Shown here: piece after piece, positions 1 through 64,000 of the stretch
How positions within the stretch are numbered: position 1 is the first letter of the stretch
Layout of the letters: every line of letters begins with the position of its first letter
Source of the DNA: Methanoculleus horonobensis
GTDB lineage: Archaea; Halobacteriota; Methanomicrobia; Methanomicrobiales; Methanoculleaceae
Assembly (NCBI RefSeq): GCF_001602375.1
Contig: NZ_BCNY01000015.1
Location: 186,001 to 250,000 of the forward strand
DNA: 64,000 bases
Direction: 5' to 3'
The notes under the pieces: model-generated
Database searches by the model: none
Told to the model about the DNA's origin: nothing
The model's input: the letters and a program-made list of their open reading frames with translations, nothing else
Program-made: the position numbers and the translations under genes

Positions 1-276
1 GGGACGGGGATCGTCCACGGCGACCTGACGACGAGCAACATGATCGTCCGCGACGGCCAGTGCGTCTTAATCGACTTCGGGCTTGCGTCGACGTCGTCCG
101 AGGTCGAGAGCCGCGGGGTCGACCTCCACGTCTTCTTCCAGACGCTCGAGAGCACGACGGAGAACTTTCAGGAACTGAAGGAGGGCTTCGTCGAGGGCTA
201 CACGGCCGTCTTCCCGGGGGCGGGCGAGGCTCTCGCCCGGGAACACGAGGTCGAACTGCGGGGGCGGTACCTCTGA
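1..276 (+). CDS. Bud32 (KEOPS) kinase domain, C-terminal part, truncated by window edge
   Basis: The reading frame is open from base 1 to a TGA at 274-276 and lacks its N-terminus. It carries the Bud32-type catalytic loop HGDLTTSN at the very start, and the metal-binding DFG motif in LIDFGLAS about 15 residues later. It ends in the short Lys/Arg/Glu-rich tail usual for Bud32. In KEOPS, Bud32 works with Kae1 in making N6-threonylcarbamoyladenosine (t6A) at tRNA position 37. In many Methanomicrobia the kinase is the C-terminal half of a Kae1-Bud32 fusion; that cannot be tested here because the upstream part lies outside the window. The next gene appears to overlap its stop codon, so the two are probably co-transcribed. 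Confidence 0.9.
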   Translation, partial: GTGIVHGDLTTSNMIVRDGQCVLIDFGLASTSSEVESRGVDLHVFFQTLESTTENFQELKEGFVEGYTAVFPGAGEALAREHEVELRGRYL

Positions 277-851
277 AGGTCGCGGTGGTGACGAGCAACG
301 CCAACAAGGCGCGGGAGGTGGCGGCCTACTTTGCAGGGGTGCTCACGGTCGAGCATGTTGCGCTGGAATGCCCGGAGTTCCGCCACGCCGACGTGGGGGA
401 GATCGCCCGCGGGAAGGCGGAGTTTGCCTACAGGACGCTCTCCCGGCCGCTGATCGTCGACGATACCGGACTCTTCGTCGACGCGCTCGGCGGGTTCCCC
501 GGGCCTTATGCTGCCTACGTCCACGACACCATCGGCAACGCCGGAGTCCTGAAACTCATGGAGGGCATGGAGAACCGGAACGCCCGGTTCGAGACGGCGA
601 TCGCGTTCGCGCGCGAGGACGGCATCCGGGTCTTCCGGGGAGTTCTCCCCGGGACAATCGTCGCCCCCCGAGGGGAGGAAGGGTTCGGCTACGACCCGAT
701 CTTCGAGTATGACGGTCGGACGCTCGCCGAGATCCCGCTCGTCGAGAAGAGCAGGATCTCTCACCGGGCACGGGCGCTCGAGGCGTTCCGCGCCTGGGTG
801 GAGCGGGAGGCCGGAGGCGACAGAACTGTTAATATGAGCAAGAACGAATAG
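273..851 (+). CDS. XTP/dITP diphosphatase (RdgB/HAM1 family)
   Basis: The protein starts [16 protein letters not shown], the family's N-terminal TSxNxxK substrate-binding motif. It continues with [20 protein letters not shown], the acidic active-site region, and EGFGYDPIF, the base-recognition loop, then ends with a conserved SHRARAL segment. The family hydrolyses non-canonical purine triphosphates (dITP, XTP) to monophosphates, cleaning the nucleotide pool. No ATG exists in frame near the conserved N-terminus. I chose the CTG at 273, which overlaps the upstream TGA in a CTGA arrangement; GTG at 285 or 288 would cost only four or five residues. About 192 residues, the usual family size. Confidence 0.92.
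828..836 (+). promoter_or_regulatory. Putative TATA box for L40e
   Basis: The AT-rich TTAATAT lies inside the last codons of the diphosphatase, about 45 bases before the L40e ATG. This would place transcription start near 858 with a short leader. It is a match by eye only. Confidence 0.4.
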
Positions 852-879
852 TACCCAACTGACAAGTGGTGTTTTTAAC

Positions 880-1026
880 ATGGCGAGATTTCCCGAAGCT
901 GAAGCACGTCTGCTCAACGTAAAGATCTGTATGAAATGCAACGCCCGGAACGCAATCCGCGCGACCAGCTGCCGAAAGTGCGGCTCGGACGAACTCCGCG
1001 CCAAGTCCAAGGAACGGAAGGCGTAA
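880..1026 (+). CDS. rpl40e: 50S ribosomal protein L40e
   Basis: A 48-residue basic protein beginning [13 protein letters not shown] with two CxxC pairs, CMKC at residues 17-20 and CRKC at 31-34. This is the archaeal L40e zinc-ribbon pattern, and the length is right for an archaeal L40e, which lacks the eukaryotic ubiquitin fusion. It binds the large ribosomal subunit. It lies 28 bases downstream of the diphosphatase, an arrangement in which a t6A kinase, nucleotide-pool cleaner and ribosomal gene sit together. It is too short to stand out by length and was identified by its zinc motif. Confidence 0.95.
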
Positions 1027-1089
1027 CGCCGCTCGTCCGGCCCCCGGCATACCCTTTTTCGCGTTGTTTACGGGTAAGCGCCCGGTTCT

Positions 1090-1740
1090 TCAGGCGCTAT
1101 AATAGGTGACTTTTCTGCCCTCTTCGCTGTACTCGCCCTTGTAGGTCTCGATGTTGCGCTTGTAGCCGATCCGCTCCGTAAACCCGAGCTCGCGGAGCCG
1201 TTCGCGAACGCGCATCACATCGGCCTCGTCCGCCCAGTCCCGGGTGTAGACGTAGATGACCGACCGCTCGTCGCGCGAGTCCGGGTTCGGTTTGGCGGTG
1301 CTGACCTTCGCAGATATCCCGAGGGTTCCCTGCACCGTCTCGTCCCGGATCTTCCGCCACGCCTCGTCCACTCTGTCGGCGGCGACGAATATGAGCCATT
1401 TCCCGACCTGGTCGTCATCGAGGCCTCTCCCCGAGGGGGCGGGGGCGTCCTGGACGATCCAGTACATCCGGGTCGTCTTCGAGGGGAGGATCCCTTCGCC
1501 CTCCCGGAGGGGCGCATAGATCGCATCGATCCCGCCGAACCGGCGGAGGAGGGCTTCTGCGAGCTCCGGGTAGTCGTCCCGGAATTTCCCGAATATCTCG
1601 CGGACATCGGCCTCGAAATCAGCTTCCTGCTCGATGAGTTCGAACAGGTACGGGCCGCGGAGACGGATCTCGCGGTTGAGGTAGACCTCAAAGATCCCGT
1701 ACGCGACCTCGGCCAGGGGTTCCGGATCGATCTCTTCCAT
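1090..1740 (-). CDS. DUF1917 (BLES03/UPF0696-like) protein
   Basis: A 216-residue soluble protein from the ATG at 1738-1740, reading MEEIDPEPLAEVAYG. The C-terminal two-thirds has the run VGKWLIFV, then LGISAKVSTAKPN, then SVIYVYTRDWADEADV and a final YKRNIETYKGEY. I recognise these as the DUF1917 pattern shared with eukaryotic BLES03. Function is not established; some databases label such proteins as having a phosphothreonine-lyase-like domain, which I treat as a fold hint only. It lies 43 bases downstream of thi4 on the same strand and may be co-transcribed with it. Confidence 0.75.
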   Translation of the reverse strand: MEEIDPEPLAEVAYGIFEVYLNREIRLRGPYLFELIEQEADFEADVREIFGKFRDDYPELAEALLRRFGGIDAIYAPLREGEGILPSKTTRMYWIVQDAPAPSGRGLDDDQVGKWLIFVAADRVDEAWRKIRDETVQGTLGISAKVSTAKPNPDSRDERSVIYVYTRDWADEADVMRVRERLRELGFTERIGYKRNIETYKGEYSEEGRKVTYYSA

Positions 1741-1783
1741 ACTTATTGGTAACCGCCGGGGCGGTGAAAAGAGTTTTGAAGTG

Positions 1784-2548
1784 TTACCGGCGCAGTCTTT
1801 CTGCAACAAGTTCCGCTGCCCGCTCCCCGGAAAGCAGCATCCCGCCGAAGATCGGGCCCATACGGCACTCCCCGGCAACGGCGTTCGCCGCCATCCCGGT
1901 GACAAAGAGGCCGGGGAAGACCTCTTTTGTGTGGGCGAGGATCCGGGACTCGGCGCGCTCGGCCCACATGAAACTCTCGCCCTTCACCGTGAGTGCACCG
2001 CCTTTTCGCTCGACCATCCGGGCGATCATGGCGTCGTGGCCGGTGGCATCCACGGTGCAGGTGCAGGCCATGGTGAGCGGGTCGACGTGCAGCCCGGCCA
2101 TATCGACCGGCGTCCAGTTGACGACGAGGCCGCCGACCCTCCCGTCGCCCCGGATCATGACGTCCTCGACGGTGGTGAGGTTGAAGAACTCGACGCCGGC
2201 GTCACAGGCCGCTGCAGTGAGTTTCGCGACCGCTTCCACCGACTTCGCGACGTAGTAGCCCTCTTCGAACTCTTTGTAGGCGATACCGAACCGGTCGAGG
2301 AGTCGCCGCGCTTCTTCCTGCACGACGATCCGGGGAAACATCATCCCGCCGCCCCACATGCCGCCGCCGATGCTGAGTTTCTTCTCGATGAGTGCGCACT
2401 TGACGCCCTTCTCACCGAGGAGCGCGGCGCAGGCGAGCCCCGATGGCCCCCCGCCGATGACGGCGGCGTCCATCTCGAGGTGGTCGACGATCGCCCGGTG
2501 CTGCTCCTCGAGGATCGCCCTGCTGATGGTCACTTCATTCAACGTCAT
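1784..2548 (-). CDS. thi4: Sulfide-dependent thiazole synthase, archaeal Thi4
   Basis: A 254-residue FAD/NAD-fold protein. The N-terminal dinucleotide loop is VIGGGPSGLACA, followed by the Thi4 signature GGGMWGGGMMFP and a C-terminal GPIFGGMLLSG. Thi4 builds the thiazole half of thiamine from NAD, glycine and sulfur. Yeast Thi4 gives up its own active-site cysteine as sulfur donor. At the matching place this protein reads GLHVDPL with a histidine, as in the methanococcal enzymes that are catalytic and take free sulfide. That fits an anaerobic sulfidic cell. The ATG at 2546-2548 was chosen because it starts the conserved N-terminus (MTLNEVTISRAI). Divergent from htpX across a 138-base promoter region. 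Confidence 0.93.
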   Translation of the reverse strand: MTLNEVTISRAILEEQHRAIVDHLEMDAAVIGGGPSGLACAALLGEKGVKCALIEKKLSIGGGMWGGGMMFPRIVVQEEARRLLDRFGIAYKEFEEGYYVAKSVEAVAKLTAAACDAGVEFFNLTTVEDVMIRGDGRVGGLVVNWTPVDMAGLHVDPLTMACTCTVDATGHDAMIARMVERKGGALTVKGESFMWAERAESRILAHTKEVFPGLFVTGMAANAVAGECRMGPIFGGMLLSGERAAELVAERLRR

Positions 2549-2686
2549 CCGGTTCAGATCTATGGCTGCGCTGAGAGATAAGGGCACTGGCGCGTGCGCA
2601 GAATGCACCGGATCGCGGTTCAAACGGAAGCAACCGGAGAGAGTGGCACAGACCTTAATAGCGATCCGGCACAACATATTCCCGTC

Positions 2687-3577
2687 ATGAAGTGGACGCG
2701 CGACTTCGGTCTCACTATGAGGATGTTTCTCACATCGTTCCTGCTCCTCATAGTCTACCTGATCTTCCTGGGCGTCCTTGCCGCCCTGGGATTCCCCTTT
2801 GAGTTCCTCCTGCTGGTGGCCGCCGGAATGGCGTTCCTCCAGTTCTTCTTCTCCGATAAGCTGGTGCTCTGGAGCACCAGCACGCGGATCGTCGAGGAGG
2901 ACGAGTACCCGGAGTTGCACCGCATGGTCGAGAGCCTCGCCACGAGAGCGGGCCTCCCGAAACCGAGGGTAGGGATCATGACCTCCCCGGTTCCGAACGC
3001 GTTCGCGACCGGGCGCAGCCCGAAGAACGCCGTCGTGGCGGTCACCGACTCGATCATGCGGACGCTCAACCGCGAGGAACTCGAAGCGGTGCTCGCCCAC
3101 GAGATGTCGCACGTGAAGAACCGGGACATGCTGACGCTGACGATGGCGAGTTTCCTCTCGATGCTCGCCTTCCTGATCATGCGCAACTGGTTCTTCATGG
3201 GGCTCTTCGGCGGCGGCGGCAACCGCGACAACAACATGGGTGCGCTGATCCTGGTCTACGTCGTCTCGATCCTTGTCTGGGTGGTGAGCACGCTCCTCAC
3301 TCGTGCGCTCTCCCGCTACCGGGAGTTCGCCGCGGACCGGGGCAGCGCCGCCCTGACGGAGAATCCCCGGGCTCTGATATCGGCGCTTCAGAAGATCAGC
3401 GGGCGGATGGACTACGTCCCCGCCGAGAAGAAACAGGAAGTGGAGGGCGCAAACGCGTTCTTCATCATCCCGGCCCTCTCCGGGAAATCCCTGATGGATC
3501 TCTTCTCCACGCACCCGTCGCTGGAGAAGCGGGTGGCAGCCCTCGAGGAGCTGGAAGCGCAGCGGCGCGGGTATTAA
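2687..3577 (+). CDS. htpX: HtpX-like membrane zinc metalloprotease (M48)
   Basis: A 296-residue protein with two N-terminal membrane segments (about residues 10-60), the zinc site HEMSHVKNRD in the middle, a second hydrophobic pair after it, and REFAADRGSA, which supplies the third zinc ligand. It ends in the family's FSTHPSLEKRVAAL. HtpX degrades misfolded membrane proteins with the active site facing the cytoplasm. The start is the ATG at 2687. An AT-rich box lies about 30 bases upstream (around 2654), so the message may be nearly leaderless. Length and motif order are typical of archaeal HtpX. Confidence 0.95.
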   Translation: MKWTRDFGLTMRMFLTSFLLLIVYLIFLGVLAALGFPFEFLLLVAAGMAFLQFFFSDKLVLWSTSTRIVEEDEYPELHRMVESLATRAGLPKPRVGIMTSPVPNAFATGRSPKNAVVAVTDSIMRTLNREELEAVLAHEMSHVKNRDMLTLTMASFLSMLAFLIMRNWFFMGLFGGGGNRDNNMGALILVYVVSILVWVVSTLLTRALSRYREFAADRGSAALTENPRALISALQKISGRMDYVPAEKKQEVEGANAFFIIPALSGKSLMDLFSTHPSLEKRVAALEELEAQRRGY

Positions 3578-3602
3578 ACCCGCCCCGGCTCCTCTCCCAC
3601 CC

Positions 3603-3612
3603 AATATTTAAT
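3603..3612 (+). promoter_or_regulatory. TATA box for the tRNA pair
   Basis: The sequence ATATTTAATA lies about 45 bases before the tRNA-Gly gene, in the otherwise gene-free gap after htpX. It probably drives both tRNAs as one transcript. Confidence 0.5.
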
Positions 3613-3650
3613 ATTCAGCACGGTCAATCTATGTAGGCATACCGTGCATT

Positions 3651-3721
3651 GCATCGATGGTCTAGTGGTATGACTTTGGCCTTCCAAGCCAATAGCCCGG
3701 GTTCAATTCCCGGTCGATGCA
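3651..3721 (+). tRNA. tRNA-Gly (anticodon TCC)
   Basis: The acceptor arm GCATCGA pairs with TCGATGC and leaves discriminator A at 3721. The anticodon arm is TTGGC / GCCAA around loop CTTCCAA, giving anticodon TCC. The T arm contains GGTTCAATTCC. The D arm is of the GGTCTAGTGGTATGAC type. No CCA is encoded. Confidence 0.96.
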
Positions 3722-3723
3722 TG

Positions 3724-3797
3724 GGGCTCGTGGTCTAGCTGGTTATGACGTCGCCTTCACACGGCGGAGGTCTCGAGTTCGAATCTCGACGAGCCCA
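3724..3797 (+). tRNA. tRNA-Val (anticodon CAC)
   Basis: The acceptor GGGCTCG pairs with CGAGCCC and discriminator A is at 3797. The anticodon stem TCGCC / GGCGG encloses TTCACAC, so the anticodon is CAC. The T arm contains GAGTTCGAATCTC. It follows tRNA-Gly after only two bases. Its 3' 45 bases are duplicated at 8036-8080 and, in degenerate form, at 22151-22188, which marks it as the integration target of the accessory region to its right. Confidence 0.96.
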
Positions 3798-3977
3798 CTC
3801 GTTTTTCGGGGATACGGTCACAATCGCAGACTGAATCCCCTTTTCCGCCCCTTTTATCAACCCATCTATGAATCGGGACGCATTCGTAACGTTGTTTTGC
3901 AGAAATTCGTTCGCTTCATGACTCAAGGTTATGTGCCTTGTTTCTCGTTTATGCTCGGATTTCGTCTCTTTTGCCAT
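3735..3977 (-). CDS. Small ribbon-helix-helix protein reaching into tRNA-Val (RHH1)
   Basis: An 80-residue basic protein. Its core HITLSHEANEFLQ followed by NASRFIDGLIKGA fits a ribbon-helix-helix DNA-binding fold: a short strand, then two helices. The last 20 or so residues (RDSNSRPPPCEGD) are encoded antisense to tRNA-Val and end at a TAG in its D-loop region. That tail therefore comes from the attachment site and is probably not functional in itself. An SD-like GGAG lies upstream of the ATG, and a phased TGGCCA array lies 30-57 bases upstream, suggesting autoregulation. It resembles the protein at 8095-8280, which also abuts a tRNA-Val fragment. Function (antitoxin, excision control or copy control) is not known. 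Confidence 0.6.
   Translation of the reverse strand: MAKETKSEHKRETRHITLSHEANEFLQNNVTNASRFIDGLIKGAEKGIQSAIVTVSPKNEWARRDSNSRPPPCEGDVITS
3753..3797 (+). repeat. Attachment-site copy 1 (3' end of the intact tRNA-Val)
   Basis: These 45 bases run from the anticodon stem to the discriminator of tRNA-Val. They match 8036-8080 at 42 of 45 positions without gaps. Confidence 0.85.
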
Positions 3978-4006
3978 TTTCTCTATTCTCCGTTTTCCTT
4001 TCTCCT

Positions 4007-4034
4007 ATGGCCATGTTTGGCCATTTATGGCCAT
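4007..4034 (-). promoter_or_regulatory. Three TGGCCA boxes at exact 10-bp spacing (probable RHH1 operator)
   Basis: The palindrome TGGCCA occurs at 4008-4013, 4018-4023 and 4028-4033, one helical turn apart. The outer two extend to ATGGCCAT. The array lies 30-57 bases upstream of the RHH1 start codon and overlaps an AT-rich ATAAATGG that could be its TATA box. RHH repressors typically bind tandem short sites on one face of the DNA, so autoregulation is a reasonable inference. Confidence 0.55.
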
Positions 4035-4121
4035 ACTTTCGGGTATACCGAAGATTCTGTGTAAGGGGTCTTAAAGATGTAGTGACTAAAACGAGGGTGC
4101 GGACCGCGCGCAAATGAAAAT

Positions 4122-4130
4122 GGATATATG
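4122..4130 (+). promoter_or_regulatory. TATA box for the transglutaminase-like gene
   Basis: GGATATATG lies about 30 bases before the ATG at 4158, at the distance expected for a short-leader or leaderless archaeal message. Confidence 0.5.
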
Positions 4131-4157
4131 AGTGCGGTCTGATTCACAATCTGTGGT

Positions 4158-5324
4158 ATGTCTGACGACGAAGAACCCTTTGTGGTTGAACACGAAACTC
4201 TCTTAATTGGAGATGAATGGTTTGAGGTCGAAAATGCCGTTCACTTTGTGGCTGATGGCCAAGAATACATTTTTCTCGATGATAAGTGTTACGAGTTAAA
4301 TGGTTCTGTCTTGGGCGACCCGATGGGGTCTGTTGTGCGGCATGAGTCTGTTTACTTCAAAGGGGAAAAATATGACCTTGAAAACACTCCACACGTCGAG
4401 ATAAACGGTCAGGAGTACATTTCGATTGATGGTAAGTGGTACGAATTGAATGGTGCTTTCCTCGGCAATGAAGTAGATGAGGACGAGTTGGAGAGGATGG
4501 CAGAGGAGGAGGACGCATTCCCGTACGAACCACCACAGCAACCCGGGGGGAGGGGATCTATCCTCATACCTGTGCTGTGCTTCCTTATCGCGGCTGGGGC
4601 TACTGCCATGGTGATGAGTGAGTATGGGTTCACTAAGTTCGATATCGACCCCCCTGCTTCCGTGATCGCGGTAGGGACAGCGACCCCGACGGCTACCTCC
4701 TCCTCGATTAGCGTGACCCGGACCGCCACGCCTAGAGTTACACCTACTCCCGTGACGTCATACGGAGACACTCAAGCTTCAAAAATCGTCGAAGCGATGG
4801 ATTACACTAACCCCACAACCCGGGATTTCGCTCTGAGTCTGATTGATAAAGACCATGGCGGGAATTATAACATCGCGCAGATATGCGATATGTGGGAAAA
4901 GATTTACAAGCGATGGACCTATGTGAACGATCCAAAGGGCACCGAGTACTATTCTCCTGCAAGCAGGACTATCAACCTTGGATTGAAGGGAGATTGTGAC
5001 GATTTTGCAATTCTTGTGGCATCAACGATGTTGGCAATAGGCGGTACTCCTCGGGTAATCCTGGCATCGGATAGCGTTGAAGGTCATGCTTATGCGGAGA
5101 TCTGCATAGCGAACAATAAGGATAGTCTCCAGAAAGCCGCGAACTACATCTGTCAGAGATACAAGTGTAAGAATATCGCATACCGGACAGCTAACGCTAA
5201 CGGGCAAACACAATACTGGCTTAACCTCGACTGGAGTTCAAAACATCCGGGAGGATCGTATTTCCAGAACGACGGTGCGACCGTCGCGATCTACCCGAAC
5301 AAACATTGGGTGAGGCTGAAGTAA
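4158..5324 (+). CDS. Membrane-anchored transglutaminase-like protein with N-terminal repeat
   Basis: 388 residues in four parts. Residues 11-57 and 62-107 are two copies of one motif, each ending in YELNG followed by xLG (GQEYIFLDDKCYELNG and GQEYISIDGKWYELNG). One membrane segment follows at about 134-154, then a Thr/Pro-rich linker (165-200) and a transglutaminase-like domain. The likely catalytic triad is C280 in KGDCDDFAIL, H310 in GHAYAE and D358 in LNLDWSS. The catalytic domain is probably outside the membrane and the repeats inside, but orientation is inferred. Such domains may be peptidases or cross-linking enzymes; the substrate is unknown. It is AT-richer than chromosomal neighbours and lies within element A. 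Confidence 0.7.
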   Translation: MSDDEEPFVVEHETLLIGDEWFEVENAVHFVADGQEYIFLDDKCYELNGSVLGDPMGSVVRHESVYFKGEKYDLENTPHVEINGQEYISIDGKWYELNGAFLGNEVDEDELERMAEEEDAFPYEPPQQPGGRGSILIPVLCFLIAAGATAMVMSEYGFTKFDIDPPASVIAVGTATPTATSSSISVTRTATPRVTPTPVTSYGDTQASKIVEAMDYTNPTTRDFALSLIDKDHGGNYNIAQICDMWEKIYKRWTYVNDPKGTEYYSPASRTINLGLKGDCDDFAILVASTMLAIGGTPRVILASDSVEGHAYAEICIANNKDSLQKAANYICQRYKCKNIAYRTANANGQTQYWLNLDWSSKHPGGSYFQNDGATVAIYPNKHWVRLK

Positions 5325-5498
5325 TCAGGCCGGGGCCGCGGCCACTACCTCTTCCACACACTCCTCCGGGATGCCATAGAGGGCTGAGGTCTCCTCGACG
5401 ATCTGCCGGCGGGGGATGCCGTCACGGAGCATAGCGGTAACGGTACGCTTGAGGTCGTGAAAAAGAAGCGGAAGTGCCCGGTTTGCGATATTTTCATT
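5325..5498 (-). pseudogene. Gene fragment, possible relic of a tyrosine recombinase
   Basis: The minus strand is open for 57 codons before a TGA, with no usable start at its upstream end. It includes LPLLFHDLKRTVTAMLRDG. The HDLKRT piece resembles the box II His-x-x-Arg motif of phage-type integrases (HxLRRT). The tail ALYGIPEECVEEVV is not integrase-like and no tyrosine nucleophile is evident, so the identity is weak. GC-rich, unlike the surrounding element. Confidence 0.3.
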
Positions 5499-5804
5499 TC
5501 AAAACTTCGTCCTACCGAGCAACAATCTGAGCCACAACATAAACCGCGGCAATCGTAATCCATACTCCAATCGGCAAAAGAAGCAGGGTGTCAACGGGCA
5601 GAGCACTCTATTGACCTGTATGATTACGTAGAGCAGCGGAATGCCGTATACGATTACTCGTTGTCTAAGTGAATTAATTATCCAACATTATCCAACACTC
5701 GTATGCTTATGCACACACACGCACACACAAACACACTTCTTTTTCAATTTCGAACGAGTTTTATGGTTTAAATTTTTCCAACTTTCATCCAACACGATAC
5801 TAGC
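5499..5804. other. AT-rich gap with iteron-like and CA repeats
   Basis: No convincing gene. A 10-base unit, ATTATCCAAC, is repeated perfectly in tandem at 5677-5696. Two further TCCAAC copies lie at 5777 and 5788, and a CA-rich microsatellite lies at about 5711-5736. The two flanking genes converge on this gap, so it is not an obvious promoter region. Confidence 0.5.
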
Positions 5805-7493
5805 TTAACCTCTTTCGGGAGGTTGAATCAATACCCATTTGGCACCGAAGGTTTTACTACCTGTTGTTTTGATTATCCCCTCCTTCCGCATCTCCTGAAG
5901 CAAATTTTTAATGAACCTACGTTTCTGCTCTTTATTGAGAGCATCTGATACCTTATCCAACAACAGGTCTTCGACAGCCTCCCTATCCGCTTCATGGAAT
6001 TTTTTAAGGTACGCAATAACCATATCCTTGAAATGCTGCTTGTCAAACGACCGTTTTCTGATATAATCTGCCCGCGTATCTGTTTCAACAGCAACTTTTT
6101 CTGAAACATAGAGATTGGGACGTCTCCCCTCAATCAGCTTCTTGGATTTGAGTGATGAAAATTCAGCATCTGAAAGGCGATGGCCCTTTTGGACCTTATC
6201 CAAGGCAATAACATCAACAATATCTAAATCTTTGCGTTTGATTAACATACGGGTATATTTTGGATCGATCACTTTACCGGTAATTGTCACTTTTACCTTG
6301 TTGAGTTCACTCAGATCATAATCCGGCATGGGGAAGTTTCGCTCTCTTTGAAGCCGGAACATACGCCTGATGCCACTTCCGATTGTATCGATCATATTTA
6401 GATTCACCATGGCCTGTGCAAGGAAGGGGTTCCGGTATTTATCCGGCGGCGTGTGAGACATGATGAGAGATTCTATTGAGCCTGGAATGAATTCTCCACG
6501 GTTGGTAAAAATCAAAGAGTCCGATCGCTCGACAACGGAAATTCTTGCCCCTTGGGAATAATCCTGGTGAGCAATGCAATTATGCAATGTTTCACGGATT
6601 ACCCAAGGATCGTATTGGGTAATTTCCAATGGAAATAGTGTCTCATCGGAAATATGCCTATAGGTAAGATTTCTGATCTTACTAAATACCGCATTAACTG
6701 CCAGAATTAATGGAGCTTCAAAATGTGCATAATCCTTTTCAACACCGGCATCGTCTTTTATAATCCAAGTTATTTGGGCTGTCGCGGGAGACAGGTAGTG
6801 TTCCGCCTCACCTTTGCCTAGTAGTAATAGTGCAGTGTTGGTGATTTTTCCATCGATACAGACTCTAGCTCGGTTTAGAAATTCAAGATCGTCCCAACTA
6901 TCAACCTCTCGGGATGGGATGGTCGTTGCATATTTCTTCTTAAATTCATTTCGGGCAAACGCAATTGCATCAGAATTAAGATCGTCGATTGTTGCCTTTT
7001 CGCAAGTACGGGCTGACCAATCTAAATCGGCACCTTGATCTCGAATTCTCTGAATCTTGTGAAGAGCCAGCTGTCCAAGCGAGTCATGGGTGCGACCGTA
7101 AACCACACTCTTCCATTCCGTGGGTATGCCCCGCGTTGCGGGGGGAATTCTGAACATTATTACTCGCCCTCCCGGAGTGTGGAGTTCGTGTATTGATATA
7201 AATGTTAACTGGTGGTTTGTTTGGTAGGAGATTTTACGTTTAAGTTTTTCAAGACCTGGAGGTGTTTCGTAAAAGTGTGTGCCCACAATTTTTCTTGGAG
7301 GTTTATCAGTTACTCCGAAAATTAACCATCCTTCAGGTTTATCGTTCAAGTTGGCCTCATTACTTAGTGCGGATACATAACGACCAATCTGTTCGAAATC
7401 AAAAGTGGTCTGTGCTTCCTTGAATTCAACCCATTCCGTTTCGGTGGGAAGATTCATCAGATCGTACAGAACTTGTAACAGGTCTTCAGGCAT
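5805..7493 (-). CDS. AlbA_2 (Schlafen-type) ATP-binding regulator-like protein
   Basis: 562 residues. The N-terminal AlbA_2 domain shows WVEFKEAQ at 21-28 and GWLIFGV at 55-61. A GHKL-like HATPase_c_4 region follows, with RETLHNCIAHQDY at 300-312 and DSLIFTNRGEF about 20 residues later, then IGSGIRRM near 378. The C-terminal 150 residues look like winged-helix segments. Proteins of this design are common in mobile elements and defence loci, where a regulatory or nucleic-acid-binding role is supposed but rarely shown. The ATG at 7491-7493 has GGAGAG six bases upstream, so it is preferred over the ATG 54 bases further out. Confidence 0.8.
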   Translation of the reverse strand: MPEDLLQVLYDLMNLPTETEWVEFKEAQTTFDFEQIGRYVSALSNEANLNDKPEGWLIFGVTDKPPRKIVGTHFYETPPGLEKLKRKISYQTNHQLTFISIHELHTPGGRVIMFRIPPATRGIPTEWKSVVYGRTHDSLGQLALHKIQRIRDQGADLDWSARTCEKATIDDLNSDAIAFARNEFKKKYATTIPSREVDSWDDLEFLNRARVCIDGKITNTALLLLGKGEAEHYLSPATAQITWIIKDDAGVEKDYAHFEAPLILAVNAVFSKIRNLTYRHISDETLFPLEITQYDPWVIRETLHNCIAHQDYSQGARISVVERSDSLIFTNRGEFIPGSIESLIMSHTPPDKYRNPFLAQAMVNLNMIDTIGSGIRRMFRLQRERNFPMPDYDLSELNKVKVTITGKVIDPKYTRMLIKRKDLDIVDVIALDKVQKGHRLSDAEFSSLKSKKLIEGRRPNLYVSEKVAVETDTRADYIRKRSFDKQHFKDMVIAYLKKFHEADREAVEDLLLDKVSDALNKEQKRRFIKNLLQEMRKEGIIKTTGSKTFGAKWVLIQPPERG

Positions 7494-7551
7494 TACTACT
7501 CTCCACAACTGGTTAGTTCTTTCTCTCAATCGAAGCCAATATTTCATTTAT

Positions 7552-7842
7552 TTACCGCTTCGCCAATTGTTGCCGCCTCCACCTGATCCAACTAGTGTTG
7601 ATGGTTAGCTCGGCAGGATCGCCATCATAATTGGGATTTACGTTTATATTCTTGGGGATTGAGAGCAAGTTTAATCTTGACATCAATCTCTTAAACAAAG
7701 ATGAATTAGATATCAAATAATTTAAAGGTTTTATTTTATTAATAAAAAGGGCATGAGGGTCTAACTTTAATCCTTCAAGTAATTGAAGAAAACTCGCAAC
7801 CCTCGTGATTCTGCCTCCGAAATTGAAAGTGTCACACAACAT
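7552..7842 (-). CDS. Hypothetical protein, 96 residues
   Basis: An open frame upstream of, and co-directional with, the AlbA_2 gene, ending about 60 bases before its start. It has no recognisable motif, no good ribosome-binding site and an AT-rich composition in which chance frames are likely. It may be a real cargo gene of element A, a relic, or spurious. Confidence 0.3.
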   Translation of the reverse strand: MLCDTFNFGGRITRVASFLQLLEGLKLDPHALFINKIKPLNYLISNSSLFKRLMSRLNLLSIPKNINVNPNYDGDPAELTINTSWIRWRRQQLAKR

Positions 7843-8035
7843 GGTTTGTTTTTAAGAATTTGATATTCGTCGGATATCGTAAGCGTACTCGTGGAGTAGT
7901 CTTATCCCTCCTATCAGACAACTTATTATCTTTTATTCGTTGATTTCACCACACTTTCCAGAAATTCTGGTGCTGCTCCCACACATCATTAAGAATCTCA
8001 TTTATTGGCTTGTATGCAAGATCGGAGGCAACATG

Positions 8036-8080
8036 GCCTTCACACAGCGGAGGTCTCGAGTTCGAATCTCAAAGAGCCCA
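8036..8080 (+). repeat. Attachment-site copy 2 (tRNA-Val 3' fragment)
   Basis: Identical to 3753-3797 at 42 of 45 positions, with differences at fragment positions 11, 36 and 38. It cannot form a whole tRNA because the 5' half is absent. It marks the end of element A and the start of the next segment. Confidence 0.85.
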
Positions 8081-8094
8081 TTATTTCATCTATT

Positions 8095-8280
8095 TTACGA
8101 AATTAAGGCCAAACTCCGCAAATTCATCTTTAGGCGCTCAAAAATCACTTTACCGAACAAACGCGACGCATTAATACCGCTTTCTTTCAGATACTCGTAG
8201 TTCTCAGGGTCGATTGTGATCCGTAACAATTTTCTAATCCTCCGAATTTTGCCCGGTTTTCGCTTTCCTCCTTTTTTCAT
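8095..8280 (-). CDS. Small ribbon-helix-helix protein next to attachment copy 2 (RHH2)
   Basis: A 61-residue, strongly basic protein (MKKGGKRKPGKIRRIRK) whose core LLRITIDPENYEYLKESG followed by NASRLFGKVIFERL has the ribbon-helix-helix pattern. It lines up with RHH1 over ITx, the xEYL/xEFL helix and NASR. Its stop lies 15 bases from the tRNA-Val fragment and it points toward it, as RHH1 does toward the intact tRNA. The ATG at 8280 is preferred over one at 8304 because AGGAG and GAAGGG precede it. Upstream, ATGATC occurs at 8313 and 8333, exactly 20 bases apart, a possible weak counterpart of the RHH1 operator. Confidence 0.6.
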   Translation of the reverse strand: MKKGGKRKPGKIRRIRKLLRITIDPENYEYLKESGINASRLFGKVIFERLKMNLRSLALIS

Positions 8281-8394
8281 GCCCTTCTTCTCCTGTAGCT
8301 GCATGTAGTGTCATGATCGGGAGAATATTGGGATGATCTCATAGAAAGAAGGAGAAAGGAACTTTTTTATGCAATAAACAGGTTTCGCTTCCCA

Positions 8395-9225
8395 ATGAGA
8401 CTGCAAGCCCCAAACAACAGCACATCAAAAAGGTCACCGTATCTATTCTTCGTATTGGTCTACGCTCTTTCTATTCCGCTCTGGGTGCTCAATGTCATTT
8501 ATCCGATAAAGCTTCCCGTGGATAATCTTCCCGTGACGGACATCGTGGCCACGTTTACCCCAATGATAGCAGCATCCATCCTCGTGTACCGGGAAGAGAA
8601 CCTTTCAGGGGTAAAAAATCTCTTGAAAAGAGCCTTCGATTATGAGAGGATCACGAAAAAAGTCTGGTATGTTCCCATCATCTTCTTGATGCCGTTTATC
8701 TACGTGCTGACCTACGTGATAATGCGTCTCTTCGGGCTGCCGGTCCCGACTGTCTGGATCCCGCCCCTTTTTACACCGTTTCTCTTTATTGCGCTCTTCT
8801 TTGCCGCTGCAGGTGAAGAACTCGGCTATACAGGATACGTCACCGATCCGATGCAGGCCCGGTACACCGCACTGACAGCCAGCCTCATCATCGGGTTGAT
8901 CCATGCGGTATGGCATTTCCCATCGGCGATTTCAATTGGTTACACTCTGGGGCTTTATATATGGGGAGTAATTGTACTGGGCGTTACTTTCCGGATTCTG
9001 ACCGTCTGGCTCTATAACAACGCTGGAAAAAGTGTCTTTGCAGCAATACTCTTTCATGCCGTGACCAATACCGGAAGGAGCATATTTCCCGGTAGCCGTT
9101 CAGCTTTCGAACTGTACGACGGGGCTATCGGCTACGGGCTCATTGCTATCACGACCGTGATCGTGGTGTACTTGTGGGGATCAAAGACGTTGGCGCGATT
9201 CAGGTATACCCATAGAGCAGATTAG
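8395..9225 (+). CDS. CPBP-family intramembrane metalloprotease
   Basis: 276 residues with about eight membrane segments. The family motifs are present in order: EELGYTGYV (the EExxx(R/Y)G motif, with TG for the usual RG), HAVWHFP, then FHAVTNTG. CPBP proteins (Rce1/Abi relatives) are glutamic-type intramembrane proteases that cleave C-terminal peptides or act in bacteriocin immunity. Here the substrate is unknown. A TATA-like TTTTTTATGC lies about 25 bases before the ATG. It is divergent from RHH2. Confidence 0.85.
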   Translation: MRLQAPNNSTSKRSPYLFFVLVYALSIPLWVLNVIYPIKLPVDNLPVTDIVATFTPMIAASILVYREENLSGVKNLLKRAFDYERITKKVWYVPIIFLMPFIYVLTYVIMRLFGLPVPTVWIPPLFTPFLFIALFFAAAGEELGYTGYVTDPMQARYTALTASLIIGLIHAVWHFPSAISIGYTLGLYIWGVIVLGVTFRILTVWLYNNAGKSVFAAILFHAVTNTGRSIFPGSRSAFELYDGAIGYGLIAITTVIVVYLWGSKTLARFRYTHRAD

Positions 9226-9408
9226 GCAGGGCTGGAACGAATCGATCGAGAGACTCGCCGAGCATCTGGCGGAAGTTATTACAGGATCAGTATCCTGCCC
9301 CATCTCAACCCACATACGTCTTATTAACAGGGGAAGTAAATCAGGGATCTCCCATGAACATTTCAAAACCCCTTTCACACTGCACGTGAAGACTCTGTAC
9401 CACGTACC

Positions 9409-10047
9409 ATGAACGATAGAACACCCTATTCAGACCGGGAGATCATCAACAGCTGGGCGGTTGCCGAGATCGGTCCCGGCATCTCCCGCGTCCTCTCCGC
9501 GAAAGGACTGATGCGGCCGGACGCGGACAGGTGCATCGGCTTCTTCTACGTCGATCACGAGGAGGGGATCACTTTCCGCATCCATTCCCTCTGCCGGACC
9601 GGGGCCGGAAAGCCGCCGGAAATCGTGGTGAACTTCGAGAACCACGGCGAAGGCCTCATACTCTCCTCCGATGAAGTCGAGGCGTATACGCTCCTGTCGA
9701 ACGACGAAGCGAACCGCCTCTCGCTGCTCGAAGAACAGCGATGGCTCATCTACTACGAACCGGAAGCGCTCCAGGCAGTAAGAAAGAGGGTTGACCTCGA
9801 CAGGTTCAGGGCTCCGGGGTGCTTCGACGACGTATCGGTGATCCTTGTCTCGAAAGACCGCGAAACAATCCCCGAAGGCGTCTGGGTCCGCCTGGAAGGC
9901 CAGTCGGACGACGGCGCGTCGTTGCGGGGAACGCTCCTGAACGAACCCTATTCGGATTTTGGCGTGCACGAAGGGGAGATGGTCACGGTGACCTTCGCCG
10001 AGGACGAGGAAGGGCGGTTCCTGGTCGCAGAAGTAGAATTCCGGTGA
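9409..10047 (+). CDS. Hypothetical acidic protein, C-terminus DUF2314-like
   Basis: 212 residues, soluble and acidic. The C-terminal 70 residues read GVWVRLEG, then LRGTLLNEPYSDFGVHEGE and VTVTF. This resembles the DUF2314 pattern in which a Trp-Val start is followed by G-x-L-x-N-x-P and a G(D/E)x-V turn. The N-terminal two-thirds, starting with NDRTPYSDREI, is not recognised. No signal peptide or membrane segment. It stands alone, with 180 bases upstream and small genes on the opposite strand downstream. Function unknown. Confidence 0.65.
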   Translation: MNDRTPYSDREIINSWAVAEIGPGISRVLSAKGLMRPDADRCIGFFYVDHEEGITFRIHSLCRTGAGKPPEIVVNFENHGEGLILSSDEVEAYTLLSNDEANRLSLLEEQRWLIYYEPEALQAVRKRVDLDRFRAPGCFDDVSVILVSKDRETIPEGVWVRLEGQSDDGASLRGTLLNEPYSDFGVHEGEMVTVTFAEDEEGRFLVAEVEFR

Positions 10048-10174
10048 GGGGGACTTCCTCCTCCGGACGGCCGGAACCGGGGGACCATCCGGGAGAGTGT
10101 ATCTCCTGCGGGGGTGCCTCTGCTGCAGGAGGCGAAGGAGAACAAACGAGAAGACTTCGCTCTCTTTACCCCGG

Positions 10175-10333
10175 TTACCGGATCGCGATCCTGTAGCCGA
10201 TGTATCCTCCCACAAGCGCCCCTACAAATCCGCTGAACAGGAATCCGGTAATTTCACCGGAACCCAGGATGCCCATGAGTGAGGCGATGCCGAAGAGTGC
10301 TCCTATGAGTGCAACGGTTGTCCGCCTGAGCAT
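10175..10333 (-). CDS. Small membrane protein with glycine-zipper segments, 52 residues
   Basis: Starts MLRRTTVALIGALFG and ends GGYIGYRIAIR, with two hydrophobic stretches rich in small residues (TVALIGALFGIASLMGIL and FLFSGFVGALVGGYIG). Two short membrane helices with GxxxG spacing are likely. It resembles the 76-residue protein at 11764-11994 in style (GALIGAFIGFLG). Its function is unknown. Confidence 0.5.
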   Translation of the reverse strand: MLRRTTVALIGALFGIASLMGILGSGEITGFLFSGFVGALVGGYIGYRIAIR

Positions 10334-10434
10334 TGGTAAGAACGCCTTGTACTCAAGAGCAGAAACGGCAATCGGAACGGTAAGGAAGGTTCTTCAGGTG
10401 TTTGATGGTGCGAAGCGAAACGCTGCTACCGTGC

Positions 10435-10989
10435 CTACTTCCTCAATTTCAAGCGATAGTCCTTCTTTGAAGCGATCCCATCGAGAATCCGATGAAGAGC
10501 CTTCGACCTCGCCCTGACGTCAAGCCCCCCGGACTCTTCTCCGGCCCGGGCCAGCGCTTCCTCGAGTTCTTCAAGTTCCAGAACGGTCGCCGCGATACAG
10601 TAGTAACTCTTCGAACGGCCTTCGTTGAAGTTGTCGAGCATCTCCCTGAGCAACAACGCCCGCCGCTCCTGTACCTCTTGAAATTCGGCTACACCGTGCC
10701 GGGAGATAAACGAGAGATCCTCCTCGAGCGTCCGGTAGCATTTGAAAGAATCGCGTACTTTACCGGCTTCCCGGTGATTCTTCCACTTTTCGCACGTCCC
10801 GCTCACCTCGCACTCCCAGCAGAACTCGATCCCCTTTCTCTTAACGGCGCATGTGATGAACGGGCAACCGACAGCCATCCTGGTCGAACTCTTGCAACCG
10901 AAGCATCTGCTCTCTGCGTCGGTGTTGTACATGGGGCAGAGCCGACAGGAGAGCCCGCAGATGCCGATATCAGGATACGCGATATGCAT
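10435..10989 (-). CDS. DUF3795 cysteine-rich protein
   Basis: 184 residues. The N-terminal half has the DUF3795 set of cysteines: CGLSCRLCPMY at 11-21, CFGC, GCPFITCAVKRKGIEFCWEC and a final C in SGTCEKW. These probably bind zinc or an iron-sulfur cluster. The C-terminal half is helical and charged, without motifs. DUF3795 proteins are frequent in methanogens and clostridia and no role is established. The ATG at 10989 directly precedes the conserved N-terminus. Confidence 0.85.
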   Translation of the reverse strand: MHIAYPDIGICGLSCRLCPMYNTDAESRCFGCKSSTRMAVGCPFITCAVKRKGIEFCWECEVSGTCEKWKNHREAGKVRDSFKCYRTLEEDLSFISRHGVAEFQEVQERRALLLREMLDNFNEGRSKSYYCIAATVLELEELEEALARAGEESGGLDVRARSKALHRILDGIASKKDYRLKLRK

Positions 10990-11112
10990 GATCGTTGTTA
11001 TCTGCGATAGCCTGCCGGATATCTCTTATGGTTGCAGGAGTTCCGTGAACTCAACCGGGGCTGTGCCCGGCCTGAATTTCCGGCCGGGCGTCCCACTGTG
11101 CATTCCCGGATC

Positions 11113-11613
11113 TCACAACGCTTCGATGACGTTCTCGACCACGGACTCGAGATCTCCGCCCGAGCACGCGACGGTGAGATCGGCATACCTCTCGTAGAGC
11201 GGAATCCGCTCGTCGTACATCCCGCGGAGACTCTGGCCTGGAAGGAGGAGTATCCCCCGGGTCGTGATGTTTTTGAGCCTCGCCTCCATCTCCGCATACG
11301 GGATCTCCAGGTATACGACCAGCCCTTCTGACTTCAGGTGCGCCATCGCGGCCTCGCTGCAGACCACGCTGCCGCCTGTCGCGATCACCGCACGGCGGGG
11401 GTGAAGGGAGAGGATCGTCTCTTCCTCGATCCGCTTGAACACATCCGGCCCGTCCCCATCGAGGATCTCCTGCAGCATCCTCCCGGTCCGTTCCTGCATC
11501 AGGATATCCGTATCGATGAACGGCATACCGAGCGTTTTCGCAAGGATGACGCCCACGGTGCTCTTCCCTGCACCGGGCATGCCGATGAGGACGATGTTTC
11601 GGTGGTGATGCAT
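11113..11613 (-). CDS. Shikimate kinase-like P-loop kinase (bacterial AroK type)
   Basis: 166 residues with P-loop GMPGAGKST at 11-19, DTD at about 34 (shikimate-binding Asp), FKRIEEE, ATGGSVV, and an ERIPLYERYAD lid/adenine segment near the end. AroK phosphorylates shikimate in the chorismate pathway. Most archaea use an unrelated GHMP-family shikimate kinase, so a bacterial-type enzyme suggests transfer or a different small-molecule substrate. The usual GGG substrate loop is GGS here. No other chorismate gene lies nearby. Confidence 0.75.
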   Translation of the reverse strand: MHHHRNIVLIGMPGAGKSTVGVILAKTLGMPFIDTDILMQERTGRMLQEILDGDGPDVFKRIEEETILSLHPRRAVIATGGSVVCSEAAMAHLKSEGLVVYLEIPYAEMEARLKNITTRGILLLPGQSLRGMYDERIPLYERYADLTVACSGGDLESVVENVIEAL

Positions 11614-11763
11614 ACTGCTCCCGTGACCCGATGGAGAGAAGGGCCCTTTGCTGATACCCAGGTGGGATTCCGGCAGGGATGAAGGTTTTGCCCGGGAAAC
11701 GGTGCTCCTACCCGGGTCATGCCCGTATTGCGGAACAGGCAGCAGGGTAGTTTGAGCAGAGTC

Positions 11764-11994
11764 TCAGGGTGCTCTGACACTCTTCGTACTCACGAAGACG
11801 ACGATAACCCCGATAACGAGGGCGATCAACCCGGCTCCCGCCCATAACGGAGACGGGCCGACAATCTCCTCACAGTTTGCGATACAGAGTATGGGACGCA
11901 TCCGAAGGATTCCCGTACCCTGCAGGAACCATAAGAGGCCAAGGAATCCGATAAATGCGCCGATGAGTGCGCCGACAATCTGTCTTGCTTTCAT
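11764..11994 (-). CDS. Small two-helix membrane protein, 76 residues
   Basis: MKARQIVGALIGAFIGFLG opens a first membrane helix. An extracytoplasmic stretch with two cysteines (CIANCEEI) follows, then a second helix (ALVIGVIVVFVST) and a short basic tail. Not recognised as a named family. The paired cysteines could form a disulfide outside the membrane. A 150-base gap separates it from the kinase gene downstream. Confidence 0.5.
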   Translation of the reverse strand: MKARQIVGALIGAFIGFLGLLWFLQGTGILRMRPILCIANCEEIVGPSPLWAGAGLIALVIGVIVVFVSTKSVRAP

Positions 11995-12090
11995 GCTCGA
12001 CCGGACGCCATCTGCGGCGCCGGCAGAGATAATCCCTCCGTCCGGCGGATCAGGATCCCGTTCGACACCACCCGGGCATGCAGAGAGGGA

Positions 12091-13339
12091 TCAGCGGGGT
12101 GAAGCGCCGGCCTCCTCCCCACGACGGCCGGTCACTTCGTCGATCGCTTCCGCAAGCGTTGCCGCGGAGGTCGCCCTCATCTCGACTCCCGCCGCCTCAA
12201 GCGCGTAGCCTGCCGCCCTCCCTGAGAGCGAATGGTGCACGAAGACCACGTCAATCTCGTGCTCGAGCAGCATCTCCGCCACCTGTCCACCCTTCCGCTT
12301 CTCCACATCCACAAACGGGTTGGAGATAGTGTCCTGCAACTCGAAGCGGTTATGCTCGACGTCATGGTCGAGGATCGCGAAATACGGCGCTTCACCGAAG
12401 TGATCGCTGATCGAACCCTCCCGGTTCTGCAGCGGCACCGCATACCGTAGATGCGTCTTCTTCCGGGGTTCATAGTGGATGATGACCCGTTCGACGTTCT
12501 GAACCCGGAGTTGTATATCCTGCTCGATGCGCTCGCTCTCCCGGTGCGCCTTCTCAAAATCCGATTCCGCCATCTCGACCATCGCCTCCACGAAGATGTA
12601 GCGCCCGGAGTTGCGGCCCGTGATACTCTTGATGCTGCTCACCTTCGGATCCGAGAGGATGATGGTGCGGATCTCGTTGAGCGTGTCGTAATTGACCGAG
12701 GCATCCAGGAGGGTCTTCATGCTGTCTTTCAGGATCCCCCACCCCGACCGGATGATAAAGATGGCGACGATGACGGCTGCGATCCGATCCAGGGGTATAC
12801 CGAAGAACTGCCCAAGGAGCGCAAAGAAGACAACCGAGGAGGAGAGGACATCCACCCGGTGCTGCCTACCGTCCGCGATCAGGCTCGGGGAGTTGTACTT
12901 CTCTCCTACGTTCACCTCGTAGGTGCCGAGGATGTAGGGCACCGGGATGAAAGCGGCAACGGCGAGGAGAACCCACCCGCTGTAGGGCTGGGCGGCGGCA
13001 TCGCCCGTCACCGCCTCCGCCGCGATCTCGAAGGCGGTGAAGAAGATGAGGAGGGCAATGGCTACCGAGACGACGTTCTCAATCTTGTAGAGCCCGTACG
13101 GGAAATCCGGCGCCTGCGTGAGGAGAGATACACCCCCGCGATCAGCGCAACCGAGGCGACGACATCCACGAACGAGTGGATGCCGTCCGCACGGAGGGCA
13201 AGGCTGCCGGAATAGACCGAGAGGGCCAGTTTCGCGACGACAGCCCGGCGTTGACGGCAAGCGAGAGAAAGGCGACACGCAGGATGACGGACTCCGGCGT
13301 ACGATCGGGCCCCATCGTCTTCTGCACCGTTTCCTGCAT
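12091..13339 (-). pseudogene. CDF cation transporter fused to a NifX-like domain, two frameshifts
   Basis: Read through two single-base deletions, the gene would give about 416 residues. The first part, from the ATG at 13337-13339 (MQETVQKTMGPDRTPE), runs to AVNAGLSS. The frame must then shift near 13230-13240 to read KLALSVYSGSLALRADGIHS, which carries the CDF metal-binding HSxxD, and shift again near 13110-13128 to reach APDFPYGLYKIENVV. The rest is a normal CDF body (HRVDVLSSS) plus a C-terminal dinitrogenase-cofactor (NifX/NifB-like) domain from about 12150-12470. CDF proteins export Zn, Fe or Mn. The breaks may be real decay or sequencing errors. Confidence 0.8.
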
Positions 13340-13446
13340 ACCCCTTCGTGCATTCCTTGGCGTGGTGCTTCTATTAATCTAACCATTATAGCCCATTTAC
13401 CCTGCCGGTGCCAGGCGGGCCGCTTCAGCACCTGTCGCTCTCTGCA

Positions 13447-14116
13447 TCACCAGTCGAGGATATCGGGCTCTCCTTCAAGATAGTCCTGCAGATTCTCGAC
13501 GATATCCTGCCGCGTCGTGGCGGCGTCGAGCATCCGCATGACGCCCATCTGCGGCGATGCGTAGATCCCTTTCCAGAAGTATTCGTCATACCCGTCCCGG
13601 TTGCGATACGCGAGGATCGGTCTCTCCGGCGAGAAGAGTGCACGCCTGCCGCCCGTGTTCCCGCGTGCATCGAGGAATATCCAGCGGCCGTCCACGTAGA
13701 CCGCGTTGTAGCAGTGGACGCAGTAGCCGAGCGAGTCGTCGTCCGCAAGGGTGATGCGCTGGTAGCAGAACCCGGCGGCGATCCCGATCCCGCGGAGCAG
13801 TGAGCGACTGGCGGGAGCGTCAGCGCCCAGCAGGAGCTGGAGAAAATGCAAAGCATTTTCGACCCGCGAACAGGTTTGCCTTGGAATGGCAGATCCCTGT
13901 CCCCCTGGCGAGTACGTCGGAGGCTCCCGACGTTATGATGTCTGAACCGATATCGAAACAGTGCGGAATCCCGTCACGGACGAACTCGTATGCGATTCTC
14001 ACCCGTTCAAGAGGGCTATCGGTTCCCGTGAACAGTTCCCCGGCCTTCGCCCGGATGATCGGGGACGAGTAATCGACGTAGGGATGTTCTTCCAGAAAGA
14101 TGCTCAGATCTGCCAT
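13447..14116 (-). pseudogene. Transglutaminase-like protein interrupted by a 64-base insertion
   Basis: The 5' part (MADLSIFLEEHPYVDYS) runs to the catalytic Cys in GTGICHSKANLFA. Then 64 bases (13801-13864) intervene and put a TGA in frame. Beyond them the protein resumes LLRGIGIAAGFCYQR, with the catalytic His in HCYNAVYVDGRW and Asp in FLDARG. Removing exactly 64 bases joins ANLFA to LLRGIG and gives a continuous 201-residue transglutaminase-like protein. As it stands the gene is probably inactive unless the insertion is removed from the RNA. It is divergent from the flavodoxin-family gene. Confidence 0.75.
13801..13864 (-). repeat. 64-base insertion with perfect 8-bp palindrome
   Basis: The insertion contains GAAAATGC and GCATTTTC as perfect arms (13842-13849 and 13853-13860) around AAA, plus a GC-rich section with related GAGCGACTGGCGGGAGC and GTCAGCGCCCAGC pieces. 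Its length is not a multiple of three. No target-site duplication is obvious. It could be a miniature mobile repeat or, less likely, a small archaeal intron. Confidence 0.55.
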
Positions 14117-14280
14117 GCGCGAGAGAGCAACAGGATTTCCAGATGCTCAGTATTGCATTGGTTTTGGGCCGATTTAAGCCTCCTTCCGGCGGTTATTCTG
14201 CAGGGTTCCGCCGGAGAGCGTAGACCAGGACTCTTTACAGGGGAAGAAAGTCTATGTATGAGAGTTACCTTCACTCTTCC

Positions 14281-15092
14281 ATGGAAGAACGGCCTTTAAA
14301 GGTCCTGGTCATCATGGGCAGCGCCCGGAAGGCAAATACCTACCGTGCGGCGGAGCGGATCCGCGAGATCCTCGAGGAGAGCGCACCGGTTGACTGGGAG
14401 TACGTCATGCTCAAGGACGTCGGCCTGGAGCAGTGCCGCGGGTGCTACACCTGTTTCGACCGGGGGGAGGAGTTCTGCCCCATCAAGGACGATTCGGCCC
14501 TCCTGGAAGAGAAGATGCATGCCGCGGACGGGGTGATCTTCGCCACCCCGGTGTACGGGTTCCAGGTCTCGGGGCTGATGAAGGTCTTCATCGACCGCCA
14601 CTCCTACATCTTCCACCGCCCCGGTTCTTCCGGCAGAAGGCGCTGCTTCTCGCGACCGTCGGGGTGATGGGGGATAAGGACGTGCTGGACTACCTCAATG
14701 CGGTGGCCCGCATCTGGGGCTTCGAGGTCGTCGCCCGGGCGGGGATCTTCTCCCACGCGCAGATGGGCCCTCTCCCCGCCTACCGGCTGCGGGAGAACGA
14801 AGAGAAACTGCAGGCGGCGGCAACGGCCTTTCTCACCGCGCTCCGGAGGGAAACGCCGAGAAGGCCCGGGTTCTTCGACGTGATGGCGTTCCACATCGGG
14901 CGGGCGCCCTGCGGCGAGCTGGGCGAATCGGCTCCCGCGGACCACACCTACTGGAAGGAGCAGGGGTGGCTCGAGAAGGGGAGGCGCTACTACGTGGACG
15001 TTCCGGTCAATCCGGTCTACCATGCGTTGGGCGTGGTGGCGGAGTGGTACCTGCGGCGGCGGGTGCGGAGGGATCTGAGAGAAGTGGGGTGA
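14281..15092 (+). pseudogene. Flavodoxin-fold NAD(P)H/iron-sulfur flavoprotein, frameshifted
   Basis: The N-terminal flavodoxin part begins MEERPLKVLVIMGSARK. It contains a C-x2-C-x2-C-x7-C cluster motif (CRGCYTCFDRGEEFC) and the ATPVYGFQVSGLMKVFIDR FMN site. At a C run (14619-14622) one base seems missing: the frame should read HRPRFFRQKALLLATVG. The second half continues in the next frame to 15092 with a 130-residue C-terminal section. Repaired length is about 270 residues. Related proteins are electron-transfer flavoproteins common in methanogens. A single-base error in the C run is a simple alternative to true decay. Confidence 0.75.
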
Positions 15093-15129
15093 AGGGGAGG
15101 CGGGAGTATATATTGCCAAAAATATGGGG

Positions 15130-16977
15130 TCAAACACCAAATAGGATCTCTTTGAAGTTCTCTTCAGAGCATAATGTCTCCTTTTTCGTCTTTAACATAG
15201 CAAGATGTGCCTCATGTTCGATTTTTACTAAGTTAAATACAGATTCAAGGGAGTGGAAAGTATATTCGTAATTTTCACGGATTTCTCTCACTAAATCAAT
15301 AACTGAGTGATAGTAGGAGTGCGCATTCTCCAAGAGTGGTGAAACGTATCGAATCTGCTCACCTTTGTGGGTAATAAGATTTCTAGCCCGATATATTCTT
15401 TGCAGTTGCCATCTTACTCTTTGATTATGGAGATCGATGGTTTCATAGACCATATGTGCTGAAGAAGTCTTCTCCATTAGAGAGAAAATGCGATTTATTA
15501 GCAGCGGGTTGCGCCCGATTATTGCATAGAGTTCATCCCGCAAAGGTTCATTTTCAGCCTTTAGTGCCACTAATAGCGCACACTTTTCAAATTTTGAATA
15601 ACCCGAAGGCATCTTTGAAAATACCACGTTTAAATCATTTCCAGATATGTTTAGATGTAGGGAGCGAAGGAGATCGTTAATTAACTTTTGAATGTATTTA
15701 CGTCCAAGAAGGGGTTCAAACGCATCGGCAAACTGTAATATCCTTTGCCTCTGATCAGTCGGAGGAGGGAGCAGAGTTTCCATAGCAGTCCAGATATTCA
15801 TCAACTGATTTTCGGCTGTCTTTGACTGAACAGAACATGCATGCAGATTTAAGGAGTTATAAATGAGGTAACTGGAAATGCCATCAGCATTTCTGAAAAG
15901 AGATGCCATCTCATCTATAGTACTCTGAAGTTGCCTCAATTCAGTATCTCGAATTTTCATCATTGGCGATACGGCAGGTGCTACAGGTATGGCATGACCC
16001 TCATCTGAATACGCCAAGCCGCGAGACTCCCATGACAGCTGCTCTTTGTGCGTCTTGTATGTCACTAGGTTGCTAATTAAAACGAAAAACCGTTCTGCGA
16101 TCAACCTCGCATGAAACGGATCAAGAGCATCAATGTTCTTAAAGCTCATAAATATTTGATTATCTCTTTTATTTCTGATGAATTTTGACTCGTATGCATT
16201 CATGTGGGGAGAGATAGGTATTTCCTCGAGAATTTCACATTCAGTACCCACTTTCGCTTGATCTAAATTCCTGAATTGTTCGTCTACTCTGAATAAGACC
16301 ACCCACTTTTTTCTATCACCAGAAAATTTGCTTAGGAATTCATTAACCTGATCAACGGTTTCAATCGGTGCACCAGAAAAAAAGAAACGTCTTGTTTCGC
16401 GAAATAGATACTGTTGAGAGTACCCTAGATGCTGCAACTCAGAAATAAAAGTGCATGCTAAAAAATTAATCTTTTTCTTCTCATCTCCGCCAGATATATG
16501 CGATAAAAGGCTTCTCTTAACCGCATCTAAATAATATACATCAAAAATTTGATTTAGTGTTTCCACCTCCGAGAATACTTTTCGGGTTGGGATCTTTGCT
16601 TCCGAATTACTGTCATTGCTCTGAGCAGGTTTACTGGACACTTGAGGCGGGGCTCCTTTTACGACCTTGTAGCTGTTTAATCTCTCAATAACCTTTGGAT
16701 AGCGCAATCCCAAAATTTCCTTTCCTACAAAATCATTTTTCAAATTCCATGTTAACTCCTCCAAGATCGGATTTGCCGCTTTTGGCTGAAGGAATCCTGT
16801 TTCAACTTCAGATAGTACAACAAGTAACTCCGAACATAGGGCATGGGTATTAAATATTGGAGCCTTATAGGAGTCAATGGTGTAATCAAACAGCATTTCT
16901 TCCAAAAGTTGAGCGAAAAAGAGCAAATTATCCAAGTCTGGGTTGGAACTCCAATTTTCAATTTGAGGTTTTCGCAT
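15130..16977 (-). CDS. Large HEPN-domain protein, possible ApeA-like defence RNase
   Basis: 615 residues, no signal or membrane segment. The C-terminal region has a HEPN motif, RNLITH at 532-537 (R-x4-H), within QLQRIYRARNLITHKGE. About 130 residues earlier, AENQLMNIWTAMETLL matches the helix that opens Apea-like HEPN domains. The N-terminal 400 residues are not recognised and may sense a trigger. HEPN proteins with the R-x4-6-H motif are often RNases in abortive phage defence or toxin systems. AT-rich, and sharing a neighbourhood with a TIR-STAND gene, it looks like a defence cargo. ApeA identity is an inference from layout, not an alignment. Confidence 0.7.
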   Translation of the reverse strand: MRKPQIENWSSNPDLDNLLFFAQLLEEMLFDYTIDSYKAPIFNTHALCSELLVVLSEVETGFLQPKAANPILEELTWNLKNDFVGKEILGLRYPKVIERLNSYKVVKGAPPQVSSKPAQSNDSNSEAKIPTRKVFSEVETLNQIFDVYYLDAVKRSLLSHISGGDEKKKINFLACTFISELQHLGYSQQYLFRETRRFFFSGAPIETVDQVNEFLSKFSGDRKKWVVLFRVDEQFRNLDQAKVGTECEILEEIPISPHMNAYESKFIRNKRDNQIFMSFKNIDALDPFHARLIAERFFVLISNLVTYKTHKEQLSWESRGLAYSDEGHAIPVAPAVSPMMKIRDTELRQLQSTIDEMASLFRNADGISSYLIYNSLNLHACSVQSKTAENQLMNIWTAMETLLPPPTDQRQRILQFADAFEPLLGRKYIQKLINDLLRSLHLNISGNDLNVVFSKMPSGYSKFEKCALLVALKAENEPLRDELYAIIGRNPLLINRIFSLMEKTSSAHMVYETIDLHNQRVRWQLQRIYRARNLITHKGEQIRYVSPLLENAHSYYHSVIDLVREIRENYEYTFHSLESVFNLVKIEHEAHLAMLKTKKETLCSEENFKEILFGV

Positions 16978-17009
16978 GTAAGAACACGAAATTTATATAA
17001 CTTTGTAGG

Positions 17010-17019
17010 AATATATAAA
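17010..17019 (-). promoter_or_regulatory. TATA box of the HEPN gene
   Basis: On the minus strand TTTATATAT lies about 35 bases before the ATG at 16977, which allows a leader of about ten bases. A second AT-rich box at 16991-17000 is too close to the start to serve it. Confidence 0.5.
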
Positions 17020-17315
17020 GCATCGTTTTTAGAGGTAGAATCCTAAAACGTTATATTGATTGAATTAATTTCTTTGATCAAGAGAGGTTAACTCCACAGA
17101 CAGAATAGACCTATTACCAGTTCTCATAGCTTACCTGTTCAACGTGTACAATTGACCGGATTTACCCTCTATGATACTGCGACAAGGTGAGAGACACGGA
17201 CATCTGTTTAAATCCAAGTCGAGAGATCGTCCCAAAAAGATCTCCGAATCTTCGGTATATCCTAATCGAAGCACTTAAATCCTAGGAATCTACCATCTGA
17301 GCTCATATCCTAGGC

Positions 17316-17400
17316 AGGGTGGATGAAACGGCTTCCCATTGGGTATCATCACTCGGAGGAGAGTCCGGGAGGGGGACACCGCCTCCCGGTAACGGCGTTT
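17316..17400 (+). ncRNA. Possible structured RNA, GC-rich block in AT-rich DNA
   Basis: A compact GC-rich block contains GGAGGAGAGTCCGGGAGG and a perfect stem, CCGGGAGG (17365-17372) with CCTCCCGG (17382-17389), followed by a T run at 17398-17402 as in a terminator. GC-rich islands in AT-rich non-coding DNA often mark structured RNAs. GGAGGAGAGTCC recalls an RNase P RNA motif, but the rest of that molecule is absent. The strand is assumed from the T run. Confidence 0.25.
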
Positions 17401-17527
17401 TTGGGACAATCTTAGTCATACAAGATTTGTCCTAGGCGTGTAATTTTAGGGCAACTTTTTGAGTTTTGGGTTGACACTGTAAAAGCATATCAACGCTATT
17501 TATTACACCACATCACAATTCTCGATT

Positions 17528-17986
17528 ATGGCAAATGGTGATTATATAGAACAATTGAATTCAGTGATAATAGCGATCATGTTTTTCGGATTTATCTTCG
17601 GGCTTTCTTTAGGGCTAGGAGTAAAAATACCAACAGAAGGGGATATACTGATAATCATTTATGATGGAGTATCTGAAACAGTATCTTCTTCATCAATAAA
17701 TAGTAATCAAGCTAGCGAAGATCTTCAATCGATTGGGGGTACTGTAAGGTTTGTTGCATTTCTGCTATTCGTTATCCCAATAATTCTTGCAATCGTTTTG
17801 TGGCCTTGGGGCATCGTACTACTTATTGACTCAGTTATTGCAGGATGGTCTTTGGGACTTTGGGCAACCAATCAAGCCATGATACTAATGTATCTTGGTG
17901 TTGTGTCCCTGTCTGCGATGCCACTGATAGCAATATTAATACAGAATTCCAGAAGATGGAGAGATTCCGAAAATTCTTACTATTGA
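17528..17986 (+). CDS. Hypothetical membrane protein, 152 residues
   Basis: Four likely membrane helices: about residues 12-33, 72-92, 95-115 and 117-138. A Ser-rich loop outside (SETVSSSSINSNQASED) lies between the first two. No family recognised. An AT-rich TATTTATTA about 25 bases upstream of the ATG (17500-17508) fits a leaderless or short-leader promoter. It is AT-rich and stands alone between HEPN and immunity-like genes. Small membrane proteins in such places are sometimes effectors or accessory subunits of defence systems, but nothing in the sequence shows that. Confidence 0.6.
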   Translation: MANGDYIEQLNSVIIAIMFFGFIFGLSLGLGVKIPTEGDILIIIYDGVSETVSSSSINSNQASEDLQSIGGTVRFVAFLLFVIPIILAIVLWPWGIVLLIDSVIAGWSLGLWATNQAMILMYLGVVSLSAMPLIAILIQNSRRWRDSENSYY

Positions 17987-18171
17987 GAATTGTCAAGGAC
18001 TAACAGGGCTTCACATTAATTTCCCTATGCTTCAGCGCAACGATTTCATGGGTAATCTGGAACCTTTGCGCGAAAAACACTACTTGTTATCGAGGGACAG
18101 TACTCGATCGTTTCATCCCACCGCGGCAAAGCTGCCCCCTATATCAGAACAAATCAAAATCCTCAAAATCC

Positions 18172-18630
18172 TCAAAACCCCTCCCCCTTCCGCAGCCTAA
18201 CAACAACCCCGCTCCCGCGTTCCACAACAACAATCCTCTCCATGATCTCCTCCCTCAATCCCCCGGGAAGCCGCTCCGCCTGCCACTCCCGCTCCGCAGT
18301 AACATTCGCCACGGCGTTCGCCGGGTCCGCCGCCGCGACGGCTTTCAAAGCGTAATAAGCCCCCCCGAAGGCATGCTGGGGAACATGAGCGGTCGCCACC
18401 GCCTGGCCCGCGGCACGGGCGGCAAAGCAGGCCGCGTCGTTTCCCTTCGCGTCGCGGGCGGCGGCATGGGCGGCAAGCGAAGCCCCGCGGATCTCGGCCA
18501 TCCTGAACACGCCCGTCCGGACCCACGTCCTGCCCGTCTCGATCGCGCTTCGCGGCCGGTCGTCCTCCGGGTATGCCGCTTCAAAGAGCGGGAGCACCCG
18601 CTCGGCGCAGTCCGCCGCCCAGGTTGCCAT
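18172..18630 (-). CDS. Imm-5-like putative immunity protein
   Basis: 152 residues, starting MATWAADCAERVLPLFEAAYP, followed by DDRPRSAIETGRTWV, a run of alanine-rich helices (AHAAARDAKG, FAARAAGQAVATAHVP, HAFGGAYYAL) and EREWQAERLPGG. This helical, His/Ala-rich pattern is the family called putative immunity protein (Imm-5 like). Its members are found beside polymorphic toxins and also alone. No partner toxin is seen here. A TATA box around 18672-18680 predicts transcription start near 18650, so the ATG at 18630 is more likely than a GTG at 18663. It is GC-rich, unlike its neighbours. Confidence 0.7.
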   Translation of the reverse strand: MATWAADCAERVLPLFEAAYPEDDRPRSAIETGRTWVRTGVFRMAEIRGASLAAHAAARDAKGNDAACFAARAAGQAVATAHVPQHAFGGAYYALKAVAAADPANAVANVTAEREWQAERLPGGLREEIMERIVVVERGSGVVVRLRKGEGF

Positions 18631-18721
18631 CGTCGTCTGGTTGTCTCTGCTGTACTTCTTCACGAACAGGTAGTATAAACTTCCAGTATTTTGAGTATTG
18701 AGATTCCACGGGGAAGGCTAC

Positions 18722-18780
18722 GTCAACCTATGCTGACATAGCACCGACACACCTCTTCTAAGTCAACTTGCGTTGACTTA
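18722..18780. promoter_or_regulatory. Two GTCAAC-N4-G(T/C)TGAC operator-like palindromes
   Basis: Site 1 (18722-18737) is GTCAAC-CTAT-GCTGAC. Site 2 (18762-18777) is a perfect GTCAAC-TTGC-GTTGAC, extended to 9-bp arms at 18759-18780. The centres are 40 bases apart, close to four helical turns. They lie upstream of the Imm-5-like gene (leftward) and of a possible small membrane protein gene (rightward), so they could control both. Confidence 0.5.
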
Positions 18781-18878
18781 CACGGACCCCCTCACCCACA
18801 AGCACCGCAACGTAGAACAAGCGGGCCCTCCTAAAGGGCACCCGATCCCCACGGCCGACAGGGCAGCAAAGGAGTGAT

Positions 18879-18992
18879 GTGGTGGCGCACGAAGGTTTCA
18901 CCAGGCAACACCGCCGGCTCGGGAGAGTCGCGGCCCGGGCCGTCTTCTTCCTCCTCGTTGCATACGCGGTTACGCTGGTCCTCGGGCTCTAA
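18879..18992 (+). CDS. Possible 37-residue single-pass membrane protein
   Basis: Starting at a GTG (18879) seven bases after AAAGGAG, the frame reads a basic N-terminus (FTRQHRRLGRVAAR) and then one hydrophobic helix (AVFFLLVAYAVTLVLGL) before TAA. The ribosome-binding site, positive-inside N-terminus and single helix suggest a real gene, but it is short and GC-rich, where chance frames occur. It would be under the control of the operator pair upstream. Confidence 0.35.
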   Translation: MVAHEGFTRQHRRLGRVAARAVFFLLVAYAVTLVLGL

Positions 18993-19066
18993 TAGAAAGG
19001 CTGAGTTAGTACAAAGGAGATAACGAAATTAAGAATTAACACAAAAAATGGTTTCCTGAAAGTCAA

Positions 19067-21685
19067 TCAATGATTGCCGGACAAAAGTTTCTTTGGGTGA
19101 ACCTCCAAACAGTCTTCAACTCGTTTTAAATCTCTATAGTTAATAGGGTGCAAAGAGCAGTAATCTACCACCATGAATTCTATAGCTCTATTTACTATCT
19201 TGGGGGAATCACTGGCACGATGTTTTCTTTCAAGCTCCTTTATCTGTAGATTCTTATTGTACTCCATATAAATTCCATGTTTTATCAGGAAAGATGCAGG
19301 AGTATTAACTTCATCACAAACATTAGTAGCAATTCCAGTTAATTTGTCAGAACCAAGTGAGTGAACAATTTTGTGGATAATTCCATACATGATAAGAAAG
19401 TTAAAATTCCAAAATATTTTTCGTGCAGTTTTCCTCCTCAGTTCTTCGTCTAAGAATTTATTTGAATCTCCACTTCCTTCTAGATAACTCAATCTTTTCG
19501 ATATATAATCCACCACCTCTTCTTGTTTGTCTCCACTTTTCATTAATTCGAAGAACGAAGACAACATTCTCAGGTGAACGTCCATACCATCCCCAAATAT
19601 TTTCTGAAGTTTGACTTTTTCCAGAGAACCCGCTCGGTTCCGGATAATACATCCCATGACTTCTACGGTTTTAATAGCCTTCCTAAAGTCTCTTGTAAAG
19701 ATATCGTTTTCCTCGCTGTGCTCTTCCTGAGACACTTCTTCATGAGACTGTTCCAATTCATCTTGAATCTTTAATCTTTCTGTCCGCTCCATTTCAGGAG
19801 TTACATTTCCAGGCGGTAGAACCGCCTTAACGATGTTGTGCGCCTGTTCATCAAAGAACCTTACCTCGTCTTTCATCAGCGTCGCTGGTTCAAAGCCATT
19901 AAATAGGGATGAGGCAACTCTTTCGATTTCATCGAGGATTCTAAGGGTTTTAGAATGATGAGTCAGAAAGACTGCAATGTAAGCATTTTCATCTACATGA
20001 AGATTATTTAATACAGCACATATCTCCTCCATCCCAGTTGGCTCCTCAATGTGCTCAGAAAGAGCTTTGGCAGCAAAGAAGTAATAAAAACAGGGATATT
20101 TGAATGAGTAATTTCCAAAACTATCCTGTGATACAATTTCACTTAAATTGGCAATTAAGATCTCTTGTTCCACTGGAAGGTTGTAGATATCCGAATACAA
20201 TTTCATAAAAGAGAGAAATCCGTCGGAGTCTAGTTCCTCCAATTTTCCTTTACGCATGTGCGAAGCGAGCCGGGTTAAGAAATTAACGTAGATATCAATC
20301 TCGTCTTCTCTTACACCACGTTTCCTTAAGTAATAGTATATAAATGCCTGGTAACAATAGCCTTGTGAAGTAATATCACGATCAAGTGGCAATGCAAGTG
20401 TTTCATAGGTTACTATAGTAGACAAAACGAAAAACGGATATGCAGGCAATACCCCTTTACCTATGTTTCGCCCTAAAGTGATATTTAGAAGTTCTACATT
20501 TTTATCAATGCTCTTGTAATCAATTACAGCATCATTGTCGCTTAAACCAATCCATTTTTTTACTAGTTCGTATATAAGGGATGGTTTGAGTTCTTTTATT
20601 CTGAAAGTCGTAAACGAAGAAATAAGTGTTTTATCTTTGAGATTCAACCCAAAGATATCATCACCAACAACAATGCAATAGCGGTATTTGAGTAGATCTG
20701 CTATATGCTTCTCCTTCCCCTTAACACGATGAAAATCGTCTAGTATCGGTACTATCCGATCTACTCCAATTTCTCTCTCATCAATATCGATATACTGCTC
20801 ATGAAGCGATTTCGAAATAATGTTATCTATCTTACCCGGAAAGACATATTTTTCGTTAGATAAGTAAACAGGGATAAAATTCAAACTTCGCAGCTCGCAA
20901 AATATCTTTTTACACAGGGTCGTTTTGCCGGACTGATCCTCTCCAGCGACAATAATCCTTCTATCTGTGAAGAGAATATTTAAGAGTTCATTGGAATTTA
21001 TCGTTTCCTTACCTTCCTTTAAATTATTGAATTTATCCAATTTGACGTCAATATAGACGTCATCTAAGGAAACGTTCTCTTTCTTAGGATGTGCTTTTGT
21101 TAACATTTCTGCATCGTGTAAGAAAGATCGAAAATCATCGCTGATAATTAATTGCCTTATTTTCAGTTCTTTTTCAATTACTCTCTTTAACCCCCCGTAA
21201 ACATCCTGCCACGCGGTTCTTTTATCCTTAAATTCCGAAACGGGTTTTCCATCTGTTGGCAAAACTAACAAGGGAGAAATGTCAGGATCATCTTCCCATC
21301 CACATGGAGACAAAATAACAGAAATAACCTGAACACCCTTCATTTTTCTTAACTCTAATGCCTTCTTTTTCTCACCTCTGCATTCCCCTGAATTTAAAAA
21401 ATCTGACGAGACAAACAAACACACGATATCTGCGTCTTCTAAATGGTGATTAATCATTTCGTGAAGATCTTCACCAGGTACTATTAAGCGATCGTACCAA
21501 ACGTCTACTAAACCATTCTCTTTGAGTGGAGCAATATGCTTTATAAAGTCCTCAATATACTGTTCTTCAGCAGTGTTGTTCTGATGAGAGTAACTAATAA
21601 AAATCTTCAACCCTGATTTTTGTTCTAAGCAATTTTCCCCGAGAATTAATTTTTTTGACCCGAATGACTTGGTATTATCTCCCAT
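19067..21685 (-). CDS. TIR-STAND NTPase, probable antiviral sensor
   Basis: 872 residues. The N-terminal TIR domain (about 26-175) has IFISYSHQN, then VDVWYDRLIVPGEDL and DADIVCLFVSSDFLNS, followed by ECRGE at 101-105, whose Glu is the likely NADase residue. A STAND-type NTPase follows, with P-loop GEDQSGKTT at 248-256 and Walker B VPILDDF at 312-318. The C-terminal 400 residues are helical and unrecognised, probably the sensor. Proteins of this plan are thought to sense phage components, oligomerise and deplete NAD. A TATA box lies at 21733-21742. The ATG at 21685 is preferred because GAGG lies eight bases before it; an ATG six bases upstream is possible. Confidence 0.82.
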   Translation of the reverse strand: MGDNTKSFGSKKLILGENCLEQKSGLKIFISYSHQNNTAEEQYIEDFIKHIAPLKENGLVDVWYDRLIVPGEDLHEMINHHLEDADIVCLFVSSDFLNSGECRGEKKKALELRKMKGVQVISVILSPCGWEDDPDISPLLVLPTDGKPVSEFKDKRTAWQDVYGGLKRVIEKELKIRQLIISDDFRSFLHDAEMLTKAHPKKENVSLDDVYIDVKLDKFNNLKEGKETINSNELLNILFTDRRIIVAGEDQSGKTTLCKKIFCELRSLNFIPVYLSNEKYVFPGKIDNIISKSLHEQYIDIDEREIGVDRIVPILDDFHRVKGKEKHIADLLKYRYCIVVGDDIFGLNLKDKTLISSFTTFRIKELKPSLIYELVKKWIGLSDNDAVIDYKSIDKNVELLNITLGRNIGKGVLPAYPFFVLSTIVTYETLALPLDRDITSQGYCYQAFIYYYLRKRGVREDEIDIYVNFLTRLASHMRKGKLEELDSDGFLSFMKLYSDIYNLPVEQEILIANLSEIVSQDSFGNYSFKYPCFYYFFAAKALSEHIEEPTGMEEICAVLNNLHVDENAYIAVFLTHHSKTLRILDEIERVASSLFNGFEPATLMKDEVRFFDEQAHNIVKAVLPPGNVTPEMERTERLKIQDELEQSHEEVSQEEHSEENDIFTRDFRKAIKTVEVMGCIIRNRAGSLEKVKLQKIFGDGMDVHLRMLSSFFELMKSGDKQEEVVDYISKRLSYLEGSGDSNKFLDEELRRKTARKIFWNFNFLIMYGIIHKIVHSLGSDKLTGIATNVCDEVNTPASFLIKHGIYMEYNKNLQIKELERKHRASDSPKIVNRAIEFMVVDYCSLHPINYRDLKRVEDCLEVHPKKLLSGNH

Positions 21686-21732
21686 CAGCATTTCCTCTTA
21701 AAAAGGCCTAGATACGGTTATATCCCTTAGAT

Positions 21733-21742
21733 GATATAAAAG
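21733..21742 (-). promoter_or_regulatory. TATA box of the TIR-STAND gene
   Basis: TTTATATCAT on the minus strand lies about 50 bases before the start codon, leaving a leader of about 25 bases that carries AAGAGG. Confidence 0.5.
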
Positions 21743-22150
21743 AATTCCGAAAAGCCTCTTCTCATAGAATACTGTTTAGTATTTATTCGAATGGAGAAGA
21801 GAGGCACAAGGCTTTTTCCCGTAATGAGGTCAGGTATATCTGCCAAATCTCTGTTCCTGTGAGGAAAGGAAAATTGATAAATTCAGCAGCACGCCCCCCC
21901 TTTCATAGAGTCGTTCTCTGTCATCTTCCCGCCCGTTCCATTCCTGCACCAATACCTCACTGAGCCTCGCGGGGCTCGCGGGCATGCCGCTTGCCGACTG
22001 AGTCGCCGGAATATCGGCATCCTGAGCTACGTCGGGGTCAGTCTCGTGGTATTCCCCTGCTGGGGATTGTCTTAGGGCGTGCCAGCGAGAGCCAAGAAGA
22101 GACTGACTGAGATCTGGTTCGTGGTCGGAGACCTGTGTCCAAACAGCCCA
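21743..22150. other. Gene-free stretch with a possible relic
   Basis: No gene can be supported. The minus strand is open for about 119 codons (21830-22189) and reads MPASPARLSEVLVQEWNG and similar. Its start lies in the tRNA-Val fragment and no family is recognised, so it is probably a decayed sequence or chance. Confidence 0.3.
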
Positions 22151-22188
22151 TACAGCGGTATTGTAGAGCCCGAATCTCAGAGAGCCCA
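22151..22188 (+). repeat. Degenerate attachment-site copy 3 (tRNA-Val 3' fragment)
   Basis: Ungapped, it matches copy 2 at 29 of 38 positions. The last 18 bases (CGAATCTCAGAGAGCCCA) match copy 2 at 17 of 18 and the intact tRNA at 15 of 18. It shares ACAGCGG with copy 2 against the intact gene. It ends the accessory region and is followed by high-GC chromosomal genes. Confidence 0.6.
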
Positions 22189-22321
22189 TCCTGACTCGCC
22201 AGGCATATCCACTGACCTGCGTTTTAGGTTCGACATAATACTGGAGAGCATATACAGTTTACCCCAACTCTCCGGCATAGGAGGTACACTCATAGTGTTT
22301 AACACGGCCAGGATAGACAAA

Positions 22322-22330
22322 ATATTTATA
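22322..22330 (+). promoter_or_regulatory. TATA box of the FG-GAP gene
   Basis: ATATTTATA lies about 50 bases upstream of the ATG at 22378, leaving a leader of about 25 bases. Confidence 0.5.
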
Positions 22331-22377
22331 TCAACCTGTTAATCCCGCAATCAGCCCATAAGAAGGGGGCCTGGGTT

Positions 22378-23634
22378 ATGAATCCGGTTAAGAATCGACT
22401 ATTAATGGTAATGCTCATTGCATTCCTTGCGGTGGGCGTCGGGATCGTGAGTGCGGAAAAACCGGTGTCCACCGCGGAACAGGGGCCGGTTGAAGAGTTC
22501 AGGCTGGCCGCCGACGATCCGACCAATGCAGCGGAGTTCGGGCGGTCCGTGGCTATGGACGGAGATCTCGTGGCGGTGGGCGCCGGTGGGGCGGATGCCG
22601 GTCCGGTGAGCAACGCCGGGGCAGTCTATCTCTTCAAGCGCCAGGGACAGGGGTATATCCCGGAAGCGAAACTTGTCGCCCCTGACGCAACCGACGGGGC
22701 TGAGTTCGGGCGGGCCGTCGCAATTCAGGGCAACACGGTGATCGTCGGAGCCCGGTTCGCGCAGGTCGGCGATCTCTCGAAGGCCGGGGCCGTGTACGTC
22801 TTCAAGAAGTACCAGGGGTCGTGGCACTTCGAGGACAAGATCGTCTCCCCCGAGCCGGCCGACGAGGATAACTTCGGTCGTGCTCTCGCGGTCCAGGGCA
22901 ACCTCCTCGTGGTGACGGCCCGGAAAGAGAACCTCAACGCCGCCGATGTGGGTGCCGCGTACGTCTTCACCTGCCGTGGCGGCGAATGGACGAACACGGC
23001 AAAGATCACTGCCGGGGACCCGACGCCGGGAGCATACTTCGGCCAGTCGGTGGCCGTCCGGGGAGGCCTGATCGTGGTGGGCGCCCGCAACGCCGACCCC
23101 GACGGCGCCGGTGCCATCTACCTCTTCCGCGAATCCTCGGAGGGCTGGGAAGAGATCGCAAAGGTAGCGCCGCCGGATGGGAAAGCGGATGACAACTTCG
23201 GGTTCACGGTCGCGATGGCCGGAGACACGATTGCGGTCGGGGCCCGGAGAGCGGATCTTCCCGGGGCAAAAGATGCGGGTGCGGCCTATGTCTTCTCCCT
23301 GCACGGAAACTCCGTCGACCTGGTAACCAAACTGACCGCAGGCGACGCGAGGGCCGGCGACCAGTTCGGCCAGGCGATAGCCCTCGCCGGGGATCTCATT
23401 GCGGTGGGCGCCAACCGGGCCGACACCGAAGAGGGTGCCGACACGGGCGCGATCTACCTCTTCCGCCGGGCAGGCAATCGATGGACCGAGGCCGGGAAGG
23501 TCACCGCATCCGACGGGGTGGCAGGCGATGAGTTCGGCTACTCGCTATCGGCCTTCGGCAACCGTATGGTGACCGGGGCGCACACCGCCGATGCAACAGC
23601 GGGAGCGGCTTACGTCATCCCGCTGAGATCGTAA
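22378..23634 (+). CDS. Secreted seven-repeat FG-GAP beta-propeller protein
   Basis: 418 residues: a signal peptide (RLLMVMLIAFLAVGVG, cut near residue 26), then seven repeats each with FG-x-(A/S)-(V/L) and (V/I)-x-(V/A)-G-A. Examples are FGRSVAMDGDLVAVGA and FGRAVAIQGNTVIVGA; the others are degenerate copies. Each repeat also contains GAVYLF/GAIYLF and AD/AGD turns. Seven such repeats make one closed beta-propeller, as in integrin alpha heads. It is probably a surface protein in adhesion or sugar binding. There is no membrane anchor or sorting tail. It is the first ordinary chromosomal gene after the accessory region. Confidence 0.85.
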   Translation: MNPVKNRLLMVMLIAFLAVGVGIVSAEKPVSTAEQGPVEEFRLAADDPTNAAEFGRSVAMDGDLVAVGAGGADAGPVSNAGAVYLFKRQGQGYIPEAKLVAPDATDGAEFGRAVAIQGNTVIVGARFAQVGDLSKAGAVYVFKKYQGSWHFEDKIVSPEPADEDNFGRALAVQGNLLVVTARKENLNAADVGAAYVFTCRGGEWTNTAKITAGDPTPGAYFGQSVAVRGGLIVVGARNADPDGAGAIYLFRESSEGWEEIAKVAPPDGKADDNFGFTVAMAGDTIAVGARRADLPGAKDAGAAYVFSLHGNSVDLVTKLTAGDARAGDQFGQAIALAGDLIAVGANRADTEEGADTGAIYLFRRAGNRWTEAGKVTASDGVAGDEFGYSLSAFGNRMVTGAHTADATAGAAYVIPLRS

Positions 23635-23817
23635 GTGCAGGATATCGCTGAGGGTGATCCGGCGGAGGAGTCCCCTCTGCCCTCTTTTTAGAGGAATGGA
23701 GCGGCTGTTCCCCGGCAGGGTGACGCGATGACGACACCTCATCGGAGGGTATTATCAGGAGGAACGGATCCAACCGCACCCGTTGCCTGAGTTAGCCCTC
23801 AGAGTAAGGAGACATCT

Positions 23818-24642
23818 ATGGATACAGTCAGGTCGAAAGATGGGACGCTCATTGCCTACGAGCGAAGCGGGACCGGGCCGGCTCTGGTCCTGGTGCATGG
23901 CACGACCGCAGATCACACGCGCTGGGAGCGTATCCTCCCGATGCTCGAGCAGACATTCACCGTGTACGCCGTCGACCGGCGTGGGCGCGGTCAGAGCGGC
24001 GATTCGGCAGCCTATGCTATCGAGCGTGAATACGAGGATATCGCTGCTGTGGTGAACTCTATCCCCGGACCGGTGAATCTCCTGGGTCACTCGTACGGTG
24101 CGTTGATATCTCTCGAGGCAGCGCTTCGCGTCACGAACCTCAACAGGCTCGTTCTGTACGAGCCCGCGATACCGGCCGGACTGCCCATGTATCCACCCGG
24201 TGCACGGGCCGGGATCCAGGCGCTTCTTGACACAGGGGATCGGGAGGGGGCTCTGCTCGCATTCTATCGCGATGTTGTCGAGGTTCCGGAGGATCAACTC
24301 GCCGTTCTCCGAAAGGACCCGTCCTGGGCAGCCCGGCTGGGATCCGCACACACCATCCCGCGAGAATTCGCGGATGAGGATTACATCTTCGAGCCTTCGC
24401 GCTTTATGAGCCTGGATGCTCCTACCCTGCTCCTGGAGGGTGAGAAGAGTCCCCGCTACCTCAAAGCAGCCACCGAGGCGGTGCATGCGGCGTTACCGGC
24501 GAGCAGGATCGTTGTCATGCCCGGGCAGCAGCATATCGCAATGAGCACAGCGCCGGAACTCTTCGTCCGGTTGGTCACCGGGTTCCTGCTCGGTCCGGCT
24601 GAACCGGCCCGGGTGGGGAAGGTTGGTGGGCAGCGCGGGTAG
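23818..24642 (+). CDS. Alpha/beta hydrolase
   Basis: 274 residues of the classical fold. The oxyanion HG is in LVLVHGTTADHTRW, the nucleophile Ser92 in GHSYG, and the likely catalytic His239 in GQQHIAM; VDRRGRGQS marks the strand-4 turn. The acid is probably the Asp/Glu in LLLEGEKSP. The family includes esterases, haloperoxidases and lactonases, and the substrate cannot be told. AAGGAGA precedes the ATG by six bases. It stands alone, with a 245-base gap after it that shows no gene. Confidence 0.88.
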   Translation: MDTVRSKDGTLIAYERSGTGPALVLVHGTTADHTRWERILPMLEQTFTVYAVDRRGRGQSGDSAAYAIEREYEDIAAVVNSIPGPVNLLGHSYGALISLEAALRVTNLNRLVLYEPAIPAGLPMYPPGARAGIQALLDTGDREGALLAFYRDVVEVPEDQLAVLRKDPSWAARLGSAHTIPREFADEDYIFEPSRFMSLDAPTLLLEGEKSPRYLKAATEAVHAALPASRIVVMPGQQHIAMSTAPELFVRLVTGFLLGPAEPARVGKVGGQRG

Positions 24643-24885
24643 CACCGGGAGGTCTCGGGAGCGGGGCGGGCCGCAGGGACCGGCCCTTTAACTTCGAACC
24701 GGTCCTCGCCCGGCACGGTAGAGCCGTTCGGCGGCACGGCCGAACCCGCCCTGATGACCGTGGACCTCCCCATTTGCGAAGACAGCCAGCGCTGTCGGAG
24801 AGACCGGGTTCCGGCCCCTCCCGGGACCGTTCGAATCGGATTAATCCCGGAAGAGAGCCAATATGATACAGGGACAGGAGAGGGC

Positions 24886-25158
24886 ATGAGCAAGACAATC
24901 ATTACCGTCGTCGGAAAGGACACCGTCGGCATCATCGCAAAGGTCTGCACGTATCTTGCCGAGAACGAGGTCAACGTCGAGGACATCTCGCAGACGATCG
25001 TGCAGGGCTACTTCAATATGATGATGATCGTCGATACCAGCGGATCATCAAAACCGTACGCCGGGATGGTGACCGAACTCGACGAACTCGGCGAAGAGAT
25101 CGGCGTTCGGATCCGGTGCCAGCGGGAAGACATCTTCACGAAGATGCACCGCATCTGA
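24886..25158 (+). CDS. ACT-domain regulatory protein (UPF0237)
   Basis: 90 residues consisting of one ACT domain: [20 protein letters not shown] opens the ligand-binding fold, and [20 protein letters not shown] continues it. It resembles the GcvR-like ACT proteins grouped as UPF0237, which bind small molecules, probably amino acids. The gene is eight bases upstream of the UPF0210 gene; the same pair occurs together in many archaea and bacteria, implying one regulatory unit. The start has GGAGAGG just upstream. Confidence 0.92.
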
Positions 25159-25166
25159 GGGGTTCC

Positions 25167-26531
25167 ATGATCAATATTCTCGAGGTGAACGAGACCAACA
25201 AGATGATCGAGCAAGAGAAGCTCGATGTCCGGACCATCACGCTCGGCATCAGCCTCTTCGACTGCTGCGACTCCGATCTCGATACCCTGAACAGGAACAT
25301 CTACGAAAAGATCACGGGGCTCGCAAAAGACCTGGTCTCGACCGGGAGGGAGATCGAGCTCGAGTACGGGATCCCGATCGTGAACAAGAGAATATCCGTG
25401 ACCCCCATCGCGCTCGTCACCGGGCGGGCCTGTAGATCCCCCGAGGAGTTCGTGACGGTCGCAGAGACGCTTGATCGGGCCGCACGGGACACGGGGGTCA
25501 ACTTCATCGGAGGATACTCGGCGATCGTCTCGAAGGGGATGACCCCGACCGAAAAAACCCTCATCCGCTCGATCCCGGGAGCTCTCGCCTCGACCGAAAG
25601 AGTCTGCAGCTCGGTGAACATCGGCTCTACAAAGACCGGGATCAACATGGACGCCGTCAAACTGATGGGGGAGATCGTGCGGGAGACGGCCGAGGCGACG
25701 AAGGAGAAGAACTCCATCGGGTGCACGAAACTCGTCGTCTTCTGCAACGCTCCCGACGACAACCCGTTCATGGCCGGGGCGTTTCACGGCGTCTCCGAGG
25801 CTGACGCGGTCATCAACGTTGGCGTGAGCGGCCCGGGGGTCATCAAGCACGCGCTCGAGGGCGTCCGGGGAGCAAACTTCGAGGTCCTCTGCGAGACGGT
25901 CAAGCGGACGGCCTTCAAGGTCACCCGTGCAGGGCAGCTCGTCGCGCAGGAGGCCTCCGAGAGGCTCGGGATCCCGTTCGGGATCGTGGACCTCTCTCTT
26001 GCCCCAACGCCCTCCGTCGGCGACAGCGTCGCCGGGATCCTCGAGGAGATGGGGCTCGAGTCGGCCGGTGCACCGGGGACGACGGCCGCGCTTGCCCTTC
26101 TAAACGACCAGGTGAAGAAGGGAGGGATCATGGCGAGCTCGTTTGTCGGCGGGCTCTCGGGCGCGTTCATCCCGGTCAGCGAGGATCAGGGGATGATCGA
26201 CGCGGTGAACCGCGGCGCCCTCACGATCGAGAAACTCGAGGCGATGACCTGCGTCTGCTCGGTCGGCCTCGATATGATCGCGATCCCGGGCGACACACCC
26301 GCCTCGACGATATCGGGCATCATCGCGGACGAGGCCGCGATCGGGATGATCAACAACAAGACGACCGCCGTCCGGCTGATCCCGGTGATAGGGAAGGACG
26401 TCGGCGACAACGTGGAGTTCGGCGGGCTGTTAGGCCACGCGCCGGTGCAGCAGGTGAACCGGTTCGGCTGCGCCGACTTCATCAACCGCGGCGGACGGAT
26501 CCCCGCACCGATTCACAGTTTCAAGAACTGA
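25167..26531 (+). CDS. UPF0210 (DUF711, PFL-like) protein
   Basis: 454 residues with family signatures: [16 protein letters not shown] near the N-terminus, [32 protein letters not shown], and a C-terminal [15 protein letters not shown] and [13 protein letters not shown]. The fold is distantly like pyruvate-formate lyase, but the glycyl radical loop is not seen and the activity is unknown. It is coupled to the ACT-domain gene. A poly-T tract follows the stop. Confidence 0.93.
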
Positions 26532-26539
26532 GCCGCCCG

Positions 26540-26558
26540 GGGTTCATCACTTTTTTAT
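26540..26558 (+). terminator. Poly-T terminator after UPF0210
   Basis: Six T residues (26551-26556) follow the stop codon by 20 bases. Archaeal RNA polymerase stops at such T runs with little need of a hairpin. Confidence 0.5.
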
Positions 26559-26619
26559 TCCAGCGATCCACAGCAAACCTTTTCTTCGAGGGGGTCGTGC
26601 CGACAGGAGGAGATACGAT

Positions 26620-27012
26620 ATGCAGACGATAGACGTAACCTTACAGTATCCTGTCATCATCACGCCGAAGATCGAGGAGTGCAGGGACTTTTACGTCGGA
26701 CACTTCGGCTTTGACGTCGTCTTCGGATCCGACTGGTACATCCAGCTGAAACATGCAAACGGCATCGAGCTCGGGTTCATGAGACCGGATCTCTCGAACC
26801 AGCCCGGGTTTCTCCACGACGCGTATAACGGGAAGGGCGTCATCGTCACCTACGATGTGGAGAATGCAAAGGAGGAGTACGGGAAGGCACAGAAGATCGA
26901 GGGTTTAGCGATCGTACTCCCGTACACCGAGGAGGAGTGGGGCCAGAAACACTTCATCCTCAAAGACCCGGCCGGCGTATTCGTGGATATCGTCGAGCAA
27001 CTCGCTGAATAA
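26620..27012 (+). CDS. VOC (glyoxalase/bleomycin-resistance) superfamily protein
   Basis: 130 residues with the two-module VOC fold: YPVIITPKIEECRDFYVGHF at the start, YIQLKHANGIELGFM, then VENAKEEYGKAQ and HFILKDPAGVFVDIVEQ at the end. The last segment supplies the usual Glu metal ligand (VDIVE). Substrate and metal are unknown. Strong GGAGGAG lies seven bases before the ATG. It converges with the flavoprotein gene to its right. Confidence 0.88.
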   Translation: MQTIDVTLQYPVIITPKIEECRDFYVGHFGFDVVFGSDWYIQLKHANGIELGFMRPDLSNQPGFLHDAYNGKGVIVTYDVENAKEEYGKAQKIEGLAIVLPYTEEEWGQKHFILKDPAGVFVDIVEQLAE

Positions 27013-27040
27013 ACCTGCCAAAAAAAGCCGGTTGCCGCCT

Positions 27041-27634
27041 TCAGCCCCCGGAGAGCGCCGCCGCCAGGTCCCGACCGCACCGGTACGCCTGCTCGAGCAC
27101 CTCCTTTCGCTGCCCGACGATCCCCGGCTCGAAGCAGCTCAAGACCGGGAGTTCGGCAACCACCTCGTAGCCGAGCGGCCGGAGCGGCAGGGAGAGTGCT
27201 TCGAGTGCGACGCCGAGGTCGGCGGGGTCCGCCTGCTCGCCCACCGCAAAGACCACGGCCTTGCGTGGTCTGCCCGCGAGACGGCTGGAGTAACCCCGGG
27301 GACGCTCATCGGTGAAGTCGTAGAAGGCATAGAGCCGGTCGATGAAGGCCTTCATCTGGCTGGTGACGTTGTAGTGGTAGACGGGCGAACCGAGAACGAG
27401 TGCATCCGCTTCCACGATACGGGGATACAGCAGTGTCATGCCGTCGTTGAAGCGGGTGCAGATCAGGTCGCGCCTGCACCGCTCGCAGCCGACGCAGCCT
27501 TCGATGGTATATTCGGAGAGACTGACGCCGCTCGCCTCCCCCCCCGCATCGGAGACCCCGCGGAGAACCTCCGCGAGGAGGCGGGCGGTGTTCCCCCTTG
27601 CTCTCGGGCTCCCGCTGATGCCAAGCACCTTCAT
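27041..27634 (-). CDS. Iron-sulfur flavoprotein / NAD(P)H-dependent FMN reductase
   Basis: 197 residues of flavodoxin fold starting MKVLGISGSPRARGNTA, the FMN phosphate loop. It contains the compact cluster motif C-x2-C-x2-C-x5-C (CVGCERCRRDLIC) typical of methanogen Isf proteins, and GSPVYHYNVTSQMKAFIDR for the isoalloxazine ring. Isf proteins pass electrons from ferredoxin to oxygen or peroxide and other acceptors. The ATG at 27634 begins the conserved fold. Confidence 0.85.
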   Translation of the reverse strand: MKVLGISGSPRARGNTARLLAEVLRGVSDAGGEASGVSLSEYTIEGCVGCERCRRDLICTRFNDGMTLLYPRIVEADALVLGSPVYHYNVTSQMKAFIDRLYAFYDFTDERPRGYSSRLAGRPRKAVVFAVGEQADPADLGVALEALSLPLRPLGYEVVAELPVLSCFEPGIVGQRKEVLEQAYRCGRDLAAALSGG

Positions 27635-27699
27635 GATTTGAGTTCTCGCGGAACGCAGGATAAGGGTTCCGGGGGTGCGGCGGGGAGCACCGCCTCCGC

Positions 27700-28041
27700 T
27701 CACACCCCGACATCCCGGATATGCCGCTCGCCGGACTCCTCCCAAGGCGGGACGGTCACGAGCACCTGACGCAGATGCCCCCTGAAATAGATGCTGTTAT
27801 TCGGCGGCACGACGACGACGTCCCCCGCCCGGACGCCGTGCTCGACGCCGCCGACCCCCTCCCCCTCGACGATATAGTAGATGAACGCGCTCTTCTCGTG
27901 AAGGAACTCCTCCGCGTGGCCCGTCTCCGTCTCCTGGTAGACGATCCCGGCCGGGGCGCCCTCGGTCGTATAGACCCGCATCCGGACACCGTGCTTCTCG
28001 AGCTCGACCGCCTCCTCCTGTCTGATGACTGCCGGCTTCAT
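27700..28041 (-). CDS. Cupin-domain protein
   Basis: 113 residues, a single cupin barrel: EEFLHEKSAFIYYIVEGEG is motif 1 and AGDVVVVPPNNSIYFRG is motif 2. The usual two histidines of motif 1 are only partly present (H in FLHEKS), so metal binding may be weakened. It has no catalytic signature. The ATG at 28041 avoids overlap with the divergent gene at 28130. Function unknown. Confidence 0.8.
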   Translation of the reverse strand: MKPAVIRQEEAVELEKHGVRMRVYTTEGAPAGIVYQETETGHAEEFLHEKSAFIYYIVEGEGVGGVEHGVRAGDVVVVPPNNSIYFRGHLRQVLVTVPPWEESGERHIRDVGV

Positions 28042-28129
28042 GAGAGAAGAGTCGCGCCGCAGGGCTATGAAGGTGGTGTGCGCCCTCCCCCCACCGGGAT
28101 CCAAGGGTTGATATCCATCCCGCCGTATC

Positions 28130-29143
28130 ATGAGCCCCATGACCCGGGAATACCCCCGCCCCCGCCTCGTCGTCAGCCGCTGCATCGAGTTCGACCCGTG
28201 CCGCTACGACGGCTCGAAGATACCCTCCCCCACGGTGGCACGCCTGAGGGAGTATGCCGACTGCATCCCGGTCTGCCCGGAGGTCGAGATCGGGCTCGGG
28301 ATCCCGCGGGCGACCGTCAGGATCGTCCGGACAGGGGGTTCCGATCGCCTCGTGCAGCCGGCCACCGGGCGGGACGTCACCGACGAGATGTCCGCTTTTG
28401 CAGCCGGGTTTCTCGATACACTCCCCCCAATCGACGGGTTTATCCTCAAAGGGGGTTCGCCCACATCCGGAACCCGGAACGTGCGGGTGTACCCCTCGGT
28501 GGAGAAGTCCGCGGCGATAGCAAAGTCCGCAGGCTTCTTCGCCCGTGAGGTGCTGAAGCGATACCCGGAACTCCCCGTAGAAGACGAACTCCGCCTGAAC
28601 AATCAGCGGATCCGCGACCACTTCCTCTCCGCGGTCTTTACCCTGGCGGCGTTCCGGGGCATCGAGGGAACCCGGGATCCCCATGCCCTCGTGCAGTTCC
28701 ATGCAAACAACAAACTCCTCCTGCTCGCCTCGAGCCAGAAGATGCTGCGGGAGATGGGGCGTCTTGTCGCAGCCCGGGCAACGGTCGAGCCGGGAGCGTT
28801 GTATGGACAGTACCGCCGGATGCTCTCTATTGCGCTCGCACGAGCCCCCAGGTATACCGGCAACGTCAACGTTCTCCTGCATACCCTGGGATACTTCAGC
28901 GACCGCATCTCAGACGAGGAGAGAGCGCATTGCATCAGGCTGATCGACCGCTACAGAGACGGCCACGCGACGCTGGCCGAACCCCGCGGCCTGCTCCGGT
29001 CGTGGGTGATCCGGTTCGGGGAGCCGTACCTGATGAACCAGTCGTTCTTCGCCCCATACCCCGCCGAACTCATAGATCTGCCGGGAGATGTTACCGATCG
29101 CGGACGCGATCTCTGGGAAGCCGGAGAAGGGCCGCCACCGTAA
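28130..29143 (+). CDS. TudS-like DUF523 + DUF1722 protein with missing cluster cysteine
   Basis: 337 residues. The N-terminal DUF523 domain (12-125) has C18 in VSRCIEFDPC and C49 in PVCPEVEIGLGIPR. The third cysteine expected in the SP(S/T)CG motif is serine: KGGSPTSG, S113. In the desulfurase TudS these three cysteines hold the [4Fe-4S] cluster that strips sulfur from thiouracil. The C-terminal DUF1722 domain (about 190-310) has FHANNKLLLLASSQ and YFSDRISDEE as in YbgA. The serine may ligate or may mean another role. The start ATG has a second ATG three codons downstream. Confidence 0.85.
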   Translation: MSPMTREYPRPRLVVSRCIEFDPCRYDGSKIPSPTVARLREYADCIPVCPEVEIGLGIPRATVRIVRTGGSDRLVQPATGRDVTDEMSAFAAGFLDTLPPIDGFILKGGSPTSGTRNVRVYPSVEKSAAIAKSAGFFAREVLKRYPELPVEDELRLNNQRIRDHFLSAVFTLAAFRGIEGTRDPHALVQFHANNKLLLLASSQKMLREMGRLVAARATVEPGALYGQYRRMLSIALARAPRYTGNVNVLLHTLGYFSDRISDEERAHCIRLIDRYRDGHATLAEPRGLLRSWVIRFGEPYLMNQSFFAPYPAELIDLPGDVTDRGRDLWEAGEGPPP

Positions 29144-29201
29144 TCGCATCCCCGCTGCCGGCGAGCGAGTGCTTATAACATTCCGGGGGAGAGGAAGAAC
29201 C

Positions 29202-30041
29202 ATGCACCGGATCATCGACTGGAACGAACTCTGGAAGGCGCTTCATGCGGGTTCACCCGAGCGTGCCGAAAAAGACCGCGATCCAGCCGCCCACTGGGAC
29301 AAACGCGCCGCCGCCTACCGGCGGATCACCCAGGACGAGAAGAAGGCGACCGAGCACGAACTCGCGATCCTGGACGTCGCGCCCGGCGAGACCGTGCTCG
29401 ATATGGGCGCCGGGACGGGGAGACTGGCCGTGCCGATCGCCCGGACCGCCGCCCACGTCACCGCCCTCGACCCCTCGGAGGGCATGCTTTCCGTCCTCCG
29501 GGAGCGGATGGCGGCGGAGGAGCTCACGAACTACTCCACGGTTACGATGCGATGGGAGGATACGGTGATCGGCAGGGATGTCGAGCCCCATGACGTCGTC
29601 GTCGCGGCGTTCTCGCTCGGGTTCTACGACCTCGCCGCCGCCCTCGAAAAACTCGACGCCGCGGCCCGCCGGTCGGTCTACCTCTTCTGGCACGCGGGCG
29701 AGTGGCGGAACCCCGACGAGATGGCGCTCTATCGGGCGGTCTTTGGGGAGGCGGCGACCGTCCAGAAGGGCTACCCGGACTACATCTACCTCGTCAACAT
29801 TCTCCACGACGCCGGGATCTACCCGAACGTCAGGATCTACCGCGCCACATGGGACGCGGTCTACGACTCGGTCGAAGAGGCCGTCCGGACCTGGACGGCG
29901 ATGCACAACCCCGGGATGGAGGATCTCTCGCCCGTCAGGGAGTATTTCGACCGGGCGCTCCGGAAAGACGAGTCCGGGAGGTACGTCGAGACGACGGTGC
30001 GGCCGACCGCGGCGGTCTGGTGGGAGAAAGAGGGGCGGTGA
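29202..30041 (+). CDS. Class I SAM-dependent methyltransferase
   Basis: 279 residues. The SAM-binding motif I is VLDMGAGTGR at 65-74, followed by VTALDPSEGM (acidic residue of motif II) and HDVVVAAFSLGFYD (motif IV). The C-terminal third (after 190) is not conserved among the common families and probably binds the substrate, which is unknown. A TATA-like CTTATAACA lies about 30 bases before the ATG and GAGAGGAAG closer to it. The stop is 13 bases from the convergent PhoU-type gene. Confidence 0.9.
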   Translation: MHRIIDWNELWKALHAGSPERAEKDRDPAAHWDKRAAAYRRITQDEKKATEHELAILDVAPGETVLDMGAGTGRLAVPIARTAAHVTALDPSEGMLSVLRERMAAEELTNYSTVTMRWEDTVIGRDVEPHDVVVAAFSLGFYDLAAALEKLDAAARRSVYLFWHAGEWRNPDEMALYRAVFGEAATVQKGYPDYIYLVNILHDAGIYPNVRIYRATWDAVYDSVEEAVRTWTAMHNPGMEDLSPVREYFDRALRKDESGRYVETTVRPTAAVWWEKEGR

Positions 30042-30053
30042 CGCCGGCCCTGC

Positions 30054-31064
30054 TCACCCGTCGTTCTCACGGATGAGCTGGTTGATGATTGCTTCGGCGA
30101 TATCGCTCGAGTATTCGCCCGCCCGCCGGATGCTCTCGGCGATATAACCGATCGACTGGGCGAGTTCGCCTTCTTCCCGGTGCGCGAGGGCACTGATCTC
30201 ATCGGTCATCCCTGCGAGGCCGGCAACCATATCGATGGTACGATTGGCATCACCAATATCTGACGAAAAAAGAGCCCGCATGCTTGAATGTAGAATCTCC
30301 ATGGCGTCTTTCGTGGCTACCTTCATATCGGCGACGACCTCCGGAATAACGTCATGCTCTATGAGTATGGGGATATGTGAAGCGATCCGGACGCCGTGAT
30401 CGCCGATCCGCTCAAGGCTTCTGCTCACGACATAGTAGTTCGAAGCCTCTTCGACGGAAACATGGAGTTTCTCCGGGAGAGTTGTATCTCTGAACATGAG
30501 ATGATACTGGCGCGAGATCAGCCACTGGAGTTTATCCACCTCGACATCCCGGTTGATGACATCTTCTGCGAGAACCCTATCCTTCGTCTCGAGAGCGATC
30601 ATCACATCGGTAAACATCGTCCCGATGATCACGAACATCCGTTTCACGCTGTTTTCAAACGGCATCTCCGAGGGGTTCAGGATATCTTTGACGAGGATGG
30701 AGGAATCGGTCTCCTCGACGATCTGCTGGCCGATGGTCATCGAACTGAAGTCCCGGACGGCCTTGCGGGTTGCAGGCGACAACTTCGTGGAGGAGGATAT
30801 CCGGACGGTCGTGTAGCCGGCGATATACGAGCCCACGAGACACCGGAACAGGAACGTGGGGTTTTCTATCGTATCGGCATCAAACTCCTTCGTCCGCGGC
30901 TCCTTCTCTTCCGAGGGGCGGGGGAGGATGAGCAGGCTTCCATCGGCCTGGATCTTGATCGCGAGGGGTTCGTTCTTCTTGATATTCATCGATTGAACCC
31001 ACTCTTTAGGAAGCGAGATGACGTACGAAGACCCCCCTGCCCTCTGAACCTTCCGAAACTCCAT
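30054..31064 (-). CDS. AbrB-PhoU phosphate-signalling regulator
   Basis: 336 residues. The N-terminal 50 residues form a swapped-hairpin AbrB/SpoVT DNA-binding domain (MEFRKVQRAGGSSYVISLP). The rest is two PhoU three-helix bundles containing ERIGDHGVRIA and AREYSSDIAE-like ED-D metal motifs. Archaea with this fusion probably use it as DNA-bound repressor of phosphate genes, in place of the bacterial PhoR-PhoB pair. It is divergent from pstS over a 133-base region, which supports autoregulation and control of the pst operon. Confidence 0.88.
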   Translation of the reverse strand: MEFRKVQRAGGSSYVISLPKEWVQSMNIKKNEPLAIKIQADGSLLILPRPSEEKEPRTKEFDADTIENPTFLFRCLVGSYIAGYTTVRISSSTKLSPATRKAVRDFSSMTIGQQIVEETDSSILVKDILNPSEMPFENSVKRMFVIIGTMFTDVMIALETKDRVLAEDVINRDVEVDKLQWLISRQYHLMFRDTTLPEKLHVSVEEASNYYVVSRSLERIGDHGVRIASHIPILIEHDVIPEVVADMKVATKDAMEILHSSMRALFSSDIGDANRTIDMVAGLAGMTDEISALAHREEGELAQSIGYIAESIRRAGEYSSDIAEAIINQLIRENDG

Positions 31065-31197
31065 ACGATACGTATTATCATTCTGCGGGATAAATATATT
31101 GACCTGCCCCATAAGGTATATACTTGTATTGTCTCCCTGTCCTCGAAAATATTCAATGTCGAAAATCCATATACCCACTCCTCTCCTACAACCTACC
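31065..31197. promoter_or_regulatory. Divergent control region between the AbrB-PhoU gene and pstS
   Basis: Holds inverted AT-rich boxes: GGTATATAC near 31115 and CATATACC near 31168. Each could be the TATA box of one direction. Their mirror symmetry across about 50 bases could also serve a dimeric regulator such as the AbrB-PhoU protein. No experimental support. Confidence 0.5.
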
Positions 31198-32058
31198 ATG
31201 GCAGGAAAGAGTCTGTCAAACATGGCCGCGGTTGCCGTCGCCGGCACTCTCGTGGCTCTTCTGATGATAGCAGGATGTCTCGGCAGTGAGGGTGATTCCG
31301 TAACGTCCCCGTCGCAGCAGATCACGGTAACGGGCTCGACGACGGTGCTGCCCATCGCCGAGAGAGCGAAGGAAGCCTTCGAGGCGAACGACGCCTCCGC
31401 CGCGATCATGGTGAGCGGAGGAGGCTCGAGCGTCGGGATCAAAGCCGTCGGTGAGGGCACTGCAGATATCGGCATGGCATCGCGGGATCTCAAACCCGCA
31501 GAGACCGCAGGCTACCCCGGCATCGTCAGGCACGAGATCGCCAGCGACGCCATCCTTCTCGTCGTCAACCCGGAAAACAGCGTCGACCGCCTTACGCCCG
31601 GACAGGCGCGGGGCATCTACAACGGCACCTACACGAACTGGAACCAGGTGGGTGGGCCCGATCAGCCGATCGTCGTCGTCGGGAGAGACAGCGCATCGGG
31701 GACGCGGGAGTTCTTCTCCGAGTTCATCATGGATAAGGAAGACTTCATCAGAACCCAGGAGGAGTTCAACTCGAACGGCGGGATCCAGCAGAAGGTGTCG
31801 CGGACGCCCGGCGCGATCGGCTACGTCGGCCTCGGTTACACCGAGGGGGTGAAGGCGCTCGCGCTGGACGTCGACGGAACCGCCGTCGAGCCCACGCTTC
31901 AGAACATCACGGACGGGACGTACCCCATCAACCGCCCGCTCTTCATGCTGACGGACGGGGAGCCGGGCGGCCTTGCACGGCAGTACCTCGAGTTCATCAT
32001 GAGCGCTGAGGGGCAGGAGATCGTGGCGAGCCTCGACTACATCCCGGTGCAGGGGTGA
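31198..32058 (+). CDS. pstS: Phosphate-binding lipoprotein PstS
   Basis: 286 residues. A signal peptide ends in the lipobox IAGC (Cys27). The mature part begins ITVTGSTTVLPIAE, the phosphate-binding loop, with SGGGSSVGIKAV, IGMASRDL and VGRDSASGTREFF supplying further ligands. It captures phosphate outside the cell for the Pst ABC transporter. The ATG at 31198 is chosen because it puts a normal-length signal peptide in front. An earlier ATG at 31156 would add 14 residues before it. Confidence 0.93.
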   Translation: MAGKSLSNMAAVAVAGTLVALLMIAGCLGSEGDSVTSPSQQITVTGSTTVLPIAERAKEAFEANDASAAIMVSGGGSSVGIKAVGEGTADIGMASRDLKPAETAGYPGIVRHEIASDAILLVVNPENSVDRLTPGQARGIYNGTYTNWNQVGGPDQPIVVVGRDSASGTREFFSEFIMDKEDFIRTQEEFNSNGGIQQKVSRTPGAIGYVGLGYTEGVKALALDVDGTAVEPTLQNITDGTYPINRPLFMLTDGEPGGLARQYLEFIMSAEGQEIVASLDYIPVQG

Positions 32059-32090
32059 CCCCGCCCCGCTATTGACCGCACGGAGCAGCC

Positions 32091-33989
32091 ATGAAGAAAG
32101 AGCAAGCGGCACCGGTTCCGTTCCCGGGTTTCGGGCGGCTCCAACGGCCCGAAGTCGGGGCAGATCGTGCTTCTGCCGGGGCAAATAGGCACCTCACCGA
32201 CCTGATCGCCGGCAAACTCCTTTTTTTTGCCGCGCTGGTCGCGATCGCTGCAGTCATCTTCATCATTGTCTTCCTGCTCCGCGACGGCTACCAGATCGTT
32301 CTCGAGACCGGCGCGTGGAACTTCCTCGCCGGCCAGAACTGGAATCCGGCCGGGCAGAATCCGGCCTACGGCGTACTTCCGCTCATCGTCGGCACGCTCC
32401 TGGTGACGGCGCTCGCGATGGCCATCGCCGTCCCGCTCAGCATCGGGAGCGCCGTCTTCGTCGCGGAGATCGCCGCCGCCAGAACGAAAGCGGCTATAAA
32501 ACCCGCTATCGAACTGCTGGCCGGCATACCCTCCGTCGTCTACGGGTTCTTCGGCCTGATCCTCCTGACCGACTGGATACGCATCGCCTTCGATCAACCG
32601 TCGGGGTCGAGCTGGCTTGCAGGCTCGATCCTCCTCGCGGTCATGGCCATACCGACGATCACGAGCGTCGCCGAGGACGCCATCAGTTCGGTTCCCCGGG
32701 AGTTCAGGGAAGGCAGCCTCGCGCTTGGAGCGACCCGGTGGCAGACGGTCAGAAACGTCGTCGTCCCTGGTGCTCTCCCCGGCATCAGCGCGGCGATCAT
32801 CCTGGGGATGGGGCGGGCCATCGGCGAGACGATGGCGGTGCTCATGGTCACGGGGAACGCCGCCGTCATCCCGGACCCGATAACCGACGTCTTCTCTCCC
32901 GTGCGGACGCTGACCGGGACGCTGGGCATCGAGATGGGCGAAGTCGCATTCGGAAGCACGCATTACCACGCGCTCTTCGGCGTTGCGGTGGTCCTGCTCT
33001 TCATCACGCTCGCGATCAACAGCGCGTCAAGGATCGTCATCAGCCGGATACAGGGGCCGCAGGGGACGGCACGGCCCACGGCGCACCGGGCGCTCGTAGC
33101 AGCGGCCTCACGGATTGCCCACGCCGTATCGGCGCCGTTCGGAGGGGTTGTCTCCCCGAGAACGTCGCAGCGATGCGCGTTCTTCCTGATATCCCTCTCG
33201 GTCGTGATCGTGCTCGCGGCCCTCGGGATGATCCTCTTCGGGATCGTCGTCAACGGGGCCGGGGCAATATCCTGGGAGTTCCTGACCGGGTCACCAAGAG
33301 ACCTCGGGAGAGCAGGAGGGATCTTCCCCGCGATCGTCGGGACGTTCTACCTCGTGGGAGGAGGGCTCGCCATCGCCCTTCCGCTCGGGATTGCGACGGC
33401 CGTCTACCTCATCGAGTACACGGCCGAGACCCCGCTGACGCGGAGCATCCGTGCCGCGGTGGACCTGCTGAACGGGACGCCGTCCATCGTCTTCGGGCTG
33501 TTCGGTTTCGCCTTCCTGGTCATCTTCCTGAACTTCGGGATATCGCTGATCGCCGGGCAGATCACCCTTGGCCTGATGATTCTTCCCACGATCATACGGA
33601 CGACCGAAGAGTCGCTCCGGTCAATCCCGGGCTCCCTCCGGGAAGGGAGTTACGCCCTCGGGGCGACGAAATGGCAGACGATCTCGCGGGTGGTTCTTCC
33701 CCCGGCGCTCCCCGGGATCCTCACCGGCGCGATCCTCTCCATCGGGCGTGCTGCAGGCGAGACGGCCCCCATCATGTTCACTGCAGCGATCTTCAGCAGC
33801 AGGTTCCTGCCGTCGTCACTCACGGAGCCGGTGATGGCGCTCCCGTACCACCTCTTCGTCCTCACGACAAGTATCCCGGGGGCGGCCACACAGAGTTACG
33901 GGACCGCGTTCGTGCTCCTGCTGCTGGTTCTCGCGATCTATCTCGCCGCGATCCTTCTTCGGTGCCGTTACAGTCCGGCAAAGGTGTGA
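32091..33989 (+). CDS. Fused phosphate permease PstC-PstA
   Basis: 632 residues in one frame. The first half (about 35-320) is PstC with its permease EAA loop EGSLALGATRWQTVRNVVVP. A short linker (320-350) leads to a PstA half with EGSYALGATKWQTISRVVLP. Each half has six membrane helices. Most genomes encode the two as separate proteins that pair into a heterodimer; here they are one polypeptide without a frame break. It forms the membrane pore of the Pst transporter with PstB. The start ATG at 32091 follows GGAGCAGCC. Confidence 0.93.
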   Translation: MKKEQAAPVPFPGFGRLQRPEVGADRASAGANRHLTDLIAGKLLFFAALVAIAAVIFIIVFLLRDGYQIVLETGAWNFLAGQNWNPAGQNPAYGVLPLIVGTLLVTALAMAIAVPLSIGSAVFVAEIAAARTKAAIKPAIELLAGIPSVVYGFFGLILLTDWIRIAFDQPSGSSWLAGSILLAVMAIPTITSVAEDAISSVPREFREGSLALGATRWQTVRNVVVPGALPGISAAIILGMGRAIGETMAVLMVTGNAAVIPDPITDVFSPVRTLTGTLGIEMGEVAFGSTHYHALFGVAVVLLFITLAINSASRIVISRIQGPQGTARPTAHRALVAAASRIAHAVSAPFGGVVSPRTSQRCAFFLISLSVVIVLAALGMILFGIVVNGAGAISWEFLTGSPRDLGRAGGIFPAIVGTFYLVGGGLAIALPLGIATAVYLIEYTAETPLTRSIRAAVDLLNGTPSIVFGLFGFAFLVIFLNFGISLIAGQITLGLMILPTIIRTTEESLRSIPGSLREGSYALGATKWQTISRVVLPPALPGILTGAILSIGRAAGETAPIMFTAAIFSSRFLPSSLTEPVMALPYHLFVLTTSIPGAATQSYGTAFVLLLLVLAIYLAAILLRCRYSPAKV

Positions 33990-33995
33990 TGATGA

Positions 33996-34757
33996 ATGAA
34001 TGAATCCACAATCCTTGAGACAACAGATCTCAACCTCTGGTACGGGCAGAAGCATGCCCTCATCGATATCTCGTTCCAGGTTCCGAAGAACAGGGTCACG
34101 GCGCTGATCGGGCCATCGGGATGCGGGAAATCGACCCTGCTCCGGTGCTTCAACCGGATGAACGACCTCATCGACTCGTCAAGGATCGCCGGAGGGATCC
34201 TCTTCAACGGGAACGATATCCACGACCCGCGTGCGGACGTATACGCGATCCGCGAGAAGATCGGCATGGTCTTTCAGAAGCCGAACCCGTTCCAAAAGAG
34301 CATCTACGAGAACGTCGCTTACGGCCCCCGTATTCACGGGGTGAACGACAGGAAAGTGCTCGACCGTATCGTCGAGGAGAGCCTGAAAGGCGCTGCACTC
34401 TGGGACGAGGTGAACGACCGGCTTCACGAACCCGCGCTCGCCCTCTCGGGCGGGCAGCAGCAGAGGCTCTGCATTGCACGGTGCCTCGCGGTCGAACCCG
34501 AGGTGATCCTGATGGACGAACCCTGCTCCGCCCTCGACCCCATCGCAACGGCAAAGATCGAGGATCTCATCATCCAGATCGCCCGGGAGCACACCGTCGT
34601 CATCGTCACGCACAACATGCAGCAGGCGGCACGGGCAAGCGACTATACCGGGTTCATGTACCTGGGGAAACTGATCGAGTTCGACGAAACCCCGCGGATC
34701 TTCGAGGAACCCGCGGAAGAACTGACGGAGAACTACATCACCGGGCGGTTCGGGTAG
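33996..34757 (+). CDS. pstB: Phosphate ABC transporter ATPase PstB
   Basis: 253 residues. Walker A is GPSGCGKST at 39-47, the Q loop is in MVFQKPNPF, the signature is LSGGQQQR and Walker B is [15 protein letters not shown] and [17 protein letters not shown] are typical of PstB. It powers phosphate import through the fused permease. It starts six bases after the permease stop, at the ATG at 33996; a nearer upstream ATG reads straight into a stop. Confidence 0.96.
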
Positions 34758-34762
34758 ATACA

Positions 34763-35413
34763 ATGGTAGAAAAATTTCATGCGGAACTTGCACCCCTGAA
34801 AGGGGATCTCCTCGCGATGGGCAACCTCGCGCAGGGCATGCTGCACCGGTCGATGGAAGCATTGAAGACACAGGACGTGACGCTCGTCGGGTCGATCGAC
34901 CGGGACAAGGCGGAACTCGCGGACTACGATCACGCGATCGAGCAGAAATGCCTGAGGCTCATCGCCCTCTACCAGCCGATGGCAAAAGATCTGCGCACGA
35001 TCGCAGCCTCGATGAAGGTGATCACGAACCTCTACCGCATCGGGCGCTACGGAAAAGACATCGCCATCGTCGTGCCCGATCTCGCCGACGCCCCGCACGT
35101 AGGGAACCTCGTCAGCATCCCTCACATGGGAAATCTCGTCGAGGAGATGATTGCGGATGCGCTGGTCGCCTTCGAGCACGAGGATCTCTCCGTGATAGAC
35201 ACCATCGTGAAGCGGGAGGAGGTCGTCGATGCCCTCAGGTACTCCATATTTCGCGAGTGCCTCACCTACATGATGGAGGACCCAAAGAACATCACCAGGT
35301 GCACAAATTACGTCATGATCGCCCGGTATCTCGAACGCTGCGGGGATCACGCGTGCAAGATCGCGGAGAAGGTGCATTACATGGTGACGGGTGAGCGGAT
35401 CGAGATCCGGTGA
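34763..35413 (+). CDS. phoU: PhoU phosphate-transport regulator
   Basis: 216 residues, two PhoU bundles. Metal-binding motifs ITNLYRIGRYGKDIA and YLERCGDHACKIAEK are in the right places. It starts six bases after pstB and overlaps no other gene, so it is the last gene of the pst operon. PhoU restrains the transporter when phosphate is plentiful. A second PhoU-type protein with a DNA-binding domain lies divergent upstream of pstS. Confidence 0.95.
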   Translation: MVEKFHAELAPLKGDLLAMGNLAQGMLHRSMEALKTQDVTLVGSIDRDKAELADYDHAIEQKCLRLIALYQPMAKDLRTIAASMKVITNLYRIGRYGKDIAIVVPDLADAPHVGNLVSIPHMGNLVEEMIADALVAFEHEDLSVIDTIVKREEVVDALRYSIFRECLTYMMEDPKNITRCTNYVMIARYLERCGDHACKIAEKVHYMVTGERIEIR

Positions 35414-35438
35414 TACGGGGGCGAGGACGCTCCCTTCA

Positions 35439-35963
35439 TTACCCGGCATCGCCGGCGAAGCGGACGTAGACCACCTCGTCGAGAGTGGCGCCGTTCTTCG
35501 TGACAGCCATCCGGTGAACCGCCTCACGGGTAAAGCCGCACTTCTCAAGGACACGCATCGAGGCGGGGTTGGTTGAGAAGACGCCCGCCTCGAGCCGCAC
35601 GATCTCGAACCTCTCGAAGGCAACCGGGACGAGCGAACGTACCGCGCCGGTGACGATGCCCCGGCCCCAGAACGACTCCGAGAGCCAGTAGCCGATCTCG
35701 GCCGTTCTGCGTTTGATGTCGGCCAGCGGCTGAATCCCGATGCCGCCCACGGCCTCACCGCGAACGTCGATCGCAAGGTAGAGGTGCGACGTTGTATCCA
35801 TGGCCGTCTCGATGAACCGGCAGGCGTCCGCCGGCGTATAGGGGGACGGAAACCCGTCGCGCATCACTGCCGCGATCCGGGGATTGTTCGCGTGCCGCAC
35901 CAGGGATCCGGCGTCGTCGGGCGTCCAGGTGCGGAGCACGGAACCGGGTGTGACGATCCGCAT
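35439..35963 (-). CDS. GNAT acetyltransferase, RimJ-like
   Basis: 174 residues. It begins with the GNAT strand VLRTWTPDDAGSLVRHANNP and contains the acetyl-CoA loop WGRGIVTGAVRSL, AEIGYWLSESFWG and a C-terminal RLEAGVFSTNPASMRVLEKC followed by GF. This is the RimJ/RimL type, which acetylates protein N-termini or small amines. Substrate unknown. The start is the ATG at 35963, which begins the conserved domain. It is divergent from the RNase gene. Confidence 0.85.
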   Translation of the reverse strand: MRIVTPGSVLRTWTPDDAGSLVRHANNPRIAAVMRDGFPSPYTPADACRFIETAMDTTSHLYLAIDVRGEAVGGIGIQPLADIKRRTAEIGYWLSESFWGRGIVTGAVRSLVPVAFERFEIVRLEAGVFSTNPASMRVLEKCGFTREAVHRMAVTKNGATLDEVVYVRFAGDAG

Positions 35964-36036
35964 GTTCGGATAGAGGTTCGTCCCGGTGGTATTAAACGAT
36001 AGGCCGCGCCCTTGCGAGAGCACCGGACGTTTCCGA

Positions 36037-36046
36037 TCCCTTTTAT
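36037..36046 (+). promoter_or_regulatory. TATA box of the RNase II-type gene
   Basis: CTTTTATATC lies about 28 bases before the ATG at 36070, which predicts a leaderless or nearly leaderless message. Confidence 0.5.
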
Positions 36047-36069
36047 ATCCCGAGACCGATCTCTCAGAG

Positions 36070-37536
36070 ATGCAGAATCAGCAGCCCGTCAACCTCAAGG
36101 GCATCGCGTGGACGGCGATGCAGCAGTACGGTTTTGTCCCGGCCTTCCCGCCGTCCGTCCTTCGCGAGGTCGAGGGGCTGGACGCAAAGGTCTTCCCGGA
36201 GACCCTCGATGACCCCCGCGACCTCCGCTCGCTCCTCTGGTCATCGATCGACAACCACGACTCGCAGGATCTCGACCAGATCGAGGTCTGCGAAGAAGGA
36301 GCGGACGACGAGATCCGGGTCAGGGTCGCCATCGCCGACGTCGACGTCTACGTCCCGAAAGACTCGGAGACCGACCGGCACGCCGCTCACAACGGAACCT
36401 CGGTCTACACCGGTGTCGTGACCTTCCCGATGCTCCCCGACCGCCTCTCGGCGGGCATCACCTCGCTCCTGCCCGGCCGCGACCGGATGGCGGTCGTCAT
36501 CGAATACACCGTTCATTCGGACGGGAGCGTGGTGCCCGGCGACGTCTACCGGGCGATCGTCGCGAACCGGGCAAAACTCGTCTACGAGGAGGTCGCCGCC
36601 TGGCTGGAGGGAACCGGCCCCGCACCCAGGACGGTCGCGGAGACGCCGGGGCTCGCGGAGCAGGTTCTCCTCCAGGACAGGGCTGCCGTGCGGATGAAGA
36701 TGCGCCGGACGGAACAGGGAGCGCTCGCCCTCGAGACGATCGAGGCCGAACCGCTCGTCGAGGAGAACCGGGTCCTGGGCCTCGTCGTCCAGGAGCAGAA
36801 CCGCGCCCGGTGCCTCATTGAAGAGTTCATGGTCGCGGCGAACGGAACCCTGACGGCGTTCCTCGCCGCCGCCGGTCTCCCCATGATCCACCGGATCGTC
36901 CGCATCCCGAAGAACTGGGAAGGGATCGTCGCCGAGGCCGCGGAGCGCGGCGAGAGTCTGCCCGACCGGCCGGACGCCGAAGCGCTCACCCGGTTCCTCA
37001 TCCGGCAGAAAGCGGCCGACCCCGACCGCTTCCCCGACCTCTCGCTCACGGTGGTGAAACTGATGGGGGCGGGTGAGTACGTGGCGTTCCAGCCGGGCGA
37101 CGAGCCGATCGGCCACTTCGCCCTCGCCGTCACCGACTACACCCACGGCACCGCCCCGAACCGGCGCTACGTCGACCTCGTCATCCAGCGGCTGGTGAAG
37201 TCCGTCGTCGGCGAGCACGACCCGCCCTACACGCCGGCGGACCTCGACGACCTCGCCGCACGGCTCACCGGCCGGGAGAAGGCATCGCAGAAGGTCGAGC
37301 GCTACGTCCGGAAGGCCGCGGCCGCCGTCCTCCTCCATGACCGGATCGGCGAGACGTTTGAAGCGTTCGTCACCGGCGCCTCTGAGAAGGGAACGTATGT
37401 CCGGCTGATCGACCCGGCCGTGGAAGGAAGGGTCGTGCTGGGCGAGCAGGGGCTCAGGGTCGGTCAGAGGGTGCGCGTCCGCCTGATGGCGGCCGACCCC
37501 TACAAAGGCTTCATCGACTTCGGGCGCACCCGGTGA
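36070..37536 (+). CDS. RNase II/R-family exoribonuclease (RNB domain)
   Basis: 489 residues, short for the family because the cold-shock domains at the N-terminus are absent. The catalytic RNB region has the acidic cluster DNHDSQDLDQ at 61-70 and RVAIADVDVYVPKDS, GVVTFPMLPDRLS, then HFALAVTDYTHGTAP and NRRYVDLVIQR. The C-terminal 70 residues form an S1-like domain (FEAFVTGASEKGTYVRLI). It degrades RNA from the 3' end. Such short RNB proteins are typical of methanogens. The start is ATG 36070, next to the predicted transcription start. Confidence 0.92.
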   Translation: MQNQQPVNLKGIAWTAMQQYGFVPAFPPSVLREVEGLDAKVFPETLDDPRDLRSLLWSSIDNHDSQDLDQIEVCEEGADDEIRVRVAIADVDVYVPKDSETDRHAAHNGTSVYTGVVTFPMLPDRLSAGITSLLPGRDRMAVVIEYTVHSDGSVVPGDVYRAIVANRAKLVYEEVAAWLEGTGPAPRTVAETPGLAEQVLLQDRAAVRMKMRRTEQGALALETIEAEPLVEENRVLGLVVQEQNRARCLIEEFMVAANGTLTAFLAAAGLPMIHRIVRIPKNWEGIVAEAAERGESLPDRPDAEALTRFLIRQKAADPDRFPDLSLTVVKLMGAGEYVAFQPGDEPIGHFALAVTDYTHGTAPNRRYVDLVIQRLVKSVVGEHDPPYTPADLDDLAARLTGREKASQKVERYVRKAAAAVLLHDRIGETFEAFVTGASEKGTYVRLIDPAVEGRVVLGEQGLRVGQRVRVRLMAADPYKGFIDFGRTR

Positions 37537-37552
37537 GGAACAGGGATCGGTG

Positions 37553-37560
37553 CAAAAAAG
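37553..37560 (-). terminator. Poly-T terminator for the MscS gene
   Basis: On the minus strand six T residues (37554-37559) lie nine bases after the MscS stop. The plus strand shows no T run there. Confidence 0.4.
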
Positions 37561-37567
37561 AAGAGAT

Positions 37568-38389
37568 TTATTGAACCCGGTTCAGGTGGACGTCCACCTG
37601 CGGGAAGGGAATCTCGATGCCGGCATCCTTGAACGCCCTGACGACGTCGCGGTTCAGGTCCCACTGGACGCCCCAGAAGTCCGCCGTCTTTGTCCACGCC
37701 CGGAGAGCGAGGTTCACCGAAGAGTCGGCGAGTTCGGTGACGACGACCACGGGTTCCGGGGACGGGAGCACCCCTTCGTGGGCCGCCATCAGGTCGGTGG
37801 CGACCCGGATCGCCGTACCAAAGTCGCTGTCGTAGGCGACCCCGACCTTGACGTCGGTACGGCGGGTCTCCATCCGGGTGGAGTTGATCACCGGGCTCCC
37901 CCAGACGAGGGAGTTCGGGATGGTGATGTAGGTGTTGTCGGGCTTCAGCAGCTCGGTCGCCATGATGCCGACCGAGGTGACCGTCCCGGATATGCCGTTG
38001 ACCTCGACGAACTCATCCTTGTCGATGGGGCGGAACGCCGCCAGCCAGACCCCGGCTGCGAGGTTGGTGACGGTGTCCTGGAGGCCGAAACCGAGGATGA
38101 GCCCGATCACCGCCGAGAGCCCGAGCACCATGGAGGAGACGTCGAACCCGAGCGTCGCGAGGACGATGAGGGCGAGGATCACGTAGAGCAGAACCGAGAA
38201 GAACCGAACCAGGAACTCGACGACCAGGCCGGGCAGTTTCGAGGCCCGGGAGAGCATCTTTGTAAAGACGGCTGTGAGCACCTTCACCATGATCCACCCG
38301 ATGATCGCGACAAGCACGGCGAGAACAACGCTTTCGAGTGTGATGTCGGAGAGCGGAACAGTGACGTTGAGGATTTCTGCGATCTCCAT
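37568..38389 (-). CDS. MscS-type mechanosensitive channel
   Basis: 273 residues. Three membrane helices (about 20-45, 58-80, 88-115) lead into the pore helix with LGLSAVIGLILGFGLQDTV. The beta domain (FVEVNGISGTVTSVGI, IPNSLVWGSPVIN) and C-terminal alpha/beta domain follow, ending FPQVDVHL. It releases solutes on osmotic downshock. Length and order are typical of small MscS proteins. Convergent with the RNase gene. Confidence 0.93.
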   Translation of the reverse strand: MEIAEILNVTVPLSDITLESVVLAVLVAIIGWIMVKVLTAVFTKMLSRASKLPGLVVEFLVRFFSVLLYVILALIVLATLGFDVSSMVLGLSAVIGLILGFGLQDTVTNLAAGVWLAAFRPIDKDEFVEVNGISGTVTSVGIMATELLKPDNTYITIPNSLVWGSPVINSTRMETRRTDVKVGVAYDSDFGTAIRVATDLMAAHEGVLPSPEPVVVVTELADSSVNLALRAWTKTADFWGVQWDLNRDVVRAFKDAGIEIPFPQVDVHLNRVQ

Positions 38390-38556
38390 ACATCAAGGTA
38401 GCACGGGAGTTCAGATATACTGAACCCTCCGGATAGAGGAGAGGAGGGGCGGAACTCGCGGAGGTGGCCGGGTCCCGGGGAGAGGATGCCGGGCATGGGC
38501 CTGCCGCATTATCCTTTACCAGGCAGGCCCGGTGCCGCTATGCGGGTCAACAGGGT

Positions 38557-39249
38557 TCAGTATCCAAGCGGCTGGCGGATCAGGACGAGCGTGATCCTCC
38601 CCTCGACGTCTTCGCGGTCGAGGATCACGTGCTTGCCGATGTAACTCCCGACGCCGTAGGTATGCTGTGCACGCTGGTTCTCGAGGGGGAGGCAGTACTC
38701 CCGGCACCGCCGGAGCCCCTCGTCGACGGTCGGCACGATCTTGTTCGTCCCGGAGACGAGGACGAGATGCGCCGCCGCGTGAGGCCATGCCCCCATCCGG
38801 CTCCCGGTCTTGTCGCACCCGACGATCTCGCCTGAGGCGGCGATCGCCTGCACCCCGGAGAGGAAGTAGTCCGCGGCGACGCTTTTCCGGCGGAGCGCGT
38901 GCCGCTTCTCGGTGTCGTTCTCGGCGGTGATGACCGCGTGGTAGTCCCGCCATCCCTTCGGGTTCTCTTTGAGCACCCGGTCAAACCCCATCTCGACCAG
39001 GGTCGTCGAGTAGCCGTTCATGACCTCCGCCCCCTCGGGGAGCAGGTCGACGAGCGCCCGGAGGGCATCCTCCGTCGAGTCAACGAGGATCACTCTGACG
39101 TTCCGGACCTCGATTGCCTCGATCGTCTTTCTGAGCGTCGCTTCGTCCGGTGCCCGGTTCCACCGCTCCACATCGACTCCGGCATCGGCCATCAGGTTGG
39201 CCGCACTGTATTCCGTGGCCTTCTCCATCTGCTGGATAACGTTCGCCAT
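38557..39249 (-). CDS. LUD-domain protein (LutC/YkgG-like)
   Basis: 230 residues. It contains NGYSTTLVEMGF, the LUD fold's first glycine turn, and VAADYFLSGVQAIAASGEIV and HLVLVSGTNKIVPTVDEGLRR, the family core. LutC-type proteins take part in lactate oxidation with LutAB; single LUD proteins in archaea have no shown role. No LutA or LutB lies nearby. GAGGTGAT precedes the ATG at 39249 by three bases; a TATA-like GGTATATG is about 40 bases upstream. Confidence 0.82.
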   Translation of the reverse strand: MANVIQQMEKATEYSAANLMADAGVDVERWNRAPDEATLRKTIEAIEVRNVRVILVDSTEDALRALVDLLPEGAEVMNGYSTTLVEMGFDRVLKENPKGWRDYHAVITAENDTEKRHALRRKSVAADYFLSGVQAIAASGEIVGCDKTGSRMGAWPHAAAHLVLVSGTNKIVPTVDEGLRRCREYCLPLENQRAQHTYGVGSYIGKHVILDREDVEGRITLVLIRQPLGY

Positions 39250-39370
39250 TCGATCACCTCGCGGTCGGGGGATGCGATCCCACATATACCTCTCGATGAG
39301 GAGGTCGCACCGATCTTACGGTGAGGGAGGTTCCGGCGGCTTTTTTGTCTATTCCATCACACAGACGAGT

Positions 39371-40330
39371 ATGAATAGATTCTACCTCATCGGTCTGGTT
39401 CTGTTTCTGGTGTTCGCGGCCGGGTGTACCGGCCCTGCCGGAACGGAGGCCCCAGAAGAGAATATCACCCACGCGGATCTCGCGGGCTTCGTCCAGGAGG
39501 CCGCCGCCTACGCGGAGACTGCCGGAGAAGACGCAGCACTTGCCGAGTTCAACAACGAGGCGGGCAGGTTCACAGAGGGAGCCCTCTACGTCTACGCTTA
39601 CGACTACAACGGGACGCTCCTCGCCCACCCCTACGAGAAGGATGCGATCGGTTCCGACCGCGGAGACTGGACCGACGTCCGGGGGCTGCCGGCGATCCGC
39701 ATCGGTGCGGATACGGCGGCAAACGGTGGCGGATACATCGCCTACCTCTACCCGGCACCCAAGAACGGTTCGATCGACGAGGCGGCGGGAGATACCTACA
39801 TCCCGAAGCTCGTCTACGTCGCCCCTGCCGGTGAGACGTGGTGGGTGGCCTCAGGCGTCTACCTCTCCGACGTGGCCGGGCACGGAGTCGAACCGTATCC
39901 CGAACCCGTCTCCGCGATGGTCGACCTCGTCGAGCGCGGCGCCGCCTACGGCCGCGAACAGGGAACACAGGCGGCGTTTGCCGAGATCTCGAATGCTTCG
40001 GGAGAGTTCGTCGACACAGAAGGGCACTACCTCTACGCCTACGACTACAACGGAACGCTCCTTGCCCACCCCCACCTGCAGGACGCGATCGGGACGAGCC
40101 TGATCGAGCGGCAGGACCCGTACGGGATGAAGAACATCCGGGCGCTCTGTGGCACCGCAGAGTCGGGAGGGGGGTTCATCGTCTTCATCTGGCCGAACCC
40201 CGCCCAGGAGGACCGCAACGAGCTCAAGATCGGCTACGTCCTCCCGGTCGATGATACCTGGTGGGTCGGGTCGGGGGTCTACCTCTCCGAGATCACCGAA
40301 AGCGGATCGCTCCCCTCCCCGGCGCCCTGA
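39371..40330 (+). CDS. Lipoprotein with two tandem Cache-type sensor domains
   Basis: 319 residues. A lipobox AAGC (Cys19) ends the signal peptide. Two copies of one domain follow (about 35-180 and 183-310), each carrying YxYAYDYNGTLLAHP and xDAIG, then a GGG(Y/F)I turn and TWWVxSGVYLS at the end. This is the single Cache_2-like ligand-binding fold. It probably binds a small carboxylate outside the membrane and works with a separate signalling protein, since there is no cytoplasmic domain. The doubling is a recent-looking internal duplication. Confidence 0.85.
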   Translation: MNRFYLIGLVLFLVFAAGCTGPAGTEAPEENITHADLAGFVQEAAAYAETAGEDAALAEFNNEAGRFTEGALYVYAYDYNGTLLAHPYEKDAIGSDRGDWTDVRGLPAIRIGADTAANGGGYIAYLYPAPKNGSIDEAAGDTYIPKLVYVAPAGETWWVASGVYLSDVAGHGVEPYPEPVSAMVDLVERGAAYGREQGTQAAFAEISNASGEFVDTEGHYLYAYDYNGTLLAHPHLQDAIGTSLIERQDPYGMKNIRALCGTAESGGGFIVFIWPNPAQEDRNELKIGYVLPVDDTWWVGSGVYLSEITESGSLPSPAP

Positions 40331-40366
40331 AAACTCGTTTTAGCGGCCGGACCGCCTGTGAAACGT

Positions 40367-40660
40367 TCAGGGGGCCTGACCGGCCCCCACCTCCTCGCTG
40401 TCCCATACGAGGGTGCTCTTCATCTCGGTCATGATCACCCTCGATCCCGGGGGAACCTGGATCGCGTCGCCGATATCCTCGGGCGCCCGCGCCCAGACGA
40501 CCTGGTGCCTGAAATCCCCGTCGGGCAGCAGCACCACGACGCTGTAGGTGTTCATGCCCTCCTCGGGGGCACCCTCCTCCTCTCCCGGGGTGACGCGGTA
40601 GCACGTAAACGTGACCGGCCCCGCTTCTTCTGCCATCATCTCTTCTGATTCGCCTCTCAT
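40367..40660 (-). CDS. Hypothetical protein, 97 residues
   Basis: A small acidic protein: an N-terminal stretch (GPVTFTCYRVTPGEEEG), then YSVVVLLPDGDFRHQVVWARAPEDIG and SRVIMTEMKSTLVWDSEEVG. The alternating strands suggest a small beta fold. Not recognised. Codon use and hydrophobic spacing look genuine. The start could instead be the ATG at 40636-40639. It sits between the Cache lipoprotein and the glutamine synthetase-like gene. Confidence 0.55.
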   Translation of the reverse strand: MRGESEEMMAEEAGPVTFTCYRVTPGEEEGAPEEGMNTYSVVVLLPDGDFRHQVVWARAPEDIGDAIQVPPGSRVIMTEMKSTLVWDSEEVGAGQAP

Positions 40661-40802
40661 ACGCGTTCCTCACCACCCGGGTGAGCGCCGGGGAACCCGC
40701 CTCACGCCCGGGAGCCACCTCCACTGGTGCCCTCCTGATAATAAGCTTGCCCCATGCCGGAGCCCGGGGATGAGCGTGGCGGCCAGGCCAATGCCGACCG
40801 TC

Positions 40803-40810
40803 GAAAAAAA
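40803..40810 (-). terminator. Poly-T terminator after the glutamine synthetase-like gene
   Basis: Seven A residues on the plus strand (40804-40810) give a T run 15 bases after the stop of the minus-strand gene. Confidence 0.45.
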
Positions 40811-40824
40811 GGATTCTTCTCTTC

Positions 40825-42330
40825 TCACGCGACGTGAAGGAACTCTTCGACCAGTTCCCGGATCGCATCGTTGTTGCCGTAGAGCCGCTCGCTCAGCCCC
40901 CGGTCGTCGAAGGCCTTCAGGGTGGCGATCCAGCTCTCGATCATCCCTGCCGGGAAGATCCCGTTCTCTTCGAAGATCGCCCGCTTCGCCTCGAGTGCCT
41001 CGGCGGACTCGACGCAGGAGGCCGGGAGCTGCCGGAACCCGGCAAGCCGCTCCCTGAACTCGGGGCGGAAGATGTTCCCGCTGACGTAGAGTCTCTCGGC
41101 CGCCTCGAGCGCGCCGGGCATCTCGATCCCGCGGAGCGCCGCCACGACGAGGCCGGCGACGATCAGGTAGGGATCGGCCGAGCCGTCGGCGACCCGGTAC
41201 TCGAACGTCTGCTTTGAGGGGCGGTTCGCCGCACGGCCGTTCTCGCCGGGGTTGGCGTCACGGGTCATGCCGTCGGCCCCGACCCAGCCGAGAGGCACCC
41301 GGACCACGACCGAGCGGTTGCGGTCGCCCCAGCAGACCGTCGTCGGCGCTTCCTGGTGGGGGACGAGACGGAGGTAGGAGGTCGGGATGGTGTTCCCGAA
41401 GGCCGTCAGGGCGTCGGAGGCGTCGAGGATGCCGGCGATCATCTTCCGGGCGAGCGGGCTCAGTCTGCCCTCCTCGACCAGCAGATTCTTGCCGTCCTTC
41501 TCGACGAGCATGTGGAAGTGCATCCCGCTCCCGGCCTTGCCGACGGTGATCTTCGGGGCGAAGCTGATCTCGACGCCGTACTGGTTGCCAAGCATCCGCA
41601 AGACCCACTTCGCGACGATCAACTGCTCGACCGCCTGCTCCACCGGCATCGGCAGGAACTCGATCTCGTGCTGCTCGTAGTAGGTGTCGTCGTTATAGAA
41701 GCACCCCACCTCGGAGTGGCCGTACTTGATCCTGCCTCCGGCCCGGGCAATGAGGCGCATCGCCTCGTCCCGCAGGTCCGCGAACTTGACGAAGGGTTCG
41801 GCCGAGTGGTAGCCTTTCTGGTCGCGGCCGGGGTAGAGGTCGTCCCGCGGGCTGATGACGTAGTACTCGAGCTCGCCGAGCGTCTTGAAGGTGTATCCGG
41901 TCCGGCGGGTGAACTCCTCGTCCGCCTTGCGGAGCACGTACTCGGGCGCGCTCTCGAGGGGTTTCCCCTCGCTGTCGTAAAACGAGCAGAGGAACTCGAG
42001 CGTCGGCACCTCGGCAAACGGGCTCAAGAACGCCGTGCGGTACCGGGGGATGACGTAGAGATCGCTGCTCCCCGCCTCGATGAACGAGAAGAGGTTGCTG
42101 CCGTCGACGCGCTCGCCGTCCGAGAGGATGGTATCGAGGTGTTCTTTTGAAGAGACGACAAAATTGAGGGTCTTGAGTTTACCATCTTCGGCGGCGTAAC
42201 GGAAGTTGATCATCTCAATCCCGTTCGCCTCGCAAAACCGTATTATGTCCTCTTTTGTAAATTCCGCTGGATCCTTCTTGAGAAAACGTACCAGCTCGTT
42301 GGGGTTCATCAGGATCTCAGAATCTTTCAT
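40825..42330 (-). CDS. Glutamine synthetase-family enzyme
   Basis: 501 residues, longer than the common 440-450 of archaeal GlnA. Active-site parts are present: ELEYYVI (E-x-E), GHSEVGCFYNDDTYYEQHEIE, SGMHFHML with the ammonia/glutamate-site His, and NRSVVVRVP for ATP and glutamate contacts. The C-terminal motif reads EYRVADGSADPYLIVAGL, close to the standard. The N-terminal beta-grasp half is longer than usual. It may be true glutamine synthetase or a relative that ligates another amine. A TATA box, TTTTTTATAC, lies about 30 bases upstream of the start. Confidence 0.85.
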   Translation of the reverse strand: MKDSEILMNPNELVRFLKKDPAEFTKEDIIRFCEANGIEMINFRYAAEDGKLKTLNFVVSSKEHLDTILSDGERVDGSNLFSFIEAGSSDLYVIPRYRTAFLSPFAEVPTLEFLCSFYDSEGKPLESAPEYVLRKADEEFTRRTGYTFKTLGELEYYVISPRDDLYPGRDQKGYHSAEPFVKFADLRDEAMRLIARAGGRIKYGHSEVGCFYNDDTYYEQHEIEFLPMPVEQAVEQLIVAKWVLRMLGNQYGVEISFAPKITVGKAGSGMHFHMLVEKDGKNLLVEEGRLSPLARKMIAGILDASDALTAFGNTIPTSYLRLVPHQEAPTTVCWGDRNRSVVVRVPLGWVGADGMTRDANPGENGRAANRPSKQTFEYRVADGSADPYLIVAGLVVAALRGIEMPGALEAAERLYVSGNIFRPEFRERLAGFRQLPASCVESAEALEAKRAIFEENGIFPAGMIESWIATLKAFDDRGLSERLYGNNDAIRELVEEFLHVA

Positions 42331-42537
42331 ATTTTTTTAACGTTGGCTTCGACCGTATAAAAAAGAGTCTTCTCCTCCCCGCATCAGGTCCGACAGAGGC
42401 ACCGTGCTCCCGGATATCGGGGGGATAGATTGCCATATAGAGGAAGGTAGCAGCCCTCCGGGAGGGGAAAGCGGTTGCATAACCGCCTCACACCGCCTGC
42501 GCGACGGATAACGGCTCCGTTCCGATCGCTGGCCTGC

Positions 42538-43542
42538 TCAGTCCAGCCTTCCGGAGAGATCCCACACCAGCATCGGGGCTTTCGGGATAGCGTTACCGGC
42601 ATCCTCTCCCCGGAACCCGGCCACCTCCGCGAGCACCGCCAGACCGAGCCGGGCGTTCCTCGCCGCATACCCGAACGAGACATGCTCGATGGTGTCGTCC
42701 GGGGTATGGCCCGGGCCGTGCCCCTCGCAGTGGGTCGTCACGGCCGGATAACCCTGTTCCCGGAAGGAGATGTGGTCCGAGGTGCAGGAGTAGGTGTTCT
42801 CGGTCAGGGTGAAGTTCGTAGAGTAACGGGCGTTGCAGTCGGTCATGAGTGCCGCGATATCCGCAGAACGCTCGTCGTAGCCGATATCGAGCACGGAACG
42901 GTTAAGGGGATCGTAGCAGGACGAGTCGTAGTTGAGGTAGAGCACGATCGGGGCCGCCGCCCGGGCAGCGTGGTCGATGCTGCCGAGACGCCCAACCTCT
43001 TCGCCGTTCCAGAACCCGAACTCGACCGTCCGATCGAACGAGTGCCCGCTCATCACCCGGGCGAGTTCCAGGACGATCGCGACGCCGCAGCCGTTGTCGG
43101 TGGCCCCGGGCGCGCGGGCGGGGTCGAACGACTTGCTGTCGTAGTGCGCCCCCACCACCACGACTCCGTCGGAGGCGTCGCCCCCGGGGAGCGTGGCGAC
43201 GATGTTGTTCTGTTCGCCGCCCCCGGACTCCACCTCGAGCCCGGGGATGGCCGCAAGCCTCGCGGCGAGGTACTCGCCCGCCTCCCGGTTCCCGTCGGTG
43301 GCGTATGCCCGGGTCGAGAAGTTCTGCAGGTCGTAGGTCGTGTTCCGGAGTTCGGATTCATCGATCTCTGCGAGCATCGCGGCGATCCCGGGGTCGTACT
43401 CCACCCCGGGCGTGCCGGTGGCGGCTGCCGGGGGGGCGGCAAGGAGAACCACCATGCCGGCGAAGAGTAACATGCGGAACGGCATCCCGGTGAACCGGGC
43501 ATACCGTCGGGTATGCTTTCCGTGCGCTGAATCCCGTTTCAT
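42538..43542 (-). CDS. Secreted M28-family zinc aminopeptidase-like protein
   Basis: 334 residues. A signal peptide or anchor is at about 22-42 (LLLFAGMVVLLAAPPAAA). The zinc site is spread over GAHYDSK, GATDNGCG and WNGEEVGRLGS (catalytic Glu plus ligand), with DYDSS-like and THCEGHGPGHTPDD further on. It probably cleaves N-terminal residues or peptides outside the cell, providing amino acids or maturing surface proteins. Methanoculleus-type methanogens keep several such peptidases. The N-terminal 20 residues are basic and may be a longer signal n-region. Confidence 0.87.
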   Translation of the reverse strand: MKRDSAHGKHTRRYARFTGMPFRMLLFAGMVVLLAAPPAAATGTPGVEYDPGIAAMLAEIDESELRNTTYDLQNFSTRAYATDGNREAGEYLAARLAAIPGLEVESGGGEQNNIVATLPGGDASDGVVVVGAHYDSKSFDPARAPGATDNGCGVAIVLELARVMSGHSFDRTVEFGFWNGEEVGRLGSIDHAARAAAPIVLYLNYDSSCYDPLNRSVLDIGYDERSADIAALMTDCNARYSTNFTLTENTYSCTSDHISFREQGYPAVTTHCEGHGPGHTPDDTIEHVSFGYAARNARLGLAVLAEVAGFRGEDAGNAIPKAPMLVWDLSGRLD

Positions 43543-43697
43543 GCATGATCACGTAGATTGCGTCGAAAGGAGAGGGAGAGATATATACTTTCTCCTGGCC
43601 GAACAGGGGATTACGATCGAGGAAACGAGTCGACCCCGACCGGAATCGCCAAAAAAACGCCCGGGGTAACCTTCATGGACGACGCAGATCTCGGGGC

Positions 43698-43707
43698 CAG
43701 GTATATA
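43698..43707 (+). promoter_or_regulatory. TATA box of the UPF0216 gene
   Basis: GGTATATATT lies about 55 bases before the ATG at 43760. It places transcription start near 43728, past an earlier ATG at 43712, which supports the later start. Confidence 0.5.
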
Positions 43708-43759
43708 TTGCATGCAACAGAGAGGTCTCCTGAAACGACGGATCGCAATAGGTGCATGC

Positions 43760-44191
43760 ATGCCCGACCGACCATCAGCAAGCGACGAGTCGACCCTCTT
43801 ACGATGGATGCGGCTTGAGATCGGCAGGATCAACGACGGCATCGTTTCGGAGCGTAAACGCCTCTCCCGGCTCCTCGCGGAGGAACACCCGTCGTCGGTC
43901 ACGAAGGGGGGGAGCCGCTACGACTTCGACCGGGACGTCCTTCTTCACCTGGAGAGGACACTCCCGGGCGAGCTGCAGAGACGGCTCCGGCTCCCGATCC
44001 TCTTCTACTTCGACTCGACGGTTCCGGACAGTTTCTTCCTCGCGGACGAGGCCGCGGTGCAGGCACTCCAGACCCTCGGGGAGATCAGTAGCCTCAGGAG
44101 GATGCAGGGCGGGAGACTCTGGATCGCAAAACCCCTCGTCTACGCCGTCATGAACAGATACCCGACGGTCATGCAGATCGTGATGGGGTAG
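43760..44191 (+). CDS. UPF0216 (DUF61) archaeal protein
   Basis: 143 residues. It carries WMRLEIGRINDGIVSERKRL near the N-terminus, GGSRYDFDRDVLLHL, RLRLPILFYFDS and a C-terminal LWIAKPLVYAVMNRYPTVM, the DUF61 pattern found almost only in archaea. Function is not known. I chose the ATG at 43760 from the position of the TATA box; the ATG at 43712 would add 16 residues that the family lacks. Downstream is a convergent small membrane protein gene. Confidence 0.85.
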   Translation: MPDRPSASDESTLLRWMRLEIGRINDGIVSERKRLSRLLAEEHPSSVTKGGSRYDFDRDVLLHLERTLPGELQRRLRLPILFYFDSTVPDSFFLADEAAVQALQTLGEISSLRRMQGGRLWIAKPLVYAVMNRYPTVMQIVMG

Positions 44192-44203
44192 GGGAACTGT
44201 CCC

Positions 44204-44434
44204 CTACGAAAAGAGGATGAACGTCTCCCGGGCTCCCGACAGGATACCCGCCGCCTGGTGGCCGACGATGGGATACTCGGCCGGTGAGGCGCTTGCCATC
44301 CGGTCACCTGCATACCCCGCCTCGGTGATCGGCGGGATCACGGGAGACGACCGATCCTGTGTTCCAACAACAATACAGGCTATTAATCCGCCGACAATCA
44401 GTGCCTGAATGGCGACGGTCAATACTTGGGCCAT
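44204..44434 (-). CDS. Small membrane protein, 76 residues
   Basis: One N-terminal hydrophobic helix (LTVAIQALIVGGLIACIVVG), then a hydrophilic tail with AEYPIVGHQAAGIL and no further helix. Tail orientation is uncertain. Not recognised. An AT-rich box at 44482-44490 could be its TATA, giving a leader of about 25 bases. Confidence 0.45.
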   Translation of the reverse strand: MAQVLTVAIQALIVGGLIACIVVGTQDRSSPVIPPITEAGYAGDRMASASPAEYPIVGHQAAGILSGARETFILFS

Positions 44435-44611
44435 CTTCTGCTGGGAGATTCTATCACCTCGCGTGCCGGAGGCGGGGAAGATATTTAAATTTTGTTATTT
44501 TTATACCTATGAATAATATATATTGCTACATATGCTTCGCGAGATAGCGGAGGGAGAGCAGCCGGACATTCTGCGGCTCACCATGGCCGCACCGCCGGAA
44601 CCGACAGCCCG

Positions 44612-45211
44612 TCAGCCGGAACGGCCCGAAGACGGGGCGGAATCGCTCTTCTTCGCGACCGTCCTCCGGAACCGGTCAAGCACCGGGCGGGTGGCCTCGT
44701 CCATCTGCCGGTCGAAGTAGTCCACCCATTTCGCGATGAGGGCAAGCTGCTGCTGCTGCGCGGAGAGACGCTCCTCGAGGTCGGCGACGGCCTTCTGGAA
44801 CCGCTCGGCCTCCTCGGCCCTCAGGTCGCGCTCCAGTTCGAGGTCTTCGGCCAGGCGAGCGATCCGGCGCTCCTGCCGGGCCAGCGTATCCCGCATCACC
44901 CCGAGATCGATCACCACCTCGGGTGGGAGCGGGGCGGCTGTCCGGTCGATCTCTTCCGCCGGTTCTTCTGCCGCATCCGACTTCCTGCCGGTTTTGACCT
45001 CTTCGGCGATCTCATCGGGCGAGAGCCCCCGCCCGGAGAGCTCCGCGAGTTCCCGGACGACCTTTACCGCCTTCTGCGGGAAGAGCCTGGCCTGCCCGAT
45101 CTTCCGGTAGGTAAAGAGGCTGTCATAGGTCTGGATGAGCGCCCGGACATCCTGCTCCGAAAGTCCGGTGAGGTGCGCGATATCACCGATCTTCAATTCC
45201 TTCTCGTGCAT
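44612..45211 (-). CDS. MerR-like HTH protein with coiled coil
   Basis: 199 residues. The N-terminus (KIGDIAHLTGLSEQDVRALI to QARLFPQKAVKVV) is a MerR-type winged HTH. After an acidic linker, residues about 100-165 form a coiled coil with heptads (RDTLARQERRIARLAEDLEL). No metal or ligand cysteines as in classical MerR proteins. It may be a chromosome- or DNA-organising protein, or a repressor; no target is evident. The ATG at 45211 is preferred to one nine codons upstream because the HTH begins near it. Confidence 0.75.
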   Translation of the reverse strand: MHEKELKIGDIAHLTGLSEQDVRALIQTYDSLFTYRKIGQARLFPQKAVKVVRELAELSGRGLSPDEIAEEVKTGRKSDAAEEPAEEIDRTAAPLPPEVVIDLGVMRDTLARQERRIARLAEDLELERDLRAEEAERFQKAVADLEERLSAQQQQLALIAKWVDYFDRQMDEATRPVLDRFRRTVAKKSDSAPSSGRSG

Positions 45212-45333
45212 GCTGCCATCCTCCGCGCCCGCCCGCATCCCGGGGCGGGAGCCCTACGTAATTCTTTGTCGCCATCAGGTATAGGTACGTGCCGGATCAC
45301 GTTTTTTCCCGCCGGCGCCCCAGTACTGGTATC

Positions 45334-46017
45334 ATGAGCCGGGGAGAGAGGGAGAGCGTCGCGGGCAAAACGACCATCGTCTTGAAGGCGGTGCGGTCCG
45401 CCCGCCTCCAGGTGAGGCCGGACGGAACCCTGCGCGTGGTCGCCCCCCCGTCGTTCGACGTCGAGGGGTTCCTGCAGCGCAACGCGGCCTGGATAGAGAA
45501 GCGGCGGCGGGAACTCGACCGCCTGGCCGCCGAAGGGCGCGGGCGGGAGGAGATGCTCCTCCTGCACGGGCGGTTCTGCCGCGTGGTTCCGGGCGCGCGG
45601 TTCGCGGTCGACGAGGCCGCGGGTACCGTCACCTTCCCCTCCGTCCCCGCTCTCCGGCGAGGGCTCTCCCGGATGCTGAAAGAGGAAGTGCTCGAACGGC
45701 TGAAGGCCTGCCCCGACCTCGCCGGCCGGTGGCAGGGGCGGATCGCGGTGAAGATGCAGAAGACACGGTGGGGGAGTTGCTCGACGCTCGGCAACGTAAA
45801 CGTCAACCTGCGCGTCGTAGCCCTTCCGGAGACGCTACGCGAATACGTCGTCGCCCACGAGGCCGCCCACCTCCGCGAGCAGAACCACTCGAAACGGTTC
45901 TGGCGCCTCGTCGGCGAGCATTATTCCGATTACCGGACGGCGGAAGCCGAACTGCGCCGCTACTGGATCATCCTCGAGCGGAACAGGGTCTGGGGGACGC
46001 TCCGGGAGACGCGGTGA
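45334..46017 (+). CDS. YgjP-like zinc metallopeptidase (DUF45)
   Basis: 227 residues. The zinc motif is HEAAHLREQNHSKRFW near residue 180, preceded by RWGSCSTLGNVNVNLRVVALP, which is typical of YgjP/DUF45 proteins. The N-terminal half (ARLQVRPDGTLRVVAPPSFD) is also family-like. The family is a shortened M48-related peptidase whose role is unclear; it is often near restriction systems, which are absent here. The ATG at 45334 avoids 15 unconserved residues. Confidence 0.9.
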   Translation: MSRGERESVAGKTTIVLKAVRSARLQVRPDGTLRVVAPPSFDVEGFLQRNAAWIEKRRRELDRLAAEGRGREEMLLLHGRFCRVVPGARFAVDEAAGTVTFPSVPALRRGLSRMLKEEVLERLKACPDLAGRWQGRIAVKMQKTRWGSCSTLGNVNVNLRVVALPETLREYVVAHEAAHLREQNHSKRFWRLVGEHYSDYRTAEAELRRYWIILERNRVWGTLRETR

Positions 46018-46025
46018 GCGGGGTA

Positions 46026-47582
46026 TCAGGAGTACTTCCGCCAGAACATGGAGAGCTTCCTCGATTCGCCCCACCGCTCGTCGAGCTGGTCGATAATCCC
46101 GTTGATCCGCTGCACCTGCTGGCGGATCTTCTCCGTCGTCTCGATATCGTCGAGAAGTTCGGCCCGTCCCATGATCGCCTGGAGCGGGTTCCGTATATGG
46201 TCGGCCAGCAGGGCGAACTGCTCCATGTTCCTCTCGATCTGAGCGTAGGCTTTCGATTTCAGGTCTTCGATCTCTCTCTGGGCGGTAACGTCTCTCGCGA
46301 CGGTGACGACCCTCGCGACCTCGCCGTGCTCGAAGATCGGGATCCGCATCTCCCGCATGATCATGGTCTTATCGCCCGAGACGAGAGACCGCTCCGACGT
46401 CAGCGGCCGGCCGGTCCGAATGACCCGCTCGTAGAGCTGCCGCGTCGCGGGCGGAAAGAACGGCACGACGGTGAAGAGATCCTTTCCGACGACGTTCGTC
46501 TCGAGTCCGAGGTCTTCGCACCAGGCGACGAAGGCGTCGTTCGCGAGAAGAACGGTGAGATGGGTATCGACGACGGTGACGGTGTCGGTGATGGCGTCGA
46601 GGACGATCTGGTAAAGATCCTCCGACTCCCGGAAGACGTACTCGGACTGTTTCCGGTCGAGCGCGCCCGCGATGATGTGAACGGCCGCAGAAAGAAGCAC
46701 CACATCTTCGTCCGCAAAACAGGCCCCATCGACGTCCCTATCGCACCCGACGAAACCGACGACCGTCCCGTTCAGCAGAAGCGGGATCATCAGAGCCTCG
46801 GTTGCGCCGTGCCGCTCCAGGAACTCGCGCTCCTCCCTCTCAGGCCGCCCGTCCCCGGAGACCCCGTTCACGATCACGGTCTCGCCTTTGAGAACCCGCA
46901 CCGCCCACCGGGGCGGCTCACCCTTGAAGAGGTTGCGCGACTCGCCCCGCAACGGAGCCTGACCCGCCCGGCACCACTCGTGCGTCGTGCCGAGAAGCGT
47001 TCGCTGATCGTTGAAGAGAGCGAGGTAGACCCTGCACGCCCCACACGCGCGGCCGAGCTCCTCGAACGAGTCGTCGATCGCCGGATCGATCGCCACCGGG
47101 TCCATGAACCGGGCGGGCATCGCCGCGATGGCCCGTTCAAGGCTGCGGCGGTGGTCGGGCGCATCTTCGGTTCCGCCCTTCACACCGGCCTCGATGCAGG
47201 AGAGGAGGAGCCAGACGTCGGCGGTTCCGGGGTCATGAACGGTGCTGAGCGCGATCCGGGAGTAAAACGAGGATGCATCCCCCCGCCGGGCGGCAATCGT
47301 CCCGGTCCACTCTCCGGCGGAGAGCGCGTGGTCGATGCAGTCCCGCCCCTCTTCGGGGGAGAGCCAGAGACGGGTCACCGGTTTTCCGACTACCTCTAAG
47401 AGGTTGTATCCCCATATGGCAAGCAGCGAAGCGTTGGCAAAAGCGATGCATCCCTCCTGATCGACGATACAGATCCCGGAGAGCGAGGTCTCGATCACCT
47501 GTTGCAGCATCGCAGCGGTGACATCAGGCGACGCGTGGGGAGTCTCGCCGGCCACCAGGCGACTTGTCGTATTCTTATTCAT
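46026..47582 (-). CDS. PAS-GAF-PAS sensor protein lacking an ATPase domain
   Basis: 518 residues. A PAS domain (about 25-130, GICIVDQEGCIAFANASLL), a GAF domain (150-310, VYLALFNDQRTLLG, FVGCDRD) and a second PAS (325-450, TDTVTVVDTHLTVLLAN) lead into ADHIRNPLQAIMGRAELLDD. That is a HisKA-like dimerisation helix with its candidate phospho-His in ADHIRNP. No HATPase_c follows before the stop, so it cannot phosphorylate itself in the usual way. It may pair with another kinase or act as a phospho-acceptor. No signal peptide. Confidence 0.82.
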   Translation of the reverse strand: MNKNTTSRLVAGETPHASPDVTAAMLQQVIETSLSGICIVDQEGCIAFANASLLAIWGYNLLEVVGKPVTRLWLSPEEGRDCIDHALSAGEWTGTIAARRGDASSFYSRIALSTVHDPGTADVWLLLSCIEAGVKGGTEDAPDHRRSLERAIAAMPARFMDPVAIDPAIDDSFEELGRACGACRVYLALFNDQRTLLGTTHEWCRAGQAPLRGESRNLFKGEPPRWAVRVLKGETVIVNGVSGDGRPEREEREFLERHGATEALMIPLLLNGTVVGFVGCDRDVDGACFADEDVVLLSAAVHIIAGALDRKQSEYVFRESEDLYQIVLDAITDTVTVVDTHLTVLLANDAFVAWCEDLGLETNVVGKDLFTVVPFFPPATRQLYERVIRTGRPLTSERSLVSGDKTMIMREMRIPIFEHGEVARVVTVARDVTAQREIEDLKSKAYAQIERNMEQFALLADHIRNPLQAIMGRAELLDDIETTEKIRQQVQRINGIIDQLDERWGESRKLSMFWRKYS

Positions 47583-47742
47583 ACCCAGACCGTCCCGGGC
47601 GACGGATCAAAGCCGCCCGCGGTCGTCCCGGAGAGCATCGACATGCGACCTCTCCGGATGACCTGGATGATTAATCCCCGGGGCGGGTATTATAACTTTT
47701 CGTTTCCGCTGCACCGACTCCTGCCCCGCAAAAACCCCGGGA

Positions 47743-48417
47743 TCAGGCGCTTGCCTCAGCCCTTCGTGAATAACTCCGGTAGGTCACGAGGAGTGCGATG
47801 CCGATCAGGAGGAAGACGGCAAGCGAGACCCAGAACCCGGCTCCCGGCGGGATGAGGTTCACGACGTAGTCGATGCCGAGGGCGATGGCAAAACTGCCGA
47901 TGAAGCCACCGACGGCGATGCAGGAGATGACCTCCATCTTCGTCATCCCGAGCATCCTGCCGACGACGGAACCGACGATGCTCCCCGACCCGTCGAAGGG
48001 GAGGGCCAGGAAGGCGACGAGACCGACGAAGTAGAGCCGTTCGAGCCACGGCCGCCGGTCGAGGAACGCCCTGCCCGCCTCCGTAAACCGGCGAACCCAG
48101 GGGCCGATGTAGGGGATGCGGAGAACCAGCGGGAAGTTCCAGGCCATGAAAAGCCCGCCGGCGAAGTCCAGGAACGCCAGGGCGAACGCGGCCAGCCACC
48201 ATGGAATCCCGCAGAGGATGCAGACCGGGATGATCGTCTCCCGGCCGAGCGGGGGGACGATGTAGGCAACCATCATCCCGAAGAGGAGGAGCCACTGCTC
48301 CGCCGGAAGGAAGAACCATACGACAGCAAGGAAGAGCCCGCAGAGCAGGAACGGAATCGAGACCTTCAGCCAGCTCGTCGTATCGTCGCCGTCGCCCCAG
48401 ATCTCGATCTGCCGCAT
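47743..48417 (-). CDS. Membrane protein of the small multi-drug export family
   Basis: 224 residues and about six membrane helices. PFDGSGSIVGSVVGRMLGM and the polar loop LGRETIIPVCILCG match the COG2426/small multi-drug export protein family. That name is historical; transport has not been shown for most members. The ATG at 48417 removes 13 unconserved residues. No transporter partners nearby. Confidence 0.8.
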   Translation of the reverse strand: MRQIEIWGDGDDTTSWLKVSIPFLLCGLFLAVVWFFLPAEQWLLLFGMMVAYIVPPLGRETIIPVCILCGIPWWLAAFALAFLDFAGGLFMAWNFPLVLRIPYIGPWVRRFTEAGRAFLDRRPWLERLYFVGLVAFLALPFDGSGSIVGSVVGRMLGMTKMEVISCIAVGGFIGSFAIALGIDYVVNLIPPGAGFWVSLAVFLLIGIALLVTYRSYSRRAEASA

Positions 48418-48452
48418 AATCGCGTCACCTGCGGGTGATCCGGGGGCCGGAG

Positions 48453-48902
48453 TCACTCCTCACCGGCAGAGCCGGCGGGATCCGGAGAGCCCCGGGTGTT
48501 CAGGATGCGCTCGACGATCTTCGACGAACTGGCAAGCGAGCCGGGATACCCGGGTATCCGGACGACGTCCGCGTCGAGCCCGCGTTCCCTGAGCTTCTGC
48601 CGGAGATGCTCCTCGTCGAAGTGCTGGTTGAACCCGAGCGTGATGATATCCGGCCGGAGCTCCGCGATCGGCCTGAACATATCGTTGAGGTCGCCGAGGA
48701 GCGCGTGGTCGACCGGCCTTAACGCCCGTACCATCCGGAGCCGCTGGTCTTCCGGGAGGATCGGCCGCGGCTTATGCTTCACGTTCGCGTCCCGCGCCAC
48801 GATCACAAAGAGTTCGTCGCCGAGGTTCCGGGACTCCTCGAGGTAGTAGAGGTGTCCGGGGTGGAGGATATCGAACGTCCCCGTTGCGACCACGCGGATC
48901 AC
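48453..48902 (-). CDS. ribL: FAD synthase RibL (archaeal cytidylyltransferase type)
   Basis: 149 residues. The nucleotidyltransferase motif GTFDILHPGHLYYLEES is at 8-24, and RIPGYPGSLASSSKIVERI is at the C-terminus, with the ISSS/SSSK nucleotide contact. RibL adenylates FMN to FAD in methanogens. Its length fits. The stop region leads into a JAMM-protein gene whose stop overlaps its start by four bases, so the two are translationally coupled. Confidence 0.92.
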   Translation of the reverse strand: MIRVVATGTFDILHPGHLYYLEESRNLGDELFVIVARDANVKHKPRPILPEDQRLRMVRALRPVDHALLGDLNDMFRPIAELRPDIITLGFNQHFDEEHLRQKLRERGLDADVVRIPGYPGSLASSSKIVERILNTRGSPDPAGSAGEE

Positions 48903-49270
48903 TCGACCACCTCGAGGCGCGTCGCGCTGCCGTCAGCCCGGTAGCACCGCCAGTCCCGCTTCCCGTAGGGGTAGCCGACGATGATGTGATACCGCCCCAC
49001 CGTGGGGAAGAACCTGAGATCCGCCGACGACGGGGAGAGGACGCCGTTCGGGTGGCTGTGGGCGCTGCCGGCCTGGTGGGTGTCCAGCGGGAGCATATCG
49101 ATGAAGAACGAGGCGCTCTCTTCCCCGACGATGGTGCCGGGCACCAGGTCGAGGTCCCGGATAACGCCGTCCCGTTCCCGCAGCACGGCAACGAATTCGT
49201 CCGGGTGGTGTTCCCGCCCAAGTTCGAAGAGCATCGAAAGCAGATCCCTGCTGATCCCGCATATGGCCAT
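48899..49270 (-). CDS. JAMM/MPN-domain metallopeptidase (Mov34-like)
   Basis: 123 residues. The whole JAMM motif is present: Glu in HHPDEFVAVLRERDG, then HSHPNGVLSPSSAD (H-S-H-x7-S-x2-D). Archaeal JAMM proteins remove ubiquitin-like SAMPs from targets or act in sulfur transfer. The ATGA overlap (48899-48902) with ribL suggests co-expression, but no functional link is known. The ATG at 49270 starts the domain. Confidence 0.9.
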   Translation of the reverse strand: MAICGISRDLLSMLFELGREHHPDEFVAVLRERDGVIRDLDLVPGTIVGEESASFFIDMLPLDTHQAGSAHSHPNGVLSPSSADLRFFPTVGRYHIIVGYPYGKRDWRCYRADGSATRLEVVE

Positions 49271-49360
49271 TCTACTGAATGGTAGGGGAGATGGGGACAT
49301 AAGCCCTCGCGTTGGATATACATGCCCGGGCCGCGGGGTCTTCGCGAAAAAGAGGATCGG

Positions 49361-50329
49361 TTAAGGAATGACCCGTTGCTCCTCCACAGGAGCCTCCGGC
49401 GTCACGTTCTCCATGAGGGTCACGTTCTCTTCAGAGGTCACATTCTCCACCGGAGTTACGTTCTCCACGGGAGTCACGTTCTCTTCAGGGGTCACGTTCT
49501 CCGGCGGCAGGAGATCCGGCGGCATCAAGACCATGTCAATGACGTGGACGACACCGTTCTCGGCCGTAAGATCGGAGACGACGAGGGTTGCATTCCCTAC
49601 CGTGAGGTTGCCGTCGGCCGTGCTGACGTTGAGGCTGTCCCCGGTGAGGGCCTCAAGAACCGTCTCGTTGGTGGCGTTCGCCTCCCCCATCAGGTCTTCT
49701 GCGGTGTAGTTCCCCCTCACTACGTGGTGCAGGAGCAGGGTATCGAGCAGCTCCGTGTCGTTCAAGAGCGTAGCATAGGTCTCGTCATCAAGAGCCTCGA
49801 ACGCGGCATCGTTCGGAGCAAAGACCGTGTACGGCCCGCCGGCGGAAAGAACCGTCCGCGTGAGCCCGGCCATCTCGACGGCATCCGCAAAAGAGGTCAG
49901 GTTCTCATCCCCGGCAACCAGATCGGCAAGCATCATCCCCGCCGGTTCCTCCTCTGTTGCATTCCCGTTCTCCTCGACCATCATCCCCTCCGGGACGACG
50001 ATGACGACACCCTGCATGGGTGTCCGCCGCGTCGAGGCGTTGAGCGTACAGCCGTACGGGAATGTCCCCGTATCGGCAAACGAGTAGTTGAACGTCTCAT
50101 TCTGCTCTATCGGCCCGGAGTCGAAGACCTCGCCCGTGCTGGTGACGGTATGGCTCACCTCATCGTAGTTCGTCCAGGTCACCGTTGTATTGCTCTCGAC
50201 CGTGAGCGAGGCGGGGATATACTCCCCGCCGCGTATATCGACATCGGCGGTCGCCGCGAGAACCGGCAGGGCAACGAGCCCGATGGCCAGGACGGCTGCG
50301 ATCCCGAGGATGGTTGAATTCATTCTCAT
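49361..50329 (-). CDS. Secreted cupredoxin-fasciclin protein with NVTP repeats
   Basis: 322 residues. After a signal peptide (residues 1-25), residues 28-112 form a cupredoxin-like domain with HTVTSTG and YGCTLN. His and Cys copper ligands are present, a Met lies in RTPMQG, but the His after Cys is replaced by Asn. A fasciclin domain spans about 130-265 (GPYTVFAPNDAAFEAL, NGVVHVIDMVLMP). The tail is a run of ENVTP-type repeats (49399-49505), rich in N-glycosylation sequons. It is probably a glycosylated cell-surface adhesion protein, with copper binding uncertain. It has a TATA box about 120 bases upstream. Confidence 0.85.
   Translation of the reverse strand: MRMNSTILGIAAVLAIGLVALPVLAATADVDIRGGEYIPASLTVESNTTVTWTNYDEVSHTVTSTGEVFDSGPIEQNETFNYSFADTGTFPYGCTLNASTRRTPMQGVVIVVPEGMMVEENGNATEEEPAGMMLADLVAGDENLTSFADAVEMAGLTRTVLSAGGPYTVFAPNDAAFEALDDETYATLLNDTELLDTLLLHHVVRGNYTAEDLMGEANATNETVLEALTGDSLNVSTADGNLTVGNATLVVSDLTAENGVVHVIDMVLMPPDLLPPENVTPEENVTPVENVTPVENVTSEENVTLMENVTPEAPVEEQRVIP
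49395..49508 (-). repeat. Imperfect tandem repeats coding for ENVTP units
   Basis: About seven 15-18 base units with the core ACGTTCTC, encoding the (P/S)-x-ENVT tail of the fasciclin protein. Copies vary slightly, consistent with slippage in a surface-protein tail. Confidence 0.7.
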
Positions 50330-50444
50330 GCAGTCTCACCACATTTAAGAGTCCTGGCAGGGAGAACAGCCGGGACCATCCCGGAAGAGAACCAGGATGA
50401 TTCGGCACCGCTCGCCGCTGCCACGGGAGGAAGAATAAGCACGC

Positions 50445-50455
50445 AATTATATAAG
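50445..50455 (-). promoter_or_regulatory. TATA box of the fasciclin gene
   Basis: CTTATATAATT on the minus strand, about 120 bases before the start codon, leaves a leader of about 95 bases, long for an archaeon. Confidence 0.4.
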
Positions 50456-50533
50456 TATTGCCATAAAATTCCGGGACCGGCACCCCCGGCGGTCTCTGCC
50501 TCGCAAGCATAGGAGTCTAGGGGAACAGGCCGC

Positions 50534-51958
50534 TCAGAACGGCCCGTCCTGTTCGAAACTCCTCTTCATCCTGATGGCGAGTTCCGCCCTGGAGAGCTCT
50601 TTTCCAAGGTAGGCGGCGTGATCGAGCCGTGAGAGGCTTGCGTTTGCAAGAAGCGCGTGAAAGACGTCTTCCCACCGCTTCCCCCGCACGGCACGACCAT
50701 TATGGACCGCGACGATCCAGTCCTCCTCGACACCGATGCGGACGCATCCCAGGGGATCGTAGATGATCTCGTCCGGCACGGGAAGCGCATCCTCGATGCT
50801 CTCGTACTCAAGCGGAGGTTCCCGCCGCCGCCGCTTCTCCTTCAGGACGAGAAGGTCGAGCCCCAGGTCTTTGGGATACGGGCGACCGGTCATGAGGGCC
50901 ATCATCTCGGTTGCCCGCCGCATCTCCGCGACCGAACCTCGCGTCTTGTCGCTGTGCTCGCTCGTAAAGACGACAGCGGCCCCGACCTCGTGCGCCATCC
51001 CGGCGAGGAGGGCATTTGCCCCCGGAGAGTCGGCATCCAGCAGTTCCACGACGTTGCCCGCCCCGAAGAAGAGCGGACGGGAAGCGTCGGAGAACCCGGC
51101 AAGTGAGTCCGTCAGCCCGGAACCCGCGGGCTGGAGGAGGGGATCGGCGATCAGGCAGCGGATTCCGGCTTCCCGTGCTGCCGCAAGGTTCTCTTCAAGC
51201 GTCCGCTCACGCGGCACCACGACCGCCGCCGCTCCAGCCTCCGCGACCGCCCGGCCGACGGCGGGGATATTCCCCTCGTGCAGGGAGAGCACAAGGTCGG
51301 CGCGGAAGAGTGCCGCCGCGATGAGATCGGGGTCCTGCGTATCGACGGCGAGCGGCCCTTCGACATCAGCGAGGAGCGAGAAGCACCGCGCGACATCGCC
51401 GGGGGTCGCGTCGAACCCGAACCCCAGGTCGACGATATCGGCTCCGTCGGTAAAGAACCGCCGGACGTCGGCGAGGAGATCGTCGCGCTTCTGCGCATCC
51501 ATAATCTCCGCGAGCACCTTCATCCTCGAACCCCCGCCGACCTTCACGCCGCGGACGATGAACTCCGCCTCCGCCTCCCCTTCCCGGATCGCCACCTGCC
51601 GGCAGGCCTCCTCACGGCGGGTCTCCGCGAGGAACTCATCGGCGGGGACGGTCTTTGAGAGGGGTGCGGCCTCCAGCACCGAGAGAACCGGCACGAGATC
51701 GGCCGCATGGCGCGGGCCGCGGTAGACCGGGACGCCGGTCTCGCGCTCGACGTCGGCAAACGACGCGGTGCACATCCCGGAGACGATCGCCATGTCGTAG
51801 TTGCCGCCGGCAAGCAGTCTCCGGAGTTCTCCGGGGGCAAGAAACGATGCAATTTCGCCGGTGACCACCACATCGATCTCGTAACGATCGGAGAAGCGCC
51901 GGGCCGCCGACTTCACGATGCCGACCGTTGCCGATCCGGTCGGGAGGAGAATGTGCAT
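50534..51958 (-). CDS. Dihydropteroate synthase-like protein of methanogens
   Basis: 474 residues. The N-terminal domain (1-130) is unknown. The middle (about 150-350) has DHPS-like features: VGGGSRMKVLAEI, DIVDLGFGFDATPGDV, VDTQDPDLIAAAL and LLQPAGSGLTD. The C-terminal part holds LGLDLLVLKEKRRR. It is the conserved family named dihydropteroate synthase-related, found through the methanogens. A role in tetrahydromethanopterin synthesis is suspected, not proved. The ATG at 51958 was chosen; a GTG nine bases earlier is possible. It is divergent from the PHP gene over 43 bases. Confidence 0.9.
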   Translation of the reverse strand: MHILLPTGSATVGIVKSAARRFSDRYEIDVVVTGEIASFLAPGELRRLLAGGNYDMAIVSGMCTASFADVERETGVPVYRGPRHAADLVPVLSVLEAAPLSKTVPADEFLAETRREEACRQVAIREGEAEAEFIVRGVKVGGGSRMKVLAEIMDAQKRDDLLADVRRFFTDGADIVDLGFGFDATPGDVARCFSLLADVEGPLAVDTQDPDLIAAALFRADLVLSLHEGNIPAVGRAVAEAGAAAVVVPRERTLEENLAAAREAGIRCLIADPLLQPAGSGLTDSLAGFSDASRPLFFGAGNVVELLDADSPGANALLAGMAHEVGAAVVFTSEHSDKTRGSVAEMRRATEMMALMTGRPYPKDLGLDLLVLKEKRRRREPPLEYESIEDALPVPDEIIYDPLGCVRIGVEEDWIVAVHNGRAVRGKRWEDVFHALLANASLSRLDHAAYLGKELSRAELAIRMKRSFEQDGPF

Positions 51959-52001
51959 ACACTTCACTTATTATTCAGAGGATGACAAATAATCTGATCT
52001 C

Positions 52002-52667
52002 ATGCTGCGGTGCGATCTGCATGTCCACACGAAGTTCTCCAAGGACGGAGAGAGCAGTGTGGAAGAAATTCTCCGGCGAGCGGAGGCGGTCGGCCTCGAC
52101 GCCATCGCGATCACCGATCACGATACGGTGGAGGGTGCCCTCTACGCCCTCGATTGCGACACCTCCGTGACCGTGATCCCGGGCACCGAGGTCTCGACGA
52201 AACAGGGCCATCTCCTCGCACTCGGCATCACGGAACCCCTCCCGGACGGTCTTGACTTCTTCGAGACCGTCGCCGTCGCACGTGTGCGGGGTGCTCTCCT
52301 GATCCTCCCGCACCCCTACCACCGCTGGCGCCACGGTGTCGGGAGGAGACTCGCGGCCGGTATCGGCGCGGTGGACGCGGTGGAGGTCTTCAACAGCCGC
52401 TACATCACCGGGTCGGCGAACCGGAAAGCCGCAGTCATAGCAAAGAGGTTCGGGAAACCCGGCGTTGCCGGGAGCGACGCCCATAACGCCCGTTATGTCG
52501 GGTTCGGGGTCACCTACGTCACGGCCGAGCCCGATGCTGCCTCCATCCTCGCCGCGATCCGGGAAGGCCGGACGATGGCGGGAGGGAGGATGACCCCGCT
52601 TCACACCTACACCCGCCAGTCCATCAAGGGCGCCCTCCGTAGAATCCGGCGGACGGTACACCGATGA
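52002..52667 (+). CDS. PHP-domain metal-dependent phosphoesterase
   Basis: 221 residues with the ordered PHP metal ligands: [10 protein letters not shown] (motif I), [10 protein letters not shown] (motif II), LPHPYHRW (motif III) and [10 protein letters not shown] (motif IV). PHP proteins hydrolyse phosphate esters or nucleic acids with a trinuclear metal site. This small single-domain form has no known substrate. Its stop overlaps the truA start by four bases (ATGA at 52664-52667), so the two are coupled. Confidence 0.9.
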
Positions 52668-53455
52668 ACCTGGCGTTCCGCTTCTCGTATTTCGGCGACC
52701 GGTTCTTCGGTTCGCAGATGCAGCCCGATCTCCCCACCGTGGAGGGAGAGTTCATCGGGGCCTGCAGGCATCTCGGGCTCTTCGAAGACTGGAGGGAGGC
52801 CTGCTTCGCCACCGCCGGCCGCACCGACCGCGGGGTGCACGCCCGGTGCCAGGTCTGTTCCTTTTTGACCGATAAGCCGGAACTGGCTATCGAGGCGCTG
52901 AACAGGGTGCTCCCGGCGGACATCTGGTGTACCGGGTGGGCCGAGGCCCCGGAGGGGTTCCATCCACGGTATAGCGCCGTATCGAGGACATACCGCTACT
53001 ACTTTGTTGCCCCCGGCGATGTCGCTGCCATGCACGAAGCGGCACAGGAGTTCGTCGGGCGGCACGACTTCTCGGCGTTCGCCCGTGCCGGCGACCGGAA
53101 CCCCGAGCGGAGGATCCTCGCGTCACGGGTCTTGATCGACGGGCGGTTCGCCGTATTCGAGGTGACGGGCGAGAGTTTCCTCTGGAACATGGTCAGGTGC
53201 ATGGCGACTGCGCTCGGACGGGTGGGAAGGGGCGAGGCTGAAGCCACCGAGATCGCACGGCTTCTTGCCGGGCCGGCGGAGCAGAGAGTCGCCGCGGCAC
53301 CCCCCGAGGGGCTGATCCTCTGGGATATCGATTACGGGATTCCCTTCACACCGCTTTCGATCGACGCCAGAAGCAGCCGGTATCTGGACGACCGTCACCG
53401 TTACCACGTCCTCATGGCGGAGGTCTCCGCACACCTCACGTCGGATCTCCGGTAG
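52664..53455 (+). CDS. truA: tRNA pseudouridine synthase TruA
   Basis: 263 residues. The catalytic Asp55 is in [18 protein letters not shown] and [17 protein letters not shown] are family segments. TruA makes pseudouridine at tRNA positions 38-40. The N-terminus is of archaeal TruA type, with DLPTVEGEF. It is coupled to the PHP gene. The following 440 bases hold no gene. Confidence 0.94.
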
Positions 53456-53896
53456 GCCCGACACACCCGGAATATAATACTTCCCAATGAAGCACAATGC
53501 TTCAGAGGGGATCGGGAAACCGACCCACCATATTATCGCTGCTTTGAAAGGATCAGGCCACAGGCGATGGATCTTCCGGAAGCGGTGCGGCAGGGGAAAA
53601 AAGCCGTTCCGCCCATCATCCTGAATCGCTTCACTTAACTCTTCCGGAAATCGACATCCGATAGAAGCGGACATCGCCGGAATCACGATGTGAGGAGTTC
53701 CTCCCCGCCCCCGGCAGGAGCTGGCGGCCATTCCCCTCCGGAAAGAAACATTTTAATAGTAAGACACGGGGCTAGGAGCCCCTTAGTAAGCAATATCCAA
53801 TTTACTTTCGAAATAAGTTTAGCATTTTTACTTAATAATAACCTATTAATATATGCCAGCACAGTCCCGTTTCAGTACGTCAAGAGGGGAAAGTGG
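53456..53896. other. Gene-free leader of the polysaccharide operon
   Basis: The first 280 bases are of chromosomal composition with no gene seen. From about 53740 it is AT-rich: a hairpin GGGGCT-AGG-AGCCCC at 53768-53782 flanked by TAGTAAG on both sides, then the AT-rich block TATTAATATATG near 53850, probably the TATA box of the first glycosyltransferase gene. Confidence 0.5.
53768..53782 (+). promoter_or_regulatory. Perfect 6-bp hairpin flanked by direct repeats
   Basis: GGGGCT-AGG-AGCCCC with TAGTAAG directly before and after. It lies about 80 bases upstream of the TATA-like box, so it is more likely a transcription terminator of the upstream unit or an operator than part of the leader. 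Confidence 0.35.
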
Positions 53897-55051
53897 ATGT
53901 ACGACAAGGATCCGGTTCGGGCGAGGCCACCCGCTCACCTCGAGGGGTGTTTCGCCGAAGAAACAACTGTGCCGTTGCCGCAGTACTTAGATGCAGAGAG
54001 AGACAGATGGATCGACCGACATATCCCCCGGAGCGTCGGGCAGGAGAGCGCGATAGACGTCCCGGCCGTCCGCTGTGAGGTTCAGGAGCAGGTCAACCCC
54101 CTGAGGACGCCCGTGGCCCCGGGGAACCGGCGAGTGGTGAACGAGACCACCGAGGGTTCCGCCGTTGTGACCCGGCGGCCGAGCAGGATGCGGACGCTTG
54201 CGGCTATCCCCTGTCTCGACGAAGAGGTCGCGATCGGCTCCGTCGTCCTCCGGGCCCGGCAGCACGTCGACGAAGTCCTGGTGATAGATGACGGGTGCAC
54301 GGACAACACCGCAAAGGTTGCCCGGGATGCAGGGGCAACCGTCATCTCGCACGGAACCCAGAGGGGGAAGGGACAGGGGATCAAGAGCGCTCTACGGTAT
54401 GCTGTCGATCACGACTACGACTGCCTGGTCTTCATGGACGGCGACGGCCAGCACGACCCCGGGGAGATACCCCTCCTGATCGAGCAGATCCGCGCCGATA
54501 CCGCCGATCTCGTCATCGGCTTTAGAACCTTCGACCAGATGCCGTTTTACCGGCGGTTCGGCCGGGCGGTACTCGATGTCGTCTCCAGTAACGGAAGTTC
54601 GATAACCGACTCGCAGTGCGGCTTCCGGGCACTGAACAGAAAGAGCATGGAATCGATGCTCGGAACGCTTCGGATGGACGATTTCTCGACGGAGTCGGAG
54701 ATGCTCCAGATCGCCCAGGAGAGACGCTTGCGTATCGGGGAGACACCGATAAACTGCAAATACGGTGATTTCGATACATCCACAAAGAACCCCCTCTCTC
54801 ATGGAATGGAGGTGCTCGGCTCGATATTCTGGCTTACCGTGGAGAGAAAACCACTTCTCCACATAGGTCTGCCCGGGCTTGCCGCGATGCTTGCCGGGAT
54901 CTTTTTCTTCCTCCAGTTCCTCCGGGGATTCAGCGAGACCGGTCTCGTTCCGATCGAACAGGGCATGCTTGCATCGATCTTCCTGATCCCGGGGACCGTC
55001 GCACTCATGCTGGGCCTGGCGCTTGCCCTCGTTGCAAGGGTGCGGAAGTGA
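53897..55051 (+). CDS. Membrane-anchored GT2 glycosyltransferase with long N-terminal extension
   Basis: 384 residues. The GT-A domain starts only at about 98 (MRTLAAIPCLDEEVAIGSVV), with DDGCTDNTAKVA, the DxD in FMDGDGQHDPGE, and ITDSQCGFRAL. Two C-terminal helices (about 315-335 and 350-375) anchor it. The catalytic part resembles dolichyl-phosphate sugar synthases of archaea. The first 95 residues have no domain and are rich in Arg, Pro and Glu. GAGGGG eight bases before the ATG at 53897 supports this start; an ATG at 54189 would begin at the domain. First gene of the polysaccharide operon. Confidence 0.85.
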   Translation: MYDKDPVRARPPAHLEGCFAEETTVPLPQYLDAERDRWIDRHIPRSVGQESAIDVPAVRCEVQEQVNPLRTPVAPGNRRVVNETTEGSAVVTRRPSRMRTLAAIPCLDEEVAIGSVVLRARQHVDEVLVIDDGCTDNTAKVARDAGATVISHGTQRGKGQGIKSALRYAVDHDYDCLVFMDGDGQHDPGEIPLLIEQIRADTADLVIGFRTFDQMPFYRRFGRAVLDVVSSNGSSITDSQCGFRALNRKSMESMLGTLRMDDFSTESEMLQIAQERRLRIGETPINCKYGDFDTSTKNPLSHGMEVLGSIFWLTVERKPLLHIGLPGLAAMLAGIFFFLQFLRGFSETGLVPIEQGMLASIFLIPGTVALMLGLALALVARVRK

Positions 55052-55088
55052 ACAGGGTGAATTATACGATGCAGAGGAGGCATGAAGA

Positions 55089-56168
55089 ATGATTGGAGTG
55101 ATACTCGGCACGCGGCCGGAGATCATCAAGATGTCCCCCGTCATCAGGGAGTGCGAACGCAGAGGTATTGACTACTTCCTCCTTCATACCGGGCAGCACT
55201 ACTCCTACGAGATGGATCGGCTCTTCTTCGAGGAACTCGAACTCCCCGAACCGAACTACAGCCTCGACGTGGGTTCCGGCACCCACGCTGGCCAGACGGC
55301 GAAGATCATGACCGGTGTCGAGGACGTCCTGGTAAAGGAGGCTCCCGACGTCGTTCTGGTGCAGGGGGACACGAACACCGTCATGGCCGCGGCTCTCGCG
55401 GCATCGAAGTTGCACACGAGGGTGGGGCATATCGAGGCAGGGCTCCGGAGTTTCAACCGCTGGATGCCGGAAGAGATCAACCGGGTGCTCACCGACCATA
55501 TCTCGGATTACCTCTTCGCCCCGACGGAGAGCGCGAGAGAGAACCTTCTCCATGAGGGGATCGCCGAGCGGAAGATCTGCGTGACCGGTAACACCGTCGT
55601 CGATGCGGTATACCAGAACCTCGGCATAGCCCAGAAGAAGAGCAACGTGCTGAAAGAACTCGACCTCGAGCCCCGTGAATACTTCCTCGTCACCGCCCAC
55701 CGGCAGGAGAACGTGGACAACCGCACGAGGCTCAAAGAGATCTTGAAAGGGCTCGAAGGGGTGCAGAAGGAGTTCTCCCTGCCGGTCGTCTTCCCCGTCC
55801 ACCCGCGGACCGAGAAACGGATCAAGGAACTCGGCATCGGCGTCGACGGGCTGAACCTCACCAAACCCTTCGGGTTCCTGGAGTTCCTGCAACTGGAATC
55901 GCAGGCGAGACTCGTGCTGACCGATTCCGGCGGGGTCCAGGAAGAGGCCTGCGTTCTCGGCGTCCCCTGCGCTACGATGCGTTACGACACGGAGCGGCCC
56001 GAGACGCTGGACGTCGGATCGAACGTCCTGGTCGGTGCCGACTCAAGAAAGATACTCGAAGCGGTTCGTTCCTTAGAATCCTGGAAATGCGGATGGAAGA
56101 ACCCCTACGGCGATGGAATCGCCGGAAAAATGATTATCATGGTCTGTGCTGCCGCACGGTCCCAATGA
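55089..56168 (+). CDS. wecB: UDP-N-acetylglucosamine 2-epimerase (non-hydrolysing, WecB)
   Basis: 359 residues. GTRPEIIKMSPVI at the N-terminus, LVQGDTNTVMAAALAA, HIEAGLRSF, FVTAHRQENVDNR-like LVTAHRQENVDN, and TDSGGVQEEACVLGVP make up the family signature. It turns UDP-GlcNAc into UDP-ManNAc. GAGGAGG lies upstream. The last 15 residues (KMIIMVCAAARSQ) depart from the usual C-terminus. It is followed after 19 bases by the dehydrogenase that oxidises the product. Confidence 0.94.
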   Translation: MIGVILGTRPEIIKMSPVIRECERRGIDYFLLHTGQHYSYEMDRLFFEELELPEPNYSLDVGSGTHAGQTAKIMTGVEDVLVKEAPDVVLVQGDTNTVMAAALAASKLHTRVGHIEAGLRSFNRWMPEEINRVLTDHISDYLFAPTESARENLLHEGIAERKICVTGNTVVDAVYQNLGIAQKKSNVLKELDLEPREYFLVTAHRQENVDNRTRLKEILKGLEGVQKEFSLPVVFPVHPRTEKRIKELGIGVDGLNLTKPFGFLEFLQLESQARLVLTDSGGVQEEACVLGVPCATMRYDTERPETLDVGSNVLVGADSRKILEAVRSLESWKCGWKNPYGDGIAGKMIIMVCAAARSQ

Positions 56169-56187
56169 TTGCCCGAGGAGAATGCAC

Positions 56188-57561
56188 ATGAAGATCTGTG
56201 TACTGGGATTAGGATACATAGGATTGCCAACTGCACTGTTGTTTGCGGCTCACGGAGCGGATGTTGTAGGCGTCGACGTGAAGCAGAGCGTGGTGGATTG
56301 CCTGAACCGTGGGAGCCTGCCGTTCGCAGAGCCGGGGCTCGAAGACCTGTATAGCGAGGCTAAAAGCCGGTTCCTCGTCAGAACCGAACCGGAGGCTGCG
56401 GACGTCTTCCTGATTGCCGTGCCGACACCCCTGGATCCGGCAACGAAAGTCTCCAACCTCGCCTACGTCAAGAGTGCCGCCGACATGATCGCCCCCCATC
56501 TTCGCAGAGGGAACCTGGTCGTCCTCGAATCGACCGTTCCTCCCGGAACCAGCGAACGGGTCGTCATCCCGCGGCTCGAGAAGAGAGGCGTTGCCATCGG
56601 GGACTTTTTCTACGCCCACTGTCCCGAGCGGGCGATACCGGGGCGAACCCTGCAGGAGATGCCGGGCAACAACCGCATCATCGGCGGCTACGACCGGGAC
56701 TCCACCGACCGGGCGACCGCGATCTACCGGACCTTCGTCCGCGGGCAGATATACCAGACCGATACGAGGACGGCGGAGTTCGTCAAGTTGATGGAGAACA
56801 CCTGCCGCGACGTGAACATCGCGCTCGCAAACGAGTTCGCCCAGCTCGCGGAAGAGTGCGGGATCAATGTCTGGGAGGCCATCACCCTCGCAAACAAGCA
56901 CCCCCGGGTCACCGTCCTCAACCCCGGCCCGGGTGTCGGGGGGCACTGCATCGCCGTCGATCCCTGGTTCCTGACCGAGAACTCGACCCGGTGCAGGATG
57001 GTCTCCACCGCACGGGAGATCAACGACTCCATGCCGAACTACGTGCTGCATGTTGCGCGCGGCCTGCTCGCCGGCGTCCGGGACCCGACGATCAGTATCC
57101 TCGGCGTCGCCTACAAGGGCAACGTCGGCGACACCCGGGAGAGCCCGGCGTTCAAGTTCATCCAGCTCGCCGAGAACGAGGGATACGCCGTCCGGTGCCA
57201 CGACCCGTATGCGGCGGAGTTCGCACACCCTCTCATGAATCTCCCGGAAGCGACCGCAGGGAGTGACTGTATCGTTATCCTTACCGATCACGACTGCTTC
57301 CGGGGACTCGATCCGGCAACGCTCCAAGTGAGGAACAAACTCGTCATAGATGCCCGGAACATCCTCGACCACGAGAAGTGGACAGACCAGGGCTTCGCCG
57401 TCCGGGTGCTGGGGGACGGTTCATCGGTGCAACAGACGGTTCCGGGAGATATCGCGGCCCCGGCAGGGCTGTATTCCGCAGGCGCCGCACGGTCGATCGC
57501 ATCCTCATCGCCGCCGTCCATATCCTTGCTCTCTCCGAACGGGCGGGAGGGCTTCCTTTAG
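56188..57561 (+). CDS. UDP-ManNAc (UDP-sugar) 6-dehydrogenase, WecC-like
   Basis: 457 residues. The NAD site is CVLGLGYIGLPTA. EFVKLMENTCRDVNIALANE follows, with the catalytic loop NPGPGVGGHCIAVDPWF carrying Cys in GGHC, and GVAYKGNVGDTRESPAF. It oxidises UDP-ManNAc to UDP-ManNAcA in two steps. With WecB it would provide ManNAcA for surface glycans. About 30 C-terminal residues (SIASSSPPSISLLSPN) extend beyond the family. GAGGAG before the ATG at 56188 favours this over the ATG at 56182. Confidence 0.93.
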   Translation: MKICVLGLGYIGLPTALLFAAHGADVVGVDVKQSVVDCLNRGSLPFAEPGLEDLYSEAKSRFLVRTEPEAADVFLIAVPTPLDPATKVSNLAYVKSAADMIAPHLRRGNLVVLESTVPPGTSERVVIPRLEKRGVAIGDFFYAHCPERAIPGRTLQEMPGNNRIIGGYDRDSTDRATAIYRTFVRGQIYQTDTRTAEFVKLMENTCRDVNIALANEFAQLAEECGINVWEAITLANKHPRVTVLNPGPGVGGHCIAVDPWFLTENSTRCRMVSTAREINDSMPNYVLHVARGLLAGVRDPTISILGVAYKGNVGDTRESPAFKFIQLAENEGYAVRCHDPYAAEFAHPLMNLPEATAGSDCIVILTDHDCFRGLDPATLQVRNKLVIDARNILDHEKWTDQGFAVRVLGDGSSVQQTVPGDIAAPAGLYSAGAARSIASSSPPSISLLSPNGREGFL

Positions 57562-57641
57562 GCCTCCTGTTCAGGTTTCGCAGGGCAGGGATCGCCGACC
57601 GCGCCCCCCCACGACCCCATTCAGATACTATGAGGAGTTGC

Positions 57642-58850
57642 ATGAAACAGGTATGCATCGTATCGCAACACTTTCCGCCGGAGAAATCGGGAAACGCATC
57701 ACGCATCCACGACACCGCCGCGCACCTTGCAAAACTGGGTATCGGCGTGACCGTGCTTGCGCCGCACCCCACGTTCCCGACCGGCTCGTTCCCCCGCACC
57801 TGGAGACGCTCGGACGTGCAGGAGGTCGACGGGATCCGGGTCGTCCGCCTCTGGACATGGCAGCCGGGCTCCGGTGATCCGGGGTTTGTTAGCAGGATGG
57901 CCTACTACCTCTCCTTTCCCATCCACGCCGCACTCTGGCTCCTCTTCACCCGGAACCGGTTCGACGCAATCATGACGTCGGCGCCGCCGCTCTTCACCGG
58001 GATCCCGGGGTACGTCCTGAAACGGACATCACGGGTGAAGTGGATCCTCGATATCCGCGATCTCTGGATCGATGCATCGATCGGCCTCGGGTTCCTCAGA
58101 GAAGGAAGCCTCTACGAGAGGCTGAGCCGGAGGTTCGAGCAGGCCTGCCTTGACCGGGCGGATCTCGTCGGGGTCACGACGGAGGAGCTCGGGCGGAGGA
58201 TCTCGTCGCGCTACCGGGTTACGGCGCCGATGGAACTGATGCCGAACGGCGTCAACACCGACTTCTTCTATCCCGCGAACGGCGGAAAGAAACGCCAGAT
58301 CATCTACGCCGGAAACGTCGGGCACGCCCAGGATCTCGATAAGGTGGCCCTCGCCGTCAAGTCGATGAACGGCACCTACAACCTGAGGTTCGTCATCGTC
58401 GGCGACGGCGACACGCGGGAGAGCCTTGAAGCGCTGGTGAAGGCGGAGAGCCTGACCGACTCCGTCATCTTCACGGGCACCCTTCCGCGCGAGGAGATAC
58501 CGCGGCTGATCTCCGAATCACTCGTGGGGGTTGCGCCCTTGAAGAGGCTCGCGAACCTTGAGTACGCCGCCCCCACCAAAGCCTACGAGTACATGGCCTG
58601 CGGGATACCCTTCGTCGGCTGCGGAAACGGTGAGATTGCCCATCTCGCGAAGGAATCGGGTGCGGGGGTCATCGCCGAGAACACGCCGGAAGCGATCGCC
58701 GCGACGCTTTCTGCGCTCCTCGACAACCCGGAGGAGATGGAGGAGATGGGCCGCCGGGGCAGGGAGTACGTCGCGGAACGCTACGACCGGCGATCGGTCG
58801 CCCTGAAACTGAAGCAGTGTATCGAGAGGATGACATGGACGGGCGTGTAA
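57642..58850 (+). CDS. GT4-type glycosyltransferase
   Basis: 402 residues, GT-B fold. The N-terminal half opens VCIVSQHFPPEKSGNASRI and contains PPLFTGIPGYVLKR and ILDIRDLWIDASIG. The C-terminal half has GDGDTRESLEALV, FTGTLPREEIPRLI and PTKAYEYMACGIPFVGCG, the sugar-nucleotide E-x7-E region. Similar to WbuB-like glycosyltransferases. Acceptor unknown. GAGGAG lies five bases before the ATG at 57642. It overlaps the next gene by 16 bases. Confidence 0.9.
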   Translation: MKQVCIVSQHFPPEKSGNASRIHDTAAHLAKLGIGVTVLAPHPTFPTGSFPRTWRRSDVQEVDGIRVVRLWTWQPGSGDPGFVSRMAYYLSFPIHAALWLLFTRNRFDAIMTSAPPLFTGIPGYVLKRTSRVKWILDIRDLWIDASIGLGFLREGSLYERLSRRFEQACLDRADLVGVTTEELGRRISSRYRVTAPMELMPNGVNTDFFYPANGGKKRQIIYAGNVGHAQDLDKVALAVKSMNGTYNLRFVIVGDGDTRESLEALVKAESLTDSVIFTGTLPREEIPRLISESLVGVAPLKRLANLEYAAPTKAYEYMACGIPFVGCGNGEIAHLAKESGAGVIAENTPEAIAATLSALLDNPEEMEEMGRRGREYVAERYDRRSVALKLKQCIERMTWTGV

Positions 58851-60025
58851 GATCGCTTCTTTCCCGCATTGCCGGGGAGGTTCGGGCGCTCGCCGTCGTC
58901 GACGGCGAGACCGCATACATCCGCGACCCGGTCTTTCCTGTCATCCGGAACCGCGTGCACGCCGAGGTCGCAAAAGCGATGCTCCGTCTCGGGGGTGATC
59001 CGCTCGTGGGTCCGGTCCTGAACTATGCCGTAGGGTGCCAGAACCCGGACGGATCCTGGAACGAGGTTCACGTCAACTACAACGAGCCTTCGGCTCTGAT
59101 CACGGCGTTCATCGGCGACGCGCTCCTGGAAGCGGCGGAGCCGTATCCGCACGAGGAAGCACTCCGAAAGGCCCGGGACTACGTCCTCGCCGCCGAGAGG
59201 AGCCCCGGGTGCTTCCTGAAGTCCCGGGGATACACCGCCGACCACCTGAACGTCGACGCCTCCTGCGGGGCGTTCCTCGCCCGATACGCGGGGCGCTACG
59301 ACGACGAGGAAGCCCGTGCGGCCGCGCTGCGGGCGGCGGAGAACGTCGTCAGCCACCAGCACCCCGGCGGCGTCTACCCCTACGCGGTCGATAAAGGGAC
59401 CTATCCTTTCGTCTTCGATCTCCCCTGCGTGCACTACCAGGGGGTGACGGCTTACTACCTCGCAAAGGCAAACGACGTCTTGTGCGACGAGCGGATCGAC
59501 GAGAGCATCGCAACGGGCATGCGGTGGCTCGCGAACGCCCAGCGCCCCGACGGGCGGTTCGACTGGTCAAAGAGCGGCCTCTCCTTCGCCTACTGCCTCT
59601 CCGGGGCGTACGCGTTCGGCCTTGCCTCGTTCGTCTACGCCTCGCGGGCGGACGAGCGCTACCGGGAGCACGCCGACCGCTGCCTCGAACGGCTCGAGCG
59701 GGACGTGCAGGGACTCGCCCCCCGGTGGGAGCCCGGCTCCTGGCCCGGTCTCGTCCCGTCCATCGCCACGGCGGCGAAGGCGGCGTCGCTCGGGCACTAC
59801 CCGTTACAGCACCGGGCGTTCCGGTTCGGCTACGGCATGTACCGCGAGATCGCCCGCCGCCGGTACGGCAGAACTGCAGAGACACGGTCGTTCGAGGCCC
59901 TCTGCCGGCTGCTCCGGATCCGGTCATCGACCGTGGAACCGTCGAATAACTTCCCCGATCTCTTCATGACCTCGGAGGTGCTCGACTGTCTCAGCCAGTC
60001 GGGCGTATGGGAGAACCACGCATGA
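58835..60025 (+). CDS. Alpha/alpha-toroid protein of the polysaccharide operon
   Basis: 396 residues, all helical, with no signal peptide. It has repeats of the terpene-cyclase/prenyltransferase alpha-alpha toroid kind: GCQNPDGSWNEVHVNYNEP, ANAQRPDGRFDWSKSG (the QNPDGSW-like QW motif) and HPGGVYPYAVDKG. The DxDD acid of squalene-hopene cyclases is not seen. The start at 58835 lies in the preceding GT4 gene and its stop overlaps the next start (ATGA), so it is tightly coupled to the operon. It may act on a sugar or lipid-linked glycan. Function is unknown. Confidence 0.75.
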   Translation: MDGRVRSLLSRIAGEVRALAVVDGETAYIRDPVFPVIRNRVHAEVAKAMLRLGGDPLVGPVLNYAVGCQNPDGSWNEVHVNYNEPSALITAFIGDALLEAAEPYPHEEALRKARDYVLAAERSPGCFLKSRGYTADHLNVDASCGAFLARYAGRYDDEEARAAALRAAENVVSHQHPGGVYPYAVDKGTYPFVFDLPCVHYQGVTAYYLAKANDVLCDERIDESIATGMRWLANAQRPDGRFDWSKSGLSFAYCLSGAYAFGLASFVYASRADERYREHADRCLERLERDVQGLAPRWEPGSWPGLVPSIATAAKAASLGHYPLQHRAFRFGYGMYREIARRRYGRTAETRSFEALCRLLRIRSSTVEPSNNFPDLFMTSEVLDCLSQSGVWENHA

Positions 60026-62169
60026 AACAAGTATTGCTCGACCTGCAGTCAGGGTCCATCCAGGTGGAGAACGTCCCCGTTCCCACCGTAACGAGGGGGG
60101 TCGTCGTCGAGAACGCCTATTCCCTCATCAGCGCCGGCACCGAGTCGTCGCTCATCAATCTCGCACAGCAGTCGCTCGTCGGCAAGGCAAAGGCACGCCC
60201 CGACGACGTGAAGAAAGTCCTCCAGAAGGTCGGAACGGACGGCCCTCTCTCGGCCTACCAGCAGGCGATGAGCCGTCTCTCCAAACCCGAACCGCTCGGC
60301 TACAGTTCTGCGGGCACGGTGGTGACGACGGCATCCGACGAGTTCGAGGTCGGCGACCGCGTCGCCTGCGCCGGGGCCGGGTATGCGGTGCATGCCGAGT
60401 ACGTCTCGGTGCCAAAGAACCTCTGCGTCAGGATCCCCGACGGCGTCGAATTCCGGGAGGCGGCGTTCACGACCGTGGGAGCGATCGCGATGCACGGCGT
60501 CAGAAACGCGAACGTCACCGTGGGCGAGAACGTCGCGGTGATCGGGCTCGGGCTGATCGGGCTTCTCACCGTCCAGATCCTCAAAGCCGCGGGGTGCCGG
60601 GTGATCGGGATCGACATCGACCCCGAAAAACTCGCGCTTGCGGCTGACCTCGGCGCGGACGTCGCTTCAAACTACGACGGCCTCTTCGAGAGGGTGCGGG
60701 CGTTCTCGCCGTTCGGGGCGGACGCGGTCATCATCACCGCGGCCACTAAATCAAGCGCACCCATCGAGGCCGCCGGCCGCCTGGTTCGGGATAAGGGGAG
60801 GGTCGTGGTCGTCGGGAACGTCGGCATGGATCTGCCCCGCGACGTCTTCTACGAGAAAGAGGCGGAGGTCGTCGTCTCCCGATCCTATGGCCCCGGCCGC
60901 TACGACAGGAACTACGAGGAGCGGGGGATCGACTACCCGATCTACGTCAGGTGGACGGAGAAGAGGAACATGGAGGCGTTCCTCGAACTGGTGCGGCAGA
61001 AGAAGATCGATCTCGACCGCCTGATCACGCACACCTTCCCGCTCGACGACGCGCCGGGGGCCTACGACCTCATCAACACCGGAAAGGAACGGTTCATCGG
61101 GGTTCTCCTGCAGTACAGCCCGAACGGTTCGGGCGCCTCCGGCACCGTCGTCAGCCTCGCAAAGCCCGGCGCACGGAAGCGCAAGGTTCCGGCCGCGGCC
61201 CGGACGCTCGGGTGCATCGGCGCAGGGGTTCACGCCCAGAGCGCCCTCTATCCCCTCCTGCCGAACCTCCCGGTGAACCTCGGGGGGCTTGCGACCGCGA
61301 CGGGACTCTCGGCGCAGACGGTCGCAAAGAAGTACGGCTTTTCCTACTGCACCACCGACTACCATAAGATCCTCGACGATCCCGATATCGACGCGGTGAT
61401 GATTGCGACGAGAAACGATCTCCACGCGCCGATGGCGATCGACGCGCTCTATGCCGGAAAAGACGTCTTCGTGGAGAAGCCGCTCGCGACCGATATCGAG
61501 AGTCTCCGCCGGATCGTCGAGGCCAGAAACGAGTCCGGGCAGCGGCTGATGGTCGGGTTCAACCGCCGCCACTCCCCGCTTGCGGTGAGGATGAAGGGGT
61601 TCTTCGCAAACCGGGCAACCCCCACCGTCATGCACTACCGGGTCAACGCCGGGCAGATCCCGCCCGAACACTGGGTGCACGACGACGAGCAGGGCAGCGG
61701 GATGCTGATCTCGGAGTGCTGCCACTTCATCGACTTCATGCAGTACATCACCGGTGCGCGGCCGGTTCAGGTCGTCGCCCGGGCGATCGAACCGACCGGA
61801 ACCATCCAGAAGTACGACAATTTCCAGGCGACCCTGACATTCGACGACGGGTCGCTCGGCACCGTCACCTACACGACGCTCGGCGACCGGTCCTACCCCA
61901 AAGAGACCGTCGAGGTCTTCGCCGGCAACGCTGTCGGGAGGATCACCGACTTCCGCGACCTCGAACTCCGGCGGGAGGGGAAGGCATCGAGGGAGAAGCG
62001 GTGGCTCACCCAGGAGAAGGGGTTTGCCGAGGAACTCCAGGCGTTCGTGAAGGGCGAGGAGCCGGACTTCGCCGGAAGCGTCGCGACGACGCTCGCTACA
62101 TTTGCTGCATGGGAGTCGATCGATACCGGGGCGGCGCAGGAGATCGATCTCGGGCGGGTGGGGTTGTAG
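60022..62169 (+). CDS. Two-domain oxidoreductase: zinc-type ADH plus Gfo/Idh/MocA
   Basis: 715 residues. The first half (1-365) is an MDR dehydrogenase with GLGLIGLLTVQILKAAGCRV and no clear structural zinc cysteines. The second half (about 395-715) is a Gfo/Idh/MocA domain with LGCIGAGVHAQSALYPL, MIATRNDLHAPMAIDAL and EKPLATDIES. This fusion is a recognised family in polysaccharide loci, often near heparinase-like genes. It probably changes a sugar nucleotide or lipid-linked sugar. It overlaps the toroid gene by four bases and ends the operon. Confidence 0.9.
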   Translation: MKQVLLDLQSGSIQVENVPVPTVTRGVVVENAYSLISAGTESSLINLAQQSLVGKAKARPDDVKKVLQKVGTDGPLSAYQQAMSRLSKPEPLGYSSAGTVVTTASDEFEVGDRVACAGAGYAVHAEYVSVPKNLCVRIPDGVEFREAAFTTVGAIAMHGVRNANVTVGENVAVIGLGLIGLLTVQILKAAGCRVIGIDIDPEKLALAADLGADVASNYDGLFERVRAFSPFGADAVIITAATKSSAPIEAAGRLVRDKGRVVVVGNVGMDLPRDVFYEKEAEVVVSRSYGPGRYDRNYEERGIDYPIYVRWTEKRNMEAFLELVRQKKIDLDRLITHTFPLDDAPGAYDLINTGKERFIGVLLQYSPNGSGASGTVVSLAKPGARKRKVPAAARTLGCIGAGVHAQSALYPLLPNLPVNLGGLATATGLSAQTVAKKYGFSYCTTDYHKILDDPDIDAVMIATRNDLHAPMAIDALYAGKDVFVEKPLATDIESLRRIVEARNESGQRLMVGFNRRHSPLAVRMKGFFANRATPTVMHYRVNAGQIPPEHWVHDDEQGSGMLISECCHFIDFMQYITGARPVQVVARAIEPTGTIQKYDNFQATLTFDDGSLGTVTYTTLGDRSYPKETVEVFAGNAVGRITDFRDLELRREGKASREKRWLTQEKGFAEELQAFVKGEEPDFAGSVATTLATFAAWESIDTGAAQEIDLGRVGL

Positions 62170-62602
62170 GACTGTCCCGGAGGGGCCCCCCACCGACCCC
62201 TTCGTCAGGCTCTGTTGAACTGTTACCCCTGCTCACTTTCGTATACGTCCACCAACCAATCTCTACCCGGCTGCATCATCCGCACGTAACGATGCATAAT
62301 TCCTGTTCTATGACATTCCGTGCATCACACCAACCAAATCGTGTTAATTGCGCCCGGTGTATAGTGTCACGTTATTTTAGAGTTTGATGCATGAGACGTA
62401 ACGCCAATAACCGCACGCGCAGAGGGCCAGGAGATCTCTAAATTCAAGATGGCGAAAAGCACTAGCACGGATGTATTGGGAGTATCACCGCACCTCGCAC
62501 CTGGCGGTGCTCCCGCTCCGGCCGCTCGCTACGCTCACGCCCGTCGCGCAAAAAAAACACCCGGGGAGAGCCCGGGCCCCCCGCCTGATACCGGCTCAGC
62601 GT
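62170..62602. other. Gene-free stretch after the polysaccharide operon
   Basis: No gene supported. It includes ACGTAACG twice (near 62283 and 62396), GATGCAT twice, an AT-rich GTTATTTTAGAG, and a GC-rich block at about 62490-62550 (CCGCTCGCTACGCTCACGCC). The right end holds the terminator of the radical SAM gene. Confidence 0.5.
62549..62577 (-). terminator. Hairpin plus T-run terminator of the radical SAM gene
   Basis: On the minus strand CCCGGG-CTCTC-CCCGGG is followed after two bases by eight T residues. It lies 26 bases after the stop codon and is the clearest terminator in the window. Confidence 0.75.
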
Positions 62603-63811
62603 TTACAGAGACGAAATCCGGGTGTTCTGGATATACGCCAGCTGTTCGCTGATTCGCTCCGGGATCGTGCGGGCATCCTGCCCCATAACGGCCTCATGCC
62701 ACTCCTCCCGGCACGAGCAGTCCAGTCCGTCGAACTCCGACGTATCGAAATGGGAGTTGTAGCGCTGGATCGCTTCGGTGATCTCGGTATCGCACTTCCC
62801 GCAGTTCCGGGCCCAGTCGAGCGACTCGACCGAGTAGTTCCAGGGGCTGACGTAGACGTGGGCACGATCCCCGAACCGCTCCCGGCACTGCTGCAGGAGT
62901 TCGACGAGCGTCCAGAGCCACGGCGGGCGGTAGAGATCGTTCTTCCAGAGTTCGTGCACGACGGTGTTCTTCTCGACCGTCGTCACCTCGAGGTCGACGG
63001 AGTCGATCCCGCGGGAGACGCAGTAGGAGATGGTCTGCAGGATATCGTCTATCGCCTCGCCTTCGGCGAGGAACGGCGGTTTCACCAGGAGAAGCGGTTT
63101 CGTCAGCACGCCCATCCCTCGCATCCTCGAATGGAAGACGTCGAAGTTGTTCGCCGAGAACCCCTTGTTGATGCAGAGGTTCATCACCTGGGCGTTTGCA
63201 GACTCGAACCCGAACGCCACCTCGAGCTGCCGCCCGTTTAAGGCTTTCTTCATCCTTGCCACGTGCTCGTCGGGGGAATAATCGATCCTCGATTCGACGA
63301 CCACCCTCTTGATGTTTTTGTAGCCGTCGATGTACGAGCAGATCTTCTCGATGGCGGCAACCGGCATCTCTCGTTCGTTAAAGATATTGCCGTCGTTGTA
63401 GATCGAGACGATCGGGTAATCCCCGAGATCGACGGCGTCCATCACGTGCTCGAACTGCGCAACGTATTCGTCCGCCGAGACCTCCCTGCCCCGGGAGGTT
63501 GCACAGTAGAATCCGCACATGGTGCACCCCCCCGTCTTCTCGACCCACTCGCACCCCGTGGAGCGAAGGAAGATGATCAGTCTTCGTATGGGCTGATCGT
63601 CGAGATGTCCGATCCGCTCCTCCCACCCGATGGGAACCGTAAAATCGAGGTCTTGTGGAGCGTTTCCATTCCGCTTGCGCAGGCCCCCGGCCAGTGCCCG
63701 GATCTCGTTTAAAATGTCATTCTCCGATGAGTGACCCGTGAAGGTCTCTGCGCTGCTACTGCTATCAGGTACGGCCCGATCTAGAATAATTATCCCCCCT
63801 GCTCCGGGCAT
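62603..63811 (-). CDS. Radical SAM protein, RaSEA-like (archaeosine synthesis)
   Basis: 402 residues. The cluster motif is C-x8-C-x2-C (C87, C96, C99) in RSTGCEWVEKTGGCTMCGFY. Then VSIYNDGNIFNE, VVVESRIDYSP, VAFGFESANAQVMN and LVKPPFLAEGEA match the RaSEA/Elp3-like radical SAM barrel. A C-terminal CGKCD and DCSC pair may bind zinc or iron. RaSEA works with ArcS to turn preQ0-lysine at tRNA position 15 into archaeosine. ArcS is not in the window. The start is uncertain: the first 45 residues are not conserved-looking. A terminator follows. Confidence 0.78.
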   Translation of the reverse strand: MPGAGGIIILDRAVPDSSSSAETFTGHSSENDILNEIRALAGGLRKRNGNAPQDLDFTVPIGWEERIGHLDDQPIRRLIIFLRSTGCEWVEKTGGCTMCGFYCATSRGREVSADEYVAQFEHVMDAVDLGDYPIVSIYNDGNIFNEREMPVAAIEKICSYIDGYKNIKRVVVESRIDYSPDEHVARMKKALNGRQLEVAFGFESANAQVMNLCINKGFSANNFDVFHSRMRGMGVLTKPLLLVKPPFLAEGEAIDDILQTISYCVSRGIDSVDLEVTTVEKNTVVHELWKNDLYRPPWLWTLVELLQQCRERFGDRAHVYVSPWNYSVESLDWARNCGKCDTEITEAIQRYNSHFDTSEFDGLDCSCREEWHEAVMGQDARTIPERISEQLAYIQNTRISSL

Positions 63812-63887
63812 GCGCCCTCATGCCGACGGCACACGTTCCCGGTGACTGTCGCCTTATCTTACCAAGACATACCCCTGATAGGCTTTC

Positions 63888-63899
63888 GCATATTTAAAG
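63888..63899. promoter_or_regulatory. TATA-like box near the right edge
   Basis: CATATTTAAAG is a good TATA match, but no start codon at the right distance can be assigned on either strand. Confidence 0.3.
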
Positions 63900-63925
63900 T
63901 TTGTCCAATTCGCCAGATTATCGGG

Positions 63926-64000
63926 TCATGTTTCGGAAAAGGTATTCTCTGACAGGAAATCCAGGAAATCAGGCAGTTCGTTGAGAAGAACCGGATCCCG
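63926..64000 (-). CDS. Possible C-terminus of a gene outside the window
   Basis: The minus strand is open for 24 codons from the window edge to a TGA and reads DPVLLNELPDFLDFLSEN. It is leucine-rich and of normal chromosomal composition. It is too short to identify, and chance cannot be ruled out. Confidence 0.35.
   Translation of the reverse strand, partial: RDPVLLNELPDFLDFLSENTFSET

Follow-up and report, generated by a model that had tools for sequence, protein, structure and literature searches.

The three phased TGGCCA boxes that precede the small gene RHH1 in the window, i.e. the whole 64,000-nt stretch of Methanoculleus horonobensis DNA analyzed here, probably act as an operator controlling an SSV-type ("suicidal") integrase gene, to which the integrase's own RHH domain would bind and thereby limit integrase synthesis. 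As judged from the sequence comparisons described below, RHH1 is int(N), the front fragment of such an integrase, and no stand-alone regulator. The features of the locus are collected in Table 1.

Table 1. Features of the RHH1 locus and its element (window coordinates).
Feature	Position	Strand	Remarks
tRNA-Val(CAC), integration target	3724..3798	plus	its 3' part, 3748-3797, is attL
RHH1 ORF, int(N)	3735..3977	minus	RHH domain ~residues 1-58 (3804-3977); stop inside the tRNA
Second GGAG	3988-3991	minus	from sequence
GGAG	4002..4005	minus	abuts the array directly; same position is the Shine-Dalgarno in several relatives
Operator array (predicted)	4006..4035	minus	three 10-bp near-palindromes; kept before orthologues
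Decamer TATGGCCATA	4035-4026	minus	RHH1 coding strand
Decamer AATGGCCAAA	4025-4016	minus	RHH1 coding strand
Decamer CATGGCCATA	4015-4006	minus	RHH1 coding strand
TATA-like TTTAAG of the int(N)/RHH1 promoter (candidate)	4070..4075	minus	position shared by 17 of 48 family loci
Membrane protein with transglutaminase-like core (PF01841)	4158..5324	plus	cargo
Schlafen/AlbA_2 + RecG-C-terminal-type ATPase protein (PF04326, PF13749)	5805..7547	minus	cargo
int(C) remnant	7770..8030	minus	frameshifted, with stops; start in frame with the att site
attR	8031..8080	plus	50-bp copy of the tRNA-Val 3' part, 90% identical
RHH2, int(N) belonging to another element at this tRNA	8095..8304	minus	A1 profile E 1.7e-20

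The preliminary description of this DNA was correct in placing three TGGCCA hexamers at exact 10-bp steps before RHH1 (4008-4013, 4018-4023 and 4028-4033 in the window sequence). Read on the minus strand from 4035 to 4002, the three decamers follow one another without interruption and run directly into GGAG. Allowing up to 3 mismatches, the array has one match in the window versus 0.01 expected from dinucleotide shuffles; single TGGCCA hexamers are not enriched (10 observed versus 11.4 expected). No other pair of TGGCCA at 10-bp spacing was found anywhere in the 2.45-Mb genome, where the array is unique.

The preliminary description made conservation of the boxes upstream of RHH1 orthologues a test of its reading, and the boxes are conserved there: exact TGGCCA triples are present in two other Methanoculleus lineages (L036/L007 and L033/L004), and a decayed triple is found at two pseudogene copies (L040/L041). 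This conservation places the array beyond chance. In the Methanomicrobiales, many RHH1 relatives carry two or three palindromic decamers at 10- or 20-bp pitch immediately 5' of the Shine-Dalgarno, with a core sequence that differs per lineage, the constant features being pitch and position, not the letters. Other lineages display either three TGTCCGGACA, TGTGCGCACA or TGTACGTACA decamers at 10-bp pitch or two TGTATGAACA/TGTGCGGACA sites 20 bp apart, the last one reaching GGAG in both arrangements; in two distant relatives of family f9 (L328 and L331), three TGTCCGGACA-type sites are spaced by 11 bp and not by 10. A clear array is absent from some members of the RHH family. Over the 86 upstream regions of the family, self-matches of at least 13/16 identity are frequent only at lags of 10 (16% of loci) and 20 (15%), versus 0.000 in shuffles, and pairs of palindromic decamers (at least 8/10) occur at 25 loci at 10 bp and at 23 loci at 20 bp (shuffled means 0.8 and 0.6), i.e. 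~30-fold over shuffles. Note that the 5- and 15-bp spacings are raised too, as expected within tandem palindromes. The helical phasing first noticed in the window thus holds family-wide, and arrays of this kind, which had been called rarely described in methanogen elements, are not rare there: they accompany this integrase family across an order and occur, at 11-bp pitch, in more distant relatives. The exact TGGCCA triple also occurs in 21 viral contigs (L141-L161), none of which encodes this RHH, and which are therefore unrelated; in one of them, L155, the triple array is present six times in 30-bp steps.

The preliminary description also had the array overlapping the likely TATA box, which the geometry of the family does not support: 17 of the 48 loci have a TTTAAG that begins 36-42 nt ahead of box 1, versus 0-4 loci in the other 7-nt bins. 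The TATA box therefore probably lies ~40 nt upstream of the array and not beneath the boxes. From the usual archaeal TATA-to-start spacing, the start site is predicted shortly before the array, so that a bound RHH would be expected to block RNA polymerase rather than TBP.

The assignment of RHH1 to an integrase comes from its position at a tRNA gene, from ORFs that become one frame when the att sites are joined, and from an unsplit fusion protein. The last 20 residues of RHH1 are an antisense reading of tRNA-Val. In the initial searches, the query was the 80-aa RHH1 including this antisense tail, and matches to residues 58-80 only were discarded. A convergent tRNA abuts the RHH1 relatives at their 3' end in 77 of 88 cases, or 80 of 88 when three with a T-arm fragment are added, as counted with a profile restricted to the RHH part, yet built from the matches of the first (80-aa) query; the tRNAs behind family members correspond to 11 amino acids. 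Many loci have the tRNA 3' half repeated, up to 18 kb into the element, and clear direct repeats of 32-69 bp were found in 11 of the searched regions. In intact elements, an SSV-type integrase ORF (PF16795) begins within this repeated att sequence, and most int(C) ORFs in the order open with an antisense-tRNA peptide. Joining attL to attR yields one uninterrupted frame of RHH, antisense tRNA and PF16795 integrase in four elements (L224, L229, L237 and L335, the last being 471 aa long); the joined frame of L226 is broken by one stop, located in att, and the RHH side of L336 is decayed. The Phage_integr_3 (PF16795) catalytic domain is present in the relatives L206, L224, L226 and L237. Finally, genome G010 encodes an unsplit RHH-integrase protein (L333, contig C13; PF16795 E 1.4e-21). 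At this sole unsplit gene, neither a phased array nor a neighbouring tRNA is visible, and the array has thus so far not been observed ahead of an intact integrase gene. Four of the elements (L224, L226, L229 and L237, in genomes G099, G096, G097 and G041) are 16.5-18 kb long with the RHH int(N) and the SSV-type int(C) at opposite ends, and share a packaging-type ATPase and a protein of ~320-330 aa without Pfam match, whose designation as a candidate capsid protein is a guess.

In the window, the element extends from tRNA-Val to attR. Reading from the attR copy on the minus strand yields LCEGHVASDLAYKPINEILNDVWEQHQNFWKVW and then, past a frameshift, ESRGLRVFFNYLKD; these two segments of the int(C) remnant match the unsplit integrase in order (7999-7865, E 1e-6; 7901-7770, E 2e-4; tblastn). 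This remnant is only N-proximal, the catalytic domain having been lost; int(C) is dead, so that any present role of RHH1 would not be the control of an integrase in cis. Among the cargo genes, the one of Schlafen/AlbA_2 and RecG-C-terminal type is possibly defence-related. Directly right of attR lies RHH2, whose GGAG is preceded by the degenerate 10-bp repeats TGACACTACA TGCAGCTACA. As RHH2 is another int(N), two elements entered the same tRNA-Val, the one of RHH2 being probably older than that of RHH1. The synteny of M. chikugoensis with the window breaks at 3801, the end of the tRNA, and ~0.8 kb after the tRNA its sequence matches window position 10103.

The predicted structure of RHH1 has helices at residues 20-29 and 33-45 after a candidate strand (pLDDT ~77); comparisons with solved structures, by sequence and by fold, gave no significant match, Foldseek against the PDB included. 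RHH1 itself matches no RHH family; among 45 relatives, CcdA is matched by 6 and RHH_3 by 4 (best values 1.3e-5 and 0.001). Searches for RHH relatives gave no matches in phages and viral contigs, nor in plasmids, where only pT26-2-type catalytic domains of 24-28% identity were retrieved. Classical tyrosine integrases (PF00589) near RHH genes are mostly XerA-like or distant copies, with none inside the elements checked.

We compared the operators with the RHH proteins at 48 loci with a clear third site, and rechecked the result in 37 non-redundant members. Operator distance tracks the RHH beta strand when the helices are controlled for (partial r 0.247, p 0.0002, 48 loci; p 0.0016 in the 37 members), as well as the RHH N-arm (r 0.249, p 0.0025), and shows no correlation with the helices once the strand is controlled for (p 0.40). 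Taken by themselves, the strand residues that face outward show only a weak correlation with the operator (p 0.058). This covariation is modest; it agrees with what DNA binding through the N-arm and strand of the RHH would lead one to expect, without proving it. Since the boxes are conserved and helically phased, and their sequence varies together with the DNA-binding part of the protein, the suggestion made at the outset, an operator on which RHH dimers bind in tandem, is a good reading; what has to be revised is the nature of RHH1, which is int(N) rather than an independent regulator.

Alternatively, RHH1 might bind the boxes while regulating the element in its own right, as an antitoxin, in copy control or as an excisionase, and adjoin a tRNA by accident. 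It is indeed small, and its intact ORF is under purifying selection, as seen from omega values of 0.06-0.41 for 19 of 20 RHH pairs (the one exception being 0.84); some relatives match the antitoxin CcdA; and, with profile A1, built from the RHH part of the family, int(N) is found in 62 of 232 Methanomicrobiales genomes, as compared to int(C)/PF16795 in 18 of 231 genomes of the order. However, an independent regulator would not account for the one-frame joins with the integrase in four elements, the unsplit fusion protein and the int(C) ORFs starting inside att, and no conserved partner gene adjoins the RHH across loci, the shared families being host flanks or a module of 4-5 proviruses. We consider this alternative unlikely and strongly disfavoured. 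The purifying selection and L036, where RHH and operator are kept and most of the element is lost, suggest that hosts retain int(N); this is suggested only, as the selection (omega <1) may have acted in mobile relatives and not in the host.

The boxes could also serve recombination, as arm-type sites docking the N-terminal domain of the integrase in the integration/excision complex. The N-terminal domains of lambda-type integrases contact arm sites, and ~200 bp separate att from the array, which is on the side of int(N). In SSV2, Int(N) controls multimerisation (PMC8371274). The position of the array is nevertheless fixed relative to GGAG and to the TATA-like element, which makes recombination an improbable main role, although the two roles are compatible and could coexist. 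Since the pairing of RHH1 with the boxes is drawn from sequence comparison, a host factor (TFB-like, chromatin or another regulator) might bind them in its place; such a factor should favour one site, whereas the core varies among lineages of a single order and follows the N-arm and strand of the RHH, leaving this explanation with little probability. Lastly, slippage easily yields three copies of a 10-bp unit, and the boxes might be a chance or functionless simple tandem repeat; they are, however, conserved across lineages whose RHH genes are at dS 0.34-0.55, and the same pitch reappears in arrays built from other sequences. This last reading is refuted by the conservation of the array, and we give it a negligible probability.

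We thus favour control of the integrase gene by its own RHH domain, and propose the following scheme. In the circular element, a single gene would encode an N-terminal RHH, a linker from att (antisense tRNA) and a tyrosine-recombinase domain, and would be transcribed from its own promoter. We infer that RHH dimers would occupy neighbouring 10-bp boxes along a single face of the helix, just downstream of the predicted start, and that the outcome would be repression, which keeps integrase synthesis low. When the element inserts at the 3' end of the tRNA, the gene would be cut at att: attL would retain the promoter, the operator and the RHH part, i.e. int(N), and attR would receive a promoterless catalytic int(C). 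The RHH stub, which can still be made from its own promoter, could then act as a repressor there, or at the integrase promoter that a related element brings in. More tentatively, and as a possibility to which we give less than even weight, the splitting of the gene would itself create an RHH-only repressor, which, made at attL from the original promoter, binds the phased operator and silences the integrase genes carried in by elements that share its operator class, a built-in superinfection control. If so, int(N) and its operator would be preserved by hosts as a module even once the remaining element has decayed, and lineages would diversify their operator/RHH specificities like immunity groups.

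RHH dimers of MetJ/Arc/CopG-type repressors bind short, regularly spaced sites ahead of their own gene; by contrast, the spacing here is 10 bp (20 or 11 in some relatives) and the RHH domain is fused to a recombinase. Lambda-type integrases resemble the RHH-integrase in that their N terminus carries an additional DNA-binding domain, of a fold that is unrelated as far as known, whereas the sites described here lie in the integrase promoter/leader. Another comparison is with F55 of SSV1, a small archaeal viral RHH repressor that binds several 11-nt sites in promoters, including its own (PMC9608457): both are small RHH proteins of archaeal elements with repeated sites at their own promoter, the binding of RHH1 being predicted. 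F55 is, however, encoded by a gene of its own, outside the integrase, and its site ATAGATAGAGT lacks the palindromic form seen here; the operator logic thus has a viral archaeal precedent, as a separate gene. Suicidal integrases, the split of their gene and their tRNA targets are already known, and the integrases of SSV1, SSV2, pTN3 and pT26-2 share with the present ones the PF16795 domain, an att inside int at the tRNA 3' half and the int(N)/int(C) split (PMC8371274); what sets the present ones apart is an Int(N) that consists of an RHH domain and has a phased operator to itself. According to a 2021 review of suicidal integrases, in which neither RHH nor Methanoculleus occurs, there is no consensus on Int(N) expression, and it is unsettled why archaeal elements keep self-destroying integrases and whether the leftover Int(N) acts (PMC8371274). 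In the open-access literature, we found no publication joining RHH with an SSV-type integrase. An RHH stub under purifying selection, behind a covarying operator, offers a concrete and testable answer, namely a possible repressor function of the stub.

In methanogens, a short RHH ORF that runs into a tRNA gene can also serve as a simple marker of a decayed integrated element; many such elements have lost the catalytic half. In the window (3735-8304) and at L228, L231 and L338, a single tRNA is followed by int(N) genes in tandem, whether or not the att copies are intact, an arrangement pointing to repeated integration at the same site.
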